Shown piece by piece: positions 1 to 64,000 of a stretch of DNA of 64,000 nt; the stretch's first letter is position 1, and every line of letters starts with the position of its first letter. The notes under the pieces are model-generated. The model did not search any database. It was not told the origin of the DNA and saw only the letters and a list, made by a program, of their open reading frames with translations. This DNA comes from Arenibacter sp. P308M17 (GTDB taxonomy: Bacteria; Bacteroidota; Bacteroidia; Flavobacteriales; Flavobacteriaceae). The translations under genes were made by a program, and so were the position numbers. The stretch covers positions 248,001-312,000 of the forward strand of contig NZ_QVON01000006.1 of assembly GCF_003426735.1 (NCBI RefSeq), in the 5' to 3' direction.

Positions 1-2
1 AG

Positions 3-1652
3 GCCAAGGTAAATAAGAACAGATATGCTCTGATTGCCAGAAATTTGGATTATTCGGAATATGTGGCCGTAAAACAGTTTCCACTTTTTAATAAGGGGCC
101 TTATAAAGGGGGACTCATTATTGAGCAAAAAATTGTGCGTGAACATCCCTTGGGGAAGATCGCTGAGCGGAGTGTTGGGTATGAAAGGGTAGATGAGGAC
201 GGATACTATACCAGGGTTGGATTGGAAGGGGCTTTCGGACAATACCTTAGAGGGGTAGAGGGGAAGAGATTGAAACAAAAAATTGCCAAGGGGCAATGGA
301 AGCCGATCGGCTGGGATAATATTGTGGAGCCCAAGGATGGGTACGATGTGGTTTCCACTATAGACATCAACATACAGGATATAGCACATCATGCCTTATT
401 GGGGCAGCTGGAAAAGTACAATGCGGAGCATGGCTGTGTAATCGTTATGGAGACCAAGACAGGTGAGGTCAAGGCCATATCCAATTTGGGAAGGACCAGT
501 GAGGGCAAGTATTATGAGCGACTTAATTATGCCATTGGGGAGTCGCACGAACCTGGGTCCACTTTTAAGCTAATGTCCATGGTCGTAGCCTTGGAGGATA
601 AGGTGATAGATACCAGTACGGTAATAGACACGGAAAATGGCACTTTTAAGGTCTATAACAGGACGGTTAGGGACTCCAAACACGGTGGGTATGGCAAGAT
701 ATCCGCTGCCAAGGCATTTGAGGTGTCTTCCAATACCGCTTTTGCAAAAATTATCAATAATAATTATAAGGACAATCCGGAAAAATTTGTCAACCGTCTC
801 ATGAATATGAATCTTCACAGGGAATTGGGGTTGCCGGTTAAAGGGGAGGGGAAACCTGTAATCCGTTATCCTGGGGACAAAGGTTGGTCCGGGGTTTCCT
901 TGGCATGGATGTCCCATGGGTATGAAGTTTCACTTACCCCATTGCAGACCCTGACTTTTTATAATGCCATTGCCAATGATGGGGAGATGTTAAAGCCCAG
1001 ACTTATTAAGGCGGTGAAAGAGTGGGACAAAACCATTTTGAATTTTGAGAAAGAAGTTATCAATCCGTCCATCTGTTCCAAGGAAACCGCGCTCAAGGTG
1101 CAGCAATTGTTAAAGGACGTTGTGGAAAAAAAGCACGGGACAGGGCATGGGCTGTATTCGCCCAATTTTTCAATGGCGGGAAAAACGGGGACTACACAGA
1201 AGAACTATGTCTCCAAAGATCCGGAGGTGATGAAGTATATTTCCACTTTTGCGGGTTACTTTCCTGCGGACAACCCAAAATATTCCTGTATTGTGGTGAT
1301 ACATGAGCCGGACAAGAGCGTGGGTTATTATGGTGCCGATGTATCCGGTCCAGTATTTAAATCCGTTGCCCAAAAGATTTACGCTAGCTCTCCTGTGGTG
1401 GATGAGGTGGATATTAATGAAGCAGAAAACAAGAACTTGGAAAAGGATTTTCAAAAATATTTTGCAGCTTCCAATAGAAAATATGATGAACTCCCAAATG
1501 TGGAAGGTATGAGCGGTATGGATGCCGTATCCATCCTTGAAAATTTAGGGATCGAAGTGGAGGTAAAGGGGAACGGTAAGGTGAAGAAACAATCCATTGC
1601 TAAAGGAACGGATCTGAAAAAGGTCAATAAAATCGTATTGGTACTATCATGA
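3..1652 (+). CDS. ftsI: Penicillin-binding protein 3 / FtsI, septal transpeptidase (5' end outside window)
   Basis: Periplasmic D,D-transpeptidase that cross-links septal peptidoglycan with its partner FtsW. The frame is open from the first base of the window, so the N-terminal membrane anchor lies upstream; an in-frame TTG at 45 is not a credible start. All three serine-transpeptidase motifs are present: STFK (558-569), SSN (726-734) and KTGT (1182-1193). The last ~60 residues form a PASTA-like domain (PNVEGMSGMDAVSILENLG), a C-terminal layout usual for the FtsI of this phylum. The stop overlaps the murE start by four bases (ATGA), which implies translational coupling. It is the first visible gene of the dcw operon; mraZ, mraW and ftsL are expected upstream. 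Confidence 0.95.
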   Translation, partial: AKVNKNRYALIARNLDYSEYVAVKQFPLFNKGPYKGGLIIEQKIVREHPLGKIAERSVGYERVDEDGYYTRVGLEGAFGQYLRGVEGKRLKQKIAKGQWKPIGWDNIVEPKDGYDVVSTIDINIQDIAHHALLGQLEKYNAEHGCVIVMETKTGEVKAISNLGRTSEGKYYERLNYAIGESHEPGSTFKLMSMVVALEDKVIDTSTVIDTENGTFKVYNRTVRDSKHGGYGKISAAKAFEVSSNTAFAKIINNNYKDNPEKFVNRLMNMNLHRELGLPVKGEGKPVIRYPGDKGWSGVSLAWMSHGYEVSLTPLQTLTFYNAIANDGEMLKPRLIKAVKEWDKTILNFEKEVINPSICSKETALKVQQLLKDVVEKKHGTGHGLYSPNFSMAGKTGTTQKNYVSKDPEVMKYISTFAGYFPADNPKYSCIVVIHEPDKSVGYYGADVSGPVFKSVAQKIYASSPVVDEVDINEAENKNLEKDFQKYFAASNRKYDELPNVEGMSGMDAVSILENLGIEVEVKGNGKVKKQSIAKGTDLKKVNKIVLVLS

Positions 1653-3112
1653 AGACGCTAAAGGACATATTGTACGGTGTTGGTCTTTCTGCGGTAAGTG
1701 GATCCACATCCATCATGGTAAACCATATATGTTTCGATTCCAGAAAAGTGGGGAAGGATGATGTTTTTGTGGCTATAAAGGGGCTTGTTGTGGATGGTCA
1801 TGAGTACATAGACAGGGCCATCGCTTCCGGGGCAAAATCCATAATCTGCGAAGTGCTTCCCGGGAAGATGGATAATGGAATAACCTATGTGGAAGTGGAT
1901 AACGGGAATAAGGCTTTGGCCATTATGGCATCCAACTATTACGGGAATCCCTCCAAAAATTTGAAATTGGTAGGGGTAACCGGGACCAACGGAAAGACCA
2001 CTATTAGTAGCTTGCTATATCAATTGTTTAAGAAGGCCGGTTTTAAGGTAGGATTAATTTCCACCATTAGGATAATGGTAGATAATAAGGAGTACGCTAC
2101 CACCCATACCACTCCGGATGCCTTAACGATCAATAAGTACTTGCATTTGATGAACCATGCAGGGGTAGAGTATTGTTTTATGGAGGTCAGTTCCCATGGA
2201 ATACATCAAAAAAGAACGGAAGGATTGGTGTTTGAAGGGGCTATTTTCACCAACCTTACCCATGATCATTTGGATTACCACAAAACATTTTCCGATTATA
2301 GGGATACCAAGAAAAAGTTGTTCGATCAGTTGTCCAAAAAGGCCTTTGCCCTTACCAATATAGATGATAAGAACGGCTTGGTGATGTTGCAGAACACAGC
2401 GGCAAGAAAGTGTACCTACGCCCTAAAATCCTATGCCGATTATAGGGCCAAGATATTGGAGAACCAATTTAACGGCCAATTATTAAAGATCAATGACAAG
2501 GAGGTTTGGTCCAAATTGATCGGGGATTTTAATGCCTATAATATGTTGGCAATATACGCCACTGCTGATTTATTGGGATTGGAAAAACTTGAAATTCTTC
2601 GTCTACTAAGTGAGTTGGAAAATGTGGATGGAAGGTTTCAGTATTATATATCAAAAGAAAGAATTACAGCTATTGTTGATTATGCCCATACACCGGATGC
2701 CTTGAAAAATGTGCTTGATACAATCAATACATTGAGGACTGGAAATGAAAATGTCATCACCGTCGTGGGGTGTGGTGGTGACAGAGATAAGTCTAAGCGT
2801 CCGGTTATGGGTCATATCGCAACAACATTGAGCAATAAGGTCATTTTCACTTCCGATAACCCTAGGTCGGAGTCGCCAACGGAAATTATAGAGGAGATGG
2901 AAGCCGGAGTGGAAGCCCAAAATGTAAACAAAACATTGTCCATCGTAAATCGTAAACAGGCTATCAAGACCGCTTGTCAACTGGCTGCTGCCCATGATAT
3001 TATTCTCGTGGCAGGCAAAGGCCATGAGACCTATCAGGAAGCTAATGGGGTTAGGGAGGATTTTGATGATTTTAAAATTGTAAAGGAATTGTTGGCCGAC
3101 TTGAATAAATAA
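1649..3112 (+). CDS. murE: UDP-MurNAc-tripeptide synthetase (meso-diaminopimelate adding)
   Basis: Cytoplasmic ATP-dependent ligase that adds the third residue to UDP-MurNAc-L-Ala-D-Glu. The product has 487 residues, usual for MurE. It has the Mur ligase P-loop GTNGKTT (residues 112-118), the central-domain segment THDHLDYH (about 204-211), and DNPR (403-406), the C-terminal signature that selects meso-diaminopimelate over lysine. The peptidoglycan is therefore predicted to be of the A1-gamma DAP type. The start overlaps the ftsI stop by 4 nt. A 53-nt gap with no obvious promoter separates it from mraY. Confidence 0.96.
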   Translation: MKTLKDILYGVGLSAVSGSTSIMVNHICFDSRKVGKDDVFVAIKGLVVDGHEYIDRAIASGAKSIICEVLPGKMDNGITYVEVDNGNKALAIMASNYYGNPSKNLKLVGVTGTNGKTTISSLLYQLFKKAGFKVGLISTIRIMVDNKEYATTHTTPDALTINKYLHLMNHAGVEYCFMEVSSHGIHQKRTEGLVFEGAIFTNLTHDHLDYHKTFSDYRDTKKKLFDQLSKKAFALTNIDDKNGLVMLQNTAARKCTYALKSYADYRAKILENQFNGQLLKINDKEVWSKLIGDFNAYNMLAIYATADLLGLEKLEILRLLSELENVDGRFQYYISKERITAIVDYAHTPDALKNVLDTINTLRTGNENVITVVGCGGDRDKSKRPVMGHIATTLSNKVIFTSDNPRSESPTEIIEEMEAGVEAQNVNKTLSIVNRKQAIKTACQLAAAHDIILVAGKGHETYQEANGVREDFDDFKIVKELLADLNK

Positions 3113-3165
3113 CCTTTTGGAAGGTCTCTAATGAAAGTGAATAACAAAAAATAATAAACCCGGGA

Positions 3166-4389
3166 ATGCTGTACTATTTGTTCGAATATTTGGAAAAACA
3201 CTATCAACTGCCAGGGGCGGGGCTTTTCCAATTTATCACGTTCAGGGCGGCAATGGCAGTAATGCTATCCTTGTTATTGGCTACGGTTTATGGAAAAAGA
3301 ATTATTAATTATCTAAGGCATAAACAAATTGGGGAAACGGTAAGGGACCTTGGCCTGGAAGGGCAAAAACAGAAGGCGGGTACCCCAACTATGGGTGGGT
3401 TGATCATTATTATGTCCACTTTGATTCCAGTACTGTTGTTTGCTCGTTTTTTTGATAATATTTATATAATTCTCCTAATAGTTACTACGATATGGATGGG
3501 AATTATAGGTTTTGTGGATGATTATATCAAAATTTTCAAGAAGGATAAAGAAGGTTTAAAAGGAAGGTTCAAGGTAATTGGCCAGGTAGTTTTGGGCCTT
3601 ATGGTGGGGGCTACTTTATATTTTCATCCAGACGTTACCATGAAGGAGCAGCCCAGGACGGAAATTGCCCAAGAATATAGTATAGAGCAAGTATCTGGCA
3701 AGGAGATCAAATCTACCATGACCACCTTGCCGTTTATCAAAAATAACGAATTGGATTATGCCCTTTTTATTTCCTGGATGGGAGATGGCATGGAGAAATA
3801 TGCATGGTTGGTGTTTATTCCCATAATCATAATTATTGTAACCGCGGTCTCCAATGGGGCAAATCTGACCGATGGTATAGATGGATTGGCTGCTGGGACC
3901 TCGGCCATTATCGTATTTACATTGGGCATCTTTACCCTGGTTTCGGGCAACATCATCTTTTCCGATTATCTGGATATTATGTTTATTCCTAGGGTAGGGG
4001 AACTGGTGGTATTTATTGCTGCCTTTGTGGGGGCATTGGTCGGATTTCTTTGGTACAACGCCTATCCGGCAACTGTTTTTATGGGCGATACGGGTAGTTT
4101 GACCATTGGAGGGATAATCGCTGTGATAGCAATCATTATACGAAAGGAATTGTTGATACCTGTTTTGTGCGGGATTTTCTTTGCAGAGTCCATTTCCGTA
4201 ATGCTGCAGGTGGGTTACTTCAAGTATACAAAAAAGAGGTCTGGAGAGGGAAAAAGGATTTTCCTAATGGCACCATTACATCATCATTATCAGAAAAAAG
4301 GATACCATGAAAGTAAAATAGTGACCCGATTCTGGGTGGTCGGGATTCTATTGGCGGTGATAACCATTGTAACCTTAAAGGTACGGTAG
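3166..4389 (+). CDS. mraY: Phospho-N-acetylmuramoyl-pentapeptide transferase
   Basis: Integral membrane enzyme that moves phospho-MurNAc-pentapeptide onto undecaprenyl phosphate to make lipid I. Visible family motifs include [31 protein letters not shown] and the C-terminal MAPLHHHY. At 407 residues it is about 45 longer than the E. coli enzyme. The extra length is a soluble loop of about 60 residues between membrane segments (roughly 150-205, containing [13 protein letters not shown]), an insertion I associate with this phylum. murD follows after a single base. Confidence 0.96.
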
Positions 4390-4390
4390 T

Positions 4391-5725
4391 ATGGGGCGCT
4401 TGGTTGTTTTGGGAGGGGGAGAAAGTGGCGTAGGGACGGCGATCTTGGGCAAAAAGGAAGGTTTTGAAGTATTTGTCTCCGATAAGGGGATGATAAAAGA
4501 GGAATATAGAAAAGTTCTTGAACATTTTGAGATTGATTGGGAAGAAGGGCAACATACAGAGGAAAAGATATTGAATGCCGATCTGGTCATGAAAAGTCCC
4601 GGTATTCCGGATTCGGTTCCTTTGGCGGTAAAGCTCAGGGATGCCGGGGTTCCTATTATTTCGGAAATCGAGTTTGCCTCAAGGTATACCAAGGCAACCC
4701 TAATTGGGATTACCGGTAGCAATGGTAAGACCACCACCACCATGCTGACGAACCACATATTAAAAGAAGGCGGGCTACATGTGGGAATGGCAGGGAATAT
4801 AGGTGATAGTTATGCCAAGATGGTCGCAGAAAAGGACTTTGATTTCTATGTGCTGGAGATAAGTAGTTTTCAATTGGACGGGATAGTGGATTTTAGGCCA
4901 CATATAGCCATCCTTACCAATATAACTCCAGATCATTTGGATAGATACGATTACAAATTTGAGAATTATATAGCCTCCAAGTTTAGAATTGCAAAAAACC
5001 AGACCAAGGAAGATTATTTAATATATGATGCCGACGATGAAGTAATAGTCCAGTGGCTGCAAAAAAACCCGGTCCGATCAAAATTATTGCCCTTTTCCCT
5101 CAAAAAAATATTGGATGAAGGGGCCTATTTGGAGAATGATAAAATAATTATTAAGACACACAATAACACTATAGAAATGACTACAGATGCTTTGGCTTTG
5201 GAAGGGAAACACAATGTAAAGAATACCATGGCTGCCACAACGGCGGCTAAACTCATTAGTATTAGAAAGGAGACAATACGAAGAAGTATAGAAAACTTTC
5301 AGGGGGCGGAGCATAGGTTGGAAAAAGTATTAAAAATTCATCATGTACAATATATCAACGATTCTAAAGCCACCAATGTAAATGCTGCCTACTACGCCTT
5401 GGATAGTATGAAAACACCTACGGTGTGGATTGTAGGGGGGGTGGATAAAGGGAACGATTACAGGGAGTTAATGCCTTTGGTAAGAGAAAAGGTAAAGGCC
5501 ATTATATGTTTGGGGACCGATAATACCAAAATAAAGGATGCCTTTGGCAATGTGGTAGACCTGATGGTGGAAACATTTGCAATGGAGGAGGCCGTAAAGG
5601 TGGCCTATAAGATAGCGGAGCGGGGAGATACGGTATTGCTTTCCCCGGCCTGTGCCAGTTTCGATCTTTTCAAGAATTATGAGGATAGGGGAAATCAGTT
5701 TAAAGAAGCAATAAAAAAATTATAA
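4391..5725 (+). CDS. murD: UDP-MurNAc-L-alanine:D-glutamate ligase
   Basis: Cytoplasmic Mur ligase that adds D-glutamate to UDP-MurNAc-L-Ala. The 444-residue product has an N-terminal nucleotide-sugar domain (VVLGGGESGVG at residues ~4-14), the ATP-binding loop GSNGKTTTT (about 112-120), the central TNITPDHLDRY segment, and a C-terminal domain with NDSKATN and the LLSPACASFDLF motif typical of MurD. It sits one base after mraY and three bases before ftsW, so translation of all three is probably coupled. Confidence 0.96.
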   Translation: MGRLVVLGGGESGVGTAILGKKEGFEVFVSDKGMIKEEYRKVLEHFEIDWEEGQHTEEKILNADLVMKSPGIPDSVPLAVKLRDAGVPIISEIEFASRYTKATLIGITGSNGKTTTTMLTNHILKEGGLHVGMAGNIGDSYAKMVAEKDFDFYVLEISSFQLDGIVDFRPHIAILTNITPDHLDRYDYKFENYIASKFRIAKNQTKEDYLIYDADDEVIVQWLQKNPVRSKLLPFSLKKILDEGAYLENDKIIIKTHNNTIEMTTDALALEGKHNVKNTMAATTAAKLISIRKETIRRSIENFQGAEHRLEKVLKIHHVQYINDSKATNVNAAYYALDSMKTPTVWIVGGVDKGNDYRELMPLVREKVKAIICLGTDNTKIKDAFGNVVDLMVETFAMEEAVKVAYKIAERGDTVLLSPACASFDLFKNYEDRGNQFKEAIKKL

Positions 5726-5728
5726 AGG

Positions 5729-6922
5729 GTGTTCGGATTTTTAAACAAAATTAATGGGGATAAAGCAATTTGGGCAGTAGTAGCCCTTTTGGCCTTGTTT
5801 TCATTTTTGCCTGTTTATAGTGCCAGCAGTAATTTGGTATACGTGGTGGGCAACGGGACTACCATTGGTTATCTGGTAAAGCATGCCATTCTTTTATTAA
5901 TGGGATTTGGTATTATTTACGGGGTACACCGTATTCCCACTCATTTTTTTAAGGGCCTATCCTTGATTGCAATGCCTGTGGTATTGCTTTTATTGCTTTA
6001 TACACTTGCCCAGGGGCAGGTCATAGATGGGGCCAATGCGAGTAGGTGGATCCGTATCCCCATTGTTGGTTTTACATTTCAGACCTCCAACTTGGCAGCA
6101 GTGGTGCTAATGATTTACGTTGCTAGATATTTGACAAAAATAAAGGATAGGACCATAACCTTTAAAGAGAGTATCCTGCCGCTTTGGATACCTGTTTTTT
6201 TGGTCGTAGTGCTCATATTACCTGCCAATTTTTCAACGGCCGGCATTATATTTTCCATGGTCCTGCTCTTATGTTTTATAGGGGGGTATCCCCTTAGGTA
6301 TCTGTTGGGAATAGTTGGGGTAGGTATATTGTGCTTAACCTTGTTCATTTTAACGGCCAAGGCCGTACCGGATCTATTTCCCAATAGGGTGGATACTTGG
6401 ATGAGCAGAATAGAAAGCTTTTCCAATCCTGAGGATACGGAGGCCGATTATCAAATTGAAAAGGCAAAAATAGCCATTGCAACAGGGGGAATAGTGGGTA
6501 ATGGAGCAGGAAAGAGCGTGATGAAGAATTTTTTGCCACAAAGTTCCTCCGATTTTATTTACGCCATTATCGTGGAGGAGTACGGACTGTTGGGAGGCTT
6601 TGTATTAATGTTCTTCTATTTGTTGCTGCTTTTTAGGATAGTAGTGGTGGCAAATAGCAATGGAACCGTATTTGGGAAACTTCTGGTGTTGGGAGTTGGG
6701 CTACCAATTGTATTTCAGGCGTTGATAAATATGGCGGTGGCCGTAGAACTCTTTCCCGTTACAGGTCAGACCTTGCCTTTGATCAGTAGTGGTGGTACCT
6801 CAAGTTGGATGACCTGTTTGGCTATAGGAATTATACTCAGTGCAAGCAATAAACATGTCCAATCCGAGCCAGAGGAATTGGATGTGACCAACCCTTTAGA
6901 GGTATTAAGTGGGCAGTTATAG
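5729..6922 (+). CDS. ftsW: SEDS-family septal peptidoglycan polymerase FtsW
   Basis: Polytopic membrane glycosyltransferase of the SEDS (RodA/FtsW) family that polymerises lipid II at the septum with FtsI. The 397-residue product has about ten hydrophobic segments, the extracytoplasmic [11 protein letters not shown] segment, and a C-terminal [14 protein letters not shown] motif diagnostic of SEDS proteins. The start is GTG at 5729, three bases after murD; no ATG fits near the start of the first hydrophobic segment. The 3' end overlaps murG by 14 nt. Confidence 0.94.
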
Positions 6923-8003
6923 ATTTATATTATCCGGGGGCGGCACGGGCGGACATATTTATCCGGCCATTGCCATAGCAAATGAGCTGAAAGTTAGGTA
7001 TCCCGATGCCGAATTTTTGTTCGTAGGGGCAAAGGATAGAATGGAAATGGAAAAGGTGCCCCAGGCAGGGTACAAAATAGAAGGTTTATGGATAAGTGGG
7101 TTGCAAAGGAAGCTCACTTTGAAAAATTTAATGTTTCCTTTTAAAGTGATAAGTAGTTTGATAAAGGCAGCAAAGATAGTACGCAATTTTAAACCCCATG
7201 CCGTTGTAGGAACGGGTGGATTTGCCAGTGGCCCTCTCCTGAAGGTGGCATCGGGCAAGGGGATCCCGTGTGTGTTACAGGAACAAAATTCCTATGCAGG
7301 CATCACCAATAAATTATTGGCGGGTAAAGTGGCCAAAATATGTGTGGCCTATGATGGTATGGAGAAATTTTTTCCAAAGGATAAAATTGTAAGGACGGGC
7401 AATCCCGTACGTGGGGATTTGGTCTCTTTAACGGATAATAGGGCAGAGGCCTTGGGCTTCTTTGGTTTACAGCCAAGTAAAACTACATTGCTGGTTCTGG
7501 GCGGGAGTCTGGGGGCGAGACGTATAAATATGCTTGTTGAACGGAATTTGCCTTTTTTTAAGGAACAGGGAATACAGATAGTTTGGCAAAGCGGCAAGCT
7601 CTATTATGAAGAATATAAGAAATATGAAAGTGCGGATGTCAAAGTAATGGCCTTTTTAAATAGGATGGATTTTGCTTATGGGGCGGCAGATATTATTGTT
7701 TCCAGGGCCGGAGCAGGTTCGGTTTCAGAACTGTGCATAGTGGGAAAGCCCGTAATTTTTGTTCCGTCCCCGAACGTAGCGGAGGACCATCAAACAAAAA
7801 ACGCCCAATCCTTGGTGGAAAAGGATGCGGCCATTATGGTAAAAGAAACGGAATTGGATGAAAAGTTCGGGACGGTGTTTTTGAAATTGGTCAATAACGA
7901 AGCATTGGGCAAGAAGCTGGGAACCAATATCAAAAGTTTGGCCAGACCCAACGCTACCAGGGAGATTGTGGATGAAATAGAAAAATTATTGGTACAGCAA
8001 TAA
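6909..8003 (+). CDS. murG: UDP-GlcNAc:lipid I N-acetylglucosaminyltransferase MurG
   Basis: Peripheral inner-membrane GT28 glycosyltransferase that converts lipid I to lipid II. The N-terminal glycine-rich loop [11 protein letters not shown] (about residues 10-20) and a second loop LGGSLGAR (about 197-204) mark the two Rossmann domains. [11 protein letters not shown] and [12 protein letters not shown] form the UDP-GlcNAc site. The 364-residue length is normal. The start is GTG at 6909 inside the end of ftsW; the glycine loop begins nine residues later, so no later start is possible. murC follows after 4 nt. Confidence 0.95.
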
Positions 8004-8007
8004 GAAA

Positions 8008-9369
8008 ATGGGCATAAAAGATATACATAACGTTTACTTTATTGGTATTGGAGGTATTGGTATGTCCGCCCTTGCGCGATATTTTAAATTTGTAGGCAAG
8101 AACGTTGCGGGCTATGATAAGACCGAGACACCGCTTACAAAGGATTTGGTGGATTTGGGCATCCAAGTGCATTATGACGATGATTTGGAACTGGTGTCCA
8201 AGACGTATTTGGAGGTCAATAATACCTTGGTGGTATATACTCCGGCAGTACCTAAAGACCATGGGGAGTTTAATTATTTTGTAGGCCATGGCTTTCAGGT
8301 GAAAAAGCGCTCGGAAGTGTTGGGATTGATAACAAAGGATACTTTTTGTTTTGCAGTGGCCGGTACCCATGGCAAGACTACCACCTCATGTATATTGGCG
8401 CATTTGTTGAAAGAGACTGGAACTCCCATTACGGCATTCTTGGGTGGGATTTCAGAAGATTTCAACAGTAATTTTTTATTGGAAGGTTCTGAATATTCAG
8501 TGGTAGAGGCAGATGAATTTGATCGTTCCTTTCTTAGGTTATCGCCTAATGTGGCCTGTATTACCTCTATGGACGCAGATCATTTGGACATATACGGCAA
8601 CAGCGAAGGGCTTCAAAAGTCCTTCAAGGAATTTGTAGGGCGGATAAAGCCCAACGGTAAGCTGTTCGTGCGCAATGGTCTGGCTTTGGAGGGAACTACC
8701 TATGGTATTGAGGACGGTTCCGATTACTGCATTAGAAATATAAAAATAGATCAGGGCAGTTATATTTTTGACTTGGAATCTCCGGAAGCCAATCTTAAAT
8801 CCGTTAGGTTCAATAAACCGGGAAGACACAATCTGCTCAATGGATTGGTAGCTTATGCCATGGCCGTTCAGGCCGGTTCGTCCCCAAAAAGTTTGGCAGC
8901 GGCCTTGGCCACTTTCAAAGGGGTGCAAAGACGTTTTTCCTACCAGATACAGAATTCCGATTTTGTTTTTATAGATGATTATGCACATCATCCTACAGAA
9001 TTGGATGCCGCTTTTCAGGCTGTTTCCGAAATGCATCCCGGTAAAAGAGTATTGGCCGTTTTTCAGCCGCATTTGTTTTCCAGGACAAGGGATTTTGTAG
9101 ATGAATTTGCTAAAAGTCTGTCCAATTTTCCGAGTTTGTTACTGTTGGACATCTATCCGGCCAGGGAAAAACCAATTGAAGGGGTTACCTCTCAATGGTT
9201 GTTGGATAAAATTATAAGCCCAAGGAAAAAATTAATTGAAAAGTCGGATTTGATATCGGAAATATTGGCCCAAAATCCGGACGTTTTAATTACCATGGGG
9301 GCCGGAGATATTGGATTGGAAGTCCCTAAAATTAAAAATGAACTAATCCTTAGCCATAAAAAACAATAA
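8008..9369 (+). CDS. murC: UDP-N-acetylmuramate:L-alanine ligase
   Basis: Cytoplasmic Mur ligase that adds the first peptide residue. In 453 residues it shows the N-terminal GIGGIGMSALARY nucleotide loop, the ATP loop AGTHGKTTTS (about residues 115-124), SMDADHLDIYG in the central domain, and DDYAHHPTE in the C-terminal domain. These suit MurC rather than the Mpl recycling ligase, and the position in the cluster agrees. No murB or ddl follows; ftsQ starts 10 nt downstream, an arrangement I know from Flavobacteriaceae. Confidence 0.95.
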   Translation: MGIKDIHNVYFIGIGGIGMSALARYFKFVGKNVAGYDKTETPLTKDLVDLGIQVHYDDDLELVSKTYLEVNNTLVVYTPAVPKDHGEFNYFVGHGFQVKKRSEVLGLITKDTFCFAVAGTHGKTTTSCILAHLLKETGTPITAFLGGISEDFNSNFLLEGSEYSVVEADEFDRSFLRLSPNVACITSMDADHLDIYGNSEGLQKSFKEFVGRIKPNGKLFVRNGLALEGTTYGIEDGSDYCIRNIKIDQGSYIFDLESPEANLKSVRFNKPGRHNLLNGLVAYAMAVQAGSSPKSLAAALATFKGVQRRFSYQIQNSDFVFIDDYAHHPTELDAAFQAVSEMHPGKRVLAVFQPHLFSRTRDFVDEFAKSLSNFPSLLLLDIYPAREKPIEGVTSQWLLDKIISPRKKLIEKSDLISEILAQNPDVLITMGAGDIGLEVPKIKNELILSHKKQ

Positions 9370-9379
9370 ATATAAACAG

Positions 9380-10099
9380 ATGAAAATGAATTGGAATTTC
9401 ATAAAATTCGGGGCCCTGTTGCTAGTAATTACGGGTCTTTATGCATTTTCCAGTGCAAGGAACAAGCATAAAGGTATAGGCAATATTGAAATTGAGTTCG
9501 TGGGGGATCAAAATCTTTACATGACACAAGAGGCGGTTAATAAATTGTTAATACAAAATTCTGGGGACCTTAGAAACCTGCCCAAAGAAGATATAGTTTT
9601 GAATACTATAGAAAAAGCTATAGAAGCTAGTGAAATGGTAAAAAATGCCCAAGTTTATCTTACGGTAAACGGGGATCTTGTGGCTAAAGTCATACAGCGC
9701 AAACCAATCGGAAGAGTTGAGGGAGAAGCAAAGTTTTATATTGATGAGGATGGGAAACGCATGCCATTTTCCGAATATCATTCTGCCCGGGTGCCTATTA
9801 TTACGGGAGTAATAACCAATAACAGTATGGTGGGAGTGTACGAAATTTTGACTTATATAAATTCTGATGAATTCTTACGAAAGAATATAATAGGCGTTCA
9901 TATTACCGAGGAGCAAAAATATCAGTTGAAGTTTAGAATGGAGAATTTTGTGGTGGATTTGGGTCATGTGGATGAACTGGAGAAAAAGTTCGGCAATTTT
10001 AAAGCTTTTTACACCAAGGCGAATAAGGATGAAACGTTGAACGATTATAAGAGGGTGAGTTTAGAATTTAATAACCAGGTAGTGTGCACCAAAATTTAA
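9380..10099 (+). CDS. ftsQ: Cell division protein FtsQ
   Basis: Bitopic divisome protein that links FtsB/FtsL to the septal synthase. The 239-residue product has a short cytoplasmic start, one hydrophobic segment (about residues 9-24), then a POTRA-like domain (about 30-110; IEIEFVGDQNLYMTQEAVNK) and a beta domain. Sequence conservation in this family is low, so the call rests on size, topology and position between murC and ftsA. The start ATG at 9380 is followed six bases later by another ATG (9386) that cannot be excluded. Confidence 0.9.
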   Translation: MKMNWNFIKFGALLLVITGLYAFSSARNKHKGIGNIEIEFVGDQNLYMTQEAVNKLLIQNSGDLRNLPKEDIVLNTIEKAIEASEMVKNAQVYLTVNGDLVAKVIQRKPIGRVEGEAKFYIDEDGKRMPFSEYHSARVPIITGVITNNSMVGVYEILTYINSDEFLRKNIIGVHITEEQKYQLKFRMENFVVDLGHVDELEKKFGNFKAFYTKANKDETLNDYKRVSLEFNNQVVCTKI

Positions 10100-10102
10100 G
10101 AT

Positions 10103-11431
10103 ATGGAACAAGGTAATTATTCAGTTGGGTTGGATATTGGAACCACCAAAATTGTAGCCATTATTGGTAAGGAAAATGAGTATGGCAAGATAGAAATATT
10201 GGGTATTGGCAGATCTAAAAGTTTGGGAGTGCACCGCGGAGTGGTCAATAATATTACGCAGACCATTAAGTCCATCCAGCAAGCTGTTGAGTTGGCCGAG
10301 GGCAATTCTGGTTTAAAGATCAGCTCTGTTGTGGTCGGTATTGCGGGACAGCATATTAGAAGTTTGCAACACAGTGATTATATCACCAGGGCCAAATCCG
10401 AAGAAGTGATCAATGAGGATGATGTGGAAAAGCTTTGTAACCAGGTATATAAATTGGTGATGCTTCCAGGGGAAGAAATTATCCATGTCCTGCCCCAGGA
10501 ATTCAAGGTAGATGGTCAGGCGGAGATAAAACAGCCCATGGGGATGTATGGGGGGAGGCTTGAAGCCAATTTCCACGTTGTGGTGGGGCAGGTTTCCTCT
10601 ATCCGTAATGTAGGAAGGTGTATTAAGAGTGCAGGTCTCGATTTAGGGAATATCACCTTGGAACCACTGGCATCCGCCAATGCGGTTTTAAGTCAGGAAG
10701 AGAAAGAGGCGGGCGTGGCGCTGATCGATATAGGTGGGGGTACCACGGATTTGGCCATCTTTAAGGATGGAATTATCCGTCATACCGCTGTAATTCCTTT
10801 TGGGGGCAATGTAATCACCGAGGATATCAAGGAAGGTTGTTCCATAATAGAAAAGCAGGCAGAGCTTTTAAAGATCAAGTTTGGTTCGGCCTGGCCGGGA
10901 GAGAACAAGGATAATGAAATTGTTTCCATCCCTGGTTTAAGGGGGCGTGAGCCCAAGGAAATTACCTTGAAAAACCTTTCCAAGATCATACATGCCAGAG
11001 TGGTGGAAATTGTGGAGCAGGTGTATGTGGAGATCAAAAATTATGGACACGAGGAACAAAAGAAAAAATTGATCGCAGGAATTGTATTGACCGGTGGTGG
11101 AAGCCAGTTAAAGCATTTAAAGCAATTGGTAGAATATATAACGGGAATGGACACTAGGATCGGATACCCCAATGAGCATTTGGCTGGGGACTCGGACGAG
11201 GAAATAGCCAGTCCGTTGTACGCCACAGCGGTGGGATTGTTGATGAACGCCGTTCAGAACAAGGCCAAGGTAAGGGAAATGCGTCAGGAAACCTTGGAGA
11301 AGGATCTGGAACATGAGGTTTTTACCGGAGAAGAACATACCCAGACCAAAACGGCCCTAAAAAAGGAGCGTAAATCTATTTTTGACAAATGGTCCGAGAA
11401 ATTGAAGGATTTCTTGGATAATGCGGAATAG
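10103..11431 (+). CDS. ftsA: Cell division protein FtsA
   Basis: Actin-like ATPase that tethers FtsZ to the membrane. The N-terminal GLDIGTTKIVAIIG (about residues 9-22) and IDIGGGTTDLAIF (about 208-220) are the phosphate-binding loops, and LTGGGSQL (about 329-336) is the adenosine motif. The C-terminal part after about residue 375 is charged and ends in a lysine-rich helix (IFDKWSEKLKDFLDNAE), a likely amphipathic membrane-binding tail. It starts three bases after ftsQ and is followed by ftsZ after 45 nt. Confidence 0.95.
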   Translation: MEQGNYSVGLDIGTTKIVAIIGKENEYGKIEILGIGRSKSLGVHRGVVNNITQTIKSIQQAVELAEGNSGLKISSVVVGIAGQHIRSLQHSDYITRAKSEEVINEDDVEKLCNQVYKLVMLPGEEIIHVLPQEFKVDGQAEIKQPMGMYGGRLEANFHVVVGQVSSIRNVGRCIKSAGLDLGNITLEPLASANAVLSQEEKEAGVALIDIGGGTTDLAIFKDGIIRHTAVIPFGGNVITEDIKEGCSIIEKQAELLKIKFGSAWPGENKDNEIVSIPGLRGREPKEITLKNLSKIIHARVVEIVEQVYVEIKNYGHEEQKKKLIAGIVLTGGGSQLKHLKQLVEYITGMDTRIGYPNEHLAGDSDEEIASPLYATAVGLLMNAVQNKAKVREMRQETLEKDLEHEVFTGEEHTQTKTALKKERKSIFDKWSEKLKDFLDNAE

Positions 11432-11476
11432 ATTATAAAAACAGGAATAGTATAGTAAACCAGTAAAATAAAAAAT

Positions 11477-13402
11477 ATGAGCAAGAACACTGAATTTGAA
11501 AGTATATCCTTTGATTTGCCCAAGAATCAGAGCAATGTAATTAAGGTCATAGGTGTTGGCGGTGGCGGTAGCAACGCCATAAACCACATGTTCCAGGCCG
11601 GTATCAATGGTGTGGATTTTGTGATTTGCAATACTGATTCGCAAGCACTTCAAAATAGTCCCGTACCCAATAAGATACAACTGGGGGTTTCGTTGACGGA
11701 AGGATTGGGCGCTGGTGCCAATCCCGAAGTAGGGGAACAGGCCGCTATTGAAAGTATGGAGGAAATCAAGCAAATGCTGGATACCACCACAAAGATGATC
11801 TTTATTACTGCCGGTATGGGCGGGGGAACAGGTACTGGTGCTGCCCCTGTCATTGCAAAAATGGCAAAAGAAATGGATGTTCTTACAGTAGGGATCGTTA
11901 CCATGCCTTTTCAATTTGAAGGGAAAATGCGTTGCCAACAGGCTCAGTTGGGAATAGAAAAATTACGTGCCAATGTAGATTCCTTGATTGTTATCAATAA
12001 CAATAAATTAAGGGAAGTATATGGCAATTTAGGATTCAAGGCCGGTTTTTCCAAGGCGGATGAAGTATTGGCTACCGCCGCTCGCGGTATTGCAGAAGTC
12101 ATTACACATCACTATACCCAGAACATAGATTTACGGGATGCCAAGACGGTATTGAGCAGTAGTGGAACGGCCATAATGGGATCGGCTATATCTTCAGGTT
12201 CCTCAAGGGCGCATGAGGCCATAATGAAGGCCTTGGACTCCCCCTTGTTGAACGACAACAAAATTACTGGTGCTAAAAATGTATTGTTGCTTATCGTTTC
12301 CGGTGCTCAGGAAATTACGATAGACGAAATAGGTGAGATTAATGACCATATTCAAAATGAGGCTGGTTTTGGGGCCAACATCATTATGGGTGTCGGTGAA
12401 GATGAGGGACTGGGCGAGGCCATCGCAGTTACGGTCATTGCCACGGGTTTTAATATAGATCAACAGGATGATATAGTAAATACGGAATCCAAAAAAATCA
12501 TTCATACGTTAGAAGATGAACAGCGTGCGGAGCATAATCTTACTCCAAGGAACGTTGTTCACCAGTTGGTCGAAGAAGAGGAAATAAAGGCAACTCCGGT
12601 GAAGCACAACCCTGTGCAAGAGGAGCCAAAAATGGATTTGATATCTACTACCAATTTTATCAGGAATTTTAATGTGTTCTATGAGGAAGTGGTGGCGGAA
12701 AATGTTCAGGACGATTTTATCATTATCAATGCCTCCGATGAGATCAAGGATATGGAAGTGGTAGATCCACGGGTTGTATCCCATAAGATGGAAGAGGAAG
12801 ATCAGTTCGAATTCAGCTTTGATATGCCTTTGGCCAAAAAGCCTGTGGAAGAGGAAGAAGAGGCGCAGCACATCATTACTTTCGATCTGGATGAAGAGGT
12901 GAAGGATTTTGAGGTAAAGGACCATGTAGAGGTAATTCCCGTGTTGGAGTACAACAAGAACGGCGAAAAACGCTATAGTTTGGACGATTATATGGAGTTG
13001 GAAAAAAAACTTACCGGGGCCAAATCCAAGGCCGAGGAGTTTGAGCCTCGTATTGTGGAGGACGAGCTGATATTTGAAAAGCGTACCATTGCCAAGCAGG
13101 AATCCAATCAGCAACGGGTGAAGGTGGAGGACGAAGATCCCGTTAATACCCCTATTGAGATTTTGTTAAAGGAACGCGCGGACGAGCGTAGAAAAAAATT
13201 GAAGGATTTTAATTATAAATTCCAGAATAGCCTTGGCAATCTGGATGAAATTTCCAAGCAGCCGGCCTATAAGCGGCAAGGGATAAGCTTAAATGAAAAT
13301 CCCAAGGAAAGTAAGGTTTCCAGAACTAGTTTAAGTGAGGACAGCAATGACGATATACAATTGCGTTCCAACAACTCCTATTTACATGACAACGTAGACT
13401 AA
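11477..13402 (+). CDS. ftsZ: Cell division GTPase FtsZ with a long C-terminal extension
   Basis: Tubulin homologue that forms the Z ring. The GTPase core occupies about residues 1-320, with GGGGSNAI, the tubulin signature GGGTGTGAAP, and NNNKLREVYGN. At 641 residues the protein is far longer than the E. coli FtsZ (383). Residues about 330-600 form a low-complexity, strongly acidic linker rich in Glu and Val. The end contains KQPAYKRQGISL, which may be the counterpart of the conserved C-terminal peptide that binds FtsA, followed by about 45 further residues. It is the last gene of the operon; a strong hairpin terminator follows 35 nt downstream. Confidence 0.95.
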   Translation: MSKNTEFESISFDLPKNQSNVIKVIGVGGGGSNAINHMFQAGINGVDFVICNTDSQALQNSPVPNKIQLGVSLTEGLGAGANPEVGEQAAIESMEEIKQMLDTTTKMIFITAGMGGGTGTGAAPVIAKMAKEMDVLTVGIVTMPFQFEGKMRCQQAQLGIEKLRANVDSLIVINNNKLREVYGNLGFKAGFSKADEVLATAARGIAEVITHHYTQNIDLRDAKTVLSSSGTAIMGSAISSGSSRAHEAIMKALDSPLLNDNKITGAKNVLLLIVSGAQEITIDEIGEINDHIQNEAGFGANIIMGVGEDEGLGEAIAVTVIATGFNIDQQDDIVNTESKKIIHTLEDEQRAEHNLTPRNVVHQLVEEEEIKATPVKHNPVQEEPKMDLISTTNFIRNFNVFYEEVVAENVQDDFIIINASDEIKDMEVVDPRVVSHKMEEEDQFEFSFDMPLAKKPVEEEEEAQHIITFDLDEEVKDFEVKDHVEVIPVLEYNKNGEKRYSLDDYMELEKKLTGAKSKAEEFEPRIVEDELIFEKRTIAKQESNQQRVKVEDEDPVNTPIEILLKERADERRKKLKDFNYKFQNSLGNLDEISKQPAYKRQGISLNENPKESKVSRTSLSEDSNDDIQLRSNNSYLHDNVD

Positions 13403-13437
13403 TTCTGTTTACAGAACTATAAATCCTAAAGTTTAGA

Positions 13438-13472
13438 CCCGAAAATAGCTTTTATTTTCGGGTTTATTTTTA
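13438..13472 (+). terminator. Rho-independent terminator of the dcw operon
   Basis: A perfect 10-bp inverted repeat (CCCGAAAATA / TATTTTCGGG) with a 5-nt loop spans 13438-13462 and is followed by a T-rich run (TTTATTTTTA). It lies 35 nt behind the ftsZ stop and separates the dcw operon from the yqeY-like gene. Confidence 0.9.
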
Positions 13473-13496
13473 TCTTCGCAGGGCTAAAAAAAAGAT

Positions 13497-13946
13497 ATGG
13501 GTTTACAGCAGCGGGTAATGGAAGATATGAAGGCGGCAATGAGGGCCAAGGACACCTTGGCATTGGAATCGTTGCGCGCTATTAAGTCGGCCTTATTGTT
13601 GGCGCAGACCGAAACAGGTCCGGGAACGGAACTGTCCGAGGAGGAGGAAGTAAAGCTGGTCCAAAAATTGGTAAAGCAGCGCAAGGATAGCGCGGTCATC
13701 TACAAGGAGCAGGGGCGTGAAGATTTGGCAGAGCCGGAATTGGCACAGGCCTTGATCATTGAAAAATTCCTTCCGGAACAATTGGGCGAGGAAGGGATAG
13801 AAAAGGTAGTAGTACAGACCATTGAAGCAGTTGGTGCTTCCGGGATGAAGGATATGGGCAAGGTTATGGGGATCGTTTCCCAGAAATTGGCCGGACAGGC
13901 AGATGGCAAGACCATATCGACTATTGTTAAAAAGAACTTAATGTAA
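13497..13946 (+). CDS. GatB/YqeY domain protein
   Basis: A 149-residue protein of the YqeY family, related to the C-terminal tRNA-binding domain of the GatB subunit of tRNA amidotransferase. It shows the family features ALESLRAIKSAL, KQRKDSAVIYKEQGREDLAEPE and the helical tail GASGMKDMGKVMGIV. The exact role of free-standing YqeY is not established. It lies alone between the dcw terminator and the accessory region that begins at the tRNA-Arg locus. Confidence 0.9.
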   Translation: MGLQQRVMEDMKAAMRAKDTLALESLRAIKSALLLAQTETGPGTELSEEEEVKLVQKLVKQRKDSAVIYKEQGREDLAEPELAQALIIEKFLPEQLGEEGIEKVVVQTIEAVGASGMKDMGKVMGIVSQKLAGQADGKTISTIVKKNLM

Positions 13947-14022
13947 ATGTAGGCAGTTGCAGTGGGCAGTGTTTTTAAATATAGGACTGCTTACTGCCGC
14001 TGCCGACCGAGAACTAAATAAT

Positions 14023-14120
14023 GGCCCCGTGGCGCAACTGAATACCCGCCCGTGCCCGAACGTGGTAGGGTAGATATATTGAACAACAGTTGGCACGTTC
14101 GGGCGGGGCGCATCAGATTT
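14023..14120 (+). pseudogene. Partial copy of the 5' half of tRNA-Arg, split by a 63-bp insertion
   Basis: Bases 14023-14044 plus 14108-14120 together repeat, without mismatch, the first 35 bases of the intact tRNA-Arg at 14364 (acceptor 5' strand, D arm and the first part of the anticodon arm up to ..CAGATTT). The sequence then departs just before the anticodon and runs into the GIY-YIG gene. Between the two parts lies a 63-bp palindromic insert (14045-14107). The copy lacks the anticodon, T arm and 3' acceptor strand, so it cannot make a tRNA. Confidence 0.85.
14045..14107. repeat. 63-bp palindromic mini-insertion
   Basis: The insert starts with CCCGCCCGTGCCCGAACGTG and ends with CACGTTCGGGCGGG. 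Its arms GCCCGAACGTG and CACGTTCGGGC are perfect 11-bp complements, and both outer ends read CCCGCCCG when compared in the same orientation. The interior of about 26 bp has no coding content. It is precisely delimited because the flanking tRNA copy can be joined across it. It looks like a REP/MITE-type element, but no family was identified. Confidence 0.7.
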
Positions 14121-14128
14121 TATAGTGA

Positions 14129-14386
14129 ATGTATAAGGTCTATGAAATATATAGTAGTAATTTTGAAAGATATTATGTTGGAATCACGGACAACATTGAA
14201 GTTCGTATAAAACAGCATAATTCTGGAAAGACAAAATCGACCAAGGCCTATGTTCCTTGGGAATTAGTTCTGACGGAGGATTACGAAACCAGGTTGGCAG
14301 CTAGAAAAAGGGAAAAATATCTAAAATCTGCTGCAGGAAGACGTTGGAGAAAATTAAATATACGGCCCCGTGGCGCAACTGAATAG
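14129..14386 (+). CDS. Small GIY-YIG nuclease-domain protein overlapping a tRNA gene
   Basis: An 85-residue single-domain protein of the GIY-YIG superfamily (YhbQ/UPF0213-like). It shows YYVGITDNIEVRIKQHNSG, which contains the Tyr-Val-Gly core and the catalytic-type Arg, then EDYETRLAARKREKYLKS with the metal-binding-type Glu. The last eight codons lie inside the tRNA-Arg gene: the peptide end RPRGATE and the stop TAG are encoded by the tRNA acceptor stem and D arm. Upstream it is flanked by a second copy of the same tRNA 5' half, so the gene sits between two 35-bp tRNA repeats. A nuclease or homing-like role is an inference. Confidence 0.8.
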   Translation: MYKVYEIYSSNFERYYVGITDNIEVRIKQHNSGKTKSTKAYVPWELVLTEDYETRLAARKREKYLKSAAGRRWRKLNIRPRGATE

Positions 14387-14437
14387 CGCATCAGATTTCG
14401 GCTCTGAGGGTTGGGGGTTTGAATCCCTCCGGGGTCA
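14364..14437 (+). tRNA. tRNA-Arg (anticodon TCG)
   Basis: A full cloverleaf can be folded by eye: acceptor GGCCCCG/CGGGGTC (one G-U pair), D stem GCGC/GCGC, anticodon stem TCAGA/TCTGA with loop TTTCGGC and anticodon TCG at 14398-14400, T stem GGGGG/CCCTC, discriminator A. The 3' CCA is not encoded (CGA follows). The T loop reads TTTGAAT, so position 56 is T rather than C, and position 19 in the D loop is A rather than G, a matched change. The gene overlaps the end of the GIY-YIG ORF by 23 nt. It marks the start of an accessory region. Confidence 0.95.
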
Positions 14438-14443
14438 CGAATA

Positions 14444-14500
14444 AACCACAAAAAAGTGGTTGTGCAAGCGAGCTTCAAAAAAGAAGCTCGCTTCTTTTTT
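14444..14500 (+). terminator. Double hairpin terminator behind tRNA-Arg
   Basis: Two hairpins in a row, each with a loop of six A residues: AACCAC/GTGGTT (14444-14461), then a perfect 11-bp stem AAGCGAGCTTC/GAAGCTCGCTT (14466-14493) followed by CTTTTTT. The second is a strong intrinsic terminator for the tRNA transcript. Its 3' arm is also the beginning of the 126-bp repeat unit that follows. Confidence 0.8.
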
Positions 14501-14820
14501 GAAGTTTGGCGAAGTGCAACTTTTTGTGGTTTTCAAAGCGGAGCTTTGAGGGATGGGCGCAGCCAATCCCCGAGTGCCGTAATGTTTCGAAAATTGTGGG
14601 ATCCAGTTGAAACTCGCTTCTTTTTTGAAGTTTGGCGAAGTGCAACTTTTTGTGGTTTTCAAAGCGGAGCTTTGAGGGATGGGCGCAGCCAATCCCCGAG
14701 TGCCGTAATGTTTCGAAAATTGTGGGATCCAGTTGAAACTCGCTTCTTTTTTGAAGTTTGGCGAAGTGCAACTTTTTGTGGTTTTCAAAGCGGAGCTTTG
14801 AGGGATGGGCGCAGCCAATC
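14487..14820. repeat. Tandem array, 126-bp unit, about 2.65 copies
   Basis: The unit starting CTCGCTTCTTTTTTGAAG occurs at 14487, 14613 and 14739, exactly 126 bp apart, and appears identical between copies by eye. The third copy stops after CAGCCAATCC at 14820. Because 126 is divisible by three, the array gives repetitive open frames on both strands (14456-14863 on + and 14435-14818 on -). These have no start context and are not genes. The unit contains short palindromes (AAAGCGGAGCTTT and GGGATGGGCGCAGCCAATCCC). Confidence 0.92.
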
Positions 14821-15057
14821 CGTTAGTGGCTCAAGTCCAAAATCTGGGTTTTTACCATTTTAAGAATATATTTATTGTCGCTTCAACAATTATAAGGTCG
14901 TTTTGGCTAGGCTATTTTTAGTTAGATGTACCATGAAAATAGGTGCTGTTTCTAATTCTACAATCTTATATTCCTAATTGCAACTGGTTTACTATGCTCA
15001 TTTTGATCGTACTATCCATAGAAAGTACTAATAAACAATTAAATAATTGTCAAGCGG

Positions 15058-15079
15058 TGCAAAAAAATACTATTTTGCA
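15058..15079. promoter_or_regulatory. Candidate operator upstream of parD
   Basis: The inverted repeat TGCAAAA-N8-TTTTGCA lies 15 bp before the parD start codon, where a ribbon-helix-helix antitoxin would be expected to bind its own promoter. Position and symmetry are the only evidence. Confidence 0.4.
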
Positions 15080-15094
15080 TCAAAAAAGATATTT

Positions 15095-15337
15095 ATGCAA
15101 ACCACTAGAAAGTCAATAACGTTCACAGAACAACAGGACAATTGGATCAAGCTCAGAGTTGAGAGGGGGGATTTTACCAATGATAGTGAATACATCCGTG
15201 AACTGGTCAGAAAAGATCAGGCAGAAAATATGAAACTGTTGGAACTGAAGCAGGCCATAGATGAAGGTCTTCAGAGCGGCCGAAGCCCTTTGAAAATAAG
15301 CGATATTATCAAGAAAGTAGATAATGGGGAGCTATAA
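15095..15337 (+). CDS. ParD-type ribbon-helix-helix antitoxin
   Basis: An 80-residue antitoxin of a type II toxin-antitoxin pair. The N-terminal beta strand and two helices (RKSITFTEQQDNWIKLRVERG, then NDSEYIRELVRKD) are the RHH DNA-binding fold of ParD/CopG proteins; the C-terminal half would bind the toxin. The frame can be extended to a TTG at 15047, but the fold begins directly after ATG 15095, so I chose that start. The end overlaps the toxin gene by 14 nt, as usual in such pairs. The module sits between copies of the local repeat family. Confidence 0.85.
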   Translation: MQTTRKSITFTEQQDNWIKLRVERGDFTNDSEYIRELVRKDQAENMKLLELKQAIDEGLQSGRSPLKISDIIKKVDNGEL

Positions 15338-15617
15338 TCTTTCCGCTAGGGCTCAATTTGATGTTATTGGAATTTATAAATACGGGATAAAGTATTTCGG
15401 TATCGAACAAGCTGTTGGTTATTTGACCGAGCTAGAAGATTTTTTGGAAGAACTGGCAGAACGCCCAGAACTCTCTAGAGATGCCTCACCAATTGCCAAC
15501 GGATTAAAGTTCTATAAATTCAAAGGCCATGTAATTTATTATTTATTTGATAATCCTGGTGAAATATACGTTGTTAGGATTCTAGGTAAAAGAATGAATT
15601 TCGATGAGCATTTGTAA
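15324..15617 (+). CDS. ParE/RelE-family toxin
   Basis: A 97-residue basic toxin with the ParE layout: two N-terminal helices (ARAQFDVIGIYKYGIKYFG), a Leu-rich helix (AVGYLTELEDFLEELAERP) and a terminal beta sheet (FYKFKGHVIYYLF...IYVVRILGKRMNFDEHL). ParE toxins usually poison DNA gyrase; the target here is inferred from the family. It overlaps the antitoxin gene, so both are translated from one mRNA. Confidence 0.85.
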   Translation: MGSYNLSARAQFDVIGIYKYGIKYFGIEQAVGYLTELEDFLEELAERPELSRDASPIANGLKFYKFKGHVIYYLFDNPGEIYVVRILGKRMNFDEHL

Positions 15618-15680
15618 GTTCAAATAAAGGATACTCATTATAGATCTTACCTTTTGTAAAGTGTTATTTAGCCTTCTACA

Positions 15681-15795
15681 TTTTGTGGTTTTCAAAGCGG
15701 AGCTTTGAGGGATGGGCGCAGCCAATCCCTTAGTTCAATTTAGGAGGGGACCGGTTGATTTGAAGTATAGCGAAGCGCAACTTTTTGTGGCTTTC
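15681..15795. repeat. Degenerate copies of the 126-bp repeat unit
   Basis: In the 318-bp gap between parE and the sulfatase gene, 15681-15729 repeats the segment from TTTTGTGG to GCCAATCCC of the tandem unit almost unchanged. 15760-15795 holds a decayed start of a further unit (TTGAAG...GCGAAGCGCAACTTTTTGTGG). ParDE therefore lies between members of the array. The rest of the gap shows nothing recognisable except the leader of the sulfatase. Confidence 0.8.
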
Positions 15796-15935
15796 TAGTC
15801 TAAGTGCCCTTAAGTCCATATCAAAAAAGAAATGGTCGACAAAGATTTAATGATGGGTTTTAGACTATATACATAGTAATCCACTAAGTTTCTTATCTTA
15901 TATTTCCAAAATCCCACCAATTAAATAACTGTCAA

Positions 15936-17732
15936 ATGAGGAATGTTTTAGTAAAGTATATGGCCTTGGCCCTATTTGGAATTCCACTTGGCTGTAAGGA
16001 AAAGGCAACATCTGAATCAACCTCCTATACCCAACAGGACCAAAAACCCAACATTGTACTCATTTTGGCCGATGATCAGGGCTGGGGAGATCTGGGAATT
16101 TCCGGAAATACCAATCTGGCCACCCCTAACATAGATGCCATTGCCAAAAACGGGGTCACTTTTGATCATTTTTACGTAAGCCCGGTATGTTCGCCCACTA
16201 GGGCGGAACTGCTCACAGGGCGTTATTTTCATAGAGTAGGGGTCTATTCCACTTCCTCGGGCGGCGAACGTTTAAATTTGGATGAAACCACTATAGCCGA
16301 AGTTTTTAAGGATGCCGGTTATGTAACTGCGGCATATGGGAAATGGCATAACGGGATGCAGCCTCCCTACCATCCAAATGCAAGAGGGTTTGATGATTTT
16401 TACGGGTTTGCTTCTGGGCATTGGGGCAATTATTTCAGTCCGATGTTGGAGCACAATGGAGAAATAGTTAAGGGAGAAGGCTTTATAATTGATGATCTTA
16501 CCAACAAGGGCCTGGATTTTATGGACAGGAACAAGGAAAGGCCATTTTTCCTTTACCTTCCTTATAATACGCCCCATAGCCCAATGCAGGTACCCGATGA
16601 GTATTGGGATAGGTTCAAGGATAAGGAGCTTGCTATGAAATATCATGGGGAAGAGGAGGAAAACGAGAACTTTACTAGGGCGGCACTCGCCATGGTGGAA
16701 AATTTAGATTACAATGTGGGCCGGGTAATTGACAAACTAAGGGATCTGCAATTGGAAGAAAATACTATTGTAATATATCTTTCGGACAACGGACCAAATG
16801 GCTGGCGTTGGAACGGGGGATTAAGAGGTAAAAAGGGATCTACCGATGAGGGAGGGGTGCGTTCCCCCTTGCTGATGCAATGGAAGAACAAGTTGCCTAA
16901 AGGAAAGCATATATTACAAATAGCAAGTTCCATAGATATATTGCCCACCTTATCGGATTTGGCCCAAATTGAAGTGAATACCCGGAAACCCTTGGACGGG
17001 AAAAGCTTGAAGCCGTTGTTGATGGAGGATAACCCCACTTGGGACGATAGGGTGATCTATAATCATTGGAACAGTGGTACTAGTATTAGAACGCAAAAAT
17101 ACCGTTTAGATAGTGGGGACAGACTTTATGATATGCTCAAGGATGGGGGACAGACCATAGACCTTTCAGAGAAACTACCACAAATCACGGACTCCTTGAA
17201 ACAATTAAAAGAAGATTGGCTTAAAGAGGTGATGCCAAATTCCAAAGAGACAGAGGATCGGCCCTTTACTTTGGGCCATCCAGATTATGTCTATACCCAA
17301 ATCCCTGCAAGGGATGGGGTGGCATATGGTGGTATTCAACGTAGCAGCAGGCATCCCAACGATACTTTCTTTACCAACTGGAAAAGCACCAAAGATAGTA
17401 TCAGCTGGGATGTGGAGGTATTGGCCGATGGCGAATTTGAAGTGGAACTCTATTATACCGCCAAAGAAAAGAATGTAGGCTCCGAATTTGAATTGCGCTT
17501 AGGGGATAGTGCCTTAAAGGGCACGGTAACCAAGGCATATGACCCACCGCTGGTAGGGGCAGAACGGGACCGCGACCCTAGAATTGAATCCTATACCAAG
17601 GACTTTCTTCCTATGGATCTGGGAAAAATACGGTTTAAAAAGGGTCGGGGCAATTTGGTGCTTAAAGCGCTAAAAATACCTGGGGAGGAAGTTATGGATG
17701 TACGCTTGTTATTATTCAAGAGGGTGAACTGA
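15936..17732 (+). CDS. Sulfatase (type I, formylglycine-dependent) lipoprotein with C-terminal beta domain
   Basis: A 598-residue exported sulfatase. The N-terminus has a hydrophobic segment ending in a possible lipobox (IPLGC, Cys20). The metal site DDQGWGDLG follows at about residues 46-54. The catalytic signature CSPTR, whose Cys is converted to formylglycine, is in SPVCSPTRAELLTG (about 84-97). YGKWH and DNGPNG are further active-site segments. After about residue 430 there is an additional, mostly beta domain of about 160 residues that ends the protein and may bind carbohydrate. The substrate is not known; sulfated algal glycans are the likely class. Confidence 0.88.
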   Translation: MRNVLVKYMALALFGIPLGCKEKATSESTSYTQQDQKPNIVLILADDQGWGDLGISGNTNLATPNIDAIAKNGVTFDHFYVSPVCSPTRAELLTGRYFHRVGVYSTSSGGERLNLDETTIAEVFKDAGYVTAAYGKWHNGMQPPYHPNARGFDDFYGFASGHWGNYFSPMLEHNGEIVKGEGFIIDDLTNKGLDFMDRNKERPFFLYLPYNTPHSPMQVPDEYWDRFKDKELAMKYHGEEEENENFTRAALAMVENLDYNVGRVIDKLRDLQLEENTIVIYLSDNGPNGWRWNGGLRGKKGSTDEGGVRSPLLMQWKNKLPKGKHILQIASSIDILPTLSDLAQIEVNTRKPLDGKSLKPLLMEDNPTWDDRVIYNHWNSGTSIRTQKYRLDSGDRLYDMLKDGGQTIDLSEKLPQITDSLKQLKEDWLKEVMPNSKETEDRPFTLGHPDYVYTQIPARDGVAYGGIQRSSRHPNDTFFTNWKSTKDSISWDVEVLADGEFEVELYYTAKEKNVGSEFELRLGDSALKGTVTKAYDPPLVGAERDRDPRIESYTKDFLPMDLGKIRFKKGRGNLVLKALKIPGEEVMDVRLLLFKRVN

Positions 17733-17960
17733 TGTGATAAAGACAATTCGGTTCCAAGATAACATCCTTTAACTATCTACAAATCAGATGCTAGACTGCC
17801 TTTGTCGGTCTTTAGACAGAGCTCTGCCTCGGGGATGATCAGTTTCAATTTTAAATAAGGGTGTATAGGCCGTGAAGTGTAAAAGAGGAGGTCTAGATCA
17901 GAAACAAGTATTTGGCCATATTGCATCTAAGTTGCTGTGGCTTTGGTAGACCATAACCGT

Positions 17961-18434
17961 TTAGTTCTTCTTTTGGTTAGGTATTCCAAGGGTGTTTTTT
18001 AATTGGATCTGCTTTTCATCGACCTCAATAATGACCGTGTCTCCATAGTTCAACCCGTCAATTTTTGGAAGAATTAGCTCCAATATGGTCGGATTCTGAA
18101 AATGTTCTGCCTTGGTGGCAGGATCGGGCATATAGATTAACCCATTATAGGTGTTTTTATTTATTTGAAGCGATATATCGAAAAAGTAAAAATTTTCCGG
18201 AGGGATAAATGGAGACCAATGGATGTCCTCAAGAAAATATTTTGGTTTTACTATTGTAAAGGAATACGGTGCAATGTCCAAATTAATGGTCCCTAAAAAG
18301 TATGGATCCAAGTCTAGTCCTTTTTGCAAAAAATGTGGCGATTGGGCTTGTATGGTTCCCTTGGGATAACGAGGGTCCTTTGCCTTCCCTGAGGCAACCC
18401 CATGACCTTGTTTTACTATTGCCTGCACTTTCAT
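17961..18434 (-). CDS. RibK-like (CTP-dependent riboflavin kinase fold) small protein, copy 1
   Basis: A 157-residue cytoplasmic protein with no signal peptide. I see a resemblance in motif order to the archaeal CTP-dependent riboflavin kinase RibK (DUF120): an N-terminal VKQGHGVASG loop, FLGTINLDIAPYSF matching the GTLN-type motif, then GLIYMPDPATK and a hydrophobic ELILPKIDGLNYGDTVIIEVD end. The resemblance is by eye and the activity is unknown, since bacteria normally use RibF. A near-identical copy lies at 21480-21932; the similarity continues about 110 bp upstream of both starts. It is flanked by two sulfatase genes. Copy 1 has a different C-terminal tail (about 12 residues longer or altered). 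Confidence 0.6.
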   Translation of the reverse strand: MKVQAIVKQGHGVASGKAKDPRYPKGTIQAQSPHFLQKGLDLDPYFLGTINLDIAPYSFTIVKPKYFLEDIHWSPFIPPENFYFFDISLQINKNTYNGLIYMPDPATKAEHFQNPTILELILPKIDGLNYGDTVIIEVDEKQIQLKNTLGIPNQKKN

Positions 18435-18850
18435 TGTACCTTATTTTCAGTGATTTTTCTGTAATCTTATTTGTTGAATATAAGTATTCCAAAATTAATA
18501 GGACAGCTTTTGGAAGAGGGAACCAAAAATAGGTTATGGCATTAGGATTGTCATGTACTAAACATTAGGATATTAAATAGGGGGAAACATATTTATTTTG
18601 AAACATAGACTGTCAGGTTCATCGGGTACAAAGCTATATTTTCAAGTCCGTTCGGTCGTAAAACCTCTGTAACCAACTATATTTCAAATATTTTAAAGAG
18701 CAATTTTAAACTTTAATGGGACAGCAATGATCAACAGTCAGAACCAACTACAGCACTATGGTTTTTGGAAGAAAATGTTTGAAATGAGCCTTAAAATCTA
18801 TATTTTGTATGTTTATAGAAAATACGGATTACATCCCTGATACTATAATG
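18435..18850. other. Non-coding stretch between the RibK-like gene and the second sulfatase
   Basis: The first ~110 bp (18435-18545) are a diverged copy of the region upstream of the second RibK-like gene (21933-22040), with the shared block GAATATAAGTATT, and so probably carry its promoter. From 18546 to 18850 I see no gene, repeat or clear hairpin; the promoter of the sulfatase at 18935 must lie near the end of this stretch. Confidence 0.5.
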
Positions 18851-18852
18851 CC

Positions 18853-18937
18853 ATGAAATGCCCATTAACAAATTGCAAACCAACCAACATGATCAACAGG
18901 GCATTACATCTGACCTATAAAAAAAAATGAGCAGATG
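18853..18937 (+). promoter_or_regulatory. Structured leader element (copy A) covering the start codon of the second sulfatase
   Basis: Two elements are visible. A 7-bp helix AATGCCC (18857-18863) / GGGCATT (18899-18905) closes a 35-nt loop with the conserved text ATTAACAAATT..AAACCAACC. Overlapping the 3' arm is the 13-mer ATTACATCTGACC (18903-18915). Its CATCTG (18907-18912) is complementary to CAGATG (18932-18937), which includes the ATG at 18935. Copies B (46703-46796, trkA) and C (45610-45717, minus strand, porT) have the same order of parts, with changed but still pairing closing arms. A start-codon-sequestering leader is the inference. Confidence 0.65.
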
Positions 18938-20584
18938 AAAAATATTCCTATTCTTTTAATAGCGGTACTACTACTTGTAGGCTGTAAAAACCAGGGGAAA
19001 GTCCAGGGAAAAAACCCAACGGAGACCAATCAAAGACCCAATATTCTATGGATCGTGGCGGAAGACCTTAGTCCGGTAATCCCATCGTTTGGAGATTCCA
19101 CAGTGGTTACTCCCAATATTAGCAGATTGGCGGCAGAAGGGGTCCGTTATACCAATGTCTTTTCGTCCTCAGGGGTATGTGCCCCCAGTAGGGCCGCTAT
19201 TGCCACGGGCATGTACCAGAACCATATAGGGGCGCACCATATGAGAAACCACGGTAACGGACCCAGTTATCCTGTTGGACTCCCATCTTATGAAGCCCTG
19301 CCTCCTGCAGTGGTGAAGATGCACAGTGAATACCTTAGAAGGATAGGATACTATTGTACCAATAACAGTAAAGAGGATTATCAATTTAAGGCCCCTGTAA
19401 CTGCATGGGATGAAAGCAGTAAGACCGCACACTGGAGAAACCGCAAACCCGAACAAGCTTTTTTTTCCATATTTAATTTGGGGGTTACGCACGAATCACA
19501 GATTTGGGCCAAGGCCCAGGATTCCCTTTGGGTGGATAAAGATCTTGAAGTGCCTGTTCCTCCTTATTTACCGGACAATGAAGTAGGCCGAACCGATCTT
19601 AGGAGAATGTATTCCAATATCAAGGAAATGGACCATCAGGTGGGAGAAATACTAACACAATTGGAGGAGGATGGACTGTTGGAAAATACGATTATATTTT
19701 GGTATGCCGATCACGGCGGTCCCTTGCCCCGACAAAAGCGATTATTGTACGATTCCGGTATGAGATTGCCTTTGGTAATCAGATATCCGGACAAGAAAGA
19801 TGCCGGTAAGGTAGATGATCGGTTGATAAGTTTTGTTGATTTTAAGCCCACCCTATTGTCCTTGGCCGGGATTGAGCCCCCGGAATATTTGGATGGCAGG
19901 GCTTTTGCCGGGGGATTTGAATCCAAGGAGGCCAGGAAATATTTGCATGGGGCCGCAGACAGGCTGGATGCCATCTATGATATGATCAGGGCGGTTAGGG
20001 ACAAGCGTTATAAATACCTGGAGAATTTTAGACCGGACCAAGGCTATTATTTGCCGGTAGTTTACAGGGAGCAAATGCCCGTAATGCAAGAATTGCTCCG
20101 TATGCGGGATAATAATGAACTTAACGAAGTTCAGGCGCAATGGTTTAGGGACAAAAAAGCGCCGGAAGAATTGTTCGATACATGGAACGATCCTTATGAA
20201 CTTCATAACTTGGCCTATAACCCACAGTATAAGGATAAATTAATTGAGCTCAGAGAGGAATGTGAGCGCTGGATGACGGCTATTGAGGATAAAGGTTTGC
20301 TGCCCGAAAAGGAGTATATAGCCTCTATTTGGCCACATGGGGAACAACCCGTTACCCAACCTCCCATCATACGACAGCGGAACAATATGGTGGAAATTCA
20401 TAGCGAAACCGAGGGAGCCTCCTTGGGGTACCAAGTGTTAAAGGAGAATGAGGGGTTAAAGAAATCCTGGCAAGTGTATACCGGAGCTTTTCCCATAGAT
20501 CCTGACAAGCGTGTCATATCCGTGGCACATAGGATCGGATATGTGCCAAGTGATCCTATAAGCTTTGAAGCTGGCAAATACTGA
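18935..20584 (+). CDS. Sulfatase lipoprotein, heparan N-sulfatase-like
   Basis: A 549-residue exported sulfatase with a clear lipoprotein signal (lipobox LLVGC, Cys at about residue 17). NILWIVAEDLSP forms the first metal site, and the formylglycine signature is CAPSR in SSSGVCAPSRAAIATG (about residues 79-94). YADHGGPLPRQKR is a later active-site segment. The overall layout, with LYDSGMRLPLVIRYP and a long C-terminal helical region, resembles N-sulfoglucosamine sulfohydrolases. The last ~80 residues (TQPPIIRQRNN..SETEGASLGYQV) look like a small beta domain of the chitobiase C-terminal type. The start ATG sits inside the leader element described at 18853-18937. Confidence 0.87.
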   Translation: MKNIPILLIAVLLLVGCKNQGKVQGKNPTETNQRPNILWIVAEDLSPVIPSFGDSTVVTPNISRLAAEGVRYTNVFSSSGVCAPSRAAIATGMYQNHIGAHHMRNHGNGPSYPVGLPSYEALPPAVVKMHSEYLRRIGYYCTNNSKEDYQFKAPVTAWDESSKTAHWRNRKPEQAFFSIFNLGVTHESQIWAKAQDSLWVDKDLEVPVPPYLPDNEVGRTDLRRMYSNIKEMDHQVGEILTQLEEDGLLENTIIFWYADHGGPLPRQKRLLYDSGMRLPLVIRYPDKKDAGKVDDRLISFVDFKPTLLSLAGIEPPEYLDGRAFAGGFESKEARKYLHGAADRLDAIYDMIRAVRDKRYKYLENFRPDQGYYLPVVYREQMPVMQELLRMRDNNELNEVQAQWFRDKKAPEELFDTWNDPYELHNLAYNPQYKDKLIELREECERWMTAIEDKGLLPEKEYIASIWPHGEQPVTQPPIIRQRNNMVEIHSETEGASLGYQVLKENEGLKKSWQVYTGAFPIDPDKRVISVAHRIGYVPSDPISFEAGKY

Positions 20585-20603
20585 CCGCACGAACGCTTAA
20601 TTA

Positions 20604-21035
20604 TTAGCTCTCATTTTTTTCTTTCATTTTTAGAAAATTCAGTGGTGTCATAACTGCAATTGAAGAATTCCTATAATCCTTTATATTCCTGGTAATAATG
20701 GCATCCAGATCTTTGATCATTAAGGCAGAAGAATATTGGACAGAATCTTCATAGTCGGTGAAATTATTCTTTAATGCTTGAATAATCTCTTTTTTTGTCG
20801 TTCCAACAATTTCAGTCATTTCAGTTAATGTCTCAATAACTTCAAGAGTTTTTTTGTGTCCTAAAAATCTCCTCACGATATAGTAAATGTTATTGATGCT
20901 TACAACGGATAGATACAATTTTACGCTTCCTTGTTCATTTAGTTCAAAAAGTTCACTTGCAGGGTTTACGTGAGGTTCGCGGTCGGTAAAAAAGTCAATG
21001 ACTACATCCGAATCTACAAAAAGCTTATACTCCAT
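20604..21035 (-). CDS. PIN-domain toxin (VapC-like)
   Basis: A 143-residue PIN-domain protein, predicted RNase toxin. Acidic residues typical of the PIN metal site are visible: Asp8 in LFVDSDVVIDFF, the DYEDSVQY segment (about residues 93-100), and the late Asp in AIITRNIKDYR. Its start overlaps the upstream antitoxin gene by 11 nt, so the two are translated together on the minus strand. The target RNA cannot be inferred. It faces the end of the sulfatase gene 20 nt away. Confidence 0.85.
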   Translation of the reverse strand: MEYKLFVDSDVVIDFFTDREPHVNPASELFELNEQGSVKLYLSVVSINNIYYIVRRFLGHKKTLEVIETLTEMTEIVGTTKKEIIQALKNNFTDYEDSVQYSSALMIKDLDAIITRNIKDYRNSSIAVMTPLNFLKMKEKNES

Positions 21036-21279
21036 ATTTTTTTGAAAGCTCTTCGGTTAAAATTTGTTTGTAGTCAAAATTCTCATCAGTTTTAATAATT
21101 CCCCTTAGTTTTCTAACTTTAGGGGAAAGTTGTTTTTCCTTAATCTTCATTCTTTTGACTGTAACAAACTTAAAATAGTTTTCAACCATTTCCGAAAGGC
21201 TTTGTCCTTTTTCTTTTGCATATTCCTTTGCAATTTCAATGACCTCTTTTTCTATTGTTAAAGTTAATTTAGTATTCAT
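21025..21279 (-). CDS. DUF6364-type antitoxin
   Basis: An 84-residue protein that begins with MNTKLTLTIEKEVIEIAKEYAKEKGQSLSEMVENYF, a ribbon-helix-helix pattern that I know from DUF6364 antitoxins partnered with PIN toxins. The basic C-terminal part (KVRKLRGIIKTDENFDYKQIL) would wrap the toxin. It precedes and overlaps the PIN gene. Two direct repeats upstream (21303-21336) are candidate operator sites. Confidence 0.82.
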   Translation of the reverse strand: MNTKLTLTIEKEVIEIAKEYAKEKGQSLSEMVENYFKFVTVKRMKIKEKQLSPKVRKLRGIIKTDENFDYKQILTEELSKKYGV

Positions 21280-21302
21280 ACTATTTTATTTTCAATAAAA
21301 AT

Positions 21303-21336
21303 ACGTGTTTTATTTCATATTTACAACACGTGTTTT
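21303..21336. promoter_or_regulatory. Candidate operator of the PIN/DUF6364 module
   Basis: The 9-mer ACGTGTTTT occurs twice, at 21303-21311 and 21328-21336, in direct orientation 25 bp apart; the second is part of the palindrome ACACGTGT. Read on the minus strand it lies 24-57 bp upstream of the antitoxin start. This is a usual place for an autoregulatory RHH antitoxin. Confidence 0.45.
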
Positions 21337-21479
21337 TTAAATAAGAGCTTAGGTTTAGGCTATGATTTTGGTCATAAAATTTACTTTTTCGATGGTACGT
21401 TCCTTGATACTTTTCTTTGTAAGAATCGTTTAAAAAAAATAGTTATGGTTTATTGCAAGACCAGCCATCAAAAGTCCAG

Positions 21480-21932
21480 TTATTCGTGGATGTTTTTTAG
21501 TTTCATCTGCTCTTCATCGACATTAATAATGACTTCGTCCCCATATTTTAATCCGTTAATTTTGGGAAGTATTAGCTCCAATATGGTCGGATTCTGAAAA
21601 TGTTCTGCCTTGGTGGCAGGATCGGGCATATAGATTAACCCTTTATAGGTGTTTTTGTTAATTTGAAGCGATACATCGAAAAAGTAAAAATTTTCCGGAG
21701 GGATAAATGGAGACCAATGGATGTCCTTAAGAAAATATTTTGGTCTTACTATTGTAAAGGAATACGGTGCAATGTCCAAATTAATGGTCCCTAAAAAGTA
21801 TGGACCCAGGTCTAGTCCTTTTTGCAAAAAATGTGGGGATTGGGTTTGTATGGTTCCCTTGGGATAACGAGGGTCCTTTGCCTTCCCGGAGGCAACCCCA
21901 TGACCTTGTTTTACTATTGCCTGCACTTTCAT
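21480..21932 (-). CDS. RibK-like (CTP-dependent riboflavin kinase fold) small protein, copy 2
   Basis: A 150-residue paralogue of the protein at 17961-18434, with the same GHGVASG, FLGTINLDIAPYSF, FIPPENFYFF and GLIYMPDPATK segments. Over the first ~120 codons I count only about a dozen nucleotide differences between the copies, while the last ~30 codons differ strongly. This suggests either duplication followed by partial gene conversion or selection on the main part. The two copies enclose the second sulfatase and the PIN toxin-antitoxin pair and lie on the same strand. The function is unknown; the RibK relationship is inferred from motif order. Confidence 0.6.
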   Translation of the reverse strand: MKVQAIVKQGHGVASGKAKDPRYPKGTIQTQSPHFLQKGLDLGPYFLGTINLDIAPYSFTIVRPKYFLKDIHWSPFIPPENFYFFDVSLQINKNTYKGLIYMPDPATKAEHFQNPTILELILPKINGLKYGDEVIINVDEEQMKLKNIHE

Positions 21933-22151
21933 GGTACCTTATTTTCAGTGATTTTCAGGTAATCCTATTTGGTGAATATAAGTATTTCTGAAATAGCAGG
22001 ACAGCTTAAGAAAAGAGAACAGGAAATAGGCAATGGCTTTTGGATATTGAACTGTTTTTTTATCACTAGCGTGACCATCGCGCCAACGGGTGTTTACTAG
22101 ATTTTTCAATTATTGACTTAAATAGTATAAATTCTTTGTTCATGTATTCTC

Positions 22152-22532
22152 TTATTCACTTACTATTATTGGTTTGTATTTATTCCAATTGTCTACAATT
22201 GCCCAAATGTTAATGGCAAATAAGATTAGTGCCATTCCAATACCTGAAATATCCAGTACTAAATGATGAACAAATATTCCTACCATAACCGGAAGGATTA
22301 TGATTGCTCCCAAGGCCCTTGTTTTCGGAATTGCCATTATAACCCCTCCTATAATTTCTACAATGGCAACAAGGGGTAAGATCCATTTTATGGTTATAAA
22401 GCTACCCATAATTTGCATCATTTCTTCAGACATTTCGGGCATAGGCATATAGTTGAAGAATTTGTTTAATCCGGCATTGACCATCATTAGTCCGAATAGG
22501 ATACATAGACCATTTAGAATTTTATTTTTCAT
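22152..22532 (-). CDS. DoxX-like small membrane protein
   Basis: A 126-residue protein with four hydrophobic segments (about residues 5-23, 46-66, 72-92 and 97-115) and the pattern GLMMVNAGLNKFFNY...LPLVAIVEIIGGVIMAI typical of the DoxX/SURF4 superfamily. The function of this subgroup is not defined; members are often linked to redox or quinone-related stress. It is divergent from an HxlR-type regulator with a shared 112-bp control region, so it is probably the regulator's target. Confidence 0.75.
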   Translation of the reverse strand: MKNKILNGLCILFGLMMVNAGLNKFFNYMPMPEMSEEMMQIMGSFITIKWILPLVAIVEIIGGVIMAIPKTRALGAIIILPVMVGIFVHHLVLDISGIGMALILFAINIWAIVDNWNKYKPIIVSE

Positions 22533-22577
22533 ATATCAAATATTTTAATGAACAATGAGGCAAAATTAATTATTTTT

Positions 22578-22630
22578 GATTACCTATAGTAATCAGTTTC
22601 CTTTTGGTAACCAGTTACTTTTAGGTAATC
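22578..22630. promoter_or_regulatory. Repeated operator-like sites between doxX-like and hxlR-like genes
   Basis: The divergent intergenic region holds GATTAC-CTATA-GTAATC (22578-22594), GTAAC-CA-GTTAC (22607-22618) and a further half site AGGTAATC (22623-22630). Repeated GTAAYC half sites with dyad symmetry fit binding by a dimeric winged-helix HxlR protein that controls both genes. Confidence 0.55.
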
Positions 22631-22644
22631 AATAAGAAAAGTAG

Positions 22645-23007
22645 ATGATGAAAAAGGAACATAAAGAGTGTATGTCCGCCCTTTTGCCCGTAAGGGATAC
22701 CTTAGATGTAATAGGCGGAAAATGGAAACTGTTGATCCTGATCTCCATATGGGAAGGAAACAAGCACTTTAGGGGAATTGAGCGAAGTATTCCCAAGTTG
22801 AGTACCAAGGTTTTGTCCAAGGAATTGAAGGATATGGAAGCAAATCAGTTGATTACAAGAACTGTTATAAATGGGTTTCCAGTCCGCACCGAATATAGAC
22901 ATACCGAACATTCCAACACCCTAAAAAAAGTTATCATGGAATTGCAGAACTGGGGTATAAACCATAGAAAGAAAATCTTTGGGGACAAGTCCGAAATCAG
23001 TAATTAA
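22645..23007 (+). CDS. HxlR-family winged helix-turn-helix regulator
   Basis: A 120-residue transcription factor. The HxlR signature is clear: an N-terminal cysteine (Cys9 in KECMSALLPVRDTLDVIGGKWK), the LLILISIWEGNKHFRGIERSIPKLSTKVLSKELKDME helix-turn-helix, and the wing VRTEYRHTEHSNTLKKV. Many HxlR proteins sense electrophiles or oxidants through that N-terminal Cys. It is divergent from the DoxX-like gene and probably controls it and itself through the sites at 22578-22630. Confidence 0.9.
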   Translation: MMKKEHKECMSALLPVRDTLDVIGGKWKLLILISIWEGNKHFRGIERSIPKLSTKVLSKELKDMEANQLITRTVINGFPVRTEYRHTEHSNTLKKVIMELQNWGINHRKKIFGDKSEISN

Positions 23008-23042
23008 TTGCTTCTATGTTGATAATAGTTGGGTTTTGTTAC

Positions 23043-23085
23043 GAGCGTGATGCCTGTCTGCCGACCAAGGTAGGCTCGCGCCAAC
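23043..23085. repeat. Small palindromic repeat; a shorter relative lies at 22068-22087
   Basis: This segment runs GAGCGTGA, then a hairpin-like insert (GCCTGTCTGCCGACC..GGTAGGC), then TCGCGCCAAC. The shorter relative at 22068-22087 has AGCGTGA and the same 10-mer TCGCGCCAAC with only a few bases between. The two copies flank the DoxX/HxlR pair. Confidence 0.5.
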
Positions 23086-23090
23086 TGCTA

Positions 23091-24620
23091 CTACTTCACC
23101 TGAAAATCCTTATGGATATTTTTGAGTCCCGTTTTGGCCACTTTTAGGGCCCTTAAAGTGTTTTTGGATTTTTGGGAGTGGGCTTCCATGCGCTTCAGCA
23201 CATTCTTTAAGGTTTTGGTGGCCTCCACTATAAAAGGGCCCTTGTTGAGCATTACGCATTCTGCTTGGGCACTAATGGTGGCATCCGAAATTTCCGCCCT
23301 GGTGGCCATGCCCTTTTTGGCCATGGTGTCTAACACCTGGGTAGCCCAGATGACGGGTATCTGTGCCGCCTCGCACAACCATAATATTTGGTTCTGTACT
23401 TCGGAAATACGTTCAAAACCAATCTCCACCGCCAAATCGCCCCTTGCGATCATCACTCCTATTTTTGGTCTTTTCATGGCACTGAAGAGTATGGAAGGTA
23501 AATTCTCAAAGGCGGTCCTGTTCTCTATCTTAAATACCACTCCGGTATTCGTATCCCCCAATTGGTCCAGTTCCTCATAAAGAAAGGCTACATCCTCGGC
23601 ATTTCGTACAAAGGAATAGCCCATAAGGTCCGAATTGGCACTAATGAAGGGCAATAGCTGCACATCTTCCGAAGTTAGGGAGGGCAGGTTAAGGTGGGTA
23701 ACCGGTAAGTTGATGCCCTTCCCGGACCTTAATTTTTTCTTATGTGATTTTTTCACCACCAAGGATGCCGTTTCCTCGTTGAGGCTAATTACTTTGGCCT
23801 CTATGGCACCATCATCAAAAAATACAGGCTGCCCCGTTTTAAGGTCGTCAATGATCTGTGGTAGGGTAACTTCTATCAGGATGTTTTCCTTGGAAGTCGA
23901 TATCTTTTTCTGTTTTCCTGAAGCATAGGGAGAGTTGGGCTTTATCAGCAATAATAGATCCCCTTTGCCAATCTTTACGAACGGAACGTTTTCCATTGGC
24001 GTAACGGTATCCATTTTATGGTAGATATTGCCAATTCTTATTTTGGGGCCCGGTAGGTCCATATAAATATGAATTTCCTTGGAAACGGATTTTATTTTGC
24101 CCAGGATCTTTGTCCAAAGTGCTTCATTGCCATGGCTCAGGTTTAAACGGGCAATGCCCATACCTGCCGAACGTAATTTCTCAAGTAGTTTTTTATCGGT
24201 GGCCGCTTCATCGGGCATGGTAACCATTATTTCCGTATCCCTGCCGCCACGATCCGATACAAAGAGGTCATTGGCGTGATCCCTCAATAGTTGTTTACTT
24301 TCCGTAAACCCTAGTGTGTCCCGTTCGGTGTCGCTTTCCCAAGTTTTTCCGTTCAATAATTTGACCAACTTAAGGGCGTTGGAGACATTTTCATAGACAT
24401 ATCCGGCTCCTGTTCCCAAAGAGGAAATCCCTATTTCGGACAGATCGCTCTGTAACTTGCGGATATCCACACTGCGAAGCAGTAAATAATGATAGAGGTT
24501 CTTGGCACTGAATCTAAATTGTGGGTGTACGGAATCAGCAATTTTATCCGCAGTGGCCTCATGCCTTATCAATTTGTTATAAATTGTTTCGAGTTCCCGT
24601 TCCAGTTTTTGAAGGTCCAT
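23091..24620 (-). CDS. Pyruvate-kinase-like protein with N-terminal helical extension and no C domain
   Basis: A 509-residue protein. Residues about 115-470 match the catalytic A and B domains of pyruvate kinase: IARLNLSHG, YMDLPGPKIRIG, VVFKIENRTAF (substrate Lys), VMIARGDLAVEIG and VIWATQVLDTM..ATRAEISD. The N-terminal ~115 residues are a helical extension not found in standard enzymes. The usual C-terminal allosteric domain is absent, and the MLSGETA motif is replaced by MLNKGPF. The open frame extends 45 codons upstream, but that part is unlike protein and I start at ATG 24620. It could be a true atypical pyruvate kinase or a relative with another role. It stands alone next to the uronate locus. 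Confidence 0.75.
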   Translation of the reverse strand: MDLQKLERELETIYNKLIRHEATADKIADSVHPQFRFSAKNLYHYLLLRSVDIRKLQSDLSEIGISSLGTGAGYVYENVSNALKLVKLLNGKTWESDTERDTLGFTESKQLLRDHANDLFVSDRGGRDTEIMVTMPDEAATDKKLLEKLRSAGMGIARLNLSHGNEALWTKILGKIKSVSKEIHIYMDLPGPKIRIGNIYHKMDTVTPMENVPFVKIGKGDLLLLIKPNSPYASGKQKKISTSKENILIEVTLPQIIDDLKTGQPVFFDDGAIEAKVISLNEETASLVVKKSHKKKLRSGKGINLPVTHLNLPSLTSEDVQLLPFISANSDLMGYSFVRNAEDVAFLYEELDQLGDTNTGVVFKIENRTAFENLPSILFSAMKRPKIGVMIARGDLAVEIGFERISEVQNQILWLCEAAQIPVIWATQVLDTMAKKGMATRAEISDATISAQAECVMLNKGPFIVEATKTLKNVLKRMEAHSQKSKNTLRALKVAKTGLKNIHKDFQVK

Positions 24621-24779
24621 ATGGCATTTTTTAAAATATAAAAATACGCATATAAAACAGGGATACTTACCGTAGGAAATACAAAAAGAAGTTAAATTTT
24701 GTGTAAAAACAGCTGTTCTACCAAGGTATTGTACCGCTTTTGTGGTACGGCCCAAAAAATGTAGGTCAATTGCCGATCC

Positions 24780-25958
24780 CTATGGGGATACCGTAACTTC
24801 CAAAGGGTGTTGTAGCTGTTCTGAAAAGGCGTTCAAATACTGCTCCCATTCCGATTTGCCGTTAAATTGCCCGCTTTTTTTCCAGCCGAAACCGGCGTAG
24901 TAGGTTACTTCCCTGTTCTTGACTTTTAAATGGGCATAGGCATTGCTTAAGTCCTTCGCCGCTACATCATACTTTTCAAAATCCATGAAAGTGTCCTTAG
25001 GGGCAAGAATGGCCGTACCCAATTCCGAATCCCCATGGGGCTGCCAATAGCTTACCCATCCCTTTTCGGTATTCCCACTTACTTCTCCATCTTTTTCGTG
25101 TAGGGCTAGTCCCGCGTATATATCTTCTACCCCCTCTAAGCTGATATTGAATTTGGATAAATTTTGGCCCAGGTCCAAGCTTATGATTTTCGATTCTTTG
25201 ATGGTCTTTCCATTGGCGTCCCAGGCTTCGTATTCCAAATAAAAACTGGTCCTTATAGGGCCGGTGGTAATGGTGCGCCATTGGGTATAGTTTTTGGAAT
25301 AGTAAAATGTAGTGTCTACCTTGGCGGCAATACCGCCCACCCCGCGACTGGCACCTACATGAAAATCGTCCAGGCCTTCCCCGGTATCTTCATGGTAACT
25401 ACCGGTTCCACTTAGTTCCTTTTTGTACCATTTGTCGATTATAGGATAGTCTACCCGCTTCAACCAGGCATCGACACCGCTGGAAAGGGTACCGCCCGGT
25501 ATTTTATCCTCTACCATTTTCTGTGCGGTGGGTCCGTAGACCCTAAAGGCGACCTTGTTGTTTTCCCAAGTGTAATCATCCGTACGTTCCGGAACAAACC
25601 TGGAATAACACAATTCCTGTGCCTTGGGATTTTCCCCGGGTTCCACTGTAACTACTTCAAATTTGCTTTCCCCCTTCGCCGCCATCCTCGGCTGAAATAA
25701 GACTATGTCCATGGTACCATCGCCATCATTATCTACCGTTTGGATAATTTCAAGGGTATTGGTTTCCTTGTTCCTTAAACCAATAATGGATAGATCTTCC
25801 ACCTTTAGCATGGCCTTGGTAAGTTCTACGGTCTCTGTAGTCCGCTCCCGGTCAAGAATATTTTTTACCGTTATGGTGGTGGGTATTTTTTTTTCGGAAC
25901 AGGCAGTGGACAGCACCGCCAACACAGAAAATAGAACTGATTTGGTAAGTATTTTCAT
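24780..25958 (-). CDS. DUF4861 lipoprotein of the oligouronide locus
   Basis: A 392-residue exported lipoprotein. The start at 25958 gives a proper signal peptide with lipobox LSTAC; an upstream ATG 19 codons earlier, inside kduD, would add a non-signal tail. The rest matches what I know as DUF4861 (DTGEGLDDFHVGASRGVGG, ITTGPIRTSFYLEYEAWD, YYAGFGWKKSGQF), a beta-rich family found with GH88/GH105 and polysaccharide lyases. The biochemical role is undefined; periplasmic or outer-membrane processing of uronate oligosaccharides is inferred from context. It is the last gene of kduI-kduD-DUF4861. Confidence 0.8.
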   Translation of the reverse strand: MKILTKSVLFSVLAVLSTACSEKKIPTTITVKNILDRERTTETVELTKAMLKVEDLSIIGLRNKETNTLEIIQTVDNDGDGTMDIVLFQPRMAAKGESKFEVVTVEPGENPKAQELCYSRFVPERTDDYTWENNKVAFRVYGPTAQKMVEDKIPGGTLSSGVDAWLKRVDYPIIDKWYKKELSGTGSYHEDTGEGLDDFHVGASRGVGGIAAKVDTTFYYSKNYTQWRTITTGPIRTSFYLEYEAWDANGKTIKESKIISLDLGQNLSKFNISLEGVEDIYAGLALHEKDGEVSGNTEKGWVSYWQPHGDSELGTAILAPKDTFMDFEKYDVAAKDLSNAYAHLKVKNREVTYYAGFGWKKSGQFNGKSEWEQYLNAFSEQLQHPLEVTVSP

Positions 25959-25968
25959 GATCCTTGTT

Positions 25969-26763
25969 TTAATTTTCATTTGCTGGTTTTCCAATGGTGG
26001 CCAATAGGCCCCCATCTACATAAATTATTTGTCCGTTAACGAAATTGCTGGCCTTGGAGCTTAGGAATATGGCAGCACCCTGCAGGTCGTCCGGATCTCC
26101 CCATTTACCGGCAGGGGTTCTGCCCACTATAAAATCATTGAAGGGGTGTCCGTCTACCCTTATTGGGGCGGTCTGTGTAGTGGCAAAATAACCAGGTCCT
26201 ATGCCATTGACCTGTATATTGTGTTTGGCCCATTCGGTGGCCATATTGCGGGTAAGCATTTTTAATCCGCCTTTTGCAGCGGCATAGGCGCCTACCGTAT
26301 TTCGACCCAGTTCGCTCATCATGGAACAAATGTTGATGATCTTGCCTTCCTTTCTGGCGATCATGCCCTTTACCACCTGTTTGGAGACGATAAACGGACT
26401 CACCAAATCTACTTTTATAACCTCTTCAAAATCGGCAACTTCCATTTCCTCCAAGGGAATTCTTTTAATGATCCCGGCATTGTTTACCAAAATATCGATA
26501 TGGCCTATTTCTTTTTCAATTTTAAAAATGTTTTCCTTGACCTTGGCTTCATTGGTAACATCAAAAAGGAAGCCGTGGGCCTGTAACCCCAAAGCCTTGT
26601 ATTCGGTAACGGCATTGTCCAATTTTTCGTGGGAGGAGGCCCCGTTAATGACCAGGGTGGCGCCTGCTTTTCCCAATCCTATGGCCATGGCTTTTCCAAG
26701 GCCGTGCGTAGCCCCGGTAATCAGTGCTGTTTTTCCTGTTAGATCGAATAGGTTTAATGACAT
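25969..26763 (-). CDS. kduD: 2-dehydro-3-deoxy-D-gluconate 5-dehydrogenase (KduD)
   Basis: Cytoplasmic short-chain dehydrogenase that interconverts 2,5-diketo-3-deoxygluconate and 2-keto-3-deoxygluconate with NAD(H). It shows the Rossmann loop TGATHGLG (residues 17-23), NNAG (94-97), Ser147 and the catalytic pair Tyr160/Lys164 (YAAAK). The close fit to KduD plus the adjacent kduI makes the assignment firm. The 264-residue length is typical. It begins five bases after kduI and is followed by the DUF4861 gene after about 10 nt. Confidence 0.92.
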   Translation of the reverse strand: MSLNLFDLTGKTALITGATHGLGKAMAIGLGKAGATLVINGASSHEKLDNAVTEYKALGLQAHGFLFDVTNEAKVKENIFKIEKEIGHIDILVNNAGIIKRIPLEEMEVADFEEVIKVDLVSPFIVSKQVVKGMIARKEGKIINICSMMSELGRNTVGAYAAAKGGLKMLTRNMATEWAKHNIQVNGIGPGYFATTQTAPIRVDGHPFNDFIVGRTPAGKWGDPDDLQGAAIFLSSKASNFVNGQIIYVDGGLLATIGKPANEN

Positions 26764-26768
26764 ATTGG

Positions 26769-27611
26769 TTATTTTAGATCTTTTATTTTGCAGTGGTCCA
26801 TATCTCCGTAGTCCAAGTTTTCACCGGCCATTCCCCAAATAAAAGTATAATTGCTGGTTCCCGAACCGGAGTGTATGGACCAGGGTGGGGAAATTACGGC
26901 TTCATTGTTGGCCATCCAGATATGTCTTGTTTCTTGGGGTTGTCCCATAAAATGGCAAACGGCTTGCTCTTCAGGAATTTCAAAATAGAAATACACTTCC
27001 ATTCTCCTATCGTGTACATGAGCGGGCATGGTGTTCCAAACACTGCCCGGTTTTAATTCCGTCATTCCCATTTGCACCTGACAGGTCTCTACCAGACTGT
27101 TTACGATCAATTTCCTTATAGTTCTGGCATTGGCGGTTTCCATAGCGCCCATTTCTACGATCTCGGCATCGGTCCGACTTATTTTTTTGGTAGGGAATAC
27201 TTTGTGCGCAGGGGTGGAATTGAGGTAAAATTTGGCAGGTTTGTCCGCATTGTCACTACTGAAAGTGACCTCCTTGTTTTCTTTGCCAATATATAGGGCC
27301 TCTTTGTAGTCTAAATCGTATTTCCGGCCATTGACACTTACAGCTCCTGTACCGCCCACATTGATGATGCCGATCTCCCTCCGTTCCAAAAAATAATTCG
27401 ATTTCAATGGGTCTATGGTGTCTAGCTTTAATGGGGTTTTAACGGGCATTGCCCCTCCAACTATATATCTATCAAAATGGGTGTACACCAAATTGATGGT
27501 ATCCGCTTCCATCAAATTTTGGATTAGGAATTCTTTTCTCAGTCCTTCTGTGGTCAGCTCTTTGGTCTCTTTGGGAGAGCAGGCATATCTGACCTCATAA
27601 TTATTTTTCAT
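26769..27611 (-). CDS. kduI: 5-keto-4-deoxyuronate isomerase (KduI)
   Basis: Cupin-fold isomerase that turns 4-deoxy-L-threo-5-hexosulose uronate, released by unsaturated uronyl hydrolases, into 2,5-diketo-3-deoxygluconate. The 280-residue product has the zinc ligands in register with the E. coli enzyme: His198, His200 and Glu205 in PAHVHDRRMEVYF, and His247 in SIHSGSG. It is first in a minus-strand operon, and its promoter region contains the 20-bp palindrome at 27695-27714 shared with the divergent regulator gene. Confidence 0.95.
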   Translation of the reverse strand: MKNNYEVRYACSPKETKELTTEGLRKEFLIQNLMEADTINLVYTHFDRYIVGGAMPVKTPLKLDTIDPLKSNYFLERREIGIINVGGTGAVSVNGRKYDLDYKEALYIGKENKEVTFSSDNADKPAKFYLNSTPAHKVFPTKKISRTDAEIVEMGAMETANARTIRKLIVNSLVETCQVQMGMTELKPGSVWNTMPAHVHDRRMEVYFYFEIPEEQAVCHFMGQPQETRHIWMANNEAVISPPWSIHSGSGTSNYTFIWGMAGENLDYGDMDHCKIKDLK

Positions 27612-27694
27612 GATTCTAAATTATTAGGTTTTTAAAAAGTGGTGAGTATAGAAGTGTTTCTACACCAGTTCGTAAATATACTAAAAACCTATCA

Positions 27695-27731
27695 AAATAC
27701 AATCGATTGTATTTATAAGTTTATATATTTG
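27695..27731. promoter_or_regulatory. Perfect 20-bp palindromic operator and -7 box between kduI and the LacI-type gene
   Basis: AAATACAATCGATTGTATTT (27695-27714) is a perfect palindrome with the central CG usual for LacI-family operators. Directly downstream on the + strand, TATATTTG (27724-27731) matches the Bacteroidota -7 consensus TAnnTTTG. The operator lies upstream of this box and about 84 bp from kduI, so one regulator could control both directions. Confidence 0.8.
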
Positions 27732-27754
27732 TGCAAGTCAACTTACTAATAATT

Positions 27755-28771
27755 GTGGAAAATAAAACTACCATACACGATATTGCCAGGGCCATGAAGA
27801 TAGATGCTTCTACCGTTTCAAGAGCGTTGAACAATAGTCCAAGGGTGAGCCTGAAGACCAAGGACAGAATATTGGCAAAGGCTAATGAATTGGGGTATCA
27901 ACGTAATGTGCTGGCTTCAAATCTACGTAAAAGCGTAAACAATACCATAGGGGTAATTGTACCGAGAATCTCACGTCACTTCTTTTCATCCGTAATTTCG
28001 GGTATAGAGGAAGCCGCCTATGATGCGGGCTATAATGTAATTATTTGTCAGTCCTTGGAACAGTTGGAAAGGGAGCGCAAGATTGTAGAAACTTTATTGG
28101 CCAATAGGGTAGCCGGAGTATTGCTGTCCGTTTCCATGGAAACCGTTAAATTCGACCATTTGTTGAATATGAAGAACAATGGGACCCCATTTTTGTTCTT
28201 TGACAGGCATTGTGGGATAGAGGGGGTTAGCAGTGTGCTTATTGATGACTTTCAAGGTGGATTTGATGCTACGGAGCATTTAATTTTAAAGGGATGCAGA
28301 AACATAGGGCATTTTTCCGGGCCCCAAGCATTGGCTATTTATAGGAATAGGACTGCCGGGTACATAAGCGCCCTGGAAAAACACAAAATTTCATATAGAC
28401 CTGAATTGGTACTTCATTCAGGCCTTATGGAAAATGATGGAGAGGAAGGGGCAAGGACCTTGCTTTCTTTGCCATATACAGTAGATGGGTTATTTTCCGC
28501 CAATGATGTTGCCGCCATTGGTGCCATGAAGTATTTTAAGAGGGAAGGAGTAATAATACCGGATGAAATGGCCATTGTTGGGTTCAGTAACGAACCCGTT
28601 TCAGGGATAATAGATCCTTCCCTAACCACAATAGATCAGCCGGGCTTTGAAATTGGGCAGCTTGCCACCAGGCTATTGCTGGAAGAAATGAGCCGTACAA
28701 CCATTACCGTCAAGGCCAAGACAACAATTCTAAAATCATCCTTAATTGAACGCGATTCCTCGAGAAGATGA
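27755..28771 (+). CDS. LacI-family transcriptional regulator of the uronate locus
   Basis: A 338-residue regulator. The N-terminal helix-turn-helix TTIHDIARAMKIDASTVSRALN is typical LacI, followed by the hinge LASNLRKSVNNTIGVIVP and a periplasmic-binding-like effector domain with DGLFSANDVAAIGAMKYF and TTIDQPGFEIGQLA. The frame opens at a GTG at 27731, but that overlaps the -7 box TATATTTG, so I chose the GTG at 27755, which puts the helix-turn-helix at the normal distance. It probably binds the 27695-27714 palindrome and responds to a uronate intermediate. Confidence 0.85.
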   Translation: MENKTTIHDIARAMKIDASTVSRALNNSPRVSLKTKDRILAKANELGYQRNVLASNLRKSVNNTIGVIVPRISRHFFSSVISGIEEAAYDAGYNVIICQSLEQLERERKIVETLLANRVAGVLLSVSMETVKFDHLLNMKNNGTPFLFFDRHCGIEGVSSVLIDDFQGGFDATEHLILKGCRNIGHFSGPQALAIYRNRTAGYISALEKHKISYRPELVLHSGLMENDGEEGARTLLSLPYTVDGLFSANDVAAIGAMKYFKREGVIIPDEMAIVGFSNEPVSGIIDPSLTTIDQPGFEIGQLATRLLLEEMSRTTITVKAKTTILKSSLIERDSSRR

Positions 28772-28845
28772 AACTAAAAAGTCCGTGGATTAAAATACGA
28801 ATGATCTGGAAGCAATAAAATAAAACCATAATATAAATAAATCCT

Positions 28846-30075
28846 ATGAAACCATTTCTCATTTCCCTTCTTATTTGTTTGGCAAGCTGCCAAAGTTGGA
28901 CCAAGAATAAAAATAATGAATTAGATAGTAAGGCTTTGGCCAGTATAGCTTCCTTTGACCTGGATGAGGAAATTAAAAACTGTGAGGCTCAATTAAATAG
29001 GGTTGTCCCCAAACTTAAAGATCTTACCAAACATCCAAGACTGATCGAGACCAACGAAACCGAATGGAAGGAAATTTCCAATGGGAGATTGGTTTGGACC
29101 TCAGGTTTTTATCCGGGAATCCTATGGTATATGTACGACCTTACCAAGGATCCAAAATGGAAAAATGAGGCTATAAAAAGAACAGAAGTATTTGAAGATT
29201 TTAAAACGATCAACGAGCACCATGACATAGGGTTTATGATGTTTCCTGCTTATGGCAACGGCTTTATATTAGGAAACAAAAAGGAGTATAAGGACATTCT
29301 CCTAACTTCGGCCAAATCCTTGGCCAGCAGGTACGATCCAAATGTTGGCACCATAAGATCTTGGTCCAATAAGATGCACCCGCGTTGGCAACAACATATT
29401 ACCATAATCGACAATATGCTGAATTTGGAGCTTTTGTTCTGGGCCTCCAAAAATGGAGGTGATCAACGGTATTATGATATTGCCGTAAAACATGCGGAGA
29501 CGACTATGGCAAATCATTTCAGGCCGGACTACACTTCATGGCATGTTATTGAATATGACACCCTTTCCGGAGATGTGCTGAACAGGCACACGAAACAAGG
29601 CTACGCCGATGATAGTAGGTGGTCTCGTGGACAGGCATGGGGAGTATACGGGTACTCCATGGTGTATAGGGAGACGGGAGATAAAAAATTCTTGGATTTT
29701 GTAGTAAAGTTAGCGGATAGGTATCTGGAACTTCTTCCTGAGGATTATGTGCCTTATTGGGATTTTGATGTGCCCAATAAAGAAATGGAAGAGCGGGACG
29801 CATCTGCCGCTGCCATTGTGGCTTCCGGCCTATTGGAGTTAAGTACTTTGGTACAGGATAAGAATAAACAAAAACAATATTACGATGCGGCTATACGGAT
29901 GTTGGAATCCTTGAGTTCGGATAAATATTCAGGAGTAGGGAAGGCAGATTCCTTTTTGTTGCATTCTACCGGTGCAAAGTCCTTGGGCCATGAAATTGAT
30001 GTAGCCCTGATCTATGCGGATTACTATTATATTGAAGCTTTGGACAGACTAAAGAAAATGGGGACGTACAATTAA
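28846..30075 (+). CDS. Unsaturated glucuronyl/galacturonyl hydrolase, GH88 family, lipoprotein
   Basis: A 409-residue exported enzyme (lipobox LASC, Cys15) with the (alpha/alpha)6 barrel pattern of GH88. It hydrates the double bond of unsaturated uronate at the non-reducing end of oligosaccharides made by polysaccharide lyases. The two catalytic-type Asp residues are seen in INEHHDIGFMMFP and TIIDNMLNLELLF; WSRGQAWGVYGY is another family motif. Its product is the KduI substrate, which matches the neighbouring genes. It lies 74 bp downstream of the LacI-type gene on the same strand. Confidence 0.9.
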   Translation: MKPFLISLLICLASCQSWTKNKNNELDSKALASIASFDLDEEIKNCEAQLNRVVPKLKDLTKHPRLIETNETEWKEISNGRLVWTSGFYPGILWYMYDLTKDPKWKNEAIKRTEVFEDFKTINEHHDIGFMMFPAYGNGFILGNKKEYKDILLTSAKSLASRYDPNVGTIRSWSNKMHPRWQQHITIIDNMLNLELLFWASKNGGDQRYYDIAVKHAETTMANHFRPDYTSWHVIEYDTLSGDVLNRHTKQGYADDSRWSRGQAWGVYGYSMVYRETGDKKFLDFVVKLADRYLELLPEDYVPYWDFDVPNKEMEERDASAAAIVASGLLELSTLVQDKNKQKQYYDAAIRMLESLSSDKYSGVGKADSFLLHSTGAKSLGHEIDVALIYADYYYIEALDRLKKMGTYN

Positions 30076-30158
30076 TGGATGTGTGTCCATCACGGAAGGG
30101 AAGATGAATCTTCTGTTTTTTACGATTTGCAGGCACTGCCACATAAGGGTTGTTAAAC

Positions 30159-31151
30159 CTACTTATCTTGGCCGAGATTTACCGGTTTCGTCTTCTGTAC
30201 AATATGGTCCATAATCATATTGGCATGGATCCTGGAGTTTTCTATAAACCATTTATGGGTTTCCATTCCCCCGCAAATTACTCCGGCCAAGTATAAATTA
30301 TCGATGTTGGTTTCCATGGTCTTGGGGTCGTATTGGGGAAGTTTTTTCTGATCATCGGACAAATGGATCCCTATTTTTTCCAAGAAGGCAAAATTGGGCA
30401 TATATCCGGTCAGTGCAAGAACAAAATCATTCTTCAAGCTTTTTAAACCGCTAGGCGTATCAAGGATAATTTCATCTTCCTTAATTTCCTGAACGGTGCT
30501 GTTGTAATGGACTTTTATATTGCCTTCCTCGATCCTATTGATAATATCGGGCCTTACCCAATATTTTACACGTTGGCCCACTTCCGGCCCTCTAATGATC
30601 AAGCTAACATCTGCCCCTTTCCTGTAACACTCCAGGGCAGCGTCTATGGCCGAATTACTGGCCCCGATGACCGCTACCTTCTGGCTGGAATAAAAATGGG
30701 GGTCCTTGTAATAATGGGAAACCTTTTTTAAATCTTCACCCGGTACGTTCATTCTGTTCGGAATATCGTAGAATCCTGTGGCAATGACCACATTGTTGGA
30801 TACGTAAGTGTTCTTATCGGAAACAATGTGGAAGAGCCCTTCCGTTTTATTGATCGAATTTACTTTTTCAAACAGGGCAATGTTAAGTTGATTGGAGGTC
30901 ACTATCCGTCTATAATATTCCAAAGCCTCATTTCTTTTAGGTTTCGCCTCTATGCTGATAAAAGGAATTTCATCGATTTCCAGTTTTTCGGAAGATGAAA
31001 AGAACTGCATGTTGAGGGGGTAATTGTATAAGGAATTAACGATACATCCCTTTTCAAGGATTAAATAGGATAATCCTCTTTTTTTGGCTTCCAGGCCACA
31101 GGCAATGCCAATGGGACCACCACCTACGATTATTACGTCCCAAATTTTCAT
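30159..31151 (-). CDS. ypdA: YpdA-family FAD/NAD(P)H oxidoreductase (bacillithiol disulfide reductase-like)
   Basis: A 330-residue flavoprotein with the FAD loop VIIVGGGPIGIACGLEA (about residues 6-22) and an NADPH loop VAVIGASNSAIDAALECY (about 159-176). There is no CxxC redox pair, as expected for YpdA rather than thioredoxin reductase. YpdA reduces bacillithiol disulfide in species that make that thiol. The start codon shares one base with the rpe stop (TAATG), so the two are translationally coupled. Confidence 0.85.
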   Translation of the reverse strand: MKIWDVIIVGGGPIGIACGLEAKKRGLSYLILEKGCIVNSLYNYPLNMQFFSSSEKLEIDEIPFISIEAKPKRNEALEYYRRIVTSNQLNIALFEKVNSINKTEGLFHIVSDKNTYVSNNVVIATGFYDIPNRMNVPGEDLKKVSHYYKDPHFYSSQKVAVIGASNSAIDAALECYRKGADVSLIIRGPEVGQRVKYWVRPDIINRIEEGNIKVHYNSTVQEIKEDEIILDTPSGLKSLKNDFVLALTGYMPNFAFLEKIGIHLSDDQKKLPQYDPKTMETNIDNLYLAGVICGGMETHKWFIENSRIHANMIMDHIVQKTKPVNLGQDK

Positions 31152-31810
31152 TATCCTACTATTTTTTTGAGTTCCTTAATGGTCAGGGCCGGATTGTTAC
31201 TCTTAAATATGAAACTCCCTGCCACTAAAATATCCGCCCCTGCATCTATTAGTTGCTTGGCATTTTCAGAGGTAACGCCCCCATCGACCTCAATTAGGGT
31301 ATGGGCACTTTTCCTGTTGATGAGTTCCTTTAGGGCCTTTATTTTTTGATAGGTATTTTCAATAAACGATTGTCCACCAAAACCAGGATTTACACTCATA
31401 ATACATACTAGATCGATATCATTGATAACATCCTCCAGTACATTGATATTGGTATGCGGGTTTAATGCCACACCTGCCGCCATTCCTTCGGCTTTTATGG
31501 CCTGTAAGGTACGGTGTAAATGTGGACAGGCTTCATAATGTACGGTCAGGTTGTTGGCCCCCAATTTGGCAAAGGTCTTAATATAGCGATCCGGATCTAC
31601 AATCATAAGATGTACGTCCAAGGTTTTGGTGGCATGGGCCGCAATTGCCTTTAGGACGGGCATTCCAAAAGAGATGTTGGGCACAAAAACCCCATCCATA
31701 ATATCAATATGGTGCCAATCGGCCTCACTGTGGTTTACCATTTCAATATCGCGCTGTAGATTGGCAAAATCGGCGGCCAGAAGGGAAGGGGCAATAATTT
31801 TTTTGTCCAT
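31151..31810 (-). CDS. rpe: Ribulose-phosphate 3-epimerase
   Basis: TIM-barrel metalloenzyme of the pentose phosphate pathway that interconverts ribulose-5-phosphate and xylulose-5-phosphate. The 219-residue product shows IAPSLLAADFANL at the start, HIDIMDGVFVPNISFG, LDVHLMI, MSVNPGFGGQSF and EVDGGV, which hold the metal ligands and phosphate-binding loop. It is first in a two-gene minus-strand unit with ypdA. Confidence 0.96.
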   Translation of the reverse strand: MDKKIIAPSLLAADFANLQRDIEMVNHSEADWHHIDIMDGVFVPNISFGMPVLKAIAAHATKTLDVHLMIVDPDRYIKTFAKLGANNLTVHYEACPHLHRTLQAIKAEGMAAGVALNPHTNINVLEDVINDIDLVCIMSVNPGFGGQSFIENTYQKIKALKELINRKSAHTLIEVDGGVTSENAKQLIDAGADILVAGSFIFKSNNPALTIKELKKIVG

Positions 31811-31921
31811 TATTTTTATAGAAATTATTTCTACAAAGGTAGTGAAATGATATGGTTTATAGGAATTGGCGAGTGCGTTTATGAGTGTGGGACCAGTAGT
31901 TGGTTTTAGGAATATATGCTC

Positions 31922-33157
31922 TTAATACCAGCGTTTCTTTTTCTTTTTGGAGGCAACGGACTTCCTGCCCTTTTTATATTTGCTGCCCTGTTTTTTGTGC
32001 ACCTGTGGTTTGGCCTTGGGATCCAAGGGATATGGGTGGTCCTCAACAACCTGGATGTGTTTTTGCATCAGTTTTTGAATAGTGGATACATATCCTTTTT
32101 CATCCGCGGAACAAAAGGCATAGGATGTCCCTGTATTCCCTGCTCTTCCCGTCCTTCCTATACGGTGCACATAGGTCTCCGGTACATTGGGCAGGTCAAA
32201 ATTGATAACGGCATCCAGTTCTTCTATATCCAATCCTCTGGCCGCGACATCCGTGGCTACCAAAATGTTGGTTGCTCCTTGTTTAAATTTACCCAATGCT
32301 GCTTGTCGCTCGTCCTGAGACTTGTCCCCGTGTAGGCTATCTACCTTGAAATTATTGTTGCGAAGGGTTTTTTCCAATTTTTCCACTCCGTATTTTGTAC
32401 GTCTAAAGATGAGGATATTGCCCTTTATGGTATTTCTTAGCAAGTAGAGACAGAGTTCTATTTTATTGGGTTTTGGAGTATAGTACAATAATTGGTTCAC
32501 GGTGGCCGCTGCCGAAGAAGTGGGGGTTATGGCTACTTTCTTGGGATCTTTTAATATTGTGTCTGCCAATTGTACCACTTTAAAGGGCATAGTGGCCGAA
32601 AAAAGGAGGGTCTGTTTTTCATTGGGGCAAAGACGCTCTATTTTTTTTACGTCATCAATAAATCCCATAGCTAGCATCAGATCGGCTTCATCCAGCACCA
32701 ATGTCTCCACATAATCCAAATTTGCCTTATCTTGTTTGTGCAGGTCCAATAACCTGCCCGGTGTGGCCACCAAGATATCCACTCCCTTTTTTAAAGCGGC
32801 TATTTGTGGTTCTATCTTTGTACCTCCGTAAATAACGGCCGATGTTAAATGGGTATATTTTCCATAATCCAAGAAGCTTTCATGGATCTGCGAGGCCAAT
32901 TCGCGGGTGGGGCTTATAATCAGGGCTTTAATTTTTCTGCCTTTTTCCGAAGTTTCCTGCTTGTCAAATAAGAGCTGCAGTATGGGCAGGGCAAAAGCTG
33001 CAGTCTTGCCCGTTCCTGTTTCGGCAGAGGCTATAATGTCATTTTTCTGTAAGACCAGGGGGATGGCAATTTCCTGAATGGCAGTTGGGTCGTCATAGTT
33101 TTTTTCCGCGACAGCTCTCAGGAGATGTTTATTAAGCTTCAATTCTTTAAAATTCAT
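31922..33157 (-). CDS. DEAD-box RNA helicase
   Basis: A 411-residue ATP-dependent RNA helicase with all core motifs in order: the Q-motif region (DDPTAIQEIAIP), ASAETGTGKTAAF (motif I), PTRELASQI (Ia), DEAD (II), SAT (III), ATDVAARGLDIEELD (V) and HRIGRTGRAG (VI). The C-terminal ~40 residues are very basic (KKQGSKYKKGRKSVASKKKKKRWY) and probably bind RNA. It resembles the RhlE/DbpA group; a role in ribosome assembly or RNA decay is likely but not fixed by sequence. Confidence 0.9.
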   Translation of the reverse strand: MNFKELKLNKHLLRAVAEKNYDDPTAIQEIAIPLVLQKNDIIASAETGTGKTAAFALPILQLLFDKQETSEKGRKIKALIISPTRELASQIHESFLDYGKYTHLTSAVIYGGTKIEPQIAALKKGVDILVATPGRLLDLHKQDKANLDYVETLVLDEADLMLAMGFIDDVKKIERLCPNEKQTLLFSATMPFKVVQLADTILKDPKKVAITPTSSAAATVNQLLYYTPKPNKIELCLYLLRNTIKGNILIFRRTKYGVEKLEKTLRNNNFKVDSLHGDKSQDERQAALGKFKQGATNILVATDVAARGLDIEELDAVINFDLPNVPETYVHRIGRTGRAGNTGTSYAFCSADEKGYVSTIQKLMQKHIQVVEDHPYPLDPKAKPQVHKKQGSKYKKGRKSVASKKKKKRWY

Positions 33158-33219
33158 AAGGTTTAGGTAGTGATGTGTACAAAGGTAAGCTAAAATGGCA
33201 AGTCAGGCGCTGGGATGGT

Positions 33220-35421
33220 CTACAAGCTTAAGAGACCATGGGCCCTTAAAGTTTGTAGAGGCTTGGAATACCAGAACAGTTCAAAATTTTCAAAATGCGA
33301 TTGAAAATCGGTTTTAAGCTCGTCAAAAGTGGCGATTTTTCCATTAGCACCTAATCTATTGGCCAAGGCGTCCTTTAGCCATTCCCCATGCTCCTTGTCT
33401 ACGGTAATGCAGATAGGGCCTGCCTTGTCATGAAATGTCATTTGGAGCAATTCCCAGGTATTTCCTTTCTTGGATTTAGTAAGTGTTTCCGTAATGGGGG
33501 TACTTCCCAGCCAGATTATTTTGGCATTGGGTTTGGTGCTTAGAAAGGGCTCTTCTACAAGGGCATTTTCTATAAAGTTGGGGGCAATGGTGGTTTTGGG
33601 TATTTTAAAATTGAACCATTTCTGCAAGGGGTGGTCCAAACAAATGCCGTGCATATAGTTAAAAAGGGATTTTTTTAATCCATGGCCAAACTTTTCGTGA
33701 TCTATACCAGTGGTATCCCTATACTGGATGTCATTATTGGCAAAAGTGATGGGCTGATAGTCCGGTACAATATGGTAATCCTCGGGATTGAGACCTACCG
33801 GGCTGTGGGCGGTAAGGGTAAATTGATGCCAGAAGCCCGATTGTAGTATCCCCAATTGAAACATTTGCCTTACCATTTCCAGGCTATCTACGGTTTCTTG
33901 GACCGTTTGGGTAGGGTAGGCGTACATAAGATAGCAATGCACCATAATACCTGCCTCCGTAAAATTACGGTTCACCCTGGCCACCTGTTCTACGGTAACC
34001 CCTTTTTGGATCAGGGCCAACAATCTGTCCGACGCCACTTCCAGTCCACCGGAAACGGCAATACAGCCCGATACCCTTAGTAATTTGCAGAGGTCCCGGC
34101 CAAAGCTTTTTTCAAACCTAATATTGGTCCACCAGCTAACGCTTAACTTCCGTTTTATTATTTCAAGTGCCAAGGCCCTCATCAATGCTGGGGGAGCGGC
34201 TTCATCAACAAAATGAAATCCTGTTTCACCGGTTTGTGCAATGAGCTCCTCCATCCGGCCTACCAATAGTTTGGCAGTTAGGGGTTCATAGATTTTTATA
34301 TAATCTAGGGAGATATCACAAAAGGTGCATTTGCCCCAATAGCACCCATGTGCCATGGTAAGTTTGTTCCAGCGGCCATCGCTCCATAGGCTGTGCATGG
34401 GGTTGGCGATTTCTATGACAGAGATGTACTTGTCCAGTAATAGATCGGAATAATCCGGGGTACCTACCTCGCTCTGTCTGTAATCTGTCCTTGGGGAGAG
34501 ATTATTGTAAAATACCGTACCGTCCTTTAATAAAAAGGTTCTTTTTAATAGGGCGGCACTATCTTCGGCTAGTGGGTCCAGGCAATGGGCCGTCAACAGT
34601 TCCAGGGCAAGCTCTCCATCGTCCAGACTAATGAAATCGAAAAAATAGAATACCCGTATATCCGAGACCGATCTCAATTCCGTATTAGGAAATCCCCCAC
34701 CCATGGTTACTTTGATTTTGGGATAGTTCGCCTTTATAAATTGGGCAGCTCTAAACGCGCTGTACAGGTTGCCCGGGAAGGGAACGGAAAAGCAAACCAA
34801 CTTGGGATTCACAGTCCCGAGGGTTTTGGCCAAAATATCCAGGGCCAATTGGTCTATATAAGTGATTTCACTTTGTAAATGCCGGTAGAGTTCATCAAAG
34901 GAATTGGCGCTTCTTCCCAAGCGTTCCGCGTAACGGCTAAAACCGAAATTTTCATCAACACATTCTACGATAAAATCGGACAGGTCTTCCAAATATAAGG
35001 TAGCCAGGTGTTTGGCCCTATCCTGATGCCCCATACTCCCGAAGGCCCATTCCAAATCGTCCAATTGATCAAACCTCCCTGCCTGGGGCAAAAAGTAGGG
35101 AGTACAGATTTGTCTGGCAAAGGTGGCATTATGGCCTTGTAAAAAGGAAACCACGGAATCTATGGTATTTAAATAATCCTCCTTTAGTGCGTTTATTCTT
35201 TGGCAGTTGTTGGATCTTATGGAATTGTTGGTCCAGGCCAGGTCAAAAATATTCCTAAGTCCGTTTTTGGAGAAAATTTCCAATATAACCTCTATGCCCA
35301 GATCCATTTGAAAGGCGCTTATTCCCTTGGTATTTAAAAAACCTTTTAAATAGGCGGTTGCCGGATAGGGAGTGTTCAATTGGGTAAAGGGAGGTGTTAT
35401 TAAAAGGAGGTCTTTCGCCAT
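33220..35421 (-). CDS. B12-binding-type radical SAM protein with unusual cysteine spacing
   Basis: A 733-residue protein. The N-terminal ~270 residues look like a cobalamin-binding Rossmann domain (LLITPPFTQLNTPYPATAYLKGFL; VTMGGGFPNTELR), although the DxHxxG histidine motif is not obvious. The radical SAM part begins at about residue 355 with HGCYWGKCTFCD (Cys360, Cys365, Cys368). As I count it, the spacing is CX4CX2C, one residue longer than the usual CX3CX2C. Later segments include SGGLEVASDRLLALIQKGV and MVHCYLMYAYPTQT. The substrate is unknown; the protein stands alone between a helicase and rpoD. Confidence 0.75.
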   Translation of the reverse strand: MAKDLLLITPPFTQLNTPYPATAYLKGFLNTKGISAFQMDLGIEVILEIFSKNGLRNIFDLAWTNNSIRSNNCQRINALKEDYLNTIDSVVSFLQGHNATFARQICTPYFLPQAGRFDQLDDLEWAFGSMGHQDRAKHLATLYLEDLSDFIVECVDENFGFSRYAERLGRSANSFDELYRHLQSEITYIDQLALDILAKTLGTVNPKLVCFSVPFPGNLYSAFRAAQFIKANYPKIKVTMGGGFPNTELRSVSDIRVFYFFDFISLDDGELALELLTAHCLDPLAEDSAALLKRTFLLKDGTVFYNNLSPRTDYRQSEVGTPDYSDLLLDKYISVIEIANPMHSLWSDGRWNKLTMAHGCYWGKCTFCDISLDYIKIYEPLTAKLLVGRMEELIAQTGETGFHFVDEAAPPALMRALALEIIKRKLSVSWWTNIRFEKSFGRDLCKLLRVSGCIAVSGGLEVASDRLLALIQKGVTVEQVARVNRNFTEAGIMVHCYLMYAYPTQTVQETVDSLEMVRQMFQLGILQSGFWHQFTLTAHSPVGLNPEDYHIVPDYQPITFANNDIQYRDTTGIDHEKFGHGLKKSLFNYMHGICLDHPLQKWFNFKIPKTTIAPNFIENALVEEPFLSTKPNAKIIWLGSTPITETLTKSKKGNTWELLQMTFHDKAGPICITVDKEHGEWLKDALANRLGANGKIATFDELKTDFQSHFENFELFWYSKPLQTLRAHGLLSL

Positions 35422-35502
35422 GGAATGTTTGTGTACAGTGATACAAAGATAGGAGTGTTTTTTGTTGAATATGGAAAAGACTTGTTAGGAATTATAAAAT
35501 GC

Positions 35503-35537
35503 ATAAACAAAAAAACTCCGGTAATCAGCCGGAGTTT
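35503..35537 (-). terminator. Intrinsic terminator behind rpoD
   Basis: AAACTCCGG (35513-35521) and CCGGAGTTT (35529-35537) form a 9-bp stem with a 7-nt loop. On the minus strand it is followed by a T-run (seven T in a row from the + strand A-tract 35509-35515). It lies about 120 nt beyond the rpoD stop. Confidence 0.8.
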
Positions 35538-35655
35538 ATTCATCAATCAAAAAACGAACAGTCATGATAACTGTTGTTACTGTACACAATTTACGATTTT
35601 TGGACCAACTTTCCCATGGCGGGAAGTATTTGTGCAAAAAAAATAATTGTTTGGA

Positions 35656-36519
35656 TTAACCAAGATATGTTTTCAGGATTTTGCTTCTTGAAGTATGTTT
35701 TAGCCTTCTAATAGCCTTTTCCTTTATTTGGCGGACCCTTTCCCTGGTAAGGTCAAAAGTCTCCCCAATTTCTTCCAATGTCATGGAATGTTGTCCTGCC
35801 AGGCCAAAGTACAGGCGAATTACATCCGCTTCCCTTGGGGTCAAGGTTTCCAACGCCCTTTCTATTTCCGTTCTAAGGGATTCGTGCAACAATTCCTTGT
35901 CCGGATTTGGGGATTCCCCACTACGCAATACATCGTACAGGTTGGAATCTTCACCGTCTATCAAGGGAGCGTCCATGGATACGTGGCGCCCTGAATTTTT
36001 TAACGATTGTTTTACGTCCTCTACGGTCATATCCAATTCCTTCGCTATTTCTTCCGCAGAAGGCTGTCTTTCATGGGCCTGCTCCAAGAAGGCAAAGGTC
36101 TTATTTATCTTGTTGATAGATCCGATCTTGTTCAAGGGCAGTCTTACAATACGCGATTGTTCCGCCAAAGCCTGTAAAATGGATTGGCGAATCCACCAAA
36201 CCGCATAGGATATAAACTTAAAACCTCGGGTTTCATCAAAACGTTGTGCAGCTTTAATCAGGCCAAGGTTGCCTTCGTTGATCAAATCCGGAAGGGTCAG
36301 ACCTTGATTTTGGTATTGCTTTGCAACGGAAACCACAAATCGTAAATTGGCTTTGGTCAATTTTTCAAGTGCACGTTGATCACCTGCCTTGATCCGTTGT
36401 GCCAATTCTACTTCTTCATCTGCCGTAATTAAATCTACCTTACCTATTTCCTGTAAGTATTTATCCAAAGAAGCAGTTTCTCTATTGGTAACCTGTTTTG
36501 TAATTTTAAGCTGTCTCAT
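35656..36519 (-). CDS. rpoD: Primary RNA polymerase sigma factor (short Bacteroidota type)
   Basis: A 287-residue sigma-70 factor that lacks region 1.1 and the non-conserved insert, the normal form in this phylum. Region 1.2 starts at about residue 17 ([12 protein letters not shown]). Region 2 has [30 protein letters not shown] and [21 protein letters not shown]. Region 4.2 is [28 protein letters not shown]. It recognises the TAnnTTTG promoters of the phylum, an example of which is visible at 27724. The gene stands alone, with terminators on both sides. Confidence 0.95.
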
Positions 36520-36640
36520 CGAAATTTTATCTTTCTAAATTATGTGCATTAAGCATAAGCTGCATAAGATTATACGTTGAAAACTTGGAAATGTTACAAT
36601 TGGTCCGTTTAATTTTATTTTTTTAGATAAAATGCATAAA

Positions 36641-36683
36641 AAAAGCCACGCTCTCCTTCAAAAAAGGTGAAAACGTGGCTTTT
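36641..36683 (-). terminator. Intrinsic terminator behind pnp
   Basis: AAAAGCCACG (36641-36650) pairs with CGTGGCTTTT (36674-36683), a 10-bp stem around a 23-nt loop. On the minus strand a T-run follows (GGCTTTTTTTATGC). It lies about 40 nt beyond the pnp stop. Confidence 0.85.
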
Positions 36684-36724
36684 GGTACCTGTAACGTTAT
36701 TTAAAAACTAGTGTTAATAGGACA

Positions 36725-38944
36725 CTAATCCCTTCTCGGCTTACGATCCCTATCCCTATTTCTATCGTTGCCCCTATCATTTCTGCCGCGATCTTCCCTT
36801 GGGGGTCTTTCCTTATAACCTTCCGGTTTTGGCATTAATGCCTTACGTGACACTTTTTCCTTTCTTGTCCTTGGGTCCAGGCCAAAGTACTTCACATCAA
36901 AAACATCCCCCATATTTACCACATCGGAAACATTTTCTGTTCTTTCCCAGGCCAATTCGGAAACGTGGAGCAATACCTCGTTACCAGGGGCATCCGTATA
37001 TTCCACAACGGCACCAAAATCCAGCATTTTGATCACCTTCACTTCGTATACGCTACCTACCACTGGTTTAAATAATAAGGAATCGATTTTGGCAAGAACC
37101 ATATCTATACCTTCCTGTGATGTACCCAGTATTTCAACAATACCTTCCTCGGTAATCGGATCTTCATTGATTACGATGGTTGTTTTGGAAGCTTTTTGTA
37201 ATTCTTGTATTACTTTTCCTCCAGGTCCTATCAATGCTCCAATGAATTCTCCAGGAATAACTCTGGTAACCATCTTGGGTGCATGTGGTTTAACATCTGC
37301 ATTGGGTGCGGCAATGGTATCTACCAATTTGCTTAAGATGTGCAAACGCCCTGCTCCGGCCTGCTTTAATGCGTTGACCAAAATTTCATAGGATAGTCCT
37401 TTTACTTTAATGTCCATTTGGCAAGCGGTAATTCCGTCTGCGGTACCGGTAACTTTAAAGTCCATATCCCCTAGGTGATCTTCATCCCCAAGTATATCGG
37501 ATAATACTGCATATTTTCCTGATTCACTATCGGAAATCAATCCCATGGCAATACCGGAAACAGGTTTCTTTAATTGTACCCCGGCGTCCATCAATGCCAT
37601 GGTTCCTGCACAGACAGTTGCCATAGAGGACGAACCGTTGGATTCCAATACTTCCGATACCACACGTACTGTATAGGGACAATCCTCAGGGACCATTCCT
37701 TTTAGGGCACGTTGGGCCAAGTTACCATGTCCTACCTCTCTACGTGAAGTACCTCTAATAGGTCTGGCTTCCCCAGTCGAGAAAGGGGGGAAGTTGTAAT
37801 GTAGATAGAAAGTTTCTTCACCTTCAAACGATGGCATGTCTATTTGGTTGGCTTCCCTGGAAGTTCCCAAAGTAACCGTAGCCAAGGCCTGGGTTTCCCC
37901 ACGGGTGAAAATGGCGGAACCGTGTGTTGAAGGTAAATAGTCCACCTCGCACCAGATCGGTCTAATTTCATCGGTTTTTCTACCGTCCAAACGAAGTCCC
38001 TCATTTAAGGTTAGGTCCCTTACTGCGGCTTTTTCGGCCTTGTAGTAATACCTTGAAATTAAATCTCCAAAATCTGCAGATTCCTCTTCAGAAAATGTAG
38101 CTTTTATTTCTTCCTTTATGGCATCGAAGGCAGCACTTCTTTCGTGCTTTGCCGAACCGGCCTTTGCAATGGCATAAACCTTATCATAGGCCATGTCGTG
38201 GATTTTTTTGGCCAAAGCTTCATCTTCCCTTTCCGACTCGTACCCGCGAACTTCTTTTCTGCCGAATGCTTCCGCCAATTTAAGTTGGGCAGCACATTGT
38301 ACCTTTATGGCATCATGGGCAAATTTAATGGCCTCTACCATCTCCTCCTCGGAAATTTCCTTCATTTCCCCTTCAACCATCATAACGGAATCTGCTGAAG
38401 CTCCAATAACCATATCGATATCCGATACCAATAATTGGGCCCTGGTAGGATTGATAATAAATTCACCGTCGATACGACCAACACGTACCTCTGAAATAGC
38501 ACATTCAAAAGGGAAATCTGAAAGTTGAATGGCAGCGGAAGCGGCCAATCCTGCCATAGCATCGGGCATTACATCCTCATCATGGGACATTAATTGGATC
38601 ATCACCTGGGTCTCTGCATGGTAATCCTTAGGGAAAAGGGGACGTAAAACGCGATCCACCAATCTCATGGTCAATACTTCACCGTCGCTAGGTCTGGCTT
38701 CCCTCTTGAAGAAACCTCCCGGGTAACGTCCGGAAGCTGCAAATTTTTCACGGTAATCTACCGTAAGTGGAAGGAAATCCACATCACTTTGTTTGTAATT
38801 GGAAACGACCGTACATAACAGCATACATTTTCCAGACTGTACAACAACAGAACCATGGGCCTGTTTTGCCAATTTTCCGGTTTCGATAGAAATCTCCCTA
38901 CCGTCCCCAAGGTCTATGACCTCTCTAAATACTTTTGGTATCAT
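36725..38944 (-). CDS. pnp: Polyribonucleotide nucleotidyltransferase
   Basis: A phosphorolytic 3'-5' exoribonuclease of 739 residues with two RNase PH domains (the second with [31 protein letters not shown]), the connecting helical domain, a KH domain ([22 protein letters not shown]) and an S1 domain ([21 protein letters not shown]). The C-terminus is an Arg/Asp-rich tail of about 30 residues (ending DRDRKPRRD). It follows rpsO with a terminator or attenuator between them, and its leader contains two hairpins (38957-39009). Confidence 0.96.
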
Positions 38945-38956
38945 AAATACGAATTA

Positions 38957-39009
38957 AAACCTGTCTCTTTCAGGTTTGTTAAACAATGGTCTTTCGTCTG
39001 TTATAGACG
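38957..39009 (-). promoter_or_regulatory. Two hairpins in the pnp 5' leader
   Basis: Just upstream of the pnp start are AAACCTG/CAGGTTT (38957-38963 with 38971-38977) and the perfect CGTCT/AGACG hairpin (38995-38999 with 39005-39009). Both lie in the 226-bp gap between rpsO and pnp. In enterobacteria the pnp leader has a hairpin through which PNPase controls its own mRNA; a similar role here is only an analogy. Confidence 0.4.
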
Positions 39010-39135
39010 TGTTGTTGTGTTGTAGTTGTGTGTTGTTGACCAATGAAAAACTATGTGCAAGCTTTTTGTTTGTGCCCATTGGAAACCTTTGGGGCTTTGC
39101 AGTAGTACCTAAAAACAATGCTACTGGTATTGTAA

Positions 39136-39164
39136 AAAAGGGGAAAGTAACACTTTCCCCTTTT
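39136..39164 (-). terminator. Intrinsic terminator / attenuator between rpsO and pnp
   Basis: A perfect 12-bp inverted repeat AAAAGGGGAAAG/CTTTCCCCTTTT with a 5-nt loop. On the minus strand it ends in a T-run (CCTTTTTTACAATA). It lies 6 nt beyond the rpsO stop, so it ends most rpsO transcripts while allowing pnp its own promoter or readthrough. Confidence 0.9.
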
Positions 39165-39170
39165 GGTAAC

Positions 39171-39440
39171 TTATTTTCTAATTCCTAATTCCTTAATGAT
39201 GGCACGGTATCTAATGATATCCTTTTTGATCAAGTAATCCAAAAGGGATCTTCTCTTGCCTACCAATTTTACCAATGAGCGCTCCGTGTTAAAATCCTTG
39301 CGGTTCTTTTTCAAATGCTCAGTCAAGTGGTTGATTCTGTGGGTAAACAAGGCTATCTGCCCTTCAGCGGAACCTGTGTTTTTTTCTTCTCCGCCGTGTT
39401 TTTTAAAAATCTCGGCCTTTACTTCTTTGGTTAAATACAT
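39171..39440 (-). CDS. rpsO: 30S ribosomal protein S15
   Basis: An 89-residue S15, the usual size, which binds 16S rRNA in the central domain. It shows the family text GSAEGQIALFTHRINHLTEHLKKN, followed by DFNTERSLVKLVGKRRSLLDYL. An open frame continues 15 codons upstream, but the conserved protein begins at MYLTKEVKAEIF, so ATG 39440 is the start. Gene order rpsO-pnp is conserved widely in bacteria. Confidence 0.97.
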   Translation of the reverse strand: MYLTKEVKAEIFKKHGGEEKNTGSAEGQIALFTHRINHLTEHLKKNRKDFNTERSLVKLVGKRRSLLDYLIKKDIIRYRAIIKELGIRK

Positions 39441-39557
39441 TCCAATATTATTTAAATGATTTTTATGTACATGATTGATTTTCAATCAGGGCGCAAAGAT
39501 AGACTTTTTTTTAGAAACCTTGTGCAATCCTATTATTTTTTGAAAAGGGATTATTTT

Positions 39558-40418
39558 TTATATCCTAACAGGGTTGTTTTCTATCAGATCTATATATAGA
39601 TTAATTTTTTTCTTTAGGTCCCTGCGATGGACAATGAAATCCAAAAAACCATGTTCTTGAAGGAATTCGGCGGTCTGGAACCCTTCCGGCAATTCCTTAC
39701 CGGTCGCCTCCTTTACCACACGGGGGCCTGCAAAACCGATCAAGGCTCCCGGCTCGGAAATGTTTATATCCCCAAGCATGGCGTAGGAAGCCGTTGTTCC
39801 TCCAGTGGTCGGATCCGTACACAAGGAAATATAAGGGATACCGGCATCCGCAAGTTGTGCCAATTTGGCCGATGTTTTGGCCAATTGCATAAGGGACAAT
39901 GCTGCTTCCATCATACGTGCTCCCCCGGATTTGGAAATCATTACAAAGGGAATTTTCTTTTTGATGGCATGATCTATACCCCTAGCTATTTTTTCCCCTA
40001 CCACACTGCCCATAGACCCACCAATAAAGCTGAAGTCCATGCAGCAGATCACAACTTCCTTTCCCAATGATTTTCCAACTCCTGTCCTTACGGCATCCTT
40101 AAGGCCTGTTTTTGCTTCGGCCGCCTTTAACCGGTCCACGTACTTTTTGGTATCCTCAAATTTCAATGGATCCTTGGAAGAAAGTTTGGCATCCAGTTCG
40201 GTAAATTTGTTATTATCGAAAAGAATTTCAAAGTATTCCTTACTACCTATTCGTACATGGTAATCATCTTCCGGGCTAACATAAAAATTCTTGGCCAACT
40301 CATCGGATTCAACAATTTTTCCGGTAGGCGATTTGTACCAAAGGCCCCTTGGGGTATCCTTTTTTTGGTCAGTGGCAGTTTGTATTCCTTTTTCCTTTCT
40401 CTTGAACCAAGACGACAT
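39558..40418 (-). CDS. accD: Acetyl-CoA carboxylase carboxyltransferase beta subunit, zinc finger lost
   Basis: Carboxyltransferase subunit that moves the carboxyl group from biotin to acetyl-CoA, the first step of fatty acid synthesis. The 286-residue product has the crotonase-type core: [53 protein letters not shown] and IGFAGPRV. The N-terminal zinc ribbon, CPxC...CPxC in E. coli, aligns with SPTG (residues ~30-33) and SPED (~48-51), so all four cysteines are replaced. It lies 25 nt downstream of fbaA in a minus-strand unit. Confidence 0.94.
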
Positions 40419-40443
40419 AAGCTTTCTTTTTGGGTTGGGGGAA

Positions 40444-41511
40444 TTATAGGGTATTTACGTTATTAAGGTCTTCAAATGCCTTTTTTAGGCGTGTAACAAA
40501 CGTTTTTTCTCCTTCTCTTAGCCAAACACGTGGGTCGTAATGCTTTTTGTTGGGTTCGTCGGCCCCGTTTGGATTGCCTATCTGGGATTGCAAATAATCT
40601 TTCTTGTTTTGGACATAGTCCCTTATTCCTTCCAGGAAGGCATACTGTAGATCGGTATCGATATTCATTTTAATAACCCCATAGCCAATGGCCTCACGTA
40701 TTTCCTCTACGGTAGATCCCGATCCACCATGGAATACAAAATCGATATGGTTGTGTTCCACACCGTATTTCTTGGTGATGAACTCCTGTGAATTCTTAAG
40801 GATCTTAGGGGTCAATTTTACGTTCCCTGGCTTGTAGACACCGTGGACATTGCCAAAAGCAGCGGCAATGGTAAATTTTGGGCTAACTTTGGACAGCTCT
40901 TCGTAGGCATAGGCAACCTCTTCAGGTTGGGTGTACAATTTGGAATCGTCCACATCGGAATTGTCCACGCCATCTTCCTCTCCCCCTGTAATTCCCAACT
41001 CTATCTCCAGGGTCATTCCCATTTTTGCCATACGGGCAAGGTAGGTCTTGCAAATTTCGATATTCTCTTCCAGAGGTTCCTCGGATAGGTCTATCATATG
41101 GGAGCTGAACAAGGATTTTCCCGTTTCGGCAAAATGTTTTTCACTGGCATCCAATAGGCCATCTATCCAAGGCAATAATTTTTTGGCACAGTGGTCTGTG
41201 TGCAATATAACGGTTGCACCATAGGCTTCGGCCAACTGATGAATGTGTTTTGCCCCTGCCACGGCACCCAAAATAGCTGCTTGCTGGCCATCGTTGGACA
41301 GCCCTTTTCCAGCATTGAACTGTGCTCCTCCGTTCGAGAACTGTATAATTACGGGAGCATTTAAACTGGCTGCAGTTTCCAAAACTCCATTTGTTGTGTT
41401 CGATCCTATAACATTGACTGCAGGTAGGGCAAATCCTTTTTCTTTGGCATAATTGAAAATTTTCTGTACCTCATCACCGGTTGCAACTCCTGGTCTAATA
41501 TTGTGTGCCAT
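40444..41511 (-). CDS. fbaA: Class II fructose-bisphosphate aldolase
   Basis: Zinc-dependent glycolytic and gluconeogenic aldolase of 355 residues. [14 protein letters not shown] carries the catalytic Asp and zinc-binding His; [27 protein letters not shown] and [14 protein letters not shown] hold the remaining zinc and phosphate ligands. The length and the GGEEDGV segment indicate the class IIA (E. coli FbaA) type. It lies between tamL and accD on the same strand. Confidence 0.95.
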
Positions 41512-41571
41512 ATTCTTGTTTTAATGTAGTTAATTATAAATAATGGGACAAAAGTAATAAAATAATCAGCT

Positions 41572-44148
41572 TTAAAAAGGATAATTTATACCTATGTTGA
41601 ACACTGCGTTGGACAGATTGTAGTCCCTAAACCATCTTTTTGAGGATTCCTCGGCAGGATTATAGGTCTTAAGGCCCATATCCAACCTAAAAACAAAATA
41701 CGTAAAATCATAGCGGATTCCAAGTCCTGTTCCCAATGCAATATCTGCCAAGGAGCCAAAATTCTCAAAGGTGGCCTTCTCGTTGGTAACGTTGTCCAGG
41801 GCATTCCAGATGTTACCGGCATCGGCAAAAAGCGCCCCTTTGATATCCCCGACTATTGGAAACCGATATTCGAGATTGAAGGCAATTTTTAAGTTTGCTT
41901 CGTTAAAGTCGTTTACATCTTCGGTCCTGCCCGGTCCCAGCGAATAGGGCAGCCAGGCGCGGTTATCGTTAGACCCACCGGCGAAATAGCTTCTTACAAA
42001 AGGAATGTTGTCCGAATTGCCATAGGGTATGGCAATACCAAAGAAACCCCTAAAGGCCAATACATTGGTCCTTGAGGTACTCCAGTGTTTTATATAGTCG
42101 AATTCCGTTTTTATATATTGGGAATAGGGCACACCAAAAACCAGGAGTTTGTTGTCCTCGTTTTCGTAGAACGGGATCAAATTGGAAATACCGGTCAAGA
42201 GGTTTCCGGCACTTTCCAACTTAAGCCTGAACTGATAAAAATCGTTATCGGTTGCACCGCTTTTATTGTTTTTGGTAAACGTGTAATTGCTTGCGAATAT
42301 TAAATTGTTTTCGGTAAGTCGTATTCTTCTTTCCTCAATGCTGCCTATCTCTTCCAAATCGGTATTACTGGAAGGTACCTCTCCATTTATAATGGCGTTG
42401 GTAAAACCAGTGGTGCCTTCCGGAATAATCAATCGGGGATCAGTACTGTCGCCTAAGGTCTCATAAAAGTCCGCCAATGCCGGTTCGGTCTCATAATTGT
42501 CGGCAATTTCATCTAAATTGGAATAGGTGTTCTGGTAGACCGTAAAAAACCTATTGGGGTTTACATTGCGTACAAACTGTACGTTCAAGAGCTCCAACGC
42601 ATTCTTTTTCAAATCTGTTGGGGACCAATTATAGCCAAAAACAGTATTAAAGGTTTGTTTGTCCAGACCAATATTCTGTTGAAAACTCGTCCCGATGGAT
42701 AATCTGGTTTTCGGCAGCATATAGTTGGGTATAATCCTTGATGTTTTTACGAAGGGGAACCAAATACGGGGTAGATTTAGGTTGATATCCCCCCCAGTTT
42801 CCAAAATGTTGAAAAATCGATTGTCCGCTATGTTGGGGTCACTGGAGGCCCCTATACTTATCCTTCCGGAAATACTAAGGTTTTCCGCACCTTTGAATAA
42901 ATTTCTAGCTTGTAGCGATGGGCTAAACCCTATGCCCAAAAATTGAATGTTGGAGTGGGTTACATCAAAATCGGTCCCCAAGGAATATTTTGGGCGTGGA
43001 GAAAGATAGATATTGGCTGTTAATTCTGAAGTAACACTATCGGCTACAAATTCAATATTGGGATATTTAAAAGTGTTAAGGTTGGTAATCTGCCTATACG
43101 TTCTTATACGGTTAATTTCCCTGTAAATACTGTCTTTTTTTAGGAAAACGGCATCCGTTAGAGTTTTGGGCTTGTAGCGCAATTTTCCTTGGTAATGGAT
43201 CGTAACATCCTTATAGTCCACTTTTTTTAAGCTGTCCAAGCCATTATTGAAGGTATAGTTGGTATAAATATTGATTTTTTTAAAGGTATGGACCCTGTAT
43301 TCCGAGGTGGAAATGGCGTTATCCGTCCTGGTTTTTAAATCTTCGATATTCAAAAGGATATCCAATTTATGATTGTTCCCCAGTTTGGTAGTATCCCCGA
43401 TTAGATCATAGGAAATGGAACTCTCCTGAAAGTTATGGATACCGGTGTTTCTAAAAAGATTGGTCAGTCGTTCCCTTTCACTATTAAAATTGTCGAGGTC
43501 TATTTGCTGCCCTGTTTTTAAAAAGGAATCACTTTTGTTGGCCTTGTTAATGGAGTCCAGGGCGGAGGAGGTAATTTTTGTAGATATGGAATCTATAATA
43601 TAGGGTGAGCCTAGATCCAATTTGTAGTTTATGTTGGCCCTTTGTTTTCTTGCGCTCGTATCTATTTCATAAGTGGTGGAATTGTTAAAATATCCCTTGC
43701 TCTTATAATAGGCGTTCAGTCTTTGCAAGGACCTTCTTGTTCTTGAAGTATCCAGGATAACAGGGGGTTCCCCGATGTTCTGTAACCAAACACTGGCACC
43801 TTTGACCAAAAAGGATTCTCCCAGTCTTTCCACTTGTTTTTTTGATAGCAAATTAATGAGGCGCTGCTCCCTTTTTTCATTTTTGTGCAACCAGGCCTGA
43901 TAGGAAGAATCCGGGTTTTTCTTGGCCAGGTTGTAGAGATTTAATCTTAGGGGATAGCCCAACAAGGTGCTGTTGGGTTTCTGAAAAATAAGGCTATGTA
44001 TATCTTCATCGGTTATTTTTGTGCTATCGGCATATATCTGGTTTTTGGTCAACAGCAATTCGTCATCACCAACTCTTTTTATTGCATTGCAGGAGGTAAT
44101 TGCAATTACTAGCAATAATAATCCTATTTTCGTAATGTTTAAATTCAT
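41572..44148 (-). CDS. tamL: BamA/TamA-family outer membrane lipoprotein (TamL-like)
   Basis: An 858-residue outer membrane protein. Starting at ATG 44148 it has a lipoprotein signal with lipobox AITSC; the frame runs 20 codons further but would bury the signal. POTRA-like repeats fill the first ~430 residues, and a 16-strand Omp85 barrel fills the rest, with FRGFFGIAIPYGNSDNIPF, GGSNDNRAWLPYSLGPG and the ending DLGLKTYNPAEESSKRWF..NIGINYPF. A lipidated Omp85 protein is the TamL form of Bacteroidota, which works with TamB in outer membrane biogenesis. It is divergent from an RNA methyltransferase gene, an arrangement I associate with this phylum. Confidence 0.85.
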   Translation of the reverse strand: MNLNITKIGLLLLVIAITSCNAIKRVGDDELLLTKNQIYADSTKITDEDIHSLIFQKPNSTLLGYPLRLNLYNLAKKNPDSSYQAWLHKNEKREQRLINLLSKKQVERLGESFLVKGASVWLQNIGEPPVILDTSRTRRSLQRLNAYYKSKGYFNNSTTYEIDTSARKQRANINYKLDLGSPYIIDSISTKITSSALDSINKANKSDSFLKTGQQIDLDNFNSERERLTNLFRNTGIHNFQESSISYDLIGDTTKLGNNHKLDILLNIEDLKTRTDNAISTSEYRVHTFKKINIYTNYTFNNGLDSLKKVDYKDVTIHYQGKLRYKPKTLTDAVFLKKDSIYREINRIRTYRQITNLNTFKYPNIEFVADSVTSELTANIYLSPRPKYSLGTDFDVTHSNIQFLGIGFSPSLQARNLFKGAENLSISGRISIGASSDPNIADNRFFNILETGGDINLNLPRIWFPFVKTSRIIPNYMLPKTRLSIGTSFQQNIGLDKQTFNTVFGYNWSPTDLKKNALELLNVQFVRNVNPNRFFTVYQNTYSNLDEIADNYETEPALADFYETLGDSTDPRLIIPEGTTGFTNAIINGEVPSSNTDLEEIGSIEERRIRLTENNLIFASNYTFTKNNKSGATDNDFYQFRLKLESAGNLLTGISNLIPFYENEDNKLLVFGVPYSQYIKTEFDYIKHWSTSRTNVLAFRGFFGIAIPYGNSDNIPFVRSYFAGGSNDNRAWLPYSLGPGRTEDVNDFNEANLKIAFNLEYRFPIVGDIKGALFADAGNIWNALDNVTNEKATFENFGSLADIALGTGLGIRYDFTYFVFRLDMGLKTYNPAEESSKRWFRDYNLSNAVFNIGINYPF

Positions 44149-44190
44149 ACACGACCGTGTCCTCATAGAAGTCAAAAATACATCATTTGT

Positions 44191-44913
44191 ATGGTTGTTA
44201 AAAGCCAAATAAAATTTATAAAAAATTTACAGCTAAAAAAGTACCGATCGCAAAATAAGTTGTTTGTGATGGAGGGGATAAAGACCGTTCGGGAGCTACT
44301 AAATTCTTCACTGAAGGTCTATAAAATATATGTTACGGATAGCACTATCCTGGAGCGGAAGGGTAGTTTTATAGAAGTTGTAAGTGAGGGGGATTTGAAA
44401 AAAATGAGCGGGTTGTCCACTCCCAATAAGGTCTTGGGGGTTTTTCATATTCCGGAACCGAATCCACTGGATTTTTCCGATTGGGTCGTTGCTTTGGACG
44501 ACGTTCGGGATCCTGGAAATTTGGGTACAATTATCCGTCTTTGCGATTGGTTTGGAGTCAAAAATCTCCTATGTTCGTCCAATTCCGTAGATTGTTATAA
44601 TCCCAAGGTTTTACAGGCTACCATGGGATCCATAAGCAGGGTAAATATTGTGTACGGGGATCTCCAAAAGGTTTTAAGTAATTCCGAGGTTCCTATTTAT
44701 GGGGCCTTTATGGATGGTGCCAAGGTGTATAATGAGCAATTTCCCCAAGGGGGAATATTGGTGATGGGGAATGAGGCCAATGGGGTTTCGGAAGCTATTG
44801 CTGCCTTGGTTGGAAAAAAAATCAGCATTCCGCAATTTGGTCCCAAAACTACCGAAAGTTTAAATGTGGCAACGGCTACCGCTATTCTATTAAGCGAAAT
44901 TAGAAGGGGGTAA
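44191..44913 (+). CDS. TrmH/SpoU-family RNA 2'-O-ribose methyltransferase
   Basis: A 240-residue SPOUT methyltransferase. The N-terminal ~90 residues form a substrate-binding domain (QLKKYRSQNKLFVMEGIKTVREL). The C-terminal domain has the three SpoU motifs: LDDVRDPGNLGTIIR, ILVMGNEANGVS and SLNVATATAILLSEI, which form the trefoil knot that binds S-adenosylmethionine. The exact rRNA or tRNA target cannot be read from sequence. It is divergent from tamL and its stop lies 3 nt from the stop of porT on the other strand. Confidence 0.9.
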   Translation: MVVKSQIKFIKNLQLKKYRSQNKLFVMEGIKTVRELLNSSLKVYKIYVTDSTILERKGSFIEVVSEGDLKKMSGLSTPNKVLGVFHIPEPNPLDFSDWVVALDDVRDPGNLGTIIRLCDWFGVKNLLCSSNSVDCYNPKVLQATMGSISRVNIVYGDLQKVLSNSEVPIYGAFMDGAKVYNEQFPQGGILVMGNEANGVSEAIAALVGKKISIPQFGPKTTESLNVATATAILLSEIRRG

Positions 44914-44916
44914 TCC

Positions 44917-45612
44917 CTACTCAAAGGTAAAGTTGATAAACATCCCCCTGGTCATCATTGCCTCAATATTGCCCGTCCAAGGACTATTGGGGTCATTGTC
45001 CCGCACCAATTCATCATTTATGGCGAAGACCCCTCGGATAGAAGGGGTGAACTTGAAATATTCCAGATAGAAATCGATCCCGAAACCCATTTCGTAATAA
45101 TAGGTGGTCTTCTTCATTCGGAAAGTGCCACTGCTGTTATCGTCCAAACTTTGTTCATTGCTGCCCAAGTTCATTGAGGTTGACGCCCCGCCAATAAGAA
45201 ATGGTTTCCAGTTTCCCAATCTTTTGGTGCTTACTTTTAGGAGTAATGGGAAATTAATATAGGTCGATTTCACTTCCCTAATGGCATCCCTTTCGTTGTC
45301 AAATCCTGGAAAGCCCAAATTTCTCTGGTTGTAGTGCAATCCAGGTTCAAAACGAAGGTCCAAAAATTTGTTGAGACGCAGTTCTCCGATAAGCCCTACA
45401 TTGAATCCAAATGATTTGTCCACCAAAATATCGGGGAGATCATCTTTGTATTCAAATTTAAAATCGTATTGATTGAAGCCTAAAAAATATCCCCAATTTA
45501 GTAATGGCTCGTCCTCACTTTCAAGGTTCATTACGGGTTTTTCATTAAACTGGGCATTGGTCGTGTTGCCCAGCGTACAAAAAACAATTAAAAGAACAAA
45601 AATAGTTTTCAT
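44917..45612 (-). CDS. porT: PorT-like outer membrane protein of the type IX secretion system
   Basis: A 231-residue protein with a signal peptide cleaved after about residue 20 (..TTNAQF) and alternating strands of a small outer membrane beta barrel (GFNVGLIGELRLNKFLDLRFEPGLHY; YEMGFGIDFYLEYFKFTPSIRG; final Phe in MFINFTFE). Size, layout and position behind ubiE match PorT/SprT, needed for type IX secretion and gliding in Flavobacteriaceae. The call depends on synteny more than on a motif. Its start codon lies in copy C of the structured leader element, which fills the whole gap between ubiE and this gene. Confidence 0.75.
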   Translation of the reverse strand: MKTIFVLLIVFCTLGNTTNAQFNEKPVMNLESEDEPLLNWGYFLGFNQYDFKFEYKDDLPDILVDKSFGFNVGLIGELRLNKFLDLRFEPGLHYNQRNLGFPGFDNERDAIREVKSTYINFPLLLKVSTKRLGNWKPFLIGGASTSMNLGSNEQSLDDNSSGTFRMKKTTYYYEMGFGIDFYLEYFKFTPSIRGVFAINDELVRDNDPNSPWTGNIEAMMTRGMFINFTFE

Positions 45613-45717
45613 CTGTTGATAATTATTTATTTTTAAAGGTCAGATGTAATTCGCCAATCTATATTTCGTCCCGAAAGCTATTGGGAGGTGTCCAGAATTG
45701 TTATGGCTCATTTCATG
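45610..45717 (-). promoter_or_regulatory. Structured leader element (copy C) between ubiE and porT
   Basis: Read on the minus strand: TGAAAT, then AATGAGCC (+ strand 45705-45712) pairing with GGCGAATT (45648-45655) through three plus three pairs and a central tandem G-A/A-G mismatch. A 49-nt loop starts ATAACAATT. Overlapping the 3' arm is ATTACATCTGACC (45638-45650), whose CATCTG is complementary to the CAGATG (45610-45615) that contains the porT start codon. The element occupies the 107-nt gap right after the ubiE stop. Copies A and B are at 18853-18937 and 46703-46796. Confidence 0.65.
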
Positions 45718-45719
45718 TT

Positions 45720-46454
45720 TTACTTTGTAGCTACGTATATAGTGGCAACCCCAAATGTCTGGGGCCTATCTTCTATATCTATAAACCCAATTTTAGACAA
45801 AATATTGTTGAACTGTTTTCCATAGGGAAAGGCCGCAGCGGATTCGGATAAATAGGCATAGGCACTGCGATCTTTTGAAAATAACTTTCCAATGGCCGGT
45901 AAGATGAACTTGGTATAGAATTTATAGCCTTGTTTATAAGGTGCTTTTGAAGGAATGGAGGTTTCAAGAACCACAAATGAGCCTTCAGGTTTTAAGACCC
46001 TATGTATTTCCTGGAGTCCTTTTTCAAGATTTTCGAAATTCCTTACTCCAAAGGCCACAGTAATGGCATCAAAGGAATTGGATTCGAAAGGCAGATTTTC
46101 ACTGTCACCAACTATCATCCAGATAGTGTTGCCTAGATTTTTTTCCAAAACTTTTCTTCTGCCAATTTCCAACATTCCCGAAGAAATATCCAAACCGATA
46201 ATCTCCTTGGCTCCGGTCTTGGCCATGTTAATTGCCAAGTCGCCCGTTCCAGTAGCAATATCCAAAATTTTAGAAGGATTTTTTTCGGAGATTATGGATA
46301 CTACGCGCTTTCTCCATTTAATATCTATTCCAAAAGATATAACCCTGTTCAGTCCATCGTAATTTCCGGAAATGGTATCGAACATTTTTGTAACCTGTTC
46401 CTTTTTGCCCAGCGTTGAATCTTTATAAGGGGTCACCTTTTTATCCATAATCAT
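45720..46454 (-). CDS. ubiE: Menaquinone/ubiquinone biosynthesis C-methyltransferase UbiE/MenG
   Basis: SAM-dependent methyltransferase that methylates demethylmenaquinone, the last step of menaquinone synthesis in this phylum. The 244-residue product shows [24 protein letters not shown], the SAM loop [43 protein letters not shown] and [13 protein letters not shown], all close to the family consensus. A second ATG (residue 3) is an equally possible start. porT follows on the same strand. Confidence 0.93.
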
Positions 46455-46700
46455 TAATTTTTGGTAAAGATACTATTTAGACCTAAAGTTGTACTTCTAA
46501 TTTTTGGAATAGGAACCGGCACCTATCTGTTTAACTCGTATGTTTTGGGATACAACCCAATTTAATTATGTAATTTTGTCGCTTATATTCAGGTTTTATT
46601 TGGAATGTGCTTTAATGGGAGAACGGGGTACCGCAATGTGGTTGTACCGATAGCAATCGGGATTCTTAATTTATAATCACATATTACTAAAATTTAAAGG
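46455..46700. other. Non-coding divergent region between ubiE and trkA
   Basis: No gene is seen in this part of the 339-bp gap. It must hold the ubiE promoter (minus strand) and the trkA promoter. CCGAT-AGCA-ATCGG (46647-46660) is a small palindrome of a type common in this phylum. The trkA leader element follows at 46703. Confidence 0.5.
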
Positions 46701-46702
46701 GG

Positions 46703-46796
46703 TGAAATATCCATTAGCAAAATTTTCAAACCCACCGAAAATGATTACTTGGATATTACATCTGACCGATAAAAAAACAATAAATACAAACAGATG
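46703..46796 (+). promoter_or_regulatory. Structured leader element (copy B) covering the trkA start codon
   Basis: TGAAAT is followed by the 7-bp helix AATATCC (46706-46712) / GGATATT (46751-46757), closing a 38-nt loop that starts ATTAGCAAAATT and contains AAACCCACC. Then comes ATTACATCTGACC (46755-46767), whose CATCTG (46759-46764) is complementary to CAGATG (46791-46796) at the trkA ATG (46794). Compared with copy A, two positions of the closing helix change on both arms and pairing is kept. Confidence 0.65.
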
Positions 46797-48143
46797 AAAA
46801 TTATTATTGCAGGGGCTGGGGAAGTAGGTTTTCATTTGGCTAAATTATTGTCTTATGAATCCCAGGATATTACGCTTATAGATAGTAATAAAGATAGTCT
46901 GTCCTATGCAGACAGTCATTTGGACATTAGGGTCCTTAAGGGAGACGCCACGTCCATAGCCATTTTAAAGGATGCGCAAGTTGAGAAATCGGATCTGGTC
47001 ATTGGGGTAACCTCTTCGGAGACTACTAATATTACTTTGTGTATGCTGGCAAAACAATTGGGTTGCAGGCGTACCATTGCACGTATTTCCAATGCTGAGT
47101 TTATCCATAATAAGGATGCTATTCGATTTTCGGACCTGGGTATCGATGAGCTTATTTCACCGGAGGCTTTGGCCGCTACTGAAATACAACTATTATTGAA
47201 TCAATCCGCGTTTAACAATACCTATGAATTTGAGGAAGGGCTTTTGATCATGGTGGGCGTATCCCTGCCAAGTACCGCCCCTTTTGTAGGAAAGACGGTC
47301 ATGGAGGCCGCAACCATATTTCCCGAGCTTCATTTTATGCCCATTGCCATTCAAAGGATGGGTACCCAATACACTATTGTGCCTAGGGGCGATACCGTTT
47401 TTAAGGATAACGATCAGGTGTACTTTATAACGTCCAAGGAGGGCTTGGATGAACTGTACAAACTCACCGGAAAGGAGAAAAAGGAGATCAAAAACGTTAT
47501 GATACTTGGTGGCAGCAAGGTGGGCTTCAAAACCGCCAGGGACCTTTGTAGAAATAGGTTTAATGTAAAATTGATCGAGAAAAATAAGGAAAAGGCCTTC
47601 GATCTGGCAGATGAACTGCCCAATGCCCTTATCATTAACGGCGATGGTAGAAATGTAGAACTGTTGGAAGAGGAAAATCTGGGGGCCATGGACGCTTTTG
47701 TAGCGGTTACCGGAAATTCGGAAACCAATATAATGTCTTGCTTGGTGGCCAAATCCAAGCATGTTAAAAAGACAATTGCCCTGGTGGAGAATATGGATTA
47801 TTTTCAATTGTCGCATTCCATAGGGATAGATACCCTGCTGAACAAAAAGCTGCTCGCCGCCAATAATATCTTCAGGCATATCCGGAAAGGGGAAATAGTG
47901 GCGATGACCCGGCTCAATAATCTGAATGCGGAGATTTTGGAATTTATCGTTAAGCCGACCTCCCAGGTAAACGGGCAATTGATCAGGGAACTGGAATTTC
48001 CTCGGGAAGCCACCATTGGCGGGGTAATCCGTGATAATCAGGGAATTATTGCCTTGGGAGGGTTTAGGATAACAGAGGGCGATAGGGTAGTGGTATGTTG
48101 TTTGCCAAGTGCCATCCCAAAAATAGAAAAGCTTTTCCTTTAG
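46794..48143 (+). CDS. trkA: Trk system potassium uptake regulatory protein TrkA
   Basis: Cytoplasmic NAD(H)-binding gating subunit of the Trk potassium transporter. The 449-residue product is a tandem duplication of RCK domains: the first Rossmann loop is GAGEVGFHLAKLL (about residues 6-18) and the second is MILGGSKVGFKTARDL (about 236-251). Each is followed by a TrkA_C domain, the second ending GGFRITEGDRVVVCCLP. It is followed by trkH after one base. Translation may be controlled by the leader at 46703-46796. Confidence 0.93.
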   Translation: MKIIIAGAGEVGFHLAKLLSYESQDITLIDSNKDSLSYADSHLDIRVLKGDATSIAILKDAQVEKSDLVIGVTSSETTNITLCMLAKQLGCRRTIARISNAEFIHNKDAIRFSDLGIDELISPEALAATEIQLLLNQSAFNNTYEFEEGLLIMVGVSLPSTAPFVGKTVMEAATIFPELHFMPIAIQRMGTQYTIVPRGDTVFKDNDQVYFITSKEGLDELYKLTGKEKKEIKNVMILGGSKVGFKTARDLCRNRFNVKLIEKNKEKAFDLADELPNALIINGDGRNVELLEEENLGAMDAFVAVTGNSETNIMSCLVAKSKHVKKTIALVENMDYFQLSHSIGIDTLLNKKLLAANNIFRHIRKGEIVAMTRLNNLNAEILEFIVKPTSQVNGQLIRELEFPREATIGGVIRDNQGIIALGGFRITEGDRVVVCCLPSAIPKIEKLFL

Positions 48144-48144
48144 T

Positions 48145-49635
48145 ATGGCCTTAAATTCAAAAATTATCTTTCACCTCATGGGATTGCTATTACTTTGTAA
48201 TGGTTTTTTTATGATTTTGGCCGCTGTGGTAAGTGGAATTTATGACGATGGGGCTACGTTGGATATTACTCTTGCGGCCGTGGTTACGATGCTTGTTGGT
48301 GTTTTGGCCATGTTTTATACACGAAATCACAAAAAAGAGGTTAAACGAAAGGAAGGATATATCATTGTTACTTTTGGTTGGTTGGTAATGTCCGCATCAG
48401 GAATGTTGCCCTATCTTTTTTCCGGGGCCATACCGGACGTTACCAATGCCTTTTTTGAGACCATTTCCGGTTATACCACTACAGGTGCTTCGGTAGTGGA
48501 TGATATAGAGGCGTTGCCCGAAGGCATCCTATTGTGGAGAAGTTTAACGCATTGGATAGGTGGGATGGGGATTATAGTGCTTGCTATTGCCATTTTGCCA
48601 TTATTGGGTATAGGGGGCATGCAATTGTTTGCTGCGGAGGCCCCCGGGCCAAGTGGGGATAAATTGCACCCAAGGATTACGGATACGGCCAAGCGACTTT
48701 GGTTAATTTACTTTAGTTATACCATGGCCGAGACCCTATTGTTAAAATTGGCGGGAATGTCCTTTTTTGATGCCATAAACCATTCTTTGGCAACCCTTTC
48801 CACTGGAGGTTTTTCTACCAAAAATGCCAGTATGGCTTATTGGAACGATCAACCCCTGATTCAATACATTGTTATTTTGTTCATGTTTTTGGCCGGGAGC
48901 AATTTTGTATTGAGTTATTATGCCTTTAAGGGCAAAGTTCAAAAAGTGATTATGGACGAGGAATTTAAATTTTATTCCATTTTTATTATTTGCTTTACCA
49001 TAGTGGCCAGTTTTGTAGTTTATTTTCAGGCCAATGTACCGGTGTCGGATTTTCATCCCATGGTATTGGGAGAAGGCGAGAGTGCCTTTAGACATACCTT
49101 GTTCCAAGTGGTCTCGGTAATTACCACTACAGGCTTTGTTACCGCCGATTTTACTTCGTGGACGCCCTTCCTGACCATATTCTTTTTTGGACTGTTTTTC
49201 CTGGGGGGTTCTGCCGGTTCAACTGCAGGAGGCATTAAGGTAATGAGGCACTTGCTTATTATTAAGAACGGGCTGTTGGAGTTTAAGCGTACACTGCATA
49301 CCAATGCCATTATTCCCGTTAGGTATAACAACAAGACCGTGCCCGAAAATATTGTATACAATATTATTGCATTCTTTGTACTCTACATGTTGTTGTTTAT
49401 TATTGGATCTTTGGTACTGGGTGCGCTTGGGTTGGATTTTGAAAGTGCGGTAGGAGGTGCGGCATCCTCGCTGGGGAATGTAGGTCCTGCCTTGGGTTCC
49501 TTAAATCCCTTGGTCAATTTTAACAGCCTTCCGGCTTTGGGAAAATGGTGGTGCGGATTTCTAATGCTTTTGGGCAGGTTGGAACTATTTACGGTATTGA
49601 TCCTATTTTCACCCTATTTTTGGAAACGCACTTAA
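48145..49635 (+). CDS. trkH: Trk/Ktr potassium transporter membrane subunit
   Basis: Polytopic potassium channel-like transporter of 496 residues with the four pore repeats typical of TrkH/KtrB: TISGYTTTGASVVDDIE, SLATLSTGGFSTKNAS, SVITTTGFVTADFTSW and ASSLGNVGPALGS, each with the conserved filter Gly. FLGGSAGSTAGGIKVMRHLL is another strong family segment. It is the second gene of trkA-trkH and ends at a bidirectional terminator. Confidence 0.94.
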   Translation: MALNSKIIFHLMGLLLLCNGFFMILAAVVSGIYDDGATLDITLAAVVTMLVGVLAMFYTRNHKKEVKRKEGYIIVTFGWLVMSASGMLPYLFSGAIPDVTNAFFETISGYTTTGASVVDDIEALPEGILLWRSLTHWIGGMGIIVLAIAILPLLGIGGMQLFAAEAPGPSGDKLHPRITDTAKRLWLIYFSYTMAETLLLKLAGMSFFDAINHSLATLSTGGFSTKNASMAYWNDQPLIQYIVILFMFLAGSNFVLSYYAFKGKVQKVIMDEEFKFYSIFIICFTIVASFVVYFQANVPVSDFHPMVLGEGESAFRHTLFQVVSVITTTGFVTADFTSWTPFLTIFFFGLFFLGGSAGSTAGGIKVMRHLLIIKNGLLEFKRTLHTNAIIPVRYNNKTVPENIVYNIIAFFVLYMLLFIIGSLVLGALGLDFESAVGGAASSLGNVGPALGSLNPLVNFNSLPALGKWWCGFLMLLGRLELFTVLILFSPYFWKRT

Positions 49636-49650
49636 GAAGATAAAAGGGTA

Positions 49651-49687
49651 AAAAAAATGGACGTCCTGATCGACGTCCATTTTTTTT
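49651..49687. terminator. Bidirectional terminator between trkH and the aminotransferase gene
   Basis: AAAAAAATGGACGTC (49651-49665) and GACGTCCATTTTTTT (49672-49686) form a perfect 15-bp inverted repeat around a 6-nt loop. A/T runs on both sides give a U-tract in either direction, which suits the convergent genes. Confidence 0.92.
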
Positions 49688-49705
49688 ATGTTTATAGGCG
49701 GGGAA

Positions 49706-50890
49706 TTATAGGACAGCCTTTATTCTGGCCATGGCTTCCCTTAGTTCCTTCTCCGAGGCAGCATAGGAAATACGTATGCAATTATCATTTCCAAAGGCTT
49801 CTCCGGTTACGGTGGCTACATTTGCCTTTTCCAATAGGTACAGGGCAAAATCGGAAGCATTATTGATCAATGTTCCGTTAATTGTTTTGCCAAAAAAGCT
49901 GGAAATATCAGGAAACACATAAAATGCTCCCTCCGGGACATTAAGGTTGAACCCTTTTATTTCTCCCAATAGCTCCAAAACAAGATCGCGTCTCTTATGG
50001 AATTCGTCTATCATAAATTTGATGGAGGAAATAGGGGCATTGAGCGCAGCTATGGTAGCGCGTTGGGCAATGGAATTGGCACCACTGGTAATCTGTCCCT
50101 GAAATTTGTTACAGGCCTTGGCAATCCATTCCGGCCCTCCTATATATCCTATACGCCATCCGGTCATGGCAAATGCCTTGGAGACACCGTTTACAGTGAT
50201 GGTGCGGTCGTACATACCTTCTATATTGGCAATACTTACATGTCCGCCCCTAAAGTTGATGTGTTCGTAAATTTCATCGGAAACCACAAAGATATTGGGA
50301 TGTTTTCTCAATACTTTGGCCAAACCTTCCAATTCCTCCTTGTTGTATACGGATCCACTTGGGTTGCAAGGGGAGCTGAACCACATCATTTTGGTTTTGG
50401 GGGTAATGGCTTTCTCCAATTGTTCCGGCGTCATCTTAAAATCGGTATCAATGCTGGTAGGCACTTCTACGGGCACACCTTGGGCCAGTTTTACAATATC
50501 GCTATAACTTACCCAATAAGGAGCTGGAAGAATAACCTCATCGCCATCATTGAGCATTACCATCGCAATATTTGCCAAGGATTGTTTTGCTCCCGTAGAG
50601 ACCACGATCTGATTTAGGCCATAGGTAAGTCCGTTGTCCCGTTTAAATTTATTGGCAATGGCCTGCTTTAAATCTGCATAACCATCTACAGGGGAATAGC
50701 TACTGTAATTTTGGTCTATGGCCTCTTTGGCAGCCTCCTTGATGAAATCAGGGATGTTAAAGTCCGGTTCCCCTAGACTTAGGCCAATAATGTCTTTGCC
50801 TTCATTCTTTAATTCTCTGGCTTTTGCGGCCATAGCCAATGTTGCCGAGATGGACATGGAGTTGATCCTATCGGATAAATGGTTCTTCAT
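49706..50890 (-). CDS. Class I/II pyridoxal-phosphate aminotransferase (aspartate aminotransferase type)
   Basis: A 394-residue fold-type I aminotransferase. The N-terminal GEPDFNIPDFI, STGAKQSL, WFSSPCNPSGSVY (cofactor and substrate contacts), VVSDEIYEHI and the catalytic Lys in NGVSKAFAMTGWRIGY are all present, as is the C-terminal substrate Arg in NDNCIRISYA. The close fit is to aspartate aminotransferases of subgroup I-gamma, with alternative substrates possible. It is downstream of the desaturase gene by 14 nt on the same strand. Confidence 0.9.
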   Translation of the reverse strand: MKNHLSDRINSMSISATLAMAAKARELKNEGKDIIGLSLGEPDFNIPDFIKEAAKEAIDQNYSSYSPVDGYADLKQAIANKFKRDNGLTYGLNQIVVSTGAKQSLANIAMVMLNDGDEVILPAPYWVSYSDIVKLAQGVPVEVPTSIDTDFKMTPEQLEKAITPKTKMMWFSSPCNPSGSVYNKEELEGLAKVLRKHPNIFVVSDEIYEHINFRGGHVSIANIEGMYDRTITVNGVSKAFAMTGWRIGYIGGPEWIAKACNKFQGQITSGANSIAQRATIAALNAPISSIKFMIDEFHKRRDLVLELLGEIKGFNLNVPEGAFYVFPDISSFFGKTINGTLINNASDFALYLLEKANVATVTGEAFGNDNCIRISYAASEKELREAMARIKAVL

Positions 50891-50904
50891 TTTTCTGTTA
50901 TAAT

Positions 50905-52008
50905 TTACTGATATTGTAATTTGGGTTTTTTGCCCAGTTCCTTCAGATGTTTGAAGTGCGAAATTATAGCTTTTCTTGTAGTTTTATATTCGTTGTAGGG
51001 TAAATTAAACTCTTTTGCCGTCTCTTTAACAATTTTGGCAATTTTTGTGTAATGAACATGACTTATGTTGGGAAAAATATGGTGTTCCACTTGATGGTTC
51101 AACCCTCCTGTAAACCAATTTACTATACGGTTTTTAGTGCCAAAGTTTACAGTGGTGAACAACTGGTGAATGGCCCAGGTATTTTTCATGCTACCATCCT
51201 TTTCCGGTAGTGGTGTTTCCGCTTCGTCTACAACATGTGCCAATTGAAAAACTACGCTCAGAATTACTCCTGCAACATAATGCATTATGAAAAATCCTAA
51301 AAGAATTTTCCACCAAGCGATTTCCAGAAATACCATAGGAACTATAATCCATACGGTTATGTATATCAACTTGGTTACTACCAGCATACTCCAGTTCATG
51401 AACGGATTTGGGAATTTACCATAGGCCAATTTTCTTTTGGTATAACGGTACATCTGTTGAAAATCTGTGGTTATGGCCCAGTTAAATGTGAGAAGGCCAT
51501 AAAGGAATATAGAGTAGAAGTGCTGAAATTTGTGAAATCTATGCCACTTGGCATGTTTTGAAAATCTCAGTATCCTTCCAGCTTCCAAATCTTCATCGTG
51601 TTCATGGATGTTGGTATAGGTGTGGTGCAGTACATTGTGTTGCACCTGCCAGTTGTATACGTTGCCTGCAAGGATGTAGATGCTGCCCCCCATGAGTTTG
51701 TTCACCCATTTTTTGTTGGAATAGGAACCATGGTTTCCGTCGTGCATTACATTCATCCCAACTCCTGCCATGCCTACGCCCATGGTAATGGTGAGTAATA
51801 GATTGGCCCAATTTGGAAGCCCTAGGGTCAGAATTAGAAAATAGGGAGCCAAAAATAGGGCAAACATTACTGCAGTTTTTAAGTGTAGTTTCCAGTTCCC
51901 TGTCTTTTTAAGGTCGTTTTCCTTGAAATAATCATTAACACGCCTATTTAGGGTTTTAAAAAATTGTGCAGAGTCTTTTCTTGAAAATCTTATGGGTTTA
52001 TTATCCAT
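50905..52008 (-). CDS. Membrane fatty acid (acyl-CoA/acyl-lipid) desaturase
   Basis: A 367-residue integral membrane di-iron desaturase. The three histidine boxes are MHDGNHGSYS (HxxxH), QHNVLHHTYTN (HxxHH) and NHQVEHHIFPNISH (QxxHH). Four membrane segments are visible, and no cytochrome b5 domain is present. The QxxHH third box is found in front-end and linoleoyl-CoA-type desaturases; the position of the double bond cannot be told. It probably adjusts membrane fluidity. It is divergent from rsmG and followed by an aminotransferase gene. Confidence 0.9.
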   Translation of the reverse strand: MDNKPIRFSRKDSAQFFKTLNRRVNDYFKENDLKKTGNWKLHLKTAVMFALFLAPYFLILTLGLPNWANLLLTITMGVGMAGVGMNVMHDGNHGSYSNKKWVNKLMGGSIYILAGNVYNWQVQHNVLHHTYTNIHEHDEDLEAGRILRFSKHAKWHRFHKFQHFYSIFLYGLLTFNWAITTDFQQMYRYTKRKLAYGKFPNPFMNWSMLVVTKLIYITVWIIVPMVFLEIAWWKILLGFFIMHYVAGVILSVVFQLAHVVDEAETPLPEKDGSMKNTWAIHQLFTTVNFGTKNRIVNWFTGGLNHQVEHHIFPNISHVHYTKIAKIVKETAKEFNLPYNEYKTTRKAIISHFKHLKELGKKPKLQYQ

Positions 52009-52124
52009 GATTTAATTTTTTGTAAATATACGGCAAATTGGGCCTAAAATAGGTATAACCGCTCTGTTAAAACATAGGTCATGCCTATTAAAGTGCTATT
52101 TTTGCAAAAAATTAACGAAACAAA

Positions 52125-52760
52125 ATGGACTACACAATCATTTATAAATATTTTCCGGATTTAACGGATTTGCAGAAGTGCCAAATTGAAAAATTACAAC
52201 ATTTGTACCAGGACTGGAACCTAAAGATAAATGTGGTCTCCAGGAAGGATATAGATGAGTTGTATCTACGACATGTTCTACATTCATTGGCGATAGCCAA
52301 ATTTCAAAGGTTTAATTCCGGGGCAGAAGTATTGGATGTAGGAACCGGGGGGGGCTTTCCTGGGATTCCTTTGGCCATTTTGTATCCCGAGACCCATTTT
52401 ACCCTGGTCGATGCCATTGGGAAAAAGATCAAAGTGGTTCAGGAAGTTGTTGCGGGACTGGAAATTGAAAATGTCACTTCGGTGAATTCCAGGGTGGAAG
52501 AAATTAAGGGGCAGTTCGATTTTATTGTAAGTAGGGCAGTAGCGGCCATGCCAACATTTACACATTGGGTAAAAGGTAAGATAAAAAAGAAATCGGAACA
52601 CGAACGGAAAAATGGAATCCTTTATTTAAAGGGAGGGGATTTGGAAGAAGAATTAAAGGAGTACCGTACCGTTGAGATATATAATCTTTCGGAAATTTTT
52701 GAAGAGGAATTTTTTAACACCAAAAAGTTGGTATACCTGCCCGTAAAATTTAAAGGCTGA
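52125..52760 (+). CDS. rsmG: 16S rRNA (guanine-527-N7)-methyltransferase RsmG
   Basis: Cytoplasmic SAM-dependent rRNA methyltransferase of 211 residues (also GidB). It shows LYQDWNLKINVVSRKDIDELYLRHVLHSLAI, the SAM loop VLDVGTGGGFPGIPLAI, and FIVSRAVAAMPTF, in family order. The size is usual. The gene stands alone; two bases after its stop a small minus-strand ORF ends (52763). Confidence 0.94.
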   Translation: MDYTIIYKYFPDLTDLQKCQIEKLQHLYQDWNLKINVVSRKDIDELYLRHVLHSLAIAKFQRFNSGAEVLDVGTGGGFPGIPLAILYPETHFTLVDAIGKKIKVVQEVVAGLEIENVTSVNSRVEEIKGQFDFIVSRAVAAMPTFTHWVKGKIKKKSEHERKNGILYLKGGDLEEELKEYRTVEIYNLSEIFEEEFFNTKKLVYLPVKFKG

Positions 52761-52762
52761 TA

Positions 52763-52891
52763 TTATAGACTTAACATGTGATAATAAGATTCCCTGCACG
52801 TTTTGGCATAGGCCTTTATGTAATTGTGCATGTTCCTAAGAGAAAAACCTTTTATCTTCACGGGTGTTTTGTTTTCGATGCTTTCTTTCAT
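52763..52891 (-). CDS. Candidate small ORF, 42 residues
   Basis: From ATG at 52891 (minus) to TAA at 52763 lies a 43-codon frame for a basic peptide that begins MKESIENKTPVK and ends CRESYYHMLSL. GAAAGG stands just before the start codon. A perfect 16-bp palindrome ATTGTAAATTTACAAT lies about 32 bp upstream. I do not recognise the peptide; it is soluble in character, with a Tyr/His-rich second half and one Cys. It could also be chance, but the upstream palindrome and AT-rich promoter-like sequence make a real gene plausible. Confidence 0.45.
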   Translation of the reverse strand: MKESIENKTPVKIKGFSLRNMHNYIKAYAKTCRESYYHMLSL

Positions 52892-52922
52892 GACCTTTCG
52901 CTTTTGGGATAACTTTAATCTG

Positions 52923-52938
52923 ATTGTAAATTTACAAT
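52923..52938. promoter_or_regulatory. Perfect 16-bp palindrome upstream of the small ORF
   Basis: ATTGTAAATTTACAAT (52923-52938) is perfectly symmetrical and is followed on the + strand by TAACGTTA and a second AAATTTACATTATAAT segment. It is the only strong sequence signal in the rest of the gap between rsmG and pruA and may be an operator. Between 52945 and 53080 I see nothing else of note. Confidence 0.4.
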
Positions 52939-53079
52939 AACTTAACGTTAAATTTACATTATAATTGTGCAGGACAGCGTTTAATTTATGTTAAATCTGA
53001 CCTTTGGTCATGGATTGATGCATATTTAAAAGGTTGGGCGGCCTAAATTATAATTTATTTTAGAGTAACAATTAAACTA

Positions 53080-53123
53080 AAAATGCCAAGGCCCGTATCT
53101 ACAGGAAGCAAAAACGGGCCTTG
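53080..53123 (-). terminator. Intrinsic terminator behind pruA
   Basis: CAAGGCCCGT (53087-53096) pairs with ACGGGCCTTG (53114-53123) around a 17-nt loop. On the minus strand it is followed by GCATTTTTAGTTTAAT. It lies about 18 nt beyond the pruA stop. Confidence 0.75.
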
Positions 53124-53140
53124 TCAATGGTTTTGTACCT

Positions 53141-54769
53141 TTATCCCAAAAAGGGGTATCTGTAGTCTACAGGGGTTACAAAGGTTTCTTTTATCAATCT
53201 TGGGGATACCCAGCGCAAAAGGTTTTGTGCGGAACCCGCCTTGTCGTTCGTACCGGATGCCCGTGCCCCACCAAATGGCTGCTGTCCTACTACGGCACCT
53301 GTAGGTTTGTCGTTTATATAGAAGTTACCGGCACAGTTCTGCAGTACTTTGGTTGCTTCGGTAATGGAATAACGGTCTCCGGAGAGTACGGCACCGGTAA
53401 GCGCGTACTCCGATGTGCTATCGATCAATGTAAGGGTTTGGGACCAATCCTTGTCCTCGTAAACATATATGGTGACCACAGGGCCGAAAAGTTCGGTTTC
53501 CATGGTGGCATATTTTGGGTCGGTCGTTACAATTACTGTAGGCTCTATAAAGTAGCCCTTGGATTTGTCGTAATTTCCGCCCACATAAATTTTGGCATCC
53601 TTGTCTTTTTTGGCCTGGTCTATGTACTTGGCCAATTTATCAAAAGAGGCTTCATGGATAACGGCGGTAATAAAATTGCCCATATCCTCGGGAGAGCCCG
53701 GTTTGTTAAAAGATTCCACATCGGTTTTAACATAATCCAAAATTTCCTTGGATATGGATTTAGGGAGGTAGACCCGTGATGCGGCACTACATTTCTGCCC
53801 TTGGAATTCGAAAGCGCCCCTAACGATTGCGGTTGCAACCTGCTTTGGATTGGCTGTAGGATGTGCAATAATAAAATCCTTGCCACCGGTTTCGCCAACA
53901 ATCCTAGGGTAGGTTTTGTATTTGTGGATGTTGTTCCCGATCTGTTTCCACAATTCCTTAAATACATGGGTGGATCCGGTGTAATGGATCCCGGCAAAAT
54001 CAGGACTGTCCAAGGCTATTTGTGTAATCATGACAGGATCCCCATATACTACATTTATGACGCCATCCGGTAGGCCGGCCTCCTTAAAGATATCCACGAT
54101 GACCTTGGCGGAAAACACCTGACTGTCACTTGGTTTCCACAATACCACATTTCCCATCATTGCGGCACTTGCAGGAAGGTTTCCGGCAATGGCAGTGAAA
54201 TTAAATGGGGTTATGGCGTAGATGAAACCTTCCAAGGGGCGGTATTCCACCCTGTTCCAAATACCTTCCGCAGAATCTGGTTGTTCTTCGTAGATCTGGG
54301 ACATGTATTCTACATTGAAACGAAGGAAGTCTATAAGTTCACAGGCAGAATCGATCTCGGCCTGATGTATATTTTTGGATTGCGCAATCATTGTTGCGGC
54401 ATTGATTTTTGCCCTGTACGGTCCTGAAATCAATTCGGCCGCCTTTAGGAATATAGCGGCACGTTGTTCCCATTCCAGATCCGCCCATTGTTTTCTGGCT
54501 TCCAAAGCGTTGGATATGGCATTGGACACATCTTCCTTATTGGCCGTATGGTATTGGCCAACTATGTGCTTGTGGTCGTGGGGAGGGGAAATAGGTTTGG
54601 TGTTTCCAGTTTTTACATTCTTCCCACCAATGTACATTGGAATGTCTGTGTTGCCATTGAAATAGGTACTGTATTGTTTTAGTACTTCTTCCCGTTCCGG
54701 GGTTCCGGGGGCATAACTTTTAATAGGTTCGTTATATGCCGTGGGGACATGAAAAAATCCTTTGCCCAT
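53141..54769 (-). CDS. pruA: L-glutamate gamma-semialdehyde (1-pyrroline-5-carboxylate) dehydrogenase
   Basis: NAD-dependent aldehyde dehydrogenase that makes glutamate in proline breakdown. The 542-residue product shows ITPFNFTAIAGNLPASAAMMGN (cofactor site), the general base Glu in IVGETGGKDFIIAHP, the nucleophile Cys in EFQGQKCSAASRVY, and ETELFGPVVTIYVY. The C-terminal GAVVGQQPFGGARASGTNDKAG..LLRWVSPR is typical of the P5C dehydrogenase subgroup. No proline dehydrogenase gene is adjacent. Confidence 0.93.
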   Translation of the reverse strand: MGKGFFHVPTAYNEPIKSYAPGTPEREEVLKQYSTYFNGNTDIPMYIGGKNVKTGNTKPISPPHDHKHIVGQYHTANKEDVSNAISNALEARKQWADLEWEQRAAIFLKAAELISGPYRAKINAATMIAQSKNIHQAEIDSACELIDFLRFNVEYMSQIYEEQPDSAEGIWNRVEYRPLEGFIYAITPFNFTAIAGNLPASAAMMGNVVLWKPSDSQVFSAKVIVDIFKEAGLPDGVINVVYGDPVMITQIALDSPDFAGIHYTGSTHVFKELWKQIGNNIHKYKTYPRIVGETGGKDFIIAHPTANPKQVATAIVRGAFEFQGQKCSAASRVYLPKSISKEILDYVKTDVESFNKPGSPEDMGNFITAVIHEASFDKLAKYIDQAKKDKDAKIYVGGNYDKSKGYFIEPTVIVTTDPKYATMETELFGPVVTIYVYEDKDWSQTLTLIDSTSEYALTGAVLSGDRYSITEATKVLQNCAGNFYINDKPTGAVVGQQPFGGARASGTNDKAGSAQNLLRWVSPRLIKETFVTPVDYRYPFLG

Positions 54770-54870
54770 GATATAATTTTTTTTAAGTTCAAATTAATGG
54801 CAAAGGTACTAAATGCATTAGCGATAATAAAGCCGGGTACCAAGGGAATTTTGGTAGATGGGGAAAGATT

Positions 54871-55257
54871 TTAATTTAGGGCAAAAGGGGCGCTAAACTT
54901 AAATGTGGGAATGTATACCCTAAATTTCTCGGATTTATTTATACCTACCATATTGTAATGGCCCTTCATGGCCCCAATGGTAGAAGCCAATAGGCATCCG
55001 GAACTGTAAGTATGGGATTCTCCAGGTTTGATAACCGGTTTTTTGCCAATTATCCCTTCGCCATCCAATACTTCCAATTCATTCAAGGAATCATAAATTT
55101 GCCAATGACGTGATGTCAATTGAACCGAATCCTTACTTTGGTTTTCTATGGTTATGGTATAGCCGAAAGCAAAATGCACTTTATAGTTCTTGAAGAAAGT
55201 TCCTTCAAAACTGGTATTCACCGAAATTTTAATGCCTCTTGTTACCTGTGTTATCAT
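54871..55257 (-). CDS. apaG: ApaG-family protein
   Basis: A 128-residue ApaG protein with an immunoglobulin-like beta fold. The conserved HFAFGYTITIENQSKDSVQLTSRHW segment, the diphosphate-binding-like GEGIIGKKPVIKPGESHTYSSG and GAMKGHYNM match the family closely. ApaG has been linked to Co/Mg homeostasis in Salmonella; its molecular function is uncertain. It lies about 100 nt upstream of pruA on the same strand and may be read with it. Confidence 0.9.
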   Translation of the reverse strand: MITQVTRGIKISVNTSFEGTFFKNYKVHFAFGYTITIENQSKDSVQLTSRHWQIYDSLNELEVLDGEGIIGKKPVIKPGESHTYSSGCLLASTIGAMKGHYNMVGINKSEKFRVYIPTFKFSAPFALN

Positions 55258-55513
55258 AAGATCGGATACTAAATGTAAATAAATTTCCCATTGAGGACAT
55301 TTTACCCTATAATGCCTAAAACAAAAAATACAATATCTTTAGATACGTATTATAATGTGGTTATCAATCTACTTTGTCCAAATGAATTCCTAAATTGTCT
55401 TACAAAGATAAAGTGCATATATTACAATTTATCTTAAAAAATTAATTCTTATTTAAGAATGAATTAAGGACTTCTAAAATACAATTGGTCAGCAAGGTAT
55501 ATAACAACAATAA

Positions 55514-55723
55514 ATTATAAAAATTAAAGTAAATATAATCGGTGTAAGTCTATTTATTTCTGATATAAATCAATACAAGCTGTCACTTCCGGAAGGTCCG
55601 AAGGCGATAATTGGAAATTTGCAGCCGTTCCCGACCCAATACAACAGCTGGTCTCAGCACTATGTTAATACTGATATTAAAATCAATAGTACCCTTGAAT
55701 ATTATGTAATGCAATTCCCTTGA
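55514..55723 (+). pseudogene. Possible gene remnant (70-codon open frame without start)
   Basis: In the 660-bp gap between apaG and pbp1A the + strand frame 55514-55723 is open for about 69 codons and ends in TGA, with protein-like text (SLPEGPKAIIGNLQPFPTQ, then YNSWSQHYVNTDIKINSTLE) and higher GC than the AT-rich surroundings. There is no ATG/GTG/TTG in a reasonable place, so it looks like the tail of a lost gene. I do not recognise the family. The rest of 55258-55917 shows nothing I can name. Confidence 0.35.
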
Positions 55724-55917
55724 AATATATTTAAGATGAAAAAGGCAGCGGATAATGAATATTGGATTATTTTTATTTGCAGTCTAATTTTAATCCCTTA
55801 AATGGGTATAATTCCCCGATGCTCTGCATCATAATGGGTAATGTTTAGTTTGTTTGAATACCTTGTGGGCTTGCCTAGGGGTAGTTGATTTATAGAAATT
55901 TATCAAAAGCTAATATA

Positions 55918-58320
55918 ATGTTTGAAGGTGTAAAAAATGTTTTGGAGCCCGTCTGGTCAAGGTTCCGTAGGTTTGTCGCCTACGTTCGGCAATACCCCTT
56001 TAAATCATTGTTGTTTGCGGCCATTATCGGAATTTGTAGTCTGTTTTTACTTTTTCTGGCCATTTATCTTGGCGCTTTTGGGAAATTGCCTACCAAGGCC
56101 TATTTAAAAAGCCTTAAAAATCCGATTACTTCCACTATCTATGCCTCCAATAATGAGCCCATTGGGTATTATTACCTTCAAAACCGATCGAACGCCGATA
56201 GTTCACAAATAAAATCCGCCTTAAGGCAGGCCCTTGTTGCCACGGAAGATTCACGGTTCTATGAGCATAACGGGATAGACTATAAAAGTTATGTAAGGGT
56301 GTTGGTAAAATCCATCATTTTACAGCAAAATGCAGGTGGTGGCAGTACTATTACCCAACAGGTGGCCAAAAATTTGTTCGGAAGGGAGAAACAGTTCTTC
56401 CTTTCTACACCTATTAATAAGATTAGGGAGATATTCATAGCCAAAAGACTGGAAAGTATTTATGATAAGGAAGATATTATTTTGCTTTACTTCAATACGG
56501 TTTCCTTTGGCGAAAATATCTACGGCATTGAAAAGGCGGCATTTCGTTTTTTTAATAAGGCCCCGGAGGAGCTGACTTTATCGGAAAGCGCCACTTTGGT
56601 AGGGCTCTTGAAGGCCCCGTCCTATTACAATCCAAGAAATTTCCCGGAAAGGGCCCGGCAAAGACGGAATGTGGTGCTGTCACAGATGCTTAAATACAAT
56701 TATATTGTCCCTGAAACTTTTGAAGAGGCCAAAGTTCCCTTAAAATTGGATTATCAGACCCCAAAGAAGGTATCTTCCTTTTCCGCTTACTTCAAGGATT
56801 ATGTAGCGATGGAGTTCGACTTATGGGCCAAAAACAATCCTGCACCCGACGGTCATATATACGATTTGGAGGCGGATGGACTAAATATTTATACTTCCCT
56901 GAATATCAATATACAGAAATACGCGGAAGCTGCCCTGCATAGACAGGCGGACCATCTTCAAAAACTTATGGATACCTATTGGGCGGCGGCAACTACAGAG
57001 GGGGGTAGGGAGGCGTTGCTGCAAAAATTGGTAAATCAAAATAGGGAAGTACGGAATATGCGGCAAAGAGGCAGGACCGAAGAGGAAATAGCGGTCTTGG
57101 TCAAGAAAAAGCGAAAAAGAAAATATTGGGTAATCGGAAAGGGATTTGAAGAGCAGATGCAGTCATTGGAAGATTCCATTTCAAAAAGTATCAATAGATT
57201 GCATGCGGGAGTTATAGCGGTAAGTAGTAAATCTGGCAGGATAATGGGGTACGTAGGTGGTATCGATTACGGGTTTAGCCAAATAGACAATGTTGTTACG
57301 CCCAGACAGGTAGGCTCTACCTTTAAACCGATCACCTATTTAACCGCTTTGCAGGCAGGGGAGGATCCCTGTAATTATTATGATAATAATCTAGTGACCT
57401 ATTCCAAATACGAGGATTGGAGACCCCGAAATGCAAATAATAAATATGGGGGCAGTTATTCCATGCATGGTGCCTTGGCCAATTCCATAAATACGGTTTC
57501 GGTTTCCCTGCAACTAAGAACCGGCACGGAAAGGGTGCTGGCACAGGCCAAGAGGATGGGAATAATGTCGGAACTTCCCAATGTGCCCTCCATTGTATTG
57601 GGTACGGCCGATATAAGTTTGTTGGAAATGGTAGCGGCATATGCCAGTATTTCCAATGGAGGCAACAAAATAAAACCCTATGCCATAGATCGTATAGAGA
57701 ATGAAGATGGCAAAGTGCTGTATGAGGCAAAACCACGGTATGAAGGAAGGGTGGCCAGTACTGAAAATATAAAGGCCTTACAAAAAATGATGGATGGTGT
57801 TATTAGGGATGGCACAGGGTCACGGTTGTTGGGTTACAAGATTCCTTATAATATTATTGGAAAGACGGGAACCACGCAGAACAATGGCGATGGTTGGTTT
57901 ATTGGTTGTTCTCCCGAACTGGTTGTTGGCTCCTGGGTGGGTACCTTTGACAAACGGGTACAGTTTGCGTCTACCAGTATGGGATCGGGGGCCAATACCG
58001 CCCTGCCGATAGTAGCTTCCATATTTAAAAATTTAAGCTATTGGAAAAGACCGTTGCTTAGCAATTTTGAGTACGATTTTGATTATTTTCCCTGTAGGCC
58101 ATTCGTAGAATCAAGTGCGAAGGAGGCTTATGGGCTGGCACAAACAGATTCTGTTTATTTACTGGAAATGCGTATTAAGGATACCCTTGCCCTACTAAAG
58201 GATAAACCCATAGAGATAGACACCGTTCAAGGAATTGTTCCCGGCGAAATGCCCCTGGATTCAATTGCAAAGGATAGTCTCCTGCCCAATATCGATATTT
58301 CCAATACAAAAGTCGATTAA
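55918..58320 (+). CDS. Penicillin-binding protein 1A (bifunctional transglycosylase/transpeptidase)
   Basis: An 800-residue class A PBP anchored by one N-terminal membrane segment (about residues 23-50). The GT51 glycosyltransferase domain has EDSRFYEHNGIDY (catalytic Glu) and AGGGSTITQQVAKNLF. The transpeptidase domain has GSTFKPITYL (SxxK), the SxN region in NSINTVSVS, and GKTGTTQNNGDGWFIG (KTGT). The C-terminal ~60 residues are a non-conserved acidic tail. The frame opens at a TTG 11 codons earlier, but ATG 55918 gives the proper cytoplasmic start. It polymerises and cross-links peptidoglycan during elongation and division. Confidence 0.94.
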   Translation: MFEGVKNVLEPVWSRFRRFVAYVRQYPFKSLLFAAIIGICSLFLLFLAIYLGAFGKLPTKAYLKSLKNPITSTIYASNNEPIGYYYLQNRSNADSSQIKSALRQALVATEDSRFYEHNGIDYKSYVRVLVKSIILQQNAGGGSTITQQVAKNLFGREKQFFLSTPINKIREIFIAKRLESIYDKEDIILLYFNTVSFGENIYGIEKAAFRFFNKAPEELTLSESATLVGLLKAPSYYNPRNFPERARQRRNVVLSQMLKYNYIVPETFEEAKVPLKLDYQTPKKVSSFSAYFKDYVAMEFDLWAKNNPAPDGHIYDLEADGLNIYTSLNINIQKYAEAALHRQADHLQKLMDTYWAAATTEGGREALLQKLVNQNREVRNMRQRGRTEEEIAVLVKKKRKRKYWVIGKGFEEQMQSLEDSISKSINRLHAGVIAVSSKSGRIMGYVGGIDYGFSQIDNVVTPRQVGSTFKPITYLTALQAGEDPCNYYDNNLVTYSKYEDWRPRNANNKYGGSYSMHGALANSINTVSVSLQLRTGTERVLAQAKRMGIMSELPNVPSIVLGTADISLLEMVAAYASISNGGNKIKPYAIDRIENEDGKVLYEAKPRYEGRVASTENIKALQKMMDGVIRDGTGSRLLGYKIPYNIIGKTGTTQNNGDGWFIGCSPELVVGSWVGTFDKRVQFASTSMGSGANTALPIVASIFKNLSYWKRPLLSNFEYDFDYFPCRPFVESSAKEAYGLAQTDSVYLLEMRIKDTLALLKDKPIEIDTVQGIVPGEMPLDSIAKDSLLPNIDISNTKVD

Positions 58321-58445
58321 AGAAGTAATTACTTGTAAGGATCTGTTTTTGGGAATGGAAGAAGGAACCCTTTTAATAATATTTTTGCTATAAGCAATGA
58401 ACTGGATGCTAGATACTAGATGTTAGAATTGAGATTTTTTGAGCC

Positions 58446-58493
58446 TTCAACTTTCAAACTTTCAACTTTCAAACTTTGAACATTCAACTTTCT
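58446..58493. repeat. Short TTCAACTTTC direct repeats
   Basis: The segment repeats TTCAACTTTC/TTCAAACTTT units about five times in the 262-bp gap between the convergent pbp1A and RND genes. It has no coding meaning; such low-complexity tracts are common between genes in this group. Nothing else was recognised in the gap. Confidence 0.6.
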
Positions 58494-58582
58494 CCCTGCC
58501 TACCATCCCTTGTCTGCCTTTGCCTTCCGGAAGGGCCAGTAATTTCATTGCATATTGGTTTGGTTGCCGGTACCTTTCTTTC

Positions 58583-61500
58583 TTAGTATTTGGTGTTGGA
58601 TACGTCCATTTGTCTTACCGTTCTACCTTTTTCAATGAGCAGCCTTATGTCTTCCAAGCTTAAATATAGGCAAGGAACTATGACCAAAATGATGGTGGTG
58701 GCAAATACGATTCCGAAACCCAAGGATATGGCCATGGGGATTAAGTAATGGGCCTGACTGGAAGTTTCAAGGATAATTGGAGCCAGACCGCCAAAGGTGG
58801 TCATGGTAGTTAGTACTATTGGTCTAAACCTTCTAAGGCCCGCTTCGTGTATGGAGGTGTAAATAGGGTTGCCCTCCTTGCGCCGTTTGTTGGCATAGTC
58901 TATCATGATGAGGGAGTCATTGACAACCACTCCGGATAATGCGATGACCCCCATTAAACTTACCAGAGAGAGGTCGTAGCCAAGCAGGATATGGCCTATA
59001 ACGGCACCTACAATACCAAATGGAATGGCGGTCATGACGATCAAGGGCTGGGCGTAGTTGTTGAAGGCTATGGCCAGCAATACATAAATTAGGCCCATAG
59101 CAATGGCGAACCCGGCCCTAAGTGTGCTGGTACTTTCCCTCATATCTGCCTGACCTCCTTCGAAGCTCCAAGTGATTCCGGGAAAATCGGCCCGTAATTG
59201 TGGCAGCGTTTCTTCCTGCACCATATTGATGACCCTGGTAACAGTATTGGCCGGTTCCACATCCATACCAACATTGACTATTCTGCGGCCGTCCCTACGG
59301 TTGATACTGCTAAAGGCCTCCCGCTGTTCTACCTTTACTACATCCATTAAGGGAACTTCCATTCCATTGGGGGTGCGTATCAGGAAATCTTCCAAATTTT
59401 TGATATTCTTTCGTTCTTCCATCGGCAGTTTTACCCGTACTTCAATTTCGTTCATTCCCCTTAACTGCCGCATTGCCAATGCTCCAAAAAAACCATCCCG
59501 AACCTGTTGTCCTACCTCGTCCGAAGTAAGTCCAAGGCTCCTACCTTGGGGCAATAATTTAAAGTCGAGCTGCAATTTCCCCTTGTTGTAGTTGTCCGTA
59601 ACATCCCTAGTATTGGAAAACGCTTTCATCCTCTCCACAAATGCTTCACTGGCCTTTTCCAACACCTTGATATTTGAATGGCTAAGATCTATACTAATGT
59701 CCTGCCTTGCGCCTCCGGGGCCTCGTTCCGCTTCAAAGGTTATTTGGTCAACGCCCTCAATATCCCCAATGTTATCGCGCCATAGGGAAATGACTTCGGC
59801 GGCCGTTATATCCCTTTGGTCCGGGGGCAACATTACAATTTCAACGTCTATAAAGTTTTGTCCCCGTACATTGGTCTTAATTCCTTCCGCAACTTCATAA
59901 AGATTGTGTTCCTCGAACATGCGCTGGGTGGAATTGGAGATGGCATGTGCCACTTTGGCCGCCTGATCCGGAGTTGTGCCAACAGGTAAACGTACCCCTG
60001 CCTCTATTTCGTCGGCCGCCACTTCGGGCATCATGATCATTCCCATATGCCCACTATAGCCATAACCACCTACAATGAGCAATAGTACTACCGCTGCTGT
60101 AAGGGTTATGTATCGGTGTTGTAGGCATTTGTCCAACAACGGGCGATATCGATTTTCTATAAAACGGTCAAAACCGTTGGCAAATGAACGTTGCCACCCT
60201 TCAAGCTTTTTCACCCATTTGTTCTTATTGGTCTCTTTTTTTAGATGGGCCAAATGGGATGGCAAAATAAATAGAGCCTCCAGTAATGAAACCCCTAGAA
60301 TAACGATTACTACAGCAGGTAAGGGTTGCCAAAATTTTCCGGTTTCACCGGGCATGAACAAGAGGGGTACGAAAGCAATAATGGTTGTCAAAATACTAAA
60401 GACCACAGGTTGTGAAACATCCTTGGTTCCTTCAATGGCAGCTTTGATGGGGCTTAAGCCTTTCTGACGATATTCGTAGACATTTTCCCCTACCACAATG
60501 GCATCATCTACCACAATACCGAGCACGACCAAAAAGCCGAACATGGAGATCATATTTACACTGATACCTATCAGGGGCAGGAATATCATTCCTCCTATAA
60601 AGGAAACCGTCATACCGACCATTACCCAGAAGGCCAAACGGTACTCTAAAAATAAGGTTAATATAAGCAGTACAATGATAATGGCTAGAACCCCATTTTC
60701 TGTTAGCAGGGATAGTCGCTCCCGATAATCCTCGGCGTTATTGCTATCTGTACGAAGTTTAATTCCTGGGGGCAATTGAAAATCCTTCATAATGTCTTCC
60801 ACGGCATCGGCAATCTCCAGGGGGGACTGATTCCCAATTCGGAAAATTCGGAGTTCTACATAGTTTTCCTGATTGAATTGTCCGTGAAATCCGGTTTCTT
60901 CAAAACCGTCGGTGATGGTGGCAATATCGTTCAAGTTAACCTTGGCCCCTGAGGCAGAGGTGACCACAGTGATATTTCCAAATTCTTTGGCCCACTGTTT
61001 TCGCTCCTGCATCCGCAGCAATATTTCCCCGCTTTGGGTCTGTACCGCCCCGGCGGGTACATCACTACTGCTTTGTTCTATAATGTCCGCTACCCGTCCT
61101 AGGGTCAGGTTATATTTTTGTAGATTATGACGGGGTATTTCCACTCGGGTTTCATAGTCGGGTACATTTCCCAATTCCACCTGCGTAATCTTGGGATTGC
61201 TGAGAAGGATATTCCGGAGGCGTTCGGCCAGTTGGCGTAGCGTCCAAATGTCCGAATTGCCATATAAACCGATTTGAAGCACATCCCGTTGACGGGATTG
61301 TAGACTTACTATGGGCTGTTCAATATCATCGGGGAAGGTGCGTATGCGGTTAATGGCCTGATCTATGTCCTGGAAGGCCTTCATACGTTCCGATCCGGCA
61401 ACAAGTTCAATAAGAATCTGTCCGGAACCTTCATTGGCTTCGGAAGTAATTTCCTTGATGCCTTGAACTGCCCTAACGGCTTCTTCTACCGGTTGCAGAA

Positions 61501-61753
61501 TACCCTGTTCCACCTCTGCCGGTGAAGCACCTGGATAGGCCACCGAAACCTCAACAAAATCCAACTGAAATTCAGGAAATACTTCCTTTTGTATTTGGAA
61601 CATGGTGAAAATTCCACCGCCGAGAAGCACCAACATAAGTAGGTTGGTGGCAATGGAGTTCTTGGCCATATAGGCAATGGCCCCTTCTTTTCTTGGTGTT
61701 TTATTTTCTCTTTCCTCCGTTTTGTCCATGGTCCATTTATTGTGTCGGTTCAT
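58583..61753 (-). CDS. RND-family efflux permease (AcrB/MdtC-like inner membrane subunit)
   Basis: A 1056-residue proton-driven transporter with twelve membrane segments: one near residue 35-50, five around 335-530, one at 555-575 and five in 870-1030. Two large periplasmic loops form the porter and docking domains. The central [17 protein letters not shown] segment holds the paired Asp residues of the proton relay. [16 protein letters not shown] and [21 protein letters not shown] are family text. The start (ATG 61753) overlaps the adaptor gene by 17 nt; ATG 61729 is an alternative. It is the last gene of the tripartite operon; substrates are unknown. Confidence 0.93.
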
Positions 61754-62945
61754 TTTCGGAACTTTCCGACCGTGTTCTTAGTCCAATTCCATTGCTTACC
61801 GTACTCAAATCTGTGATAACGACATTGTCCCCCTCTTTTAAGCCCTTACGGATGTAGGCGTACTCATTGTCCGTAAGGACGATATCAACTTCGCGTATTT
61901 CCAATTTGCTCTCCTTCATCACCCAAACGGTTTCGTTACTTCTAATATGGTCCCGGCTTAGACGAACTACACCGTCCAATGTATCGGCTAGAATATCCAC
62001 TTCAACAAAACTCCCTATCATGAGTTTGGGGCTATCTTTCAAATCGGTATTTTTGGCCAGGGGATCCGTAACTTTTACCAATACCCTGGCGAGGCGGGTC
62101 TGCCCGTCCAAGGCACCGATCTGTTTGTCCAGATAACCTTTACGATACTGACCTTCGGGCCAGGCCGTGGAATTCTTGATAAGCACCGTAGAACCCTTCT
62201 CTTTATCGTTTTCAGGGAAGCGCAGCCATTGTAGTTTGGAAACGGGTACGGTTGCGGTAACCCAGTAATATTCCGTACCAACGAGACGGCCTAAATCATC
62301 CCCGGGACCAACTTGGGAACCTGTGGTGACGTTCTGGCTAAGAATATGTGCATCAAATGGAGCACGGATGGTTGTTCTTTCCAAATTCAATTGTGCCTGG
62401 TCCACCGAAGCTTTGGCACCTACAATGGTGGCATTAACGGCATCAAGTTGGGGCTGTCGTAAAATTAGTTGCCGCTCCTCTGCGGATAACGGACTGTCCT
62501 TAAAAAGGGAATCTGTGGTTATAAGCTTTAAATCCTGCTCCGCTATTTGCTGTCGGCCCATTTCGGTGTCCAGGGTAGTCTGGGACTGTAGTAGTTCACT
62601 CTTTCTAAGTGCCAGGGTATTTTTATAATCCGAGGGGTCTATTTGTAGCAGTGGCTGATTTTTTTTAACAAAGCCCCCTGGCGTAAAGGCGGGATCCCTA
62701 TGTATTATCTGCCCTGGGACCAACGGACTTAGGGTAATATCCTCTACTGCCTGCACTGTTCCCGTTGCCGCTATGATGGGTTCATATGAATCCACTTTTA
62801 CGGGAATCACATCCACAAGGATGGCCGTTTCTATACTTGCCCCTTCGGTCTCTGCCTCCGGTTCCGTATAAAATATTAGGGTGGTGATAGCAATCCCGAT
62901 AAGGAGTATAGCCAAACATATCCACAGTATTTTTTTATTGCTCAT
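61737..62945 (-). CDS. RND efflux periplasmic adaptor (membrane fusion protein)
   Basis: A 402-residue adaptor with an N-terminal membrane anchor (about residues 7-27). The lipoyl half motif [30 protein letters not shown] is followed by an alpha-helical hairpin (about 100-180, [22 protein letters not shown]) and the second lipoyl half with [29 protein letters not shown]. Beta-barrel and membrane-proximal domains follow. It links the outer membrane factor and the permease encoded on either side in one operon. Confidence 0.93.
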
Positions 62946-62957
62946 AAAGTTAAATTT

Positions 62958-64000
62958 CTATTGATTGTCAATCTCTCTTTCGGTTTCAAAACCACCTGCC
63001 AAGGCCCTATATAATGCAATTCGTATTTGAATTAATTGTCGTTGGGAGGCTACATAATCCCTTCGGAGCTGTTGTTCCGCATCCAAACCGATGAGAACGT
63101 CCAGGTAGGGGCTAAATCCATTTAGGAACTCTATTCGCAGTTGTCTGTTACTTTTTTGTGCCAATTCCAATTGTCTCCCAATATTGTCTACCCTTTGCTT
63201 TTGCTTTAATTCCTGTATCAGTCCATTTTCCACTTCTTGGAATGCCTCCAATGTGGTCTGTCCGTATTGCAAAATTCGTTGTTGCTTAATGGCCCGGGTC
63301 CTGTCCGCTTCGGCACTGAGCTGTCCGCCATAGAATAGGGGGGCCAATATGTTTCCGGCCAGGGTATAGGCCCAATTGTCAAAGAGATTTTGAAAACTGT
63401 TGGATCGTAGTTGCCCCCTACCACTTATGGATATTCTGGGGTATTTGCTGCGCACTGCGGAGGCCATATCCCTATCTGCCGCCAATAATAGCGCGTAGGA
63501 TCGTTGTATGTCCGGTCTACGCCTAATAAGTTCCAAGGGCATACCGGCCTGTGGAAGTTCTGGTAGTTTGGGTAAGTCCGTGGTTTCAAAAGCGACCTTA
63601 ATTTGTGGTTGTTTTCCCAAAAGTACCGCTAATTGATTTTCCAGGAGGGCTATATTGGTTTCGAAGATAATCCGTTGTTCTTTGGTACTTTCCAATAACT
63701 GCGCTTGTCTCAGAATGTCCACTGCCCTGATCTGCCCCCCAACAAACCTCGTTCTAATTAGGCTAATAATGTCCTCATTGGTGGCAATTTGATCCAAGGT
63801 AATTTGCAGTTGTTTTTTTGCTGCTATGAGTTGGTACCAAGTTGTTGCAATTTCAGCGGAAAGGGATATTGCTGCGGTTTGGTAATCATAAAAGCTGGCC
63901 TCCGACCTGAATTTTTCGGCCTGTACCGAACTTTGTATCCTGCCCCATAAATCCAGTTCATAATTGGCGGACAGACCCAACTGGGTGTTTTCCCCACCTA
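62958..64000 (-). CDS. Outer membrane efflux factor, TolC/NodT family (5' end outside window)
   Basis: The frame is open through the end of the window (..GGENTQLGLSANYELDLWGR), so the N-terminal part with signal peptide and first helices is missing. The visible ~345 residues have the NodT-type text NYELDLWGRIQSSVQAEKF, LPKLPELPQAGMPLELIRRRPDIQRSYALLLAADRDM, and the second repeat FQEVENGLIQELKQKQR...YLDVLIGLDAEQQL. It forms the outer membrane channel for the efflux system and is the first visible gene of the operon. Confidence 0.92.
   Translation of the reverse strand, partial: GGENTQLGLSANYELDLWGRIQSSVQAEKFRSEASFYDYQTAAISLSAEIATTWYQLIAAKKQLQITLDQIATNEDIISLIRTRFVGGQIRAVDILRQAQLLESTKEQRIIFETNIALLENQLAVLLGKQPQIKVAFETTDLPKLPELPQAGMPLELIRRRPDIQRSYALLLAADRDMASAVRSKYPRISISGRGQLRSNSFQNLFDNWAYTLAGNILAPLFYGGQLSAEADRTRAIKQQRILQYGQTTLEAFQEVENGLIQELKQKQRVDNIGRQLELAQKSNRQLRIEFLNGFSPYLDVLIGLDAEQQLRRDYVASQRQLIQIRIALYRALAGGFETEREIDNQ

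What the first reader, a model, noticed from the sequence alone, without database searches (positions are those of the whole stretch)
18853..18937. Undescribed structured leader in three copies that can hide the start codon
Three unrelated genes, a sulfatase (18935), trkA (46794) and porT (45612, minus), carry the same arrangement: TGAAAT, a closing helix, a loop starting ATTARCAAA/ATAACAA and (A, B) containing AAACC.ACC, then the identical 13-mer ATTACATCTGACC, an A-rich spacer, and CAGATG with the start ATG. CATCTG in the 13-mer is the exact complement of CAGATG. The closing helix changes on both arms between copies (AATGCCC/GGGCATT, AATATCC/GGATATT, and AATGAGCC/GGCGAATT with a tandem G-A mismatch), which is covariation and not plain DNA identity. 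This is the layout of a sensor domain followed by a translational switch. Whether it is a riboswitch, a protein-binding leader or an already catalogued flavobacterial RNA motif (Flavo-1 should be compared) is open.
Basis: partly seen in the sequence, partly recalled or inferred. Interest (0 to 1): 0.87.

Follow-up and report, generated by a model that had tools for sequence, protein, structure and literature searches.

The report
Mobile element targeting gene start codons
The three look-alike leaders are copies of a tiny (about 60-110 base) mobile DNA element, found widely in bacteria of the phylum Bacteroidota, that inserts exactly at ATGAAA, usually a gene's start codon, and brings a replacement start codon with it; the enzyme that moves it is unknown.

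Summary
The three copies score 81-91 bits with a covariance model they helped to train. Helix 1 covaries, and CATCTG pairs with start-codon CAGATG in three compensatory forms (C-G, A-T, G-C). But they are copies of a short mobile element. The home genome (by inference Arenibacter) has 33 hits, before unrelated genes. In relatives the same start codons are empty: porT in 13 of 18 (5 not alignable), leuB 6 of 6, etfB 5 of 5, serC 3 of 5. Insertions lie exactly at ATG|AAA, leaving RTGAAA at the left end and CANATGAAA at the right. One genome holds five inspected identical copies before different sequences. 111 of 249 family genomes have hits; database copies reach Cytophagales and Bacteroidales. 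No Rfam family reached its threshold. Best explanation: a non-autonomous mobile element that finds start codons by an internal guide and supplies its own initiation region. The mobilising enzyme was not found: Y1 transposases show only a loose association and reverse transcriptase is missing from a genome with identical copies. Start-codon hiding in mRNA remains possible, untested.

The parts
18853..18940 (+). Element copy 1, between the upstream ATG (18853) and the sulfatase start; its last six bases are ATGAAA of the gene
   Evidence: R1 hit 80.9 bits; sequence; sulfatase by Pfam PF00884
18857..18863 (+). Helix 1, 5' arm AATGCCC (copy 1)
   Evidence: pairs with 18899-18905; covaries over copies
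18899..18905 (+). Helix 1, 3' arm GGGCATT (copy 1)
18907..18912 (+). Guide CATCTG (copy 1)
   Evidence: complement of 18932-18937; three compensatory states over the copies
18932..18937 (+). Right end CAGATG holding the new start codon (copy 1)
   Evidence: ORF 18935-20584
46702..46799 (+). Element copy 2, before trkA; left end is GTGAAA
   Evidence: R1 hit 90.8 bits; TrkA_N by Pfam
46759..46764 (+). Guide CATCTG (copy 2)
   Evidence: pairs with 46791-46796
46791..46796 (+). Right end CAGATG with the trkA start codon
45607..45716 (-). Element copy 3, before porT; an insertion relative to 13 of 18 relatives, the other 5 not alignable
   Evidence: R1 hit 84.5 bits; empty sites in relatives
45641..45646 (-). 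Guide CATCTG (copy 3)
45610..45615 (-). Right end CAGATG with the porT start codon

Best explanation
A short non-autonomous mobile element, about 58-110 nt where no other repeat has entered it, inserts at the hexamer ATGAAA, mostly where that is a gene's start codon. Shown: inserted and empty alleles differ by exactly this unit, placed between ATG and the second codon AAA, so that RTGAAA stands at both ends. The unit is one hairpin (helix 1, often with a tandem G-A mismatch), then a guide CATNTG, an A-rich stretch of about 20 nt, and CANATG, which becomes the gene's new start. The new start therefore reads the old gene unchanged, and in 90 of 148 copies the old start is followed by AAA and a stop (Met-Lys-stop). 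Inferred: the guide recognises the element's right end (6 bp) and the target's ATG (3 bp) on a folded strand, probably the sense strand, when an enzyme acting in trans cuts and joins; because the element carries its own initiation region, insertion is nearly harmless at a start codon. The enzyme is unidentified.
For: Empty sites with the 40-base upstream flank more alike than every one of 200 shuffles: porT 13/18, leuB 6/6, etfB 5/5, serC 3/5, msrA 2/4 (by one base) relatives. Sharp borders: outside RTG and ATGAAA the 24 aligned copies vary. 33 hits in the home genome and hits in 18 of 18 genomes of the genus at E up to 0.01; 111 of 249 in the family at E up to 1e-4. Five inspected copies in genome G035 are identical over 97 nt and sit before different sequences, four of them open frames and one a 14-codon frame; eight hits there score alike. 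Head-to-tail copies sharing one ATGAAA in G004 and G191. Upstream flanks of L186, L199, L201, L212, L217 look like right ends of older copies. Guide/end middle pair in 82 copies found by the model: C-G 46, A-T 19, G-C 11, T-G 2, other 4; the G-C form was not in the training set. New ATG opens an ORF of 50 codons or more in 134 of 148 distinct copies, one more cut by the locus end, against 115 of 223 intergenic ATGAAA sites; for the 28-genome set alone 26/28, p 3e-6. Tandem G-A in 49 of 82 and two Watson-Crick pairs in 21 of 82 at the same place favour the sense strand; the other strand would have T-C mismatches. G-T exceeds A-C in helix 1, 56 to 27 cells.
Against: No mobilising enzyme found. 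Upstream flanks at cyt, GS and GNAT are not alignable, so those sites prove nothing; five yaaA loci were fetched but not scored. Two GS loci of relatives carry weak hits. No relative with the 5' end of the sulfatase at close identity was found, so that copy's insertion was not shown directly. The trkA upstream regions are diverged. Strand evidence is mixed: with DNA parameters the sense strand is more stable in 111 of 146 elements and 97 of 135 helix-1 domains, with RNA parameters in only 56 of 146 and 78 of 135; in the guide helix G-T is not above A-C, 4 to 6. The start-codon excess could come from selection alone.
Confidence: 0.88

Rival explanations
1. A cis-regulatory RNA leader (riboswitch or protein-binding) in which the hairpin senses something and CAUCUG hides or frees the AUG.
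For: Conserved covarying structure; CAUCUG:CAGAUG helix predicted in RNA with mean probability 0.64 in 138 copies, many chosen for that pairing; sense orientation before genes.
Against: Downstream genes are unrelated; close relatives' orthologues lack it (2 of 76 loci with weak hits); empty sites; nested and tandem copies; 13 of 148 distinct copies have no 50-codon ORF behind them, one more is cut off. Fold energies of the three window copies do not stand out from shuffles: z -1.33, -0.35 and 0.11.
Confidence: 0.06
2. A non-autonomous derivative of an IS200/IS605-type or REP/TnpAREP-type (Y1 HUH) element, moved in trans by a Y1 transposase, with cleavage at TTTCAT on the antisense strand.
For: Antisense reading gives cleavage site, linker, guide and then hairpin, the order described for IS200/IS605 ends (passages of PMC6006769 and PMC8266576). 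Genomes with copies have Y1 genes more often: 56 of 111 against 41 of 138, p 0.001. The three genomes with equal-scoring, hence probably recent, copies in the capped list (G035, G154, G191) have 14, 10 and 6 Y1 matches.
Against: 11 of 29 genomes with 7 or more hits have no PF01797 match. No intact element beside 60 Y1 loci within the stretches held; two (L104, L109) have a weak, decayed one. The IS200-like elements read in G035, G191 and G154 have other ends. Y1 proteins resembling subclass 1.2 (my assignment by motif) show little association: 15 of 27 genomes with them have copies, 111 of 249 overall. The G-A mismatch suits the sense strand, where the guide would be on the 3' side. PF01797 only partly covers REP-type enzymes (PMC6006769), so some may be missed.
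Confidence: 0.3
3. A retroelement: the RNA is reverse-transcribed into start codons by a host reverse transcriptase.
For: Sense-strand structure; start codons exposed in mRNA; GTG left ends (9 of 147) still pair with CAU through a wobble (inference). G154 and G191, with probably recent copies, have 12 and 3 RVT_1 matches.
Against: G035, with five identical copies read, has no RVT_1 match at 99% completeness; RVT_1 is in only 69 of 249 genomes. Co-occurrence with copies was not computed, and other reverse transcriptase families were not searched.
Confidence: 0.06
4. Classical MITE of a DDE transposon with a 6-bp target duplication ATGAAA.
For: ATGAAA at both ends, short and dispersed.
Against: No terminal inverted repeats (read): the ends read TGAGCC.. 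and ..AACAG; fixed target sequence; covarying internal guide. DDE families were not searched.
Confidence: 0.04

Closest known systems
REP elements with TnpAREP/RAYT (incl. TnpAY1 subclass 2.6 of Bacteroidetes)
   Same: Short dispersed hairpin, in some families with a fixed mismatch in the stem, thought to be moved in trans; mostly between genes. PMC6006769 reports atypical structures beside subclass 2.6 genes (section 12 and passages read).
   Different: No GT[AG]G foot, target fixed at ATGAAA, a second guide helix to its own end, no intact copy beside 60 Y1 loci. The subclass 2.6 structures (figure and supplement) were not seen.
IS200/IS605 family and its non-autonomous derivatives
   Same: No inverted ends, short fixed target, guide pairing with the cleavage site.
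   Different: About 100 nt with no gene, one hairpin; 6-bp guide; sense strand favoured, which puts the guide 3' of the hairpin; no Y1 partner found.
MITEs
   Same: Short, non-autonomous, many copies.
   Different: No terminal inverted repeats.
Flavo-1 and other Rfam leaders
   Same: Structured, in Flavobacteriia (Flavo-1's range is recalled).
   Different: No Rfam match at threshold; mobile, no regulon.

Membership tests
Riboswitch / cis-regulatory leader | Conserved with orthologous genes or a coherent set of genes | tested here: not met
   2 of 76 orthologous loci with weak hits; unrelated genes
Riboswitch / cis-regulatory leader | Structure changes expression on a signal | not testable with these tools
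   needs in-line probing and reporters
Flavo-1 or any Rfam family | Covariance-model match at the family's threshold | tested here: not met
   (gathering, window); two searches gave only five sub-threshold hits to other families
Mobile element | Empty and filled alleles with precise borders | tested here: met
Mobile element | Identical copies in unrelated places of one genome | tested here: met
   G035, five inspected copies identical over 97 nt
MITE | Terminal inverted repeats | tested here: not met
   read from the alignment
REP / TnpAREP | GT[AG]G at the hairpin foot | tested here: not met
   RTGAAAT at the foot
REP / TnpAREP | Copies beside a cognate Y1 gene | tested here: not met
   60 Y1 loci, two weak decayed matches only; not every Y1 gene of these genomes was held
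IS200/IS605-derived element | Guide pairs with the cleavage site | tested here: inconclusive
   the guide pairs with CANATG in three compensatory states, but that CANATG is a cleavage site is inferred
IS200/IS605-derived element | Autonomous relative with the same ends | tested here: not met
   none among the Y1 loci held
IS200/IS605-derived element | Cleavage by a Y1 transposase | not testable with these tools
   biochemistry needed

The most novel reading that the evidence does not exclude
A new class of minimal mobile element whose target is the translation start itself: an internal 6-nt guide that reads both the element's own end and the start codon directs insertion at ATG|AAA, and the element hands the gene a new initiation region, so it spreads through housekeeping genes at almost no cost. 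The enzyme belongs to no family tested here.
Probability: 0.4. Interest if true: 0.93.

Novelty: new variant of a known kind. Interest (0 to 1): 0.83.

Why it matters
It would be a mobile element that makes start codons its landing site and survives by replacing what it displaces. It also re-writes the 5' untranslated region of core genes (inserts are seen before leuB-, serC- and etfB-like genes, trkA and porT) in many genera of one phylum, so annotated starts, leaders and RNA-motif searches there are affected. It gives a ready test of how guide pairing directs insertion, and a search target: an unknown integrating enzyme.

Tried and rejected
Upstream reading frame: the trkA copy's frame ends at TGA over the new ATG (read), but 90 of 148 distinct copies give Met-Lys-stop, so no conserved peptide. 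Y1 transposases as carriers: rejected among the loci held, not as trans-movers. Reverse transcriptase. A partner gene beside the copies: no family in more than 6 of 80 loci (609 ORFs). Plasmids, phages (one 98-base query each) and viral contigs (one exact pattern): no match. An IS200-like element starting after TTTCAT in G191 and G248 looked promising, but a related G191 element did not bear it out. Rows dropped: of loci L001-L036, 11 were left out of the first alignment (chance hits or decayed/nested copies) plus one identical row; six further copies with nested palindromes were left out of A3. Of 33 home-genome hits 26 were fetched, 21 of those 26 gave frames of 81-87 residues to the stretch end, one a 12-residue frame, and four were misread by the script (start taken at the guide, or CGGATG missed). 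The 80 loci were selected for CATCTG/CAGATG, so their guide pair is not counted as evidence. A5 shares copies with the A3 training set; A4 does not, though its members were found by R1. One search counted three copies twice (151 rows); one search recounts 148 distinct ones. Nine paper searches listed, by title and start of abstract, no description of such an element; most subscription journals are not in that library.

Full report
What is there. The window holds three copies of one unit. Copies in the wider genome show its true borders. In 24 aligned copies the sequence left of RTGAAAT (one GTGAGAT) varies, and what lies right of ATGAAA belongs to the gene. Inside are helix 1, the guide CATNTG within ATTACATNTGACC, an A-rich stretch, and CANATGAAA.

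More than chance. The exact 13-mer occurs 9 times in the home genome. Of 31 genomes searched, home genome included, 9 have it, all of one genus; the reversed-pattern control gave none. A covariance model built from 18 copies gives 33 hits in the home genome and hits in all 18 genomes of the genus at E up to 0.01. In 249 genomes of the family it finds hits in 111 at E up to 1e-4, with stricter filters. The 80 loci held carry Bacteroidota names as far as I know them, among them Arenibacter, Maribacter, Tenacibaculum, Polaribacter, Gillisia, Aquimarina, Sinomicrobium, Marivirga (Cytophagales) and Bacteroidales bins. A copy from Arenibacter certesii (L322) and one from genome G008 read alike, so the window is probably from an Arenibacter (Flavobacteriaceae); that is inference.

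Structure. In 28 copies from 28 family genomes, 7 of 10 helix-1 pairs change on both sides. Covariation score and cells paired exceed all 500 shuffles and all slid versions; pairs changed on both sides were reached by 4 of 500 shuffles and further pair types by 124 of 500. These copies were found and aligned with the model, so the counts lean towards its structure. The guide pair appears in three forms: CATCTG/CAGATG 39, CATATG/CATATG 15, CATGTG/CACATG 11 of 82. The third form was not in the training set. At one place in helix 1, 49 of 82 copies have a tandem G-A mismatch and 21 of 82 two Watson-Crick pairs. That suits a folded sense strand, because the antisense strand would have T-C mismatches. 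Other strand evidence is mixed. G-T exceeds A-C in helix 1 (56 to 27 cells) but not in the guide helix (4 to 6). DNA parameters favour the sense strand (111 of 146 elements), RNA parameters do not (56 of 146).

It moves. In the genus, orthologous genes without the unit read straight through..GCTACAAAGTAAAAT|ATGAAAAAT.. where the window has ..GTAAAAC ATG[AAATGAGCC...AACAGATG]AAAACT.. before porT. Upstream identity over 40 bases exceeded every one of 200 shuffles for porT in 13 of 18 relatives, leuB 6 of 6, etfB 5 of 5, serC 3 of 5 and msrA 2 of 4 (by one base). In the other 5 porT loci the start was not located. It did not exceed them for cyt, GS or GNAT. Five yaaA loci were read but not scored. 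The model finds no hit at E up to 1 in 74 of 76 orthologous loci; the two hits are weak remnants at the GS gene. In G035 five inspected copies are identical over 97 bases and sit before different sequences. Tandem copies share a single ATGAAA (G004; G191). For the sulfatase copy of the finding, the best relative match (76% identity) covers only residues 127-544, so no empty site could be read.

Where it lands. The second codon after the new start is AAA in 27 of 28, 51 of 54 and 66 of 66 distinct copies; the last set was selected for it. An ORF of at least 50 codons follows in 26 of 28, 49 of 54 and 59 of 66, together 134 of 148; 13 are shorter and one is cut off. Intergenic ATGAAA sites in the 80 loci, by a crude gene call, are start-like in only 115 of 223; 761 further sites lie inside genes. 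So the hexamer is the target and start codons are favoured, by mechanism or by selection. Genes hit in the home genome look like glutamine synthetase, LeuB, SerC, EtfB, YaaA, MsrA, a SulP transporter and others; these names, and cyt and GNAT, are recalled from the sequences. Only the sulfatase, TrkA and an outer-membrane beta-barrel for porT were checked with Pfam.

How it may work. Shown: insertion at ATG|AAA, the guide pairing, the new start. Inferred: the guide also reads the target's ATG. An enzyme in trans cuts a folded single strand. The A-rich stretch serves translation of the new start. In mRNA the guide can cover the start codon (mean pair probability 0.64; not in the best fold of the porT copy), so an effect on translation is possible as a by-product.

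What moves it. Y1 (PF01797) genes are enriched in genomes with hits (56 of 111 against 41 of 138, p 0.001). Yet 11 of 29 genomes with 7 or more hits have none, and none of 60 Y1 loci held carries an intact element; two carry weak, decayed ones. A profile of Y1 proteins resembling subclass 1.2 of PMC6006769 marks 27 genomes at E below 1e-30, 15 with hits (compared). Reverse transcriptase (PF00078) is absent from G035, though G154 and G191 have 12 and 3 matches. The neighbours of 80 copies share no gene family beyond 6 loci. PMC6006769 (section 12 and passages read) describes Y1 enzymes of Bacteroidetes with atypical structures; I could not see those structures.

Known or new. No Rfam family reached its threshold. 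It fails defining features of MITEs and of canonical REPs. It resembles IS200/IS605 in logic but not in the favoured strand, size or partner. Nine paper searches listed no such element. I file it as a new variant of small non-autonomous mobile elements; a new class remains open.

Noticed in passing
L001, L003, L004, L010, L017, L023, L030, L034, L109: Other palindromes sit inside element copies (CCCGATAATTATCGGG; CCTGTCTGCCGAACAGGCAGG; GATTCACGA..TCGTGAGTAA), so the loop and spacer seem to receive further small repeats.
   Followed up: partly
window 39438-39501 (-): S15-Flavobacteria ribosomal protein leader (RF03161, 77 bits), an ordinary leader.
   Followed up: no
L115 1363-1422 and 2040-2055: A RAYT-like Y1 gene of the home genome is flanked by its own palindromes (CCCGCCAGTT..AACTGGTGGG), unlike the element.
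   Followed up: partly
L321, L370, L385: Minimal copies of about 58-62 nt with one simple hairpin: the smallest forms seen.
   Followed up: no
L197 and L309: serC-like start codons carry CATGTG/CACATG copies in two genera; serC of the home genus's relatives read here lacks one, so the hits look independent.
   Followed up: no
L254 217-286: Weak copy before glutamine synthetase in a relative with CATTGG/CCTATG, a possible compensatory change at another guide pair.
   Followed up: no
L038-L042, last 30 bases before trkA: Relatives have sequences like GATGAAAAACAATTTATATAACAGATGAAA, possibly a remnant of an older copy's right end.
   Followed up: partly
L329, L334, L336, L364, L372, L384, L392: A diverged subfamily with a long second helix (AACCGACATGATTAAAATAAT..ATTATTTTAATCATCAAAGGTT) in bacterial bins and Sinomicrobium.
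   Followed up: no
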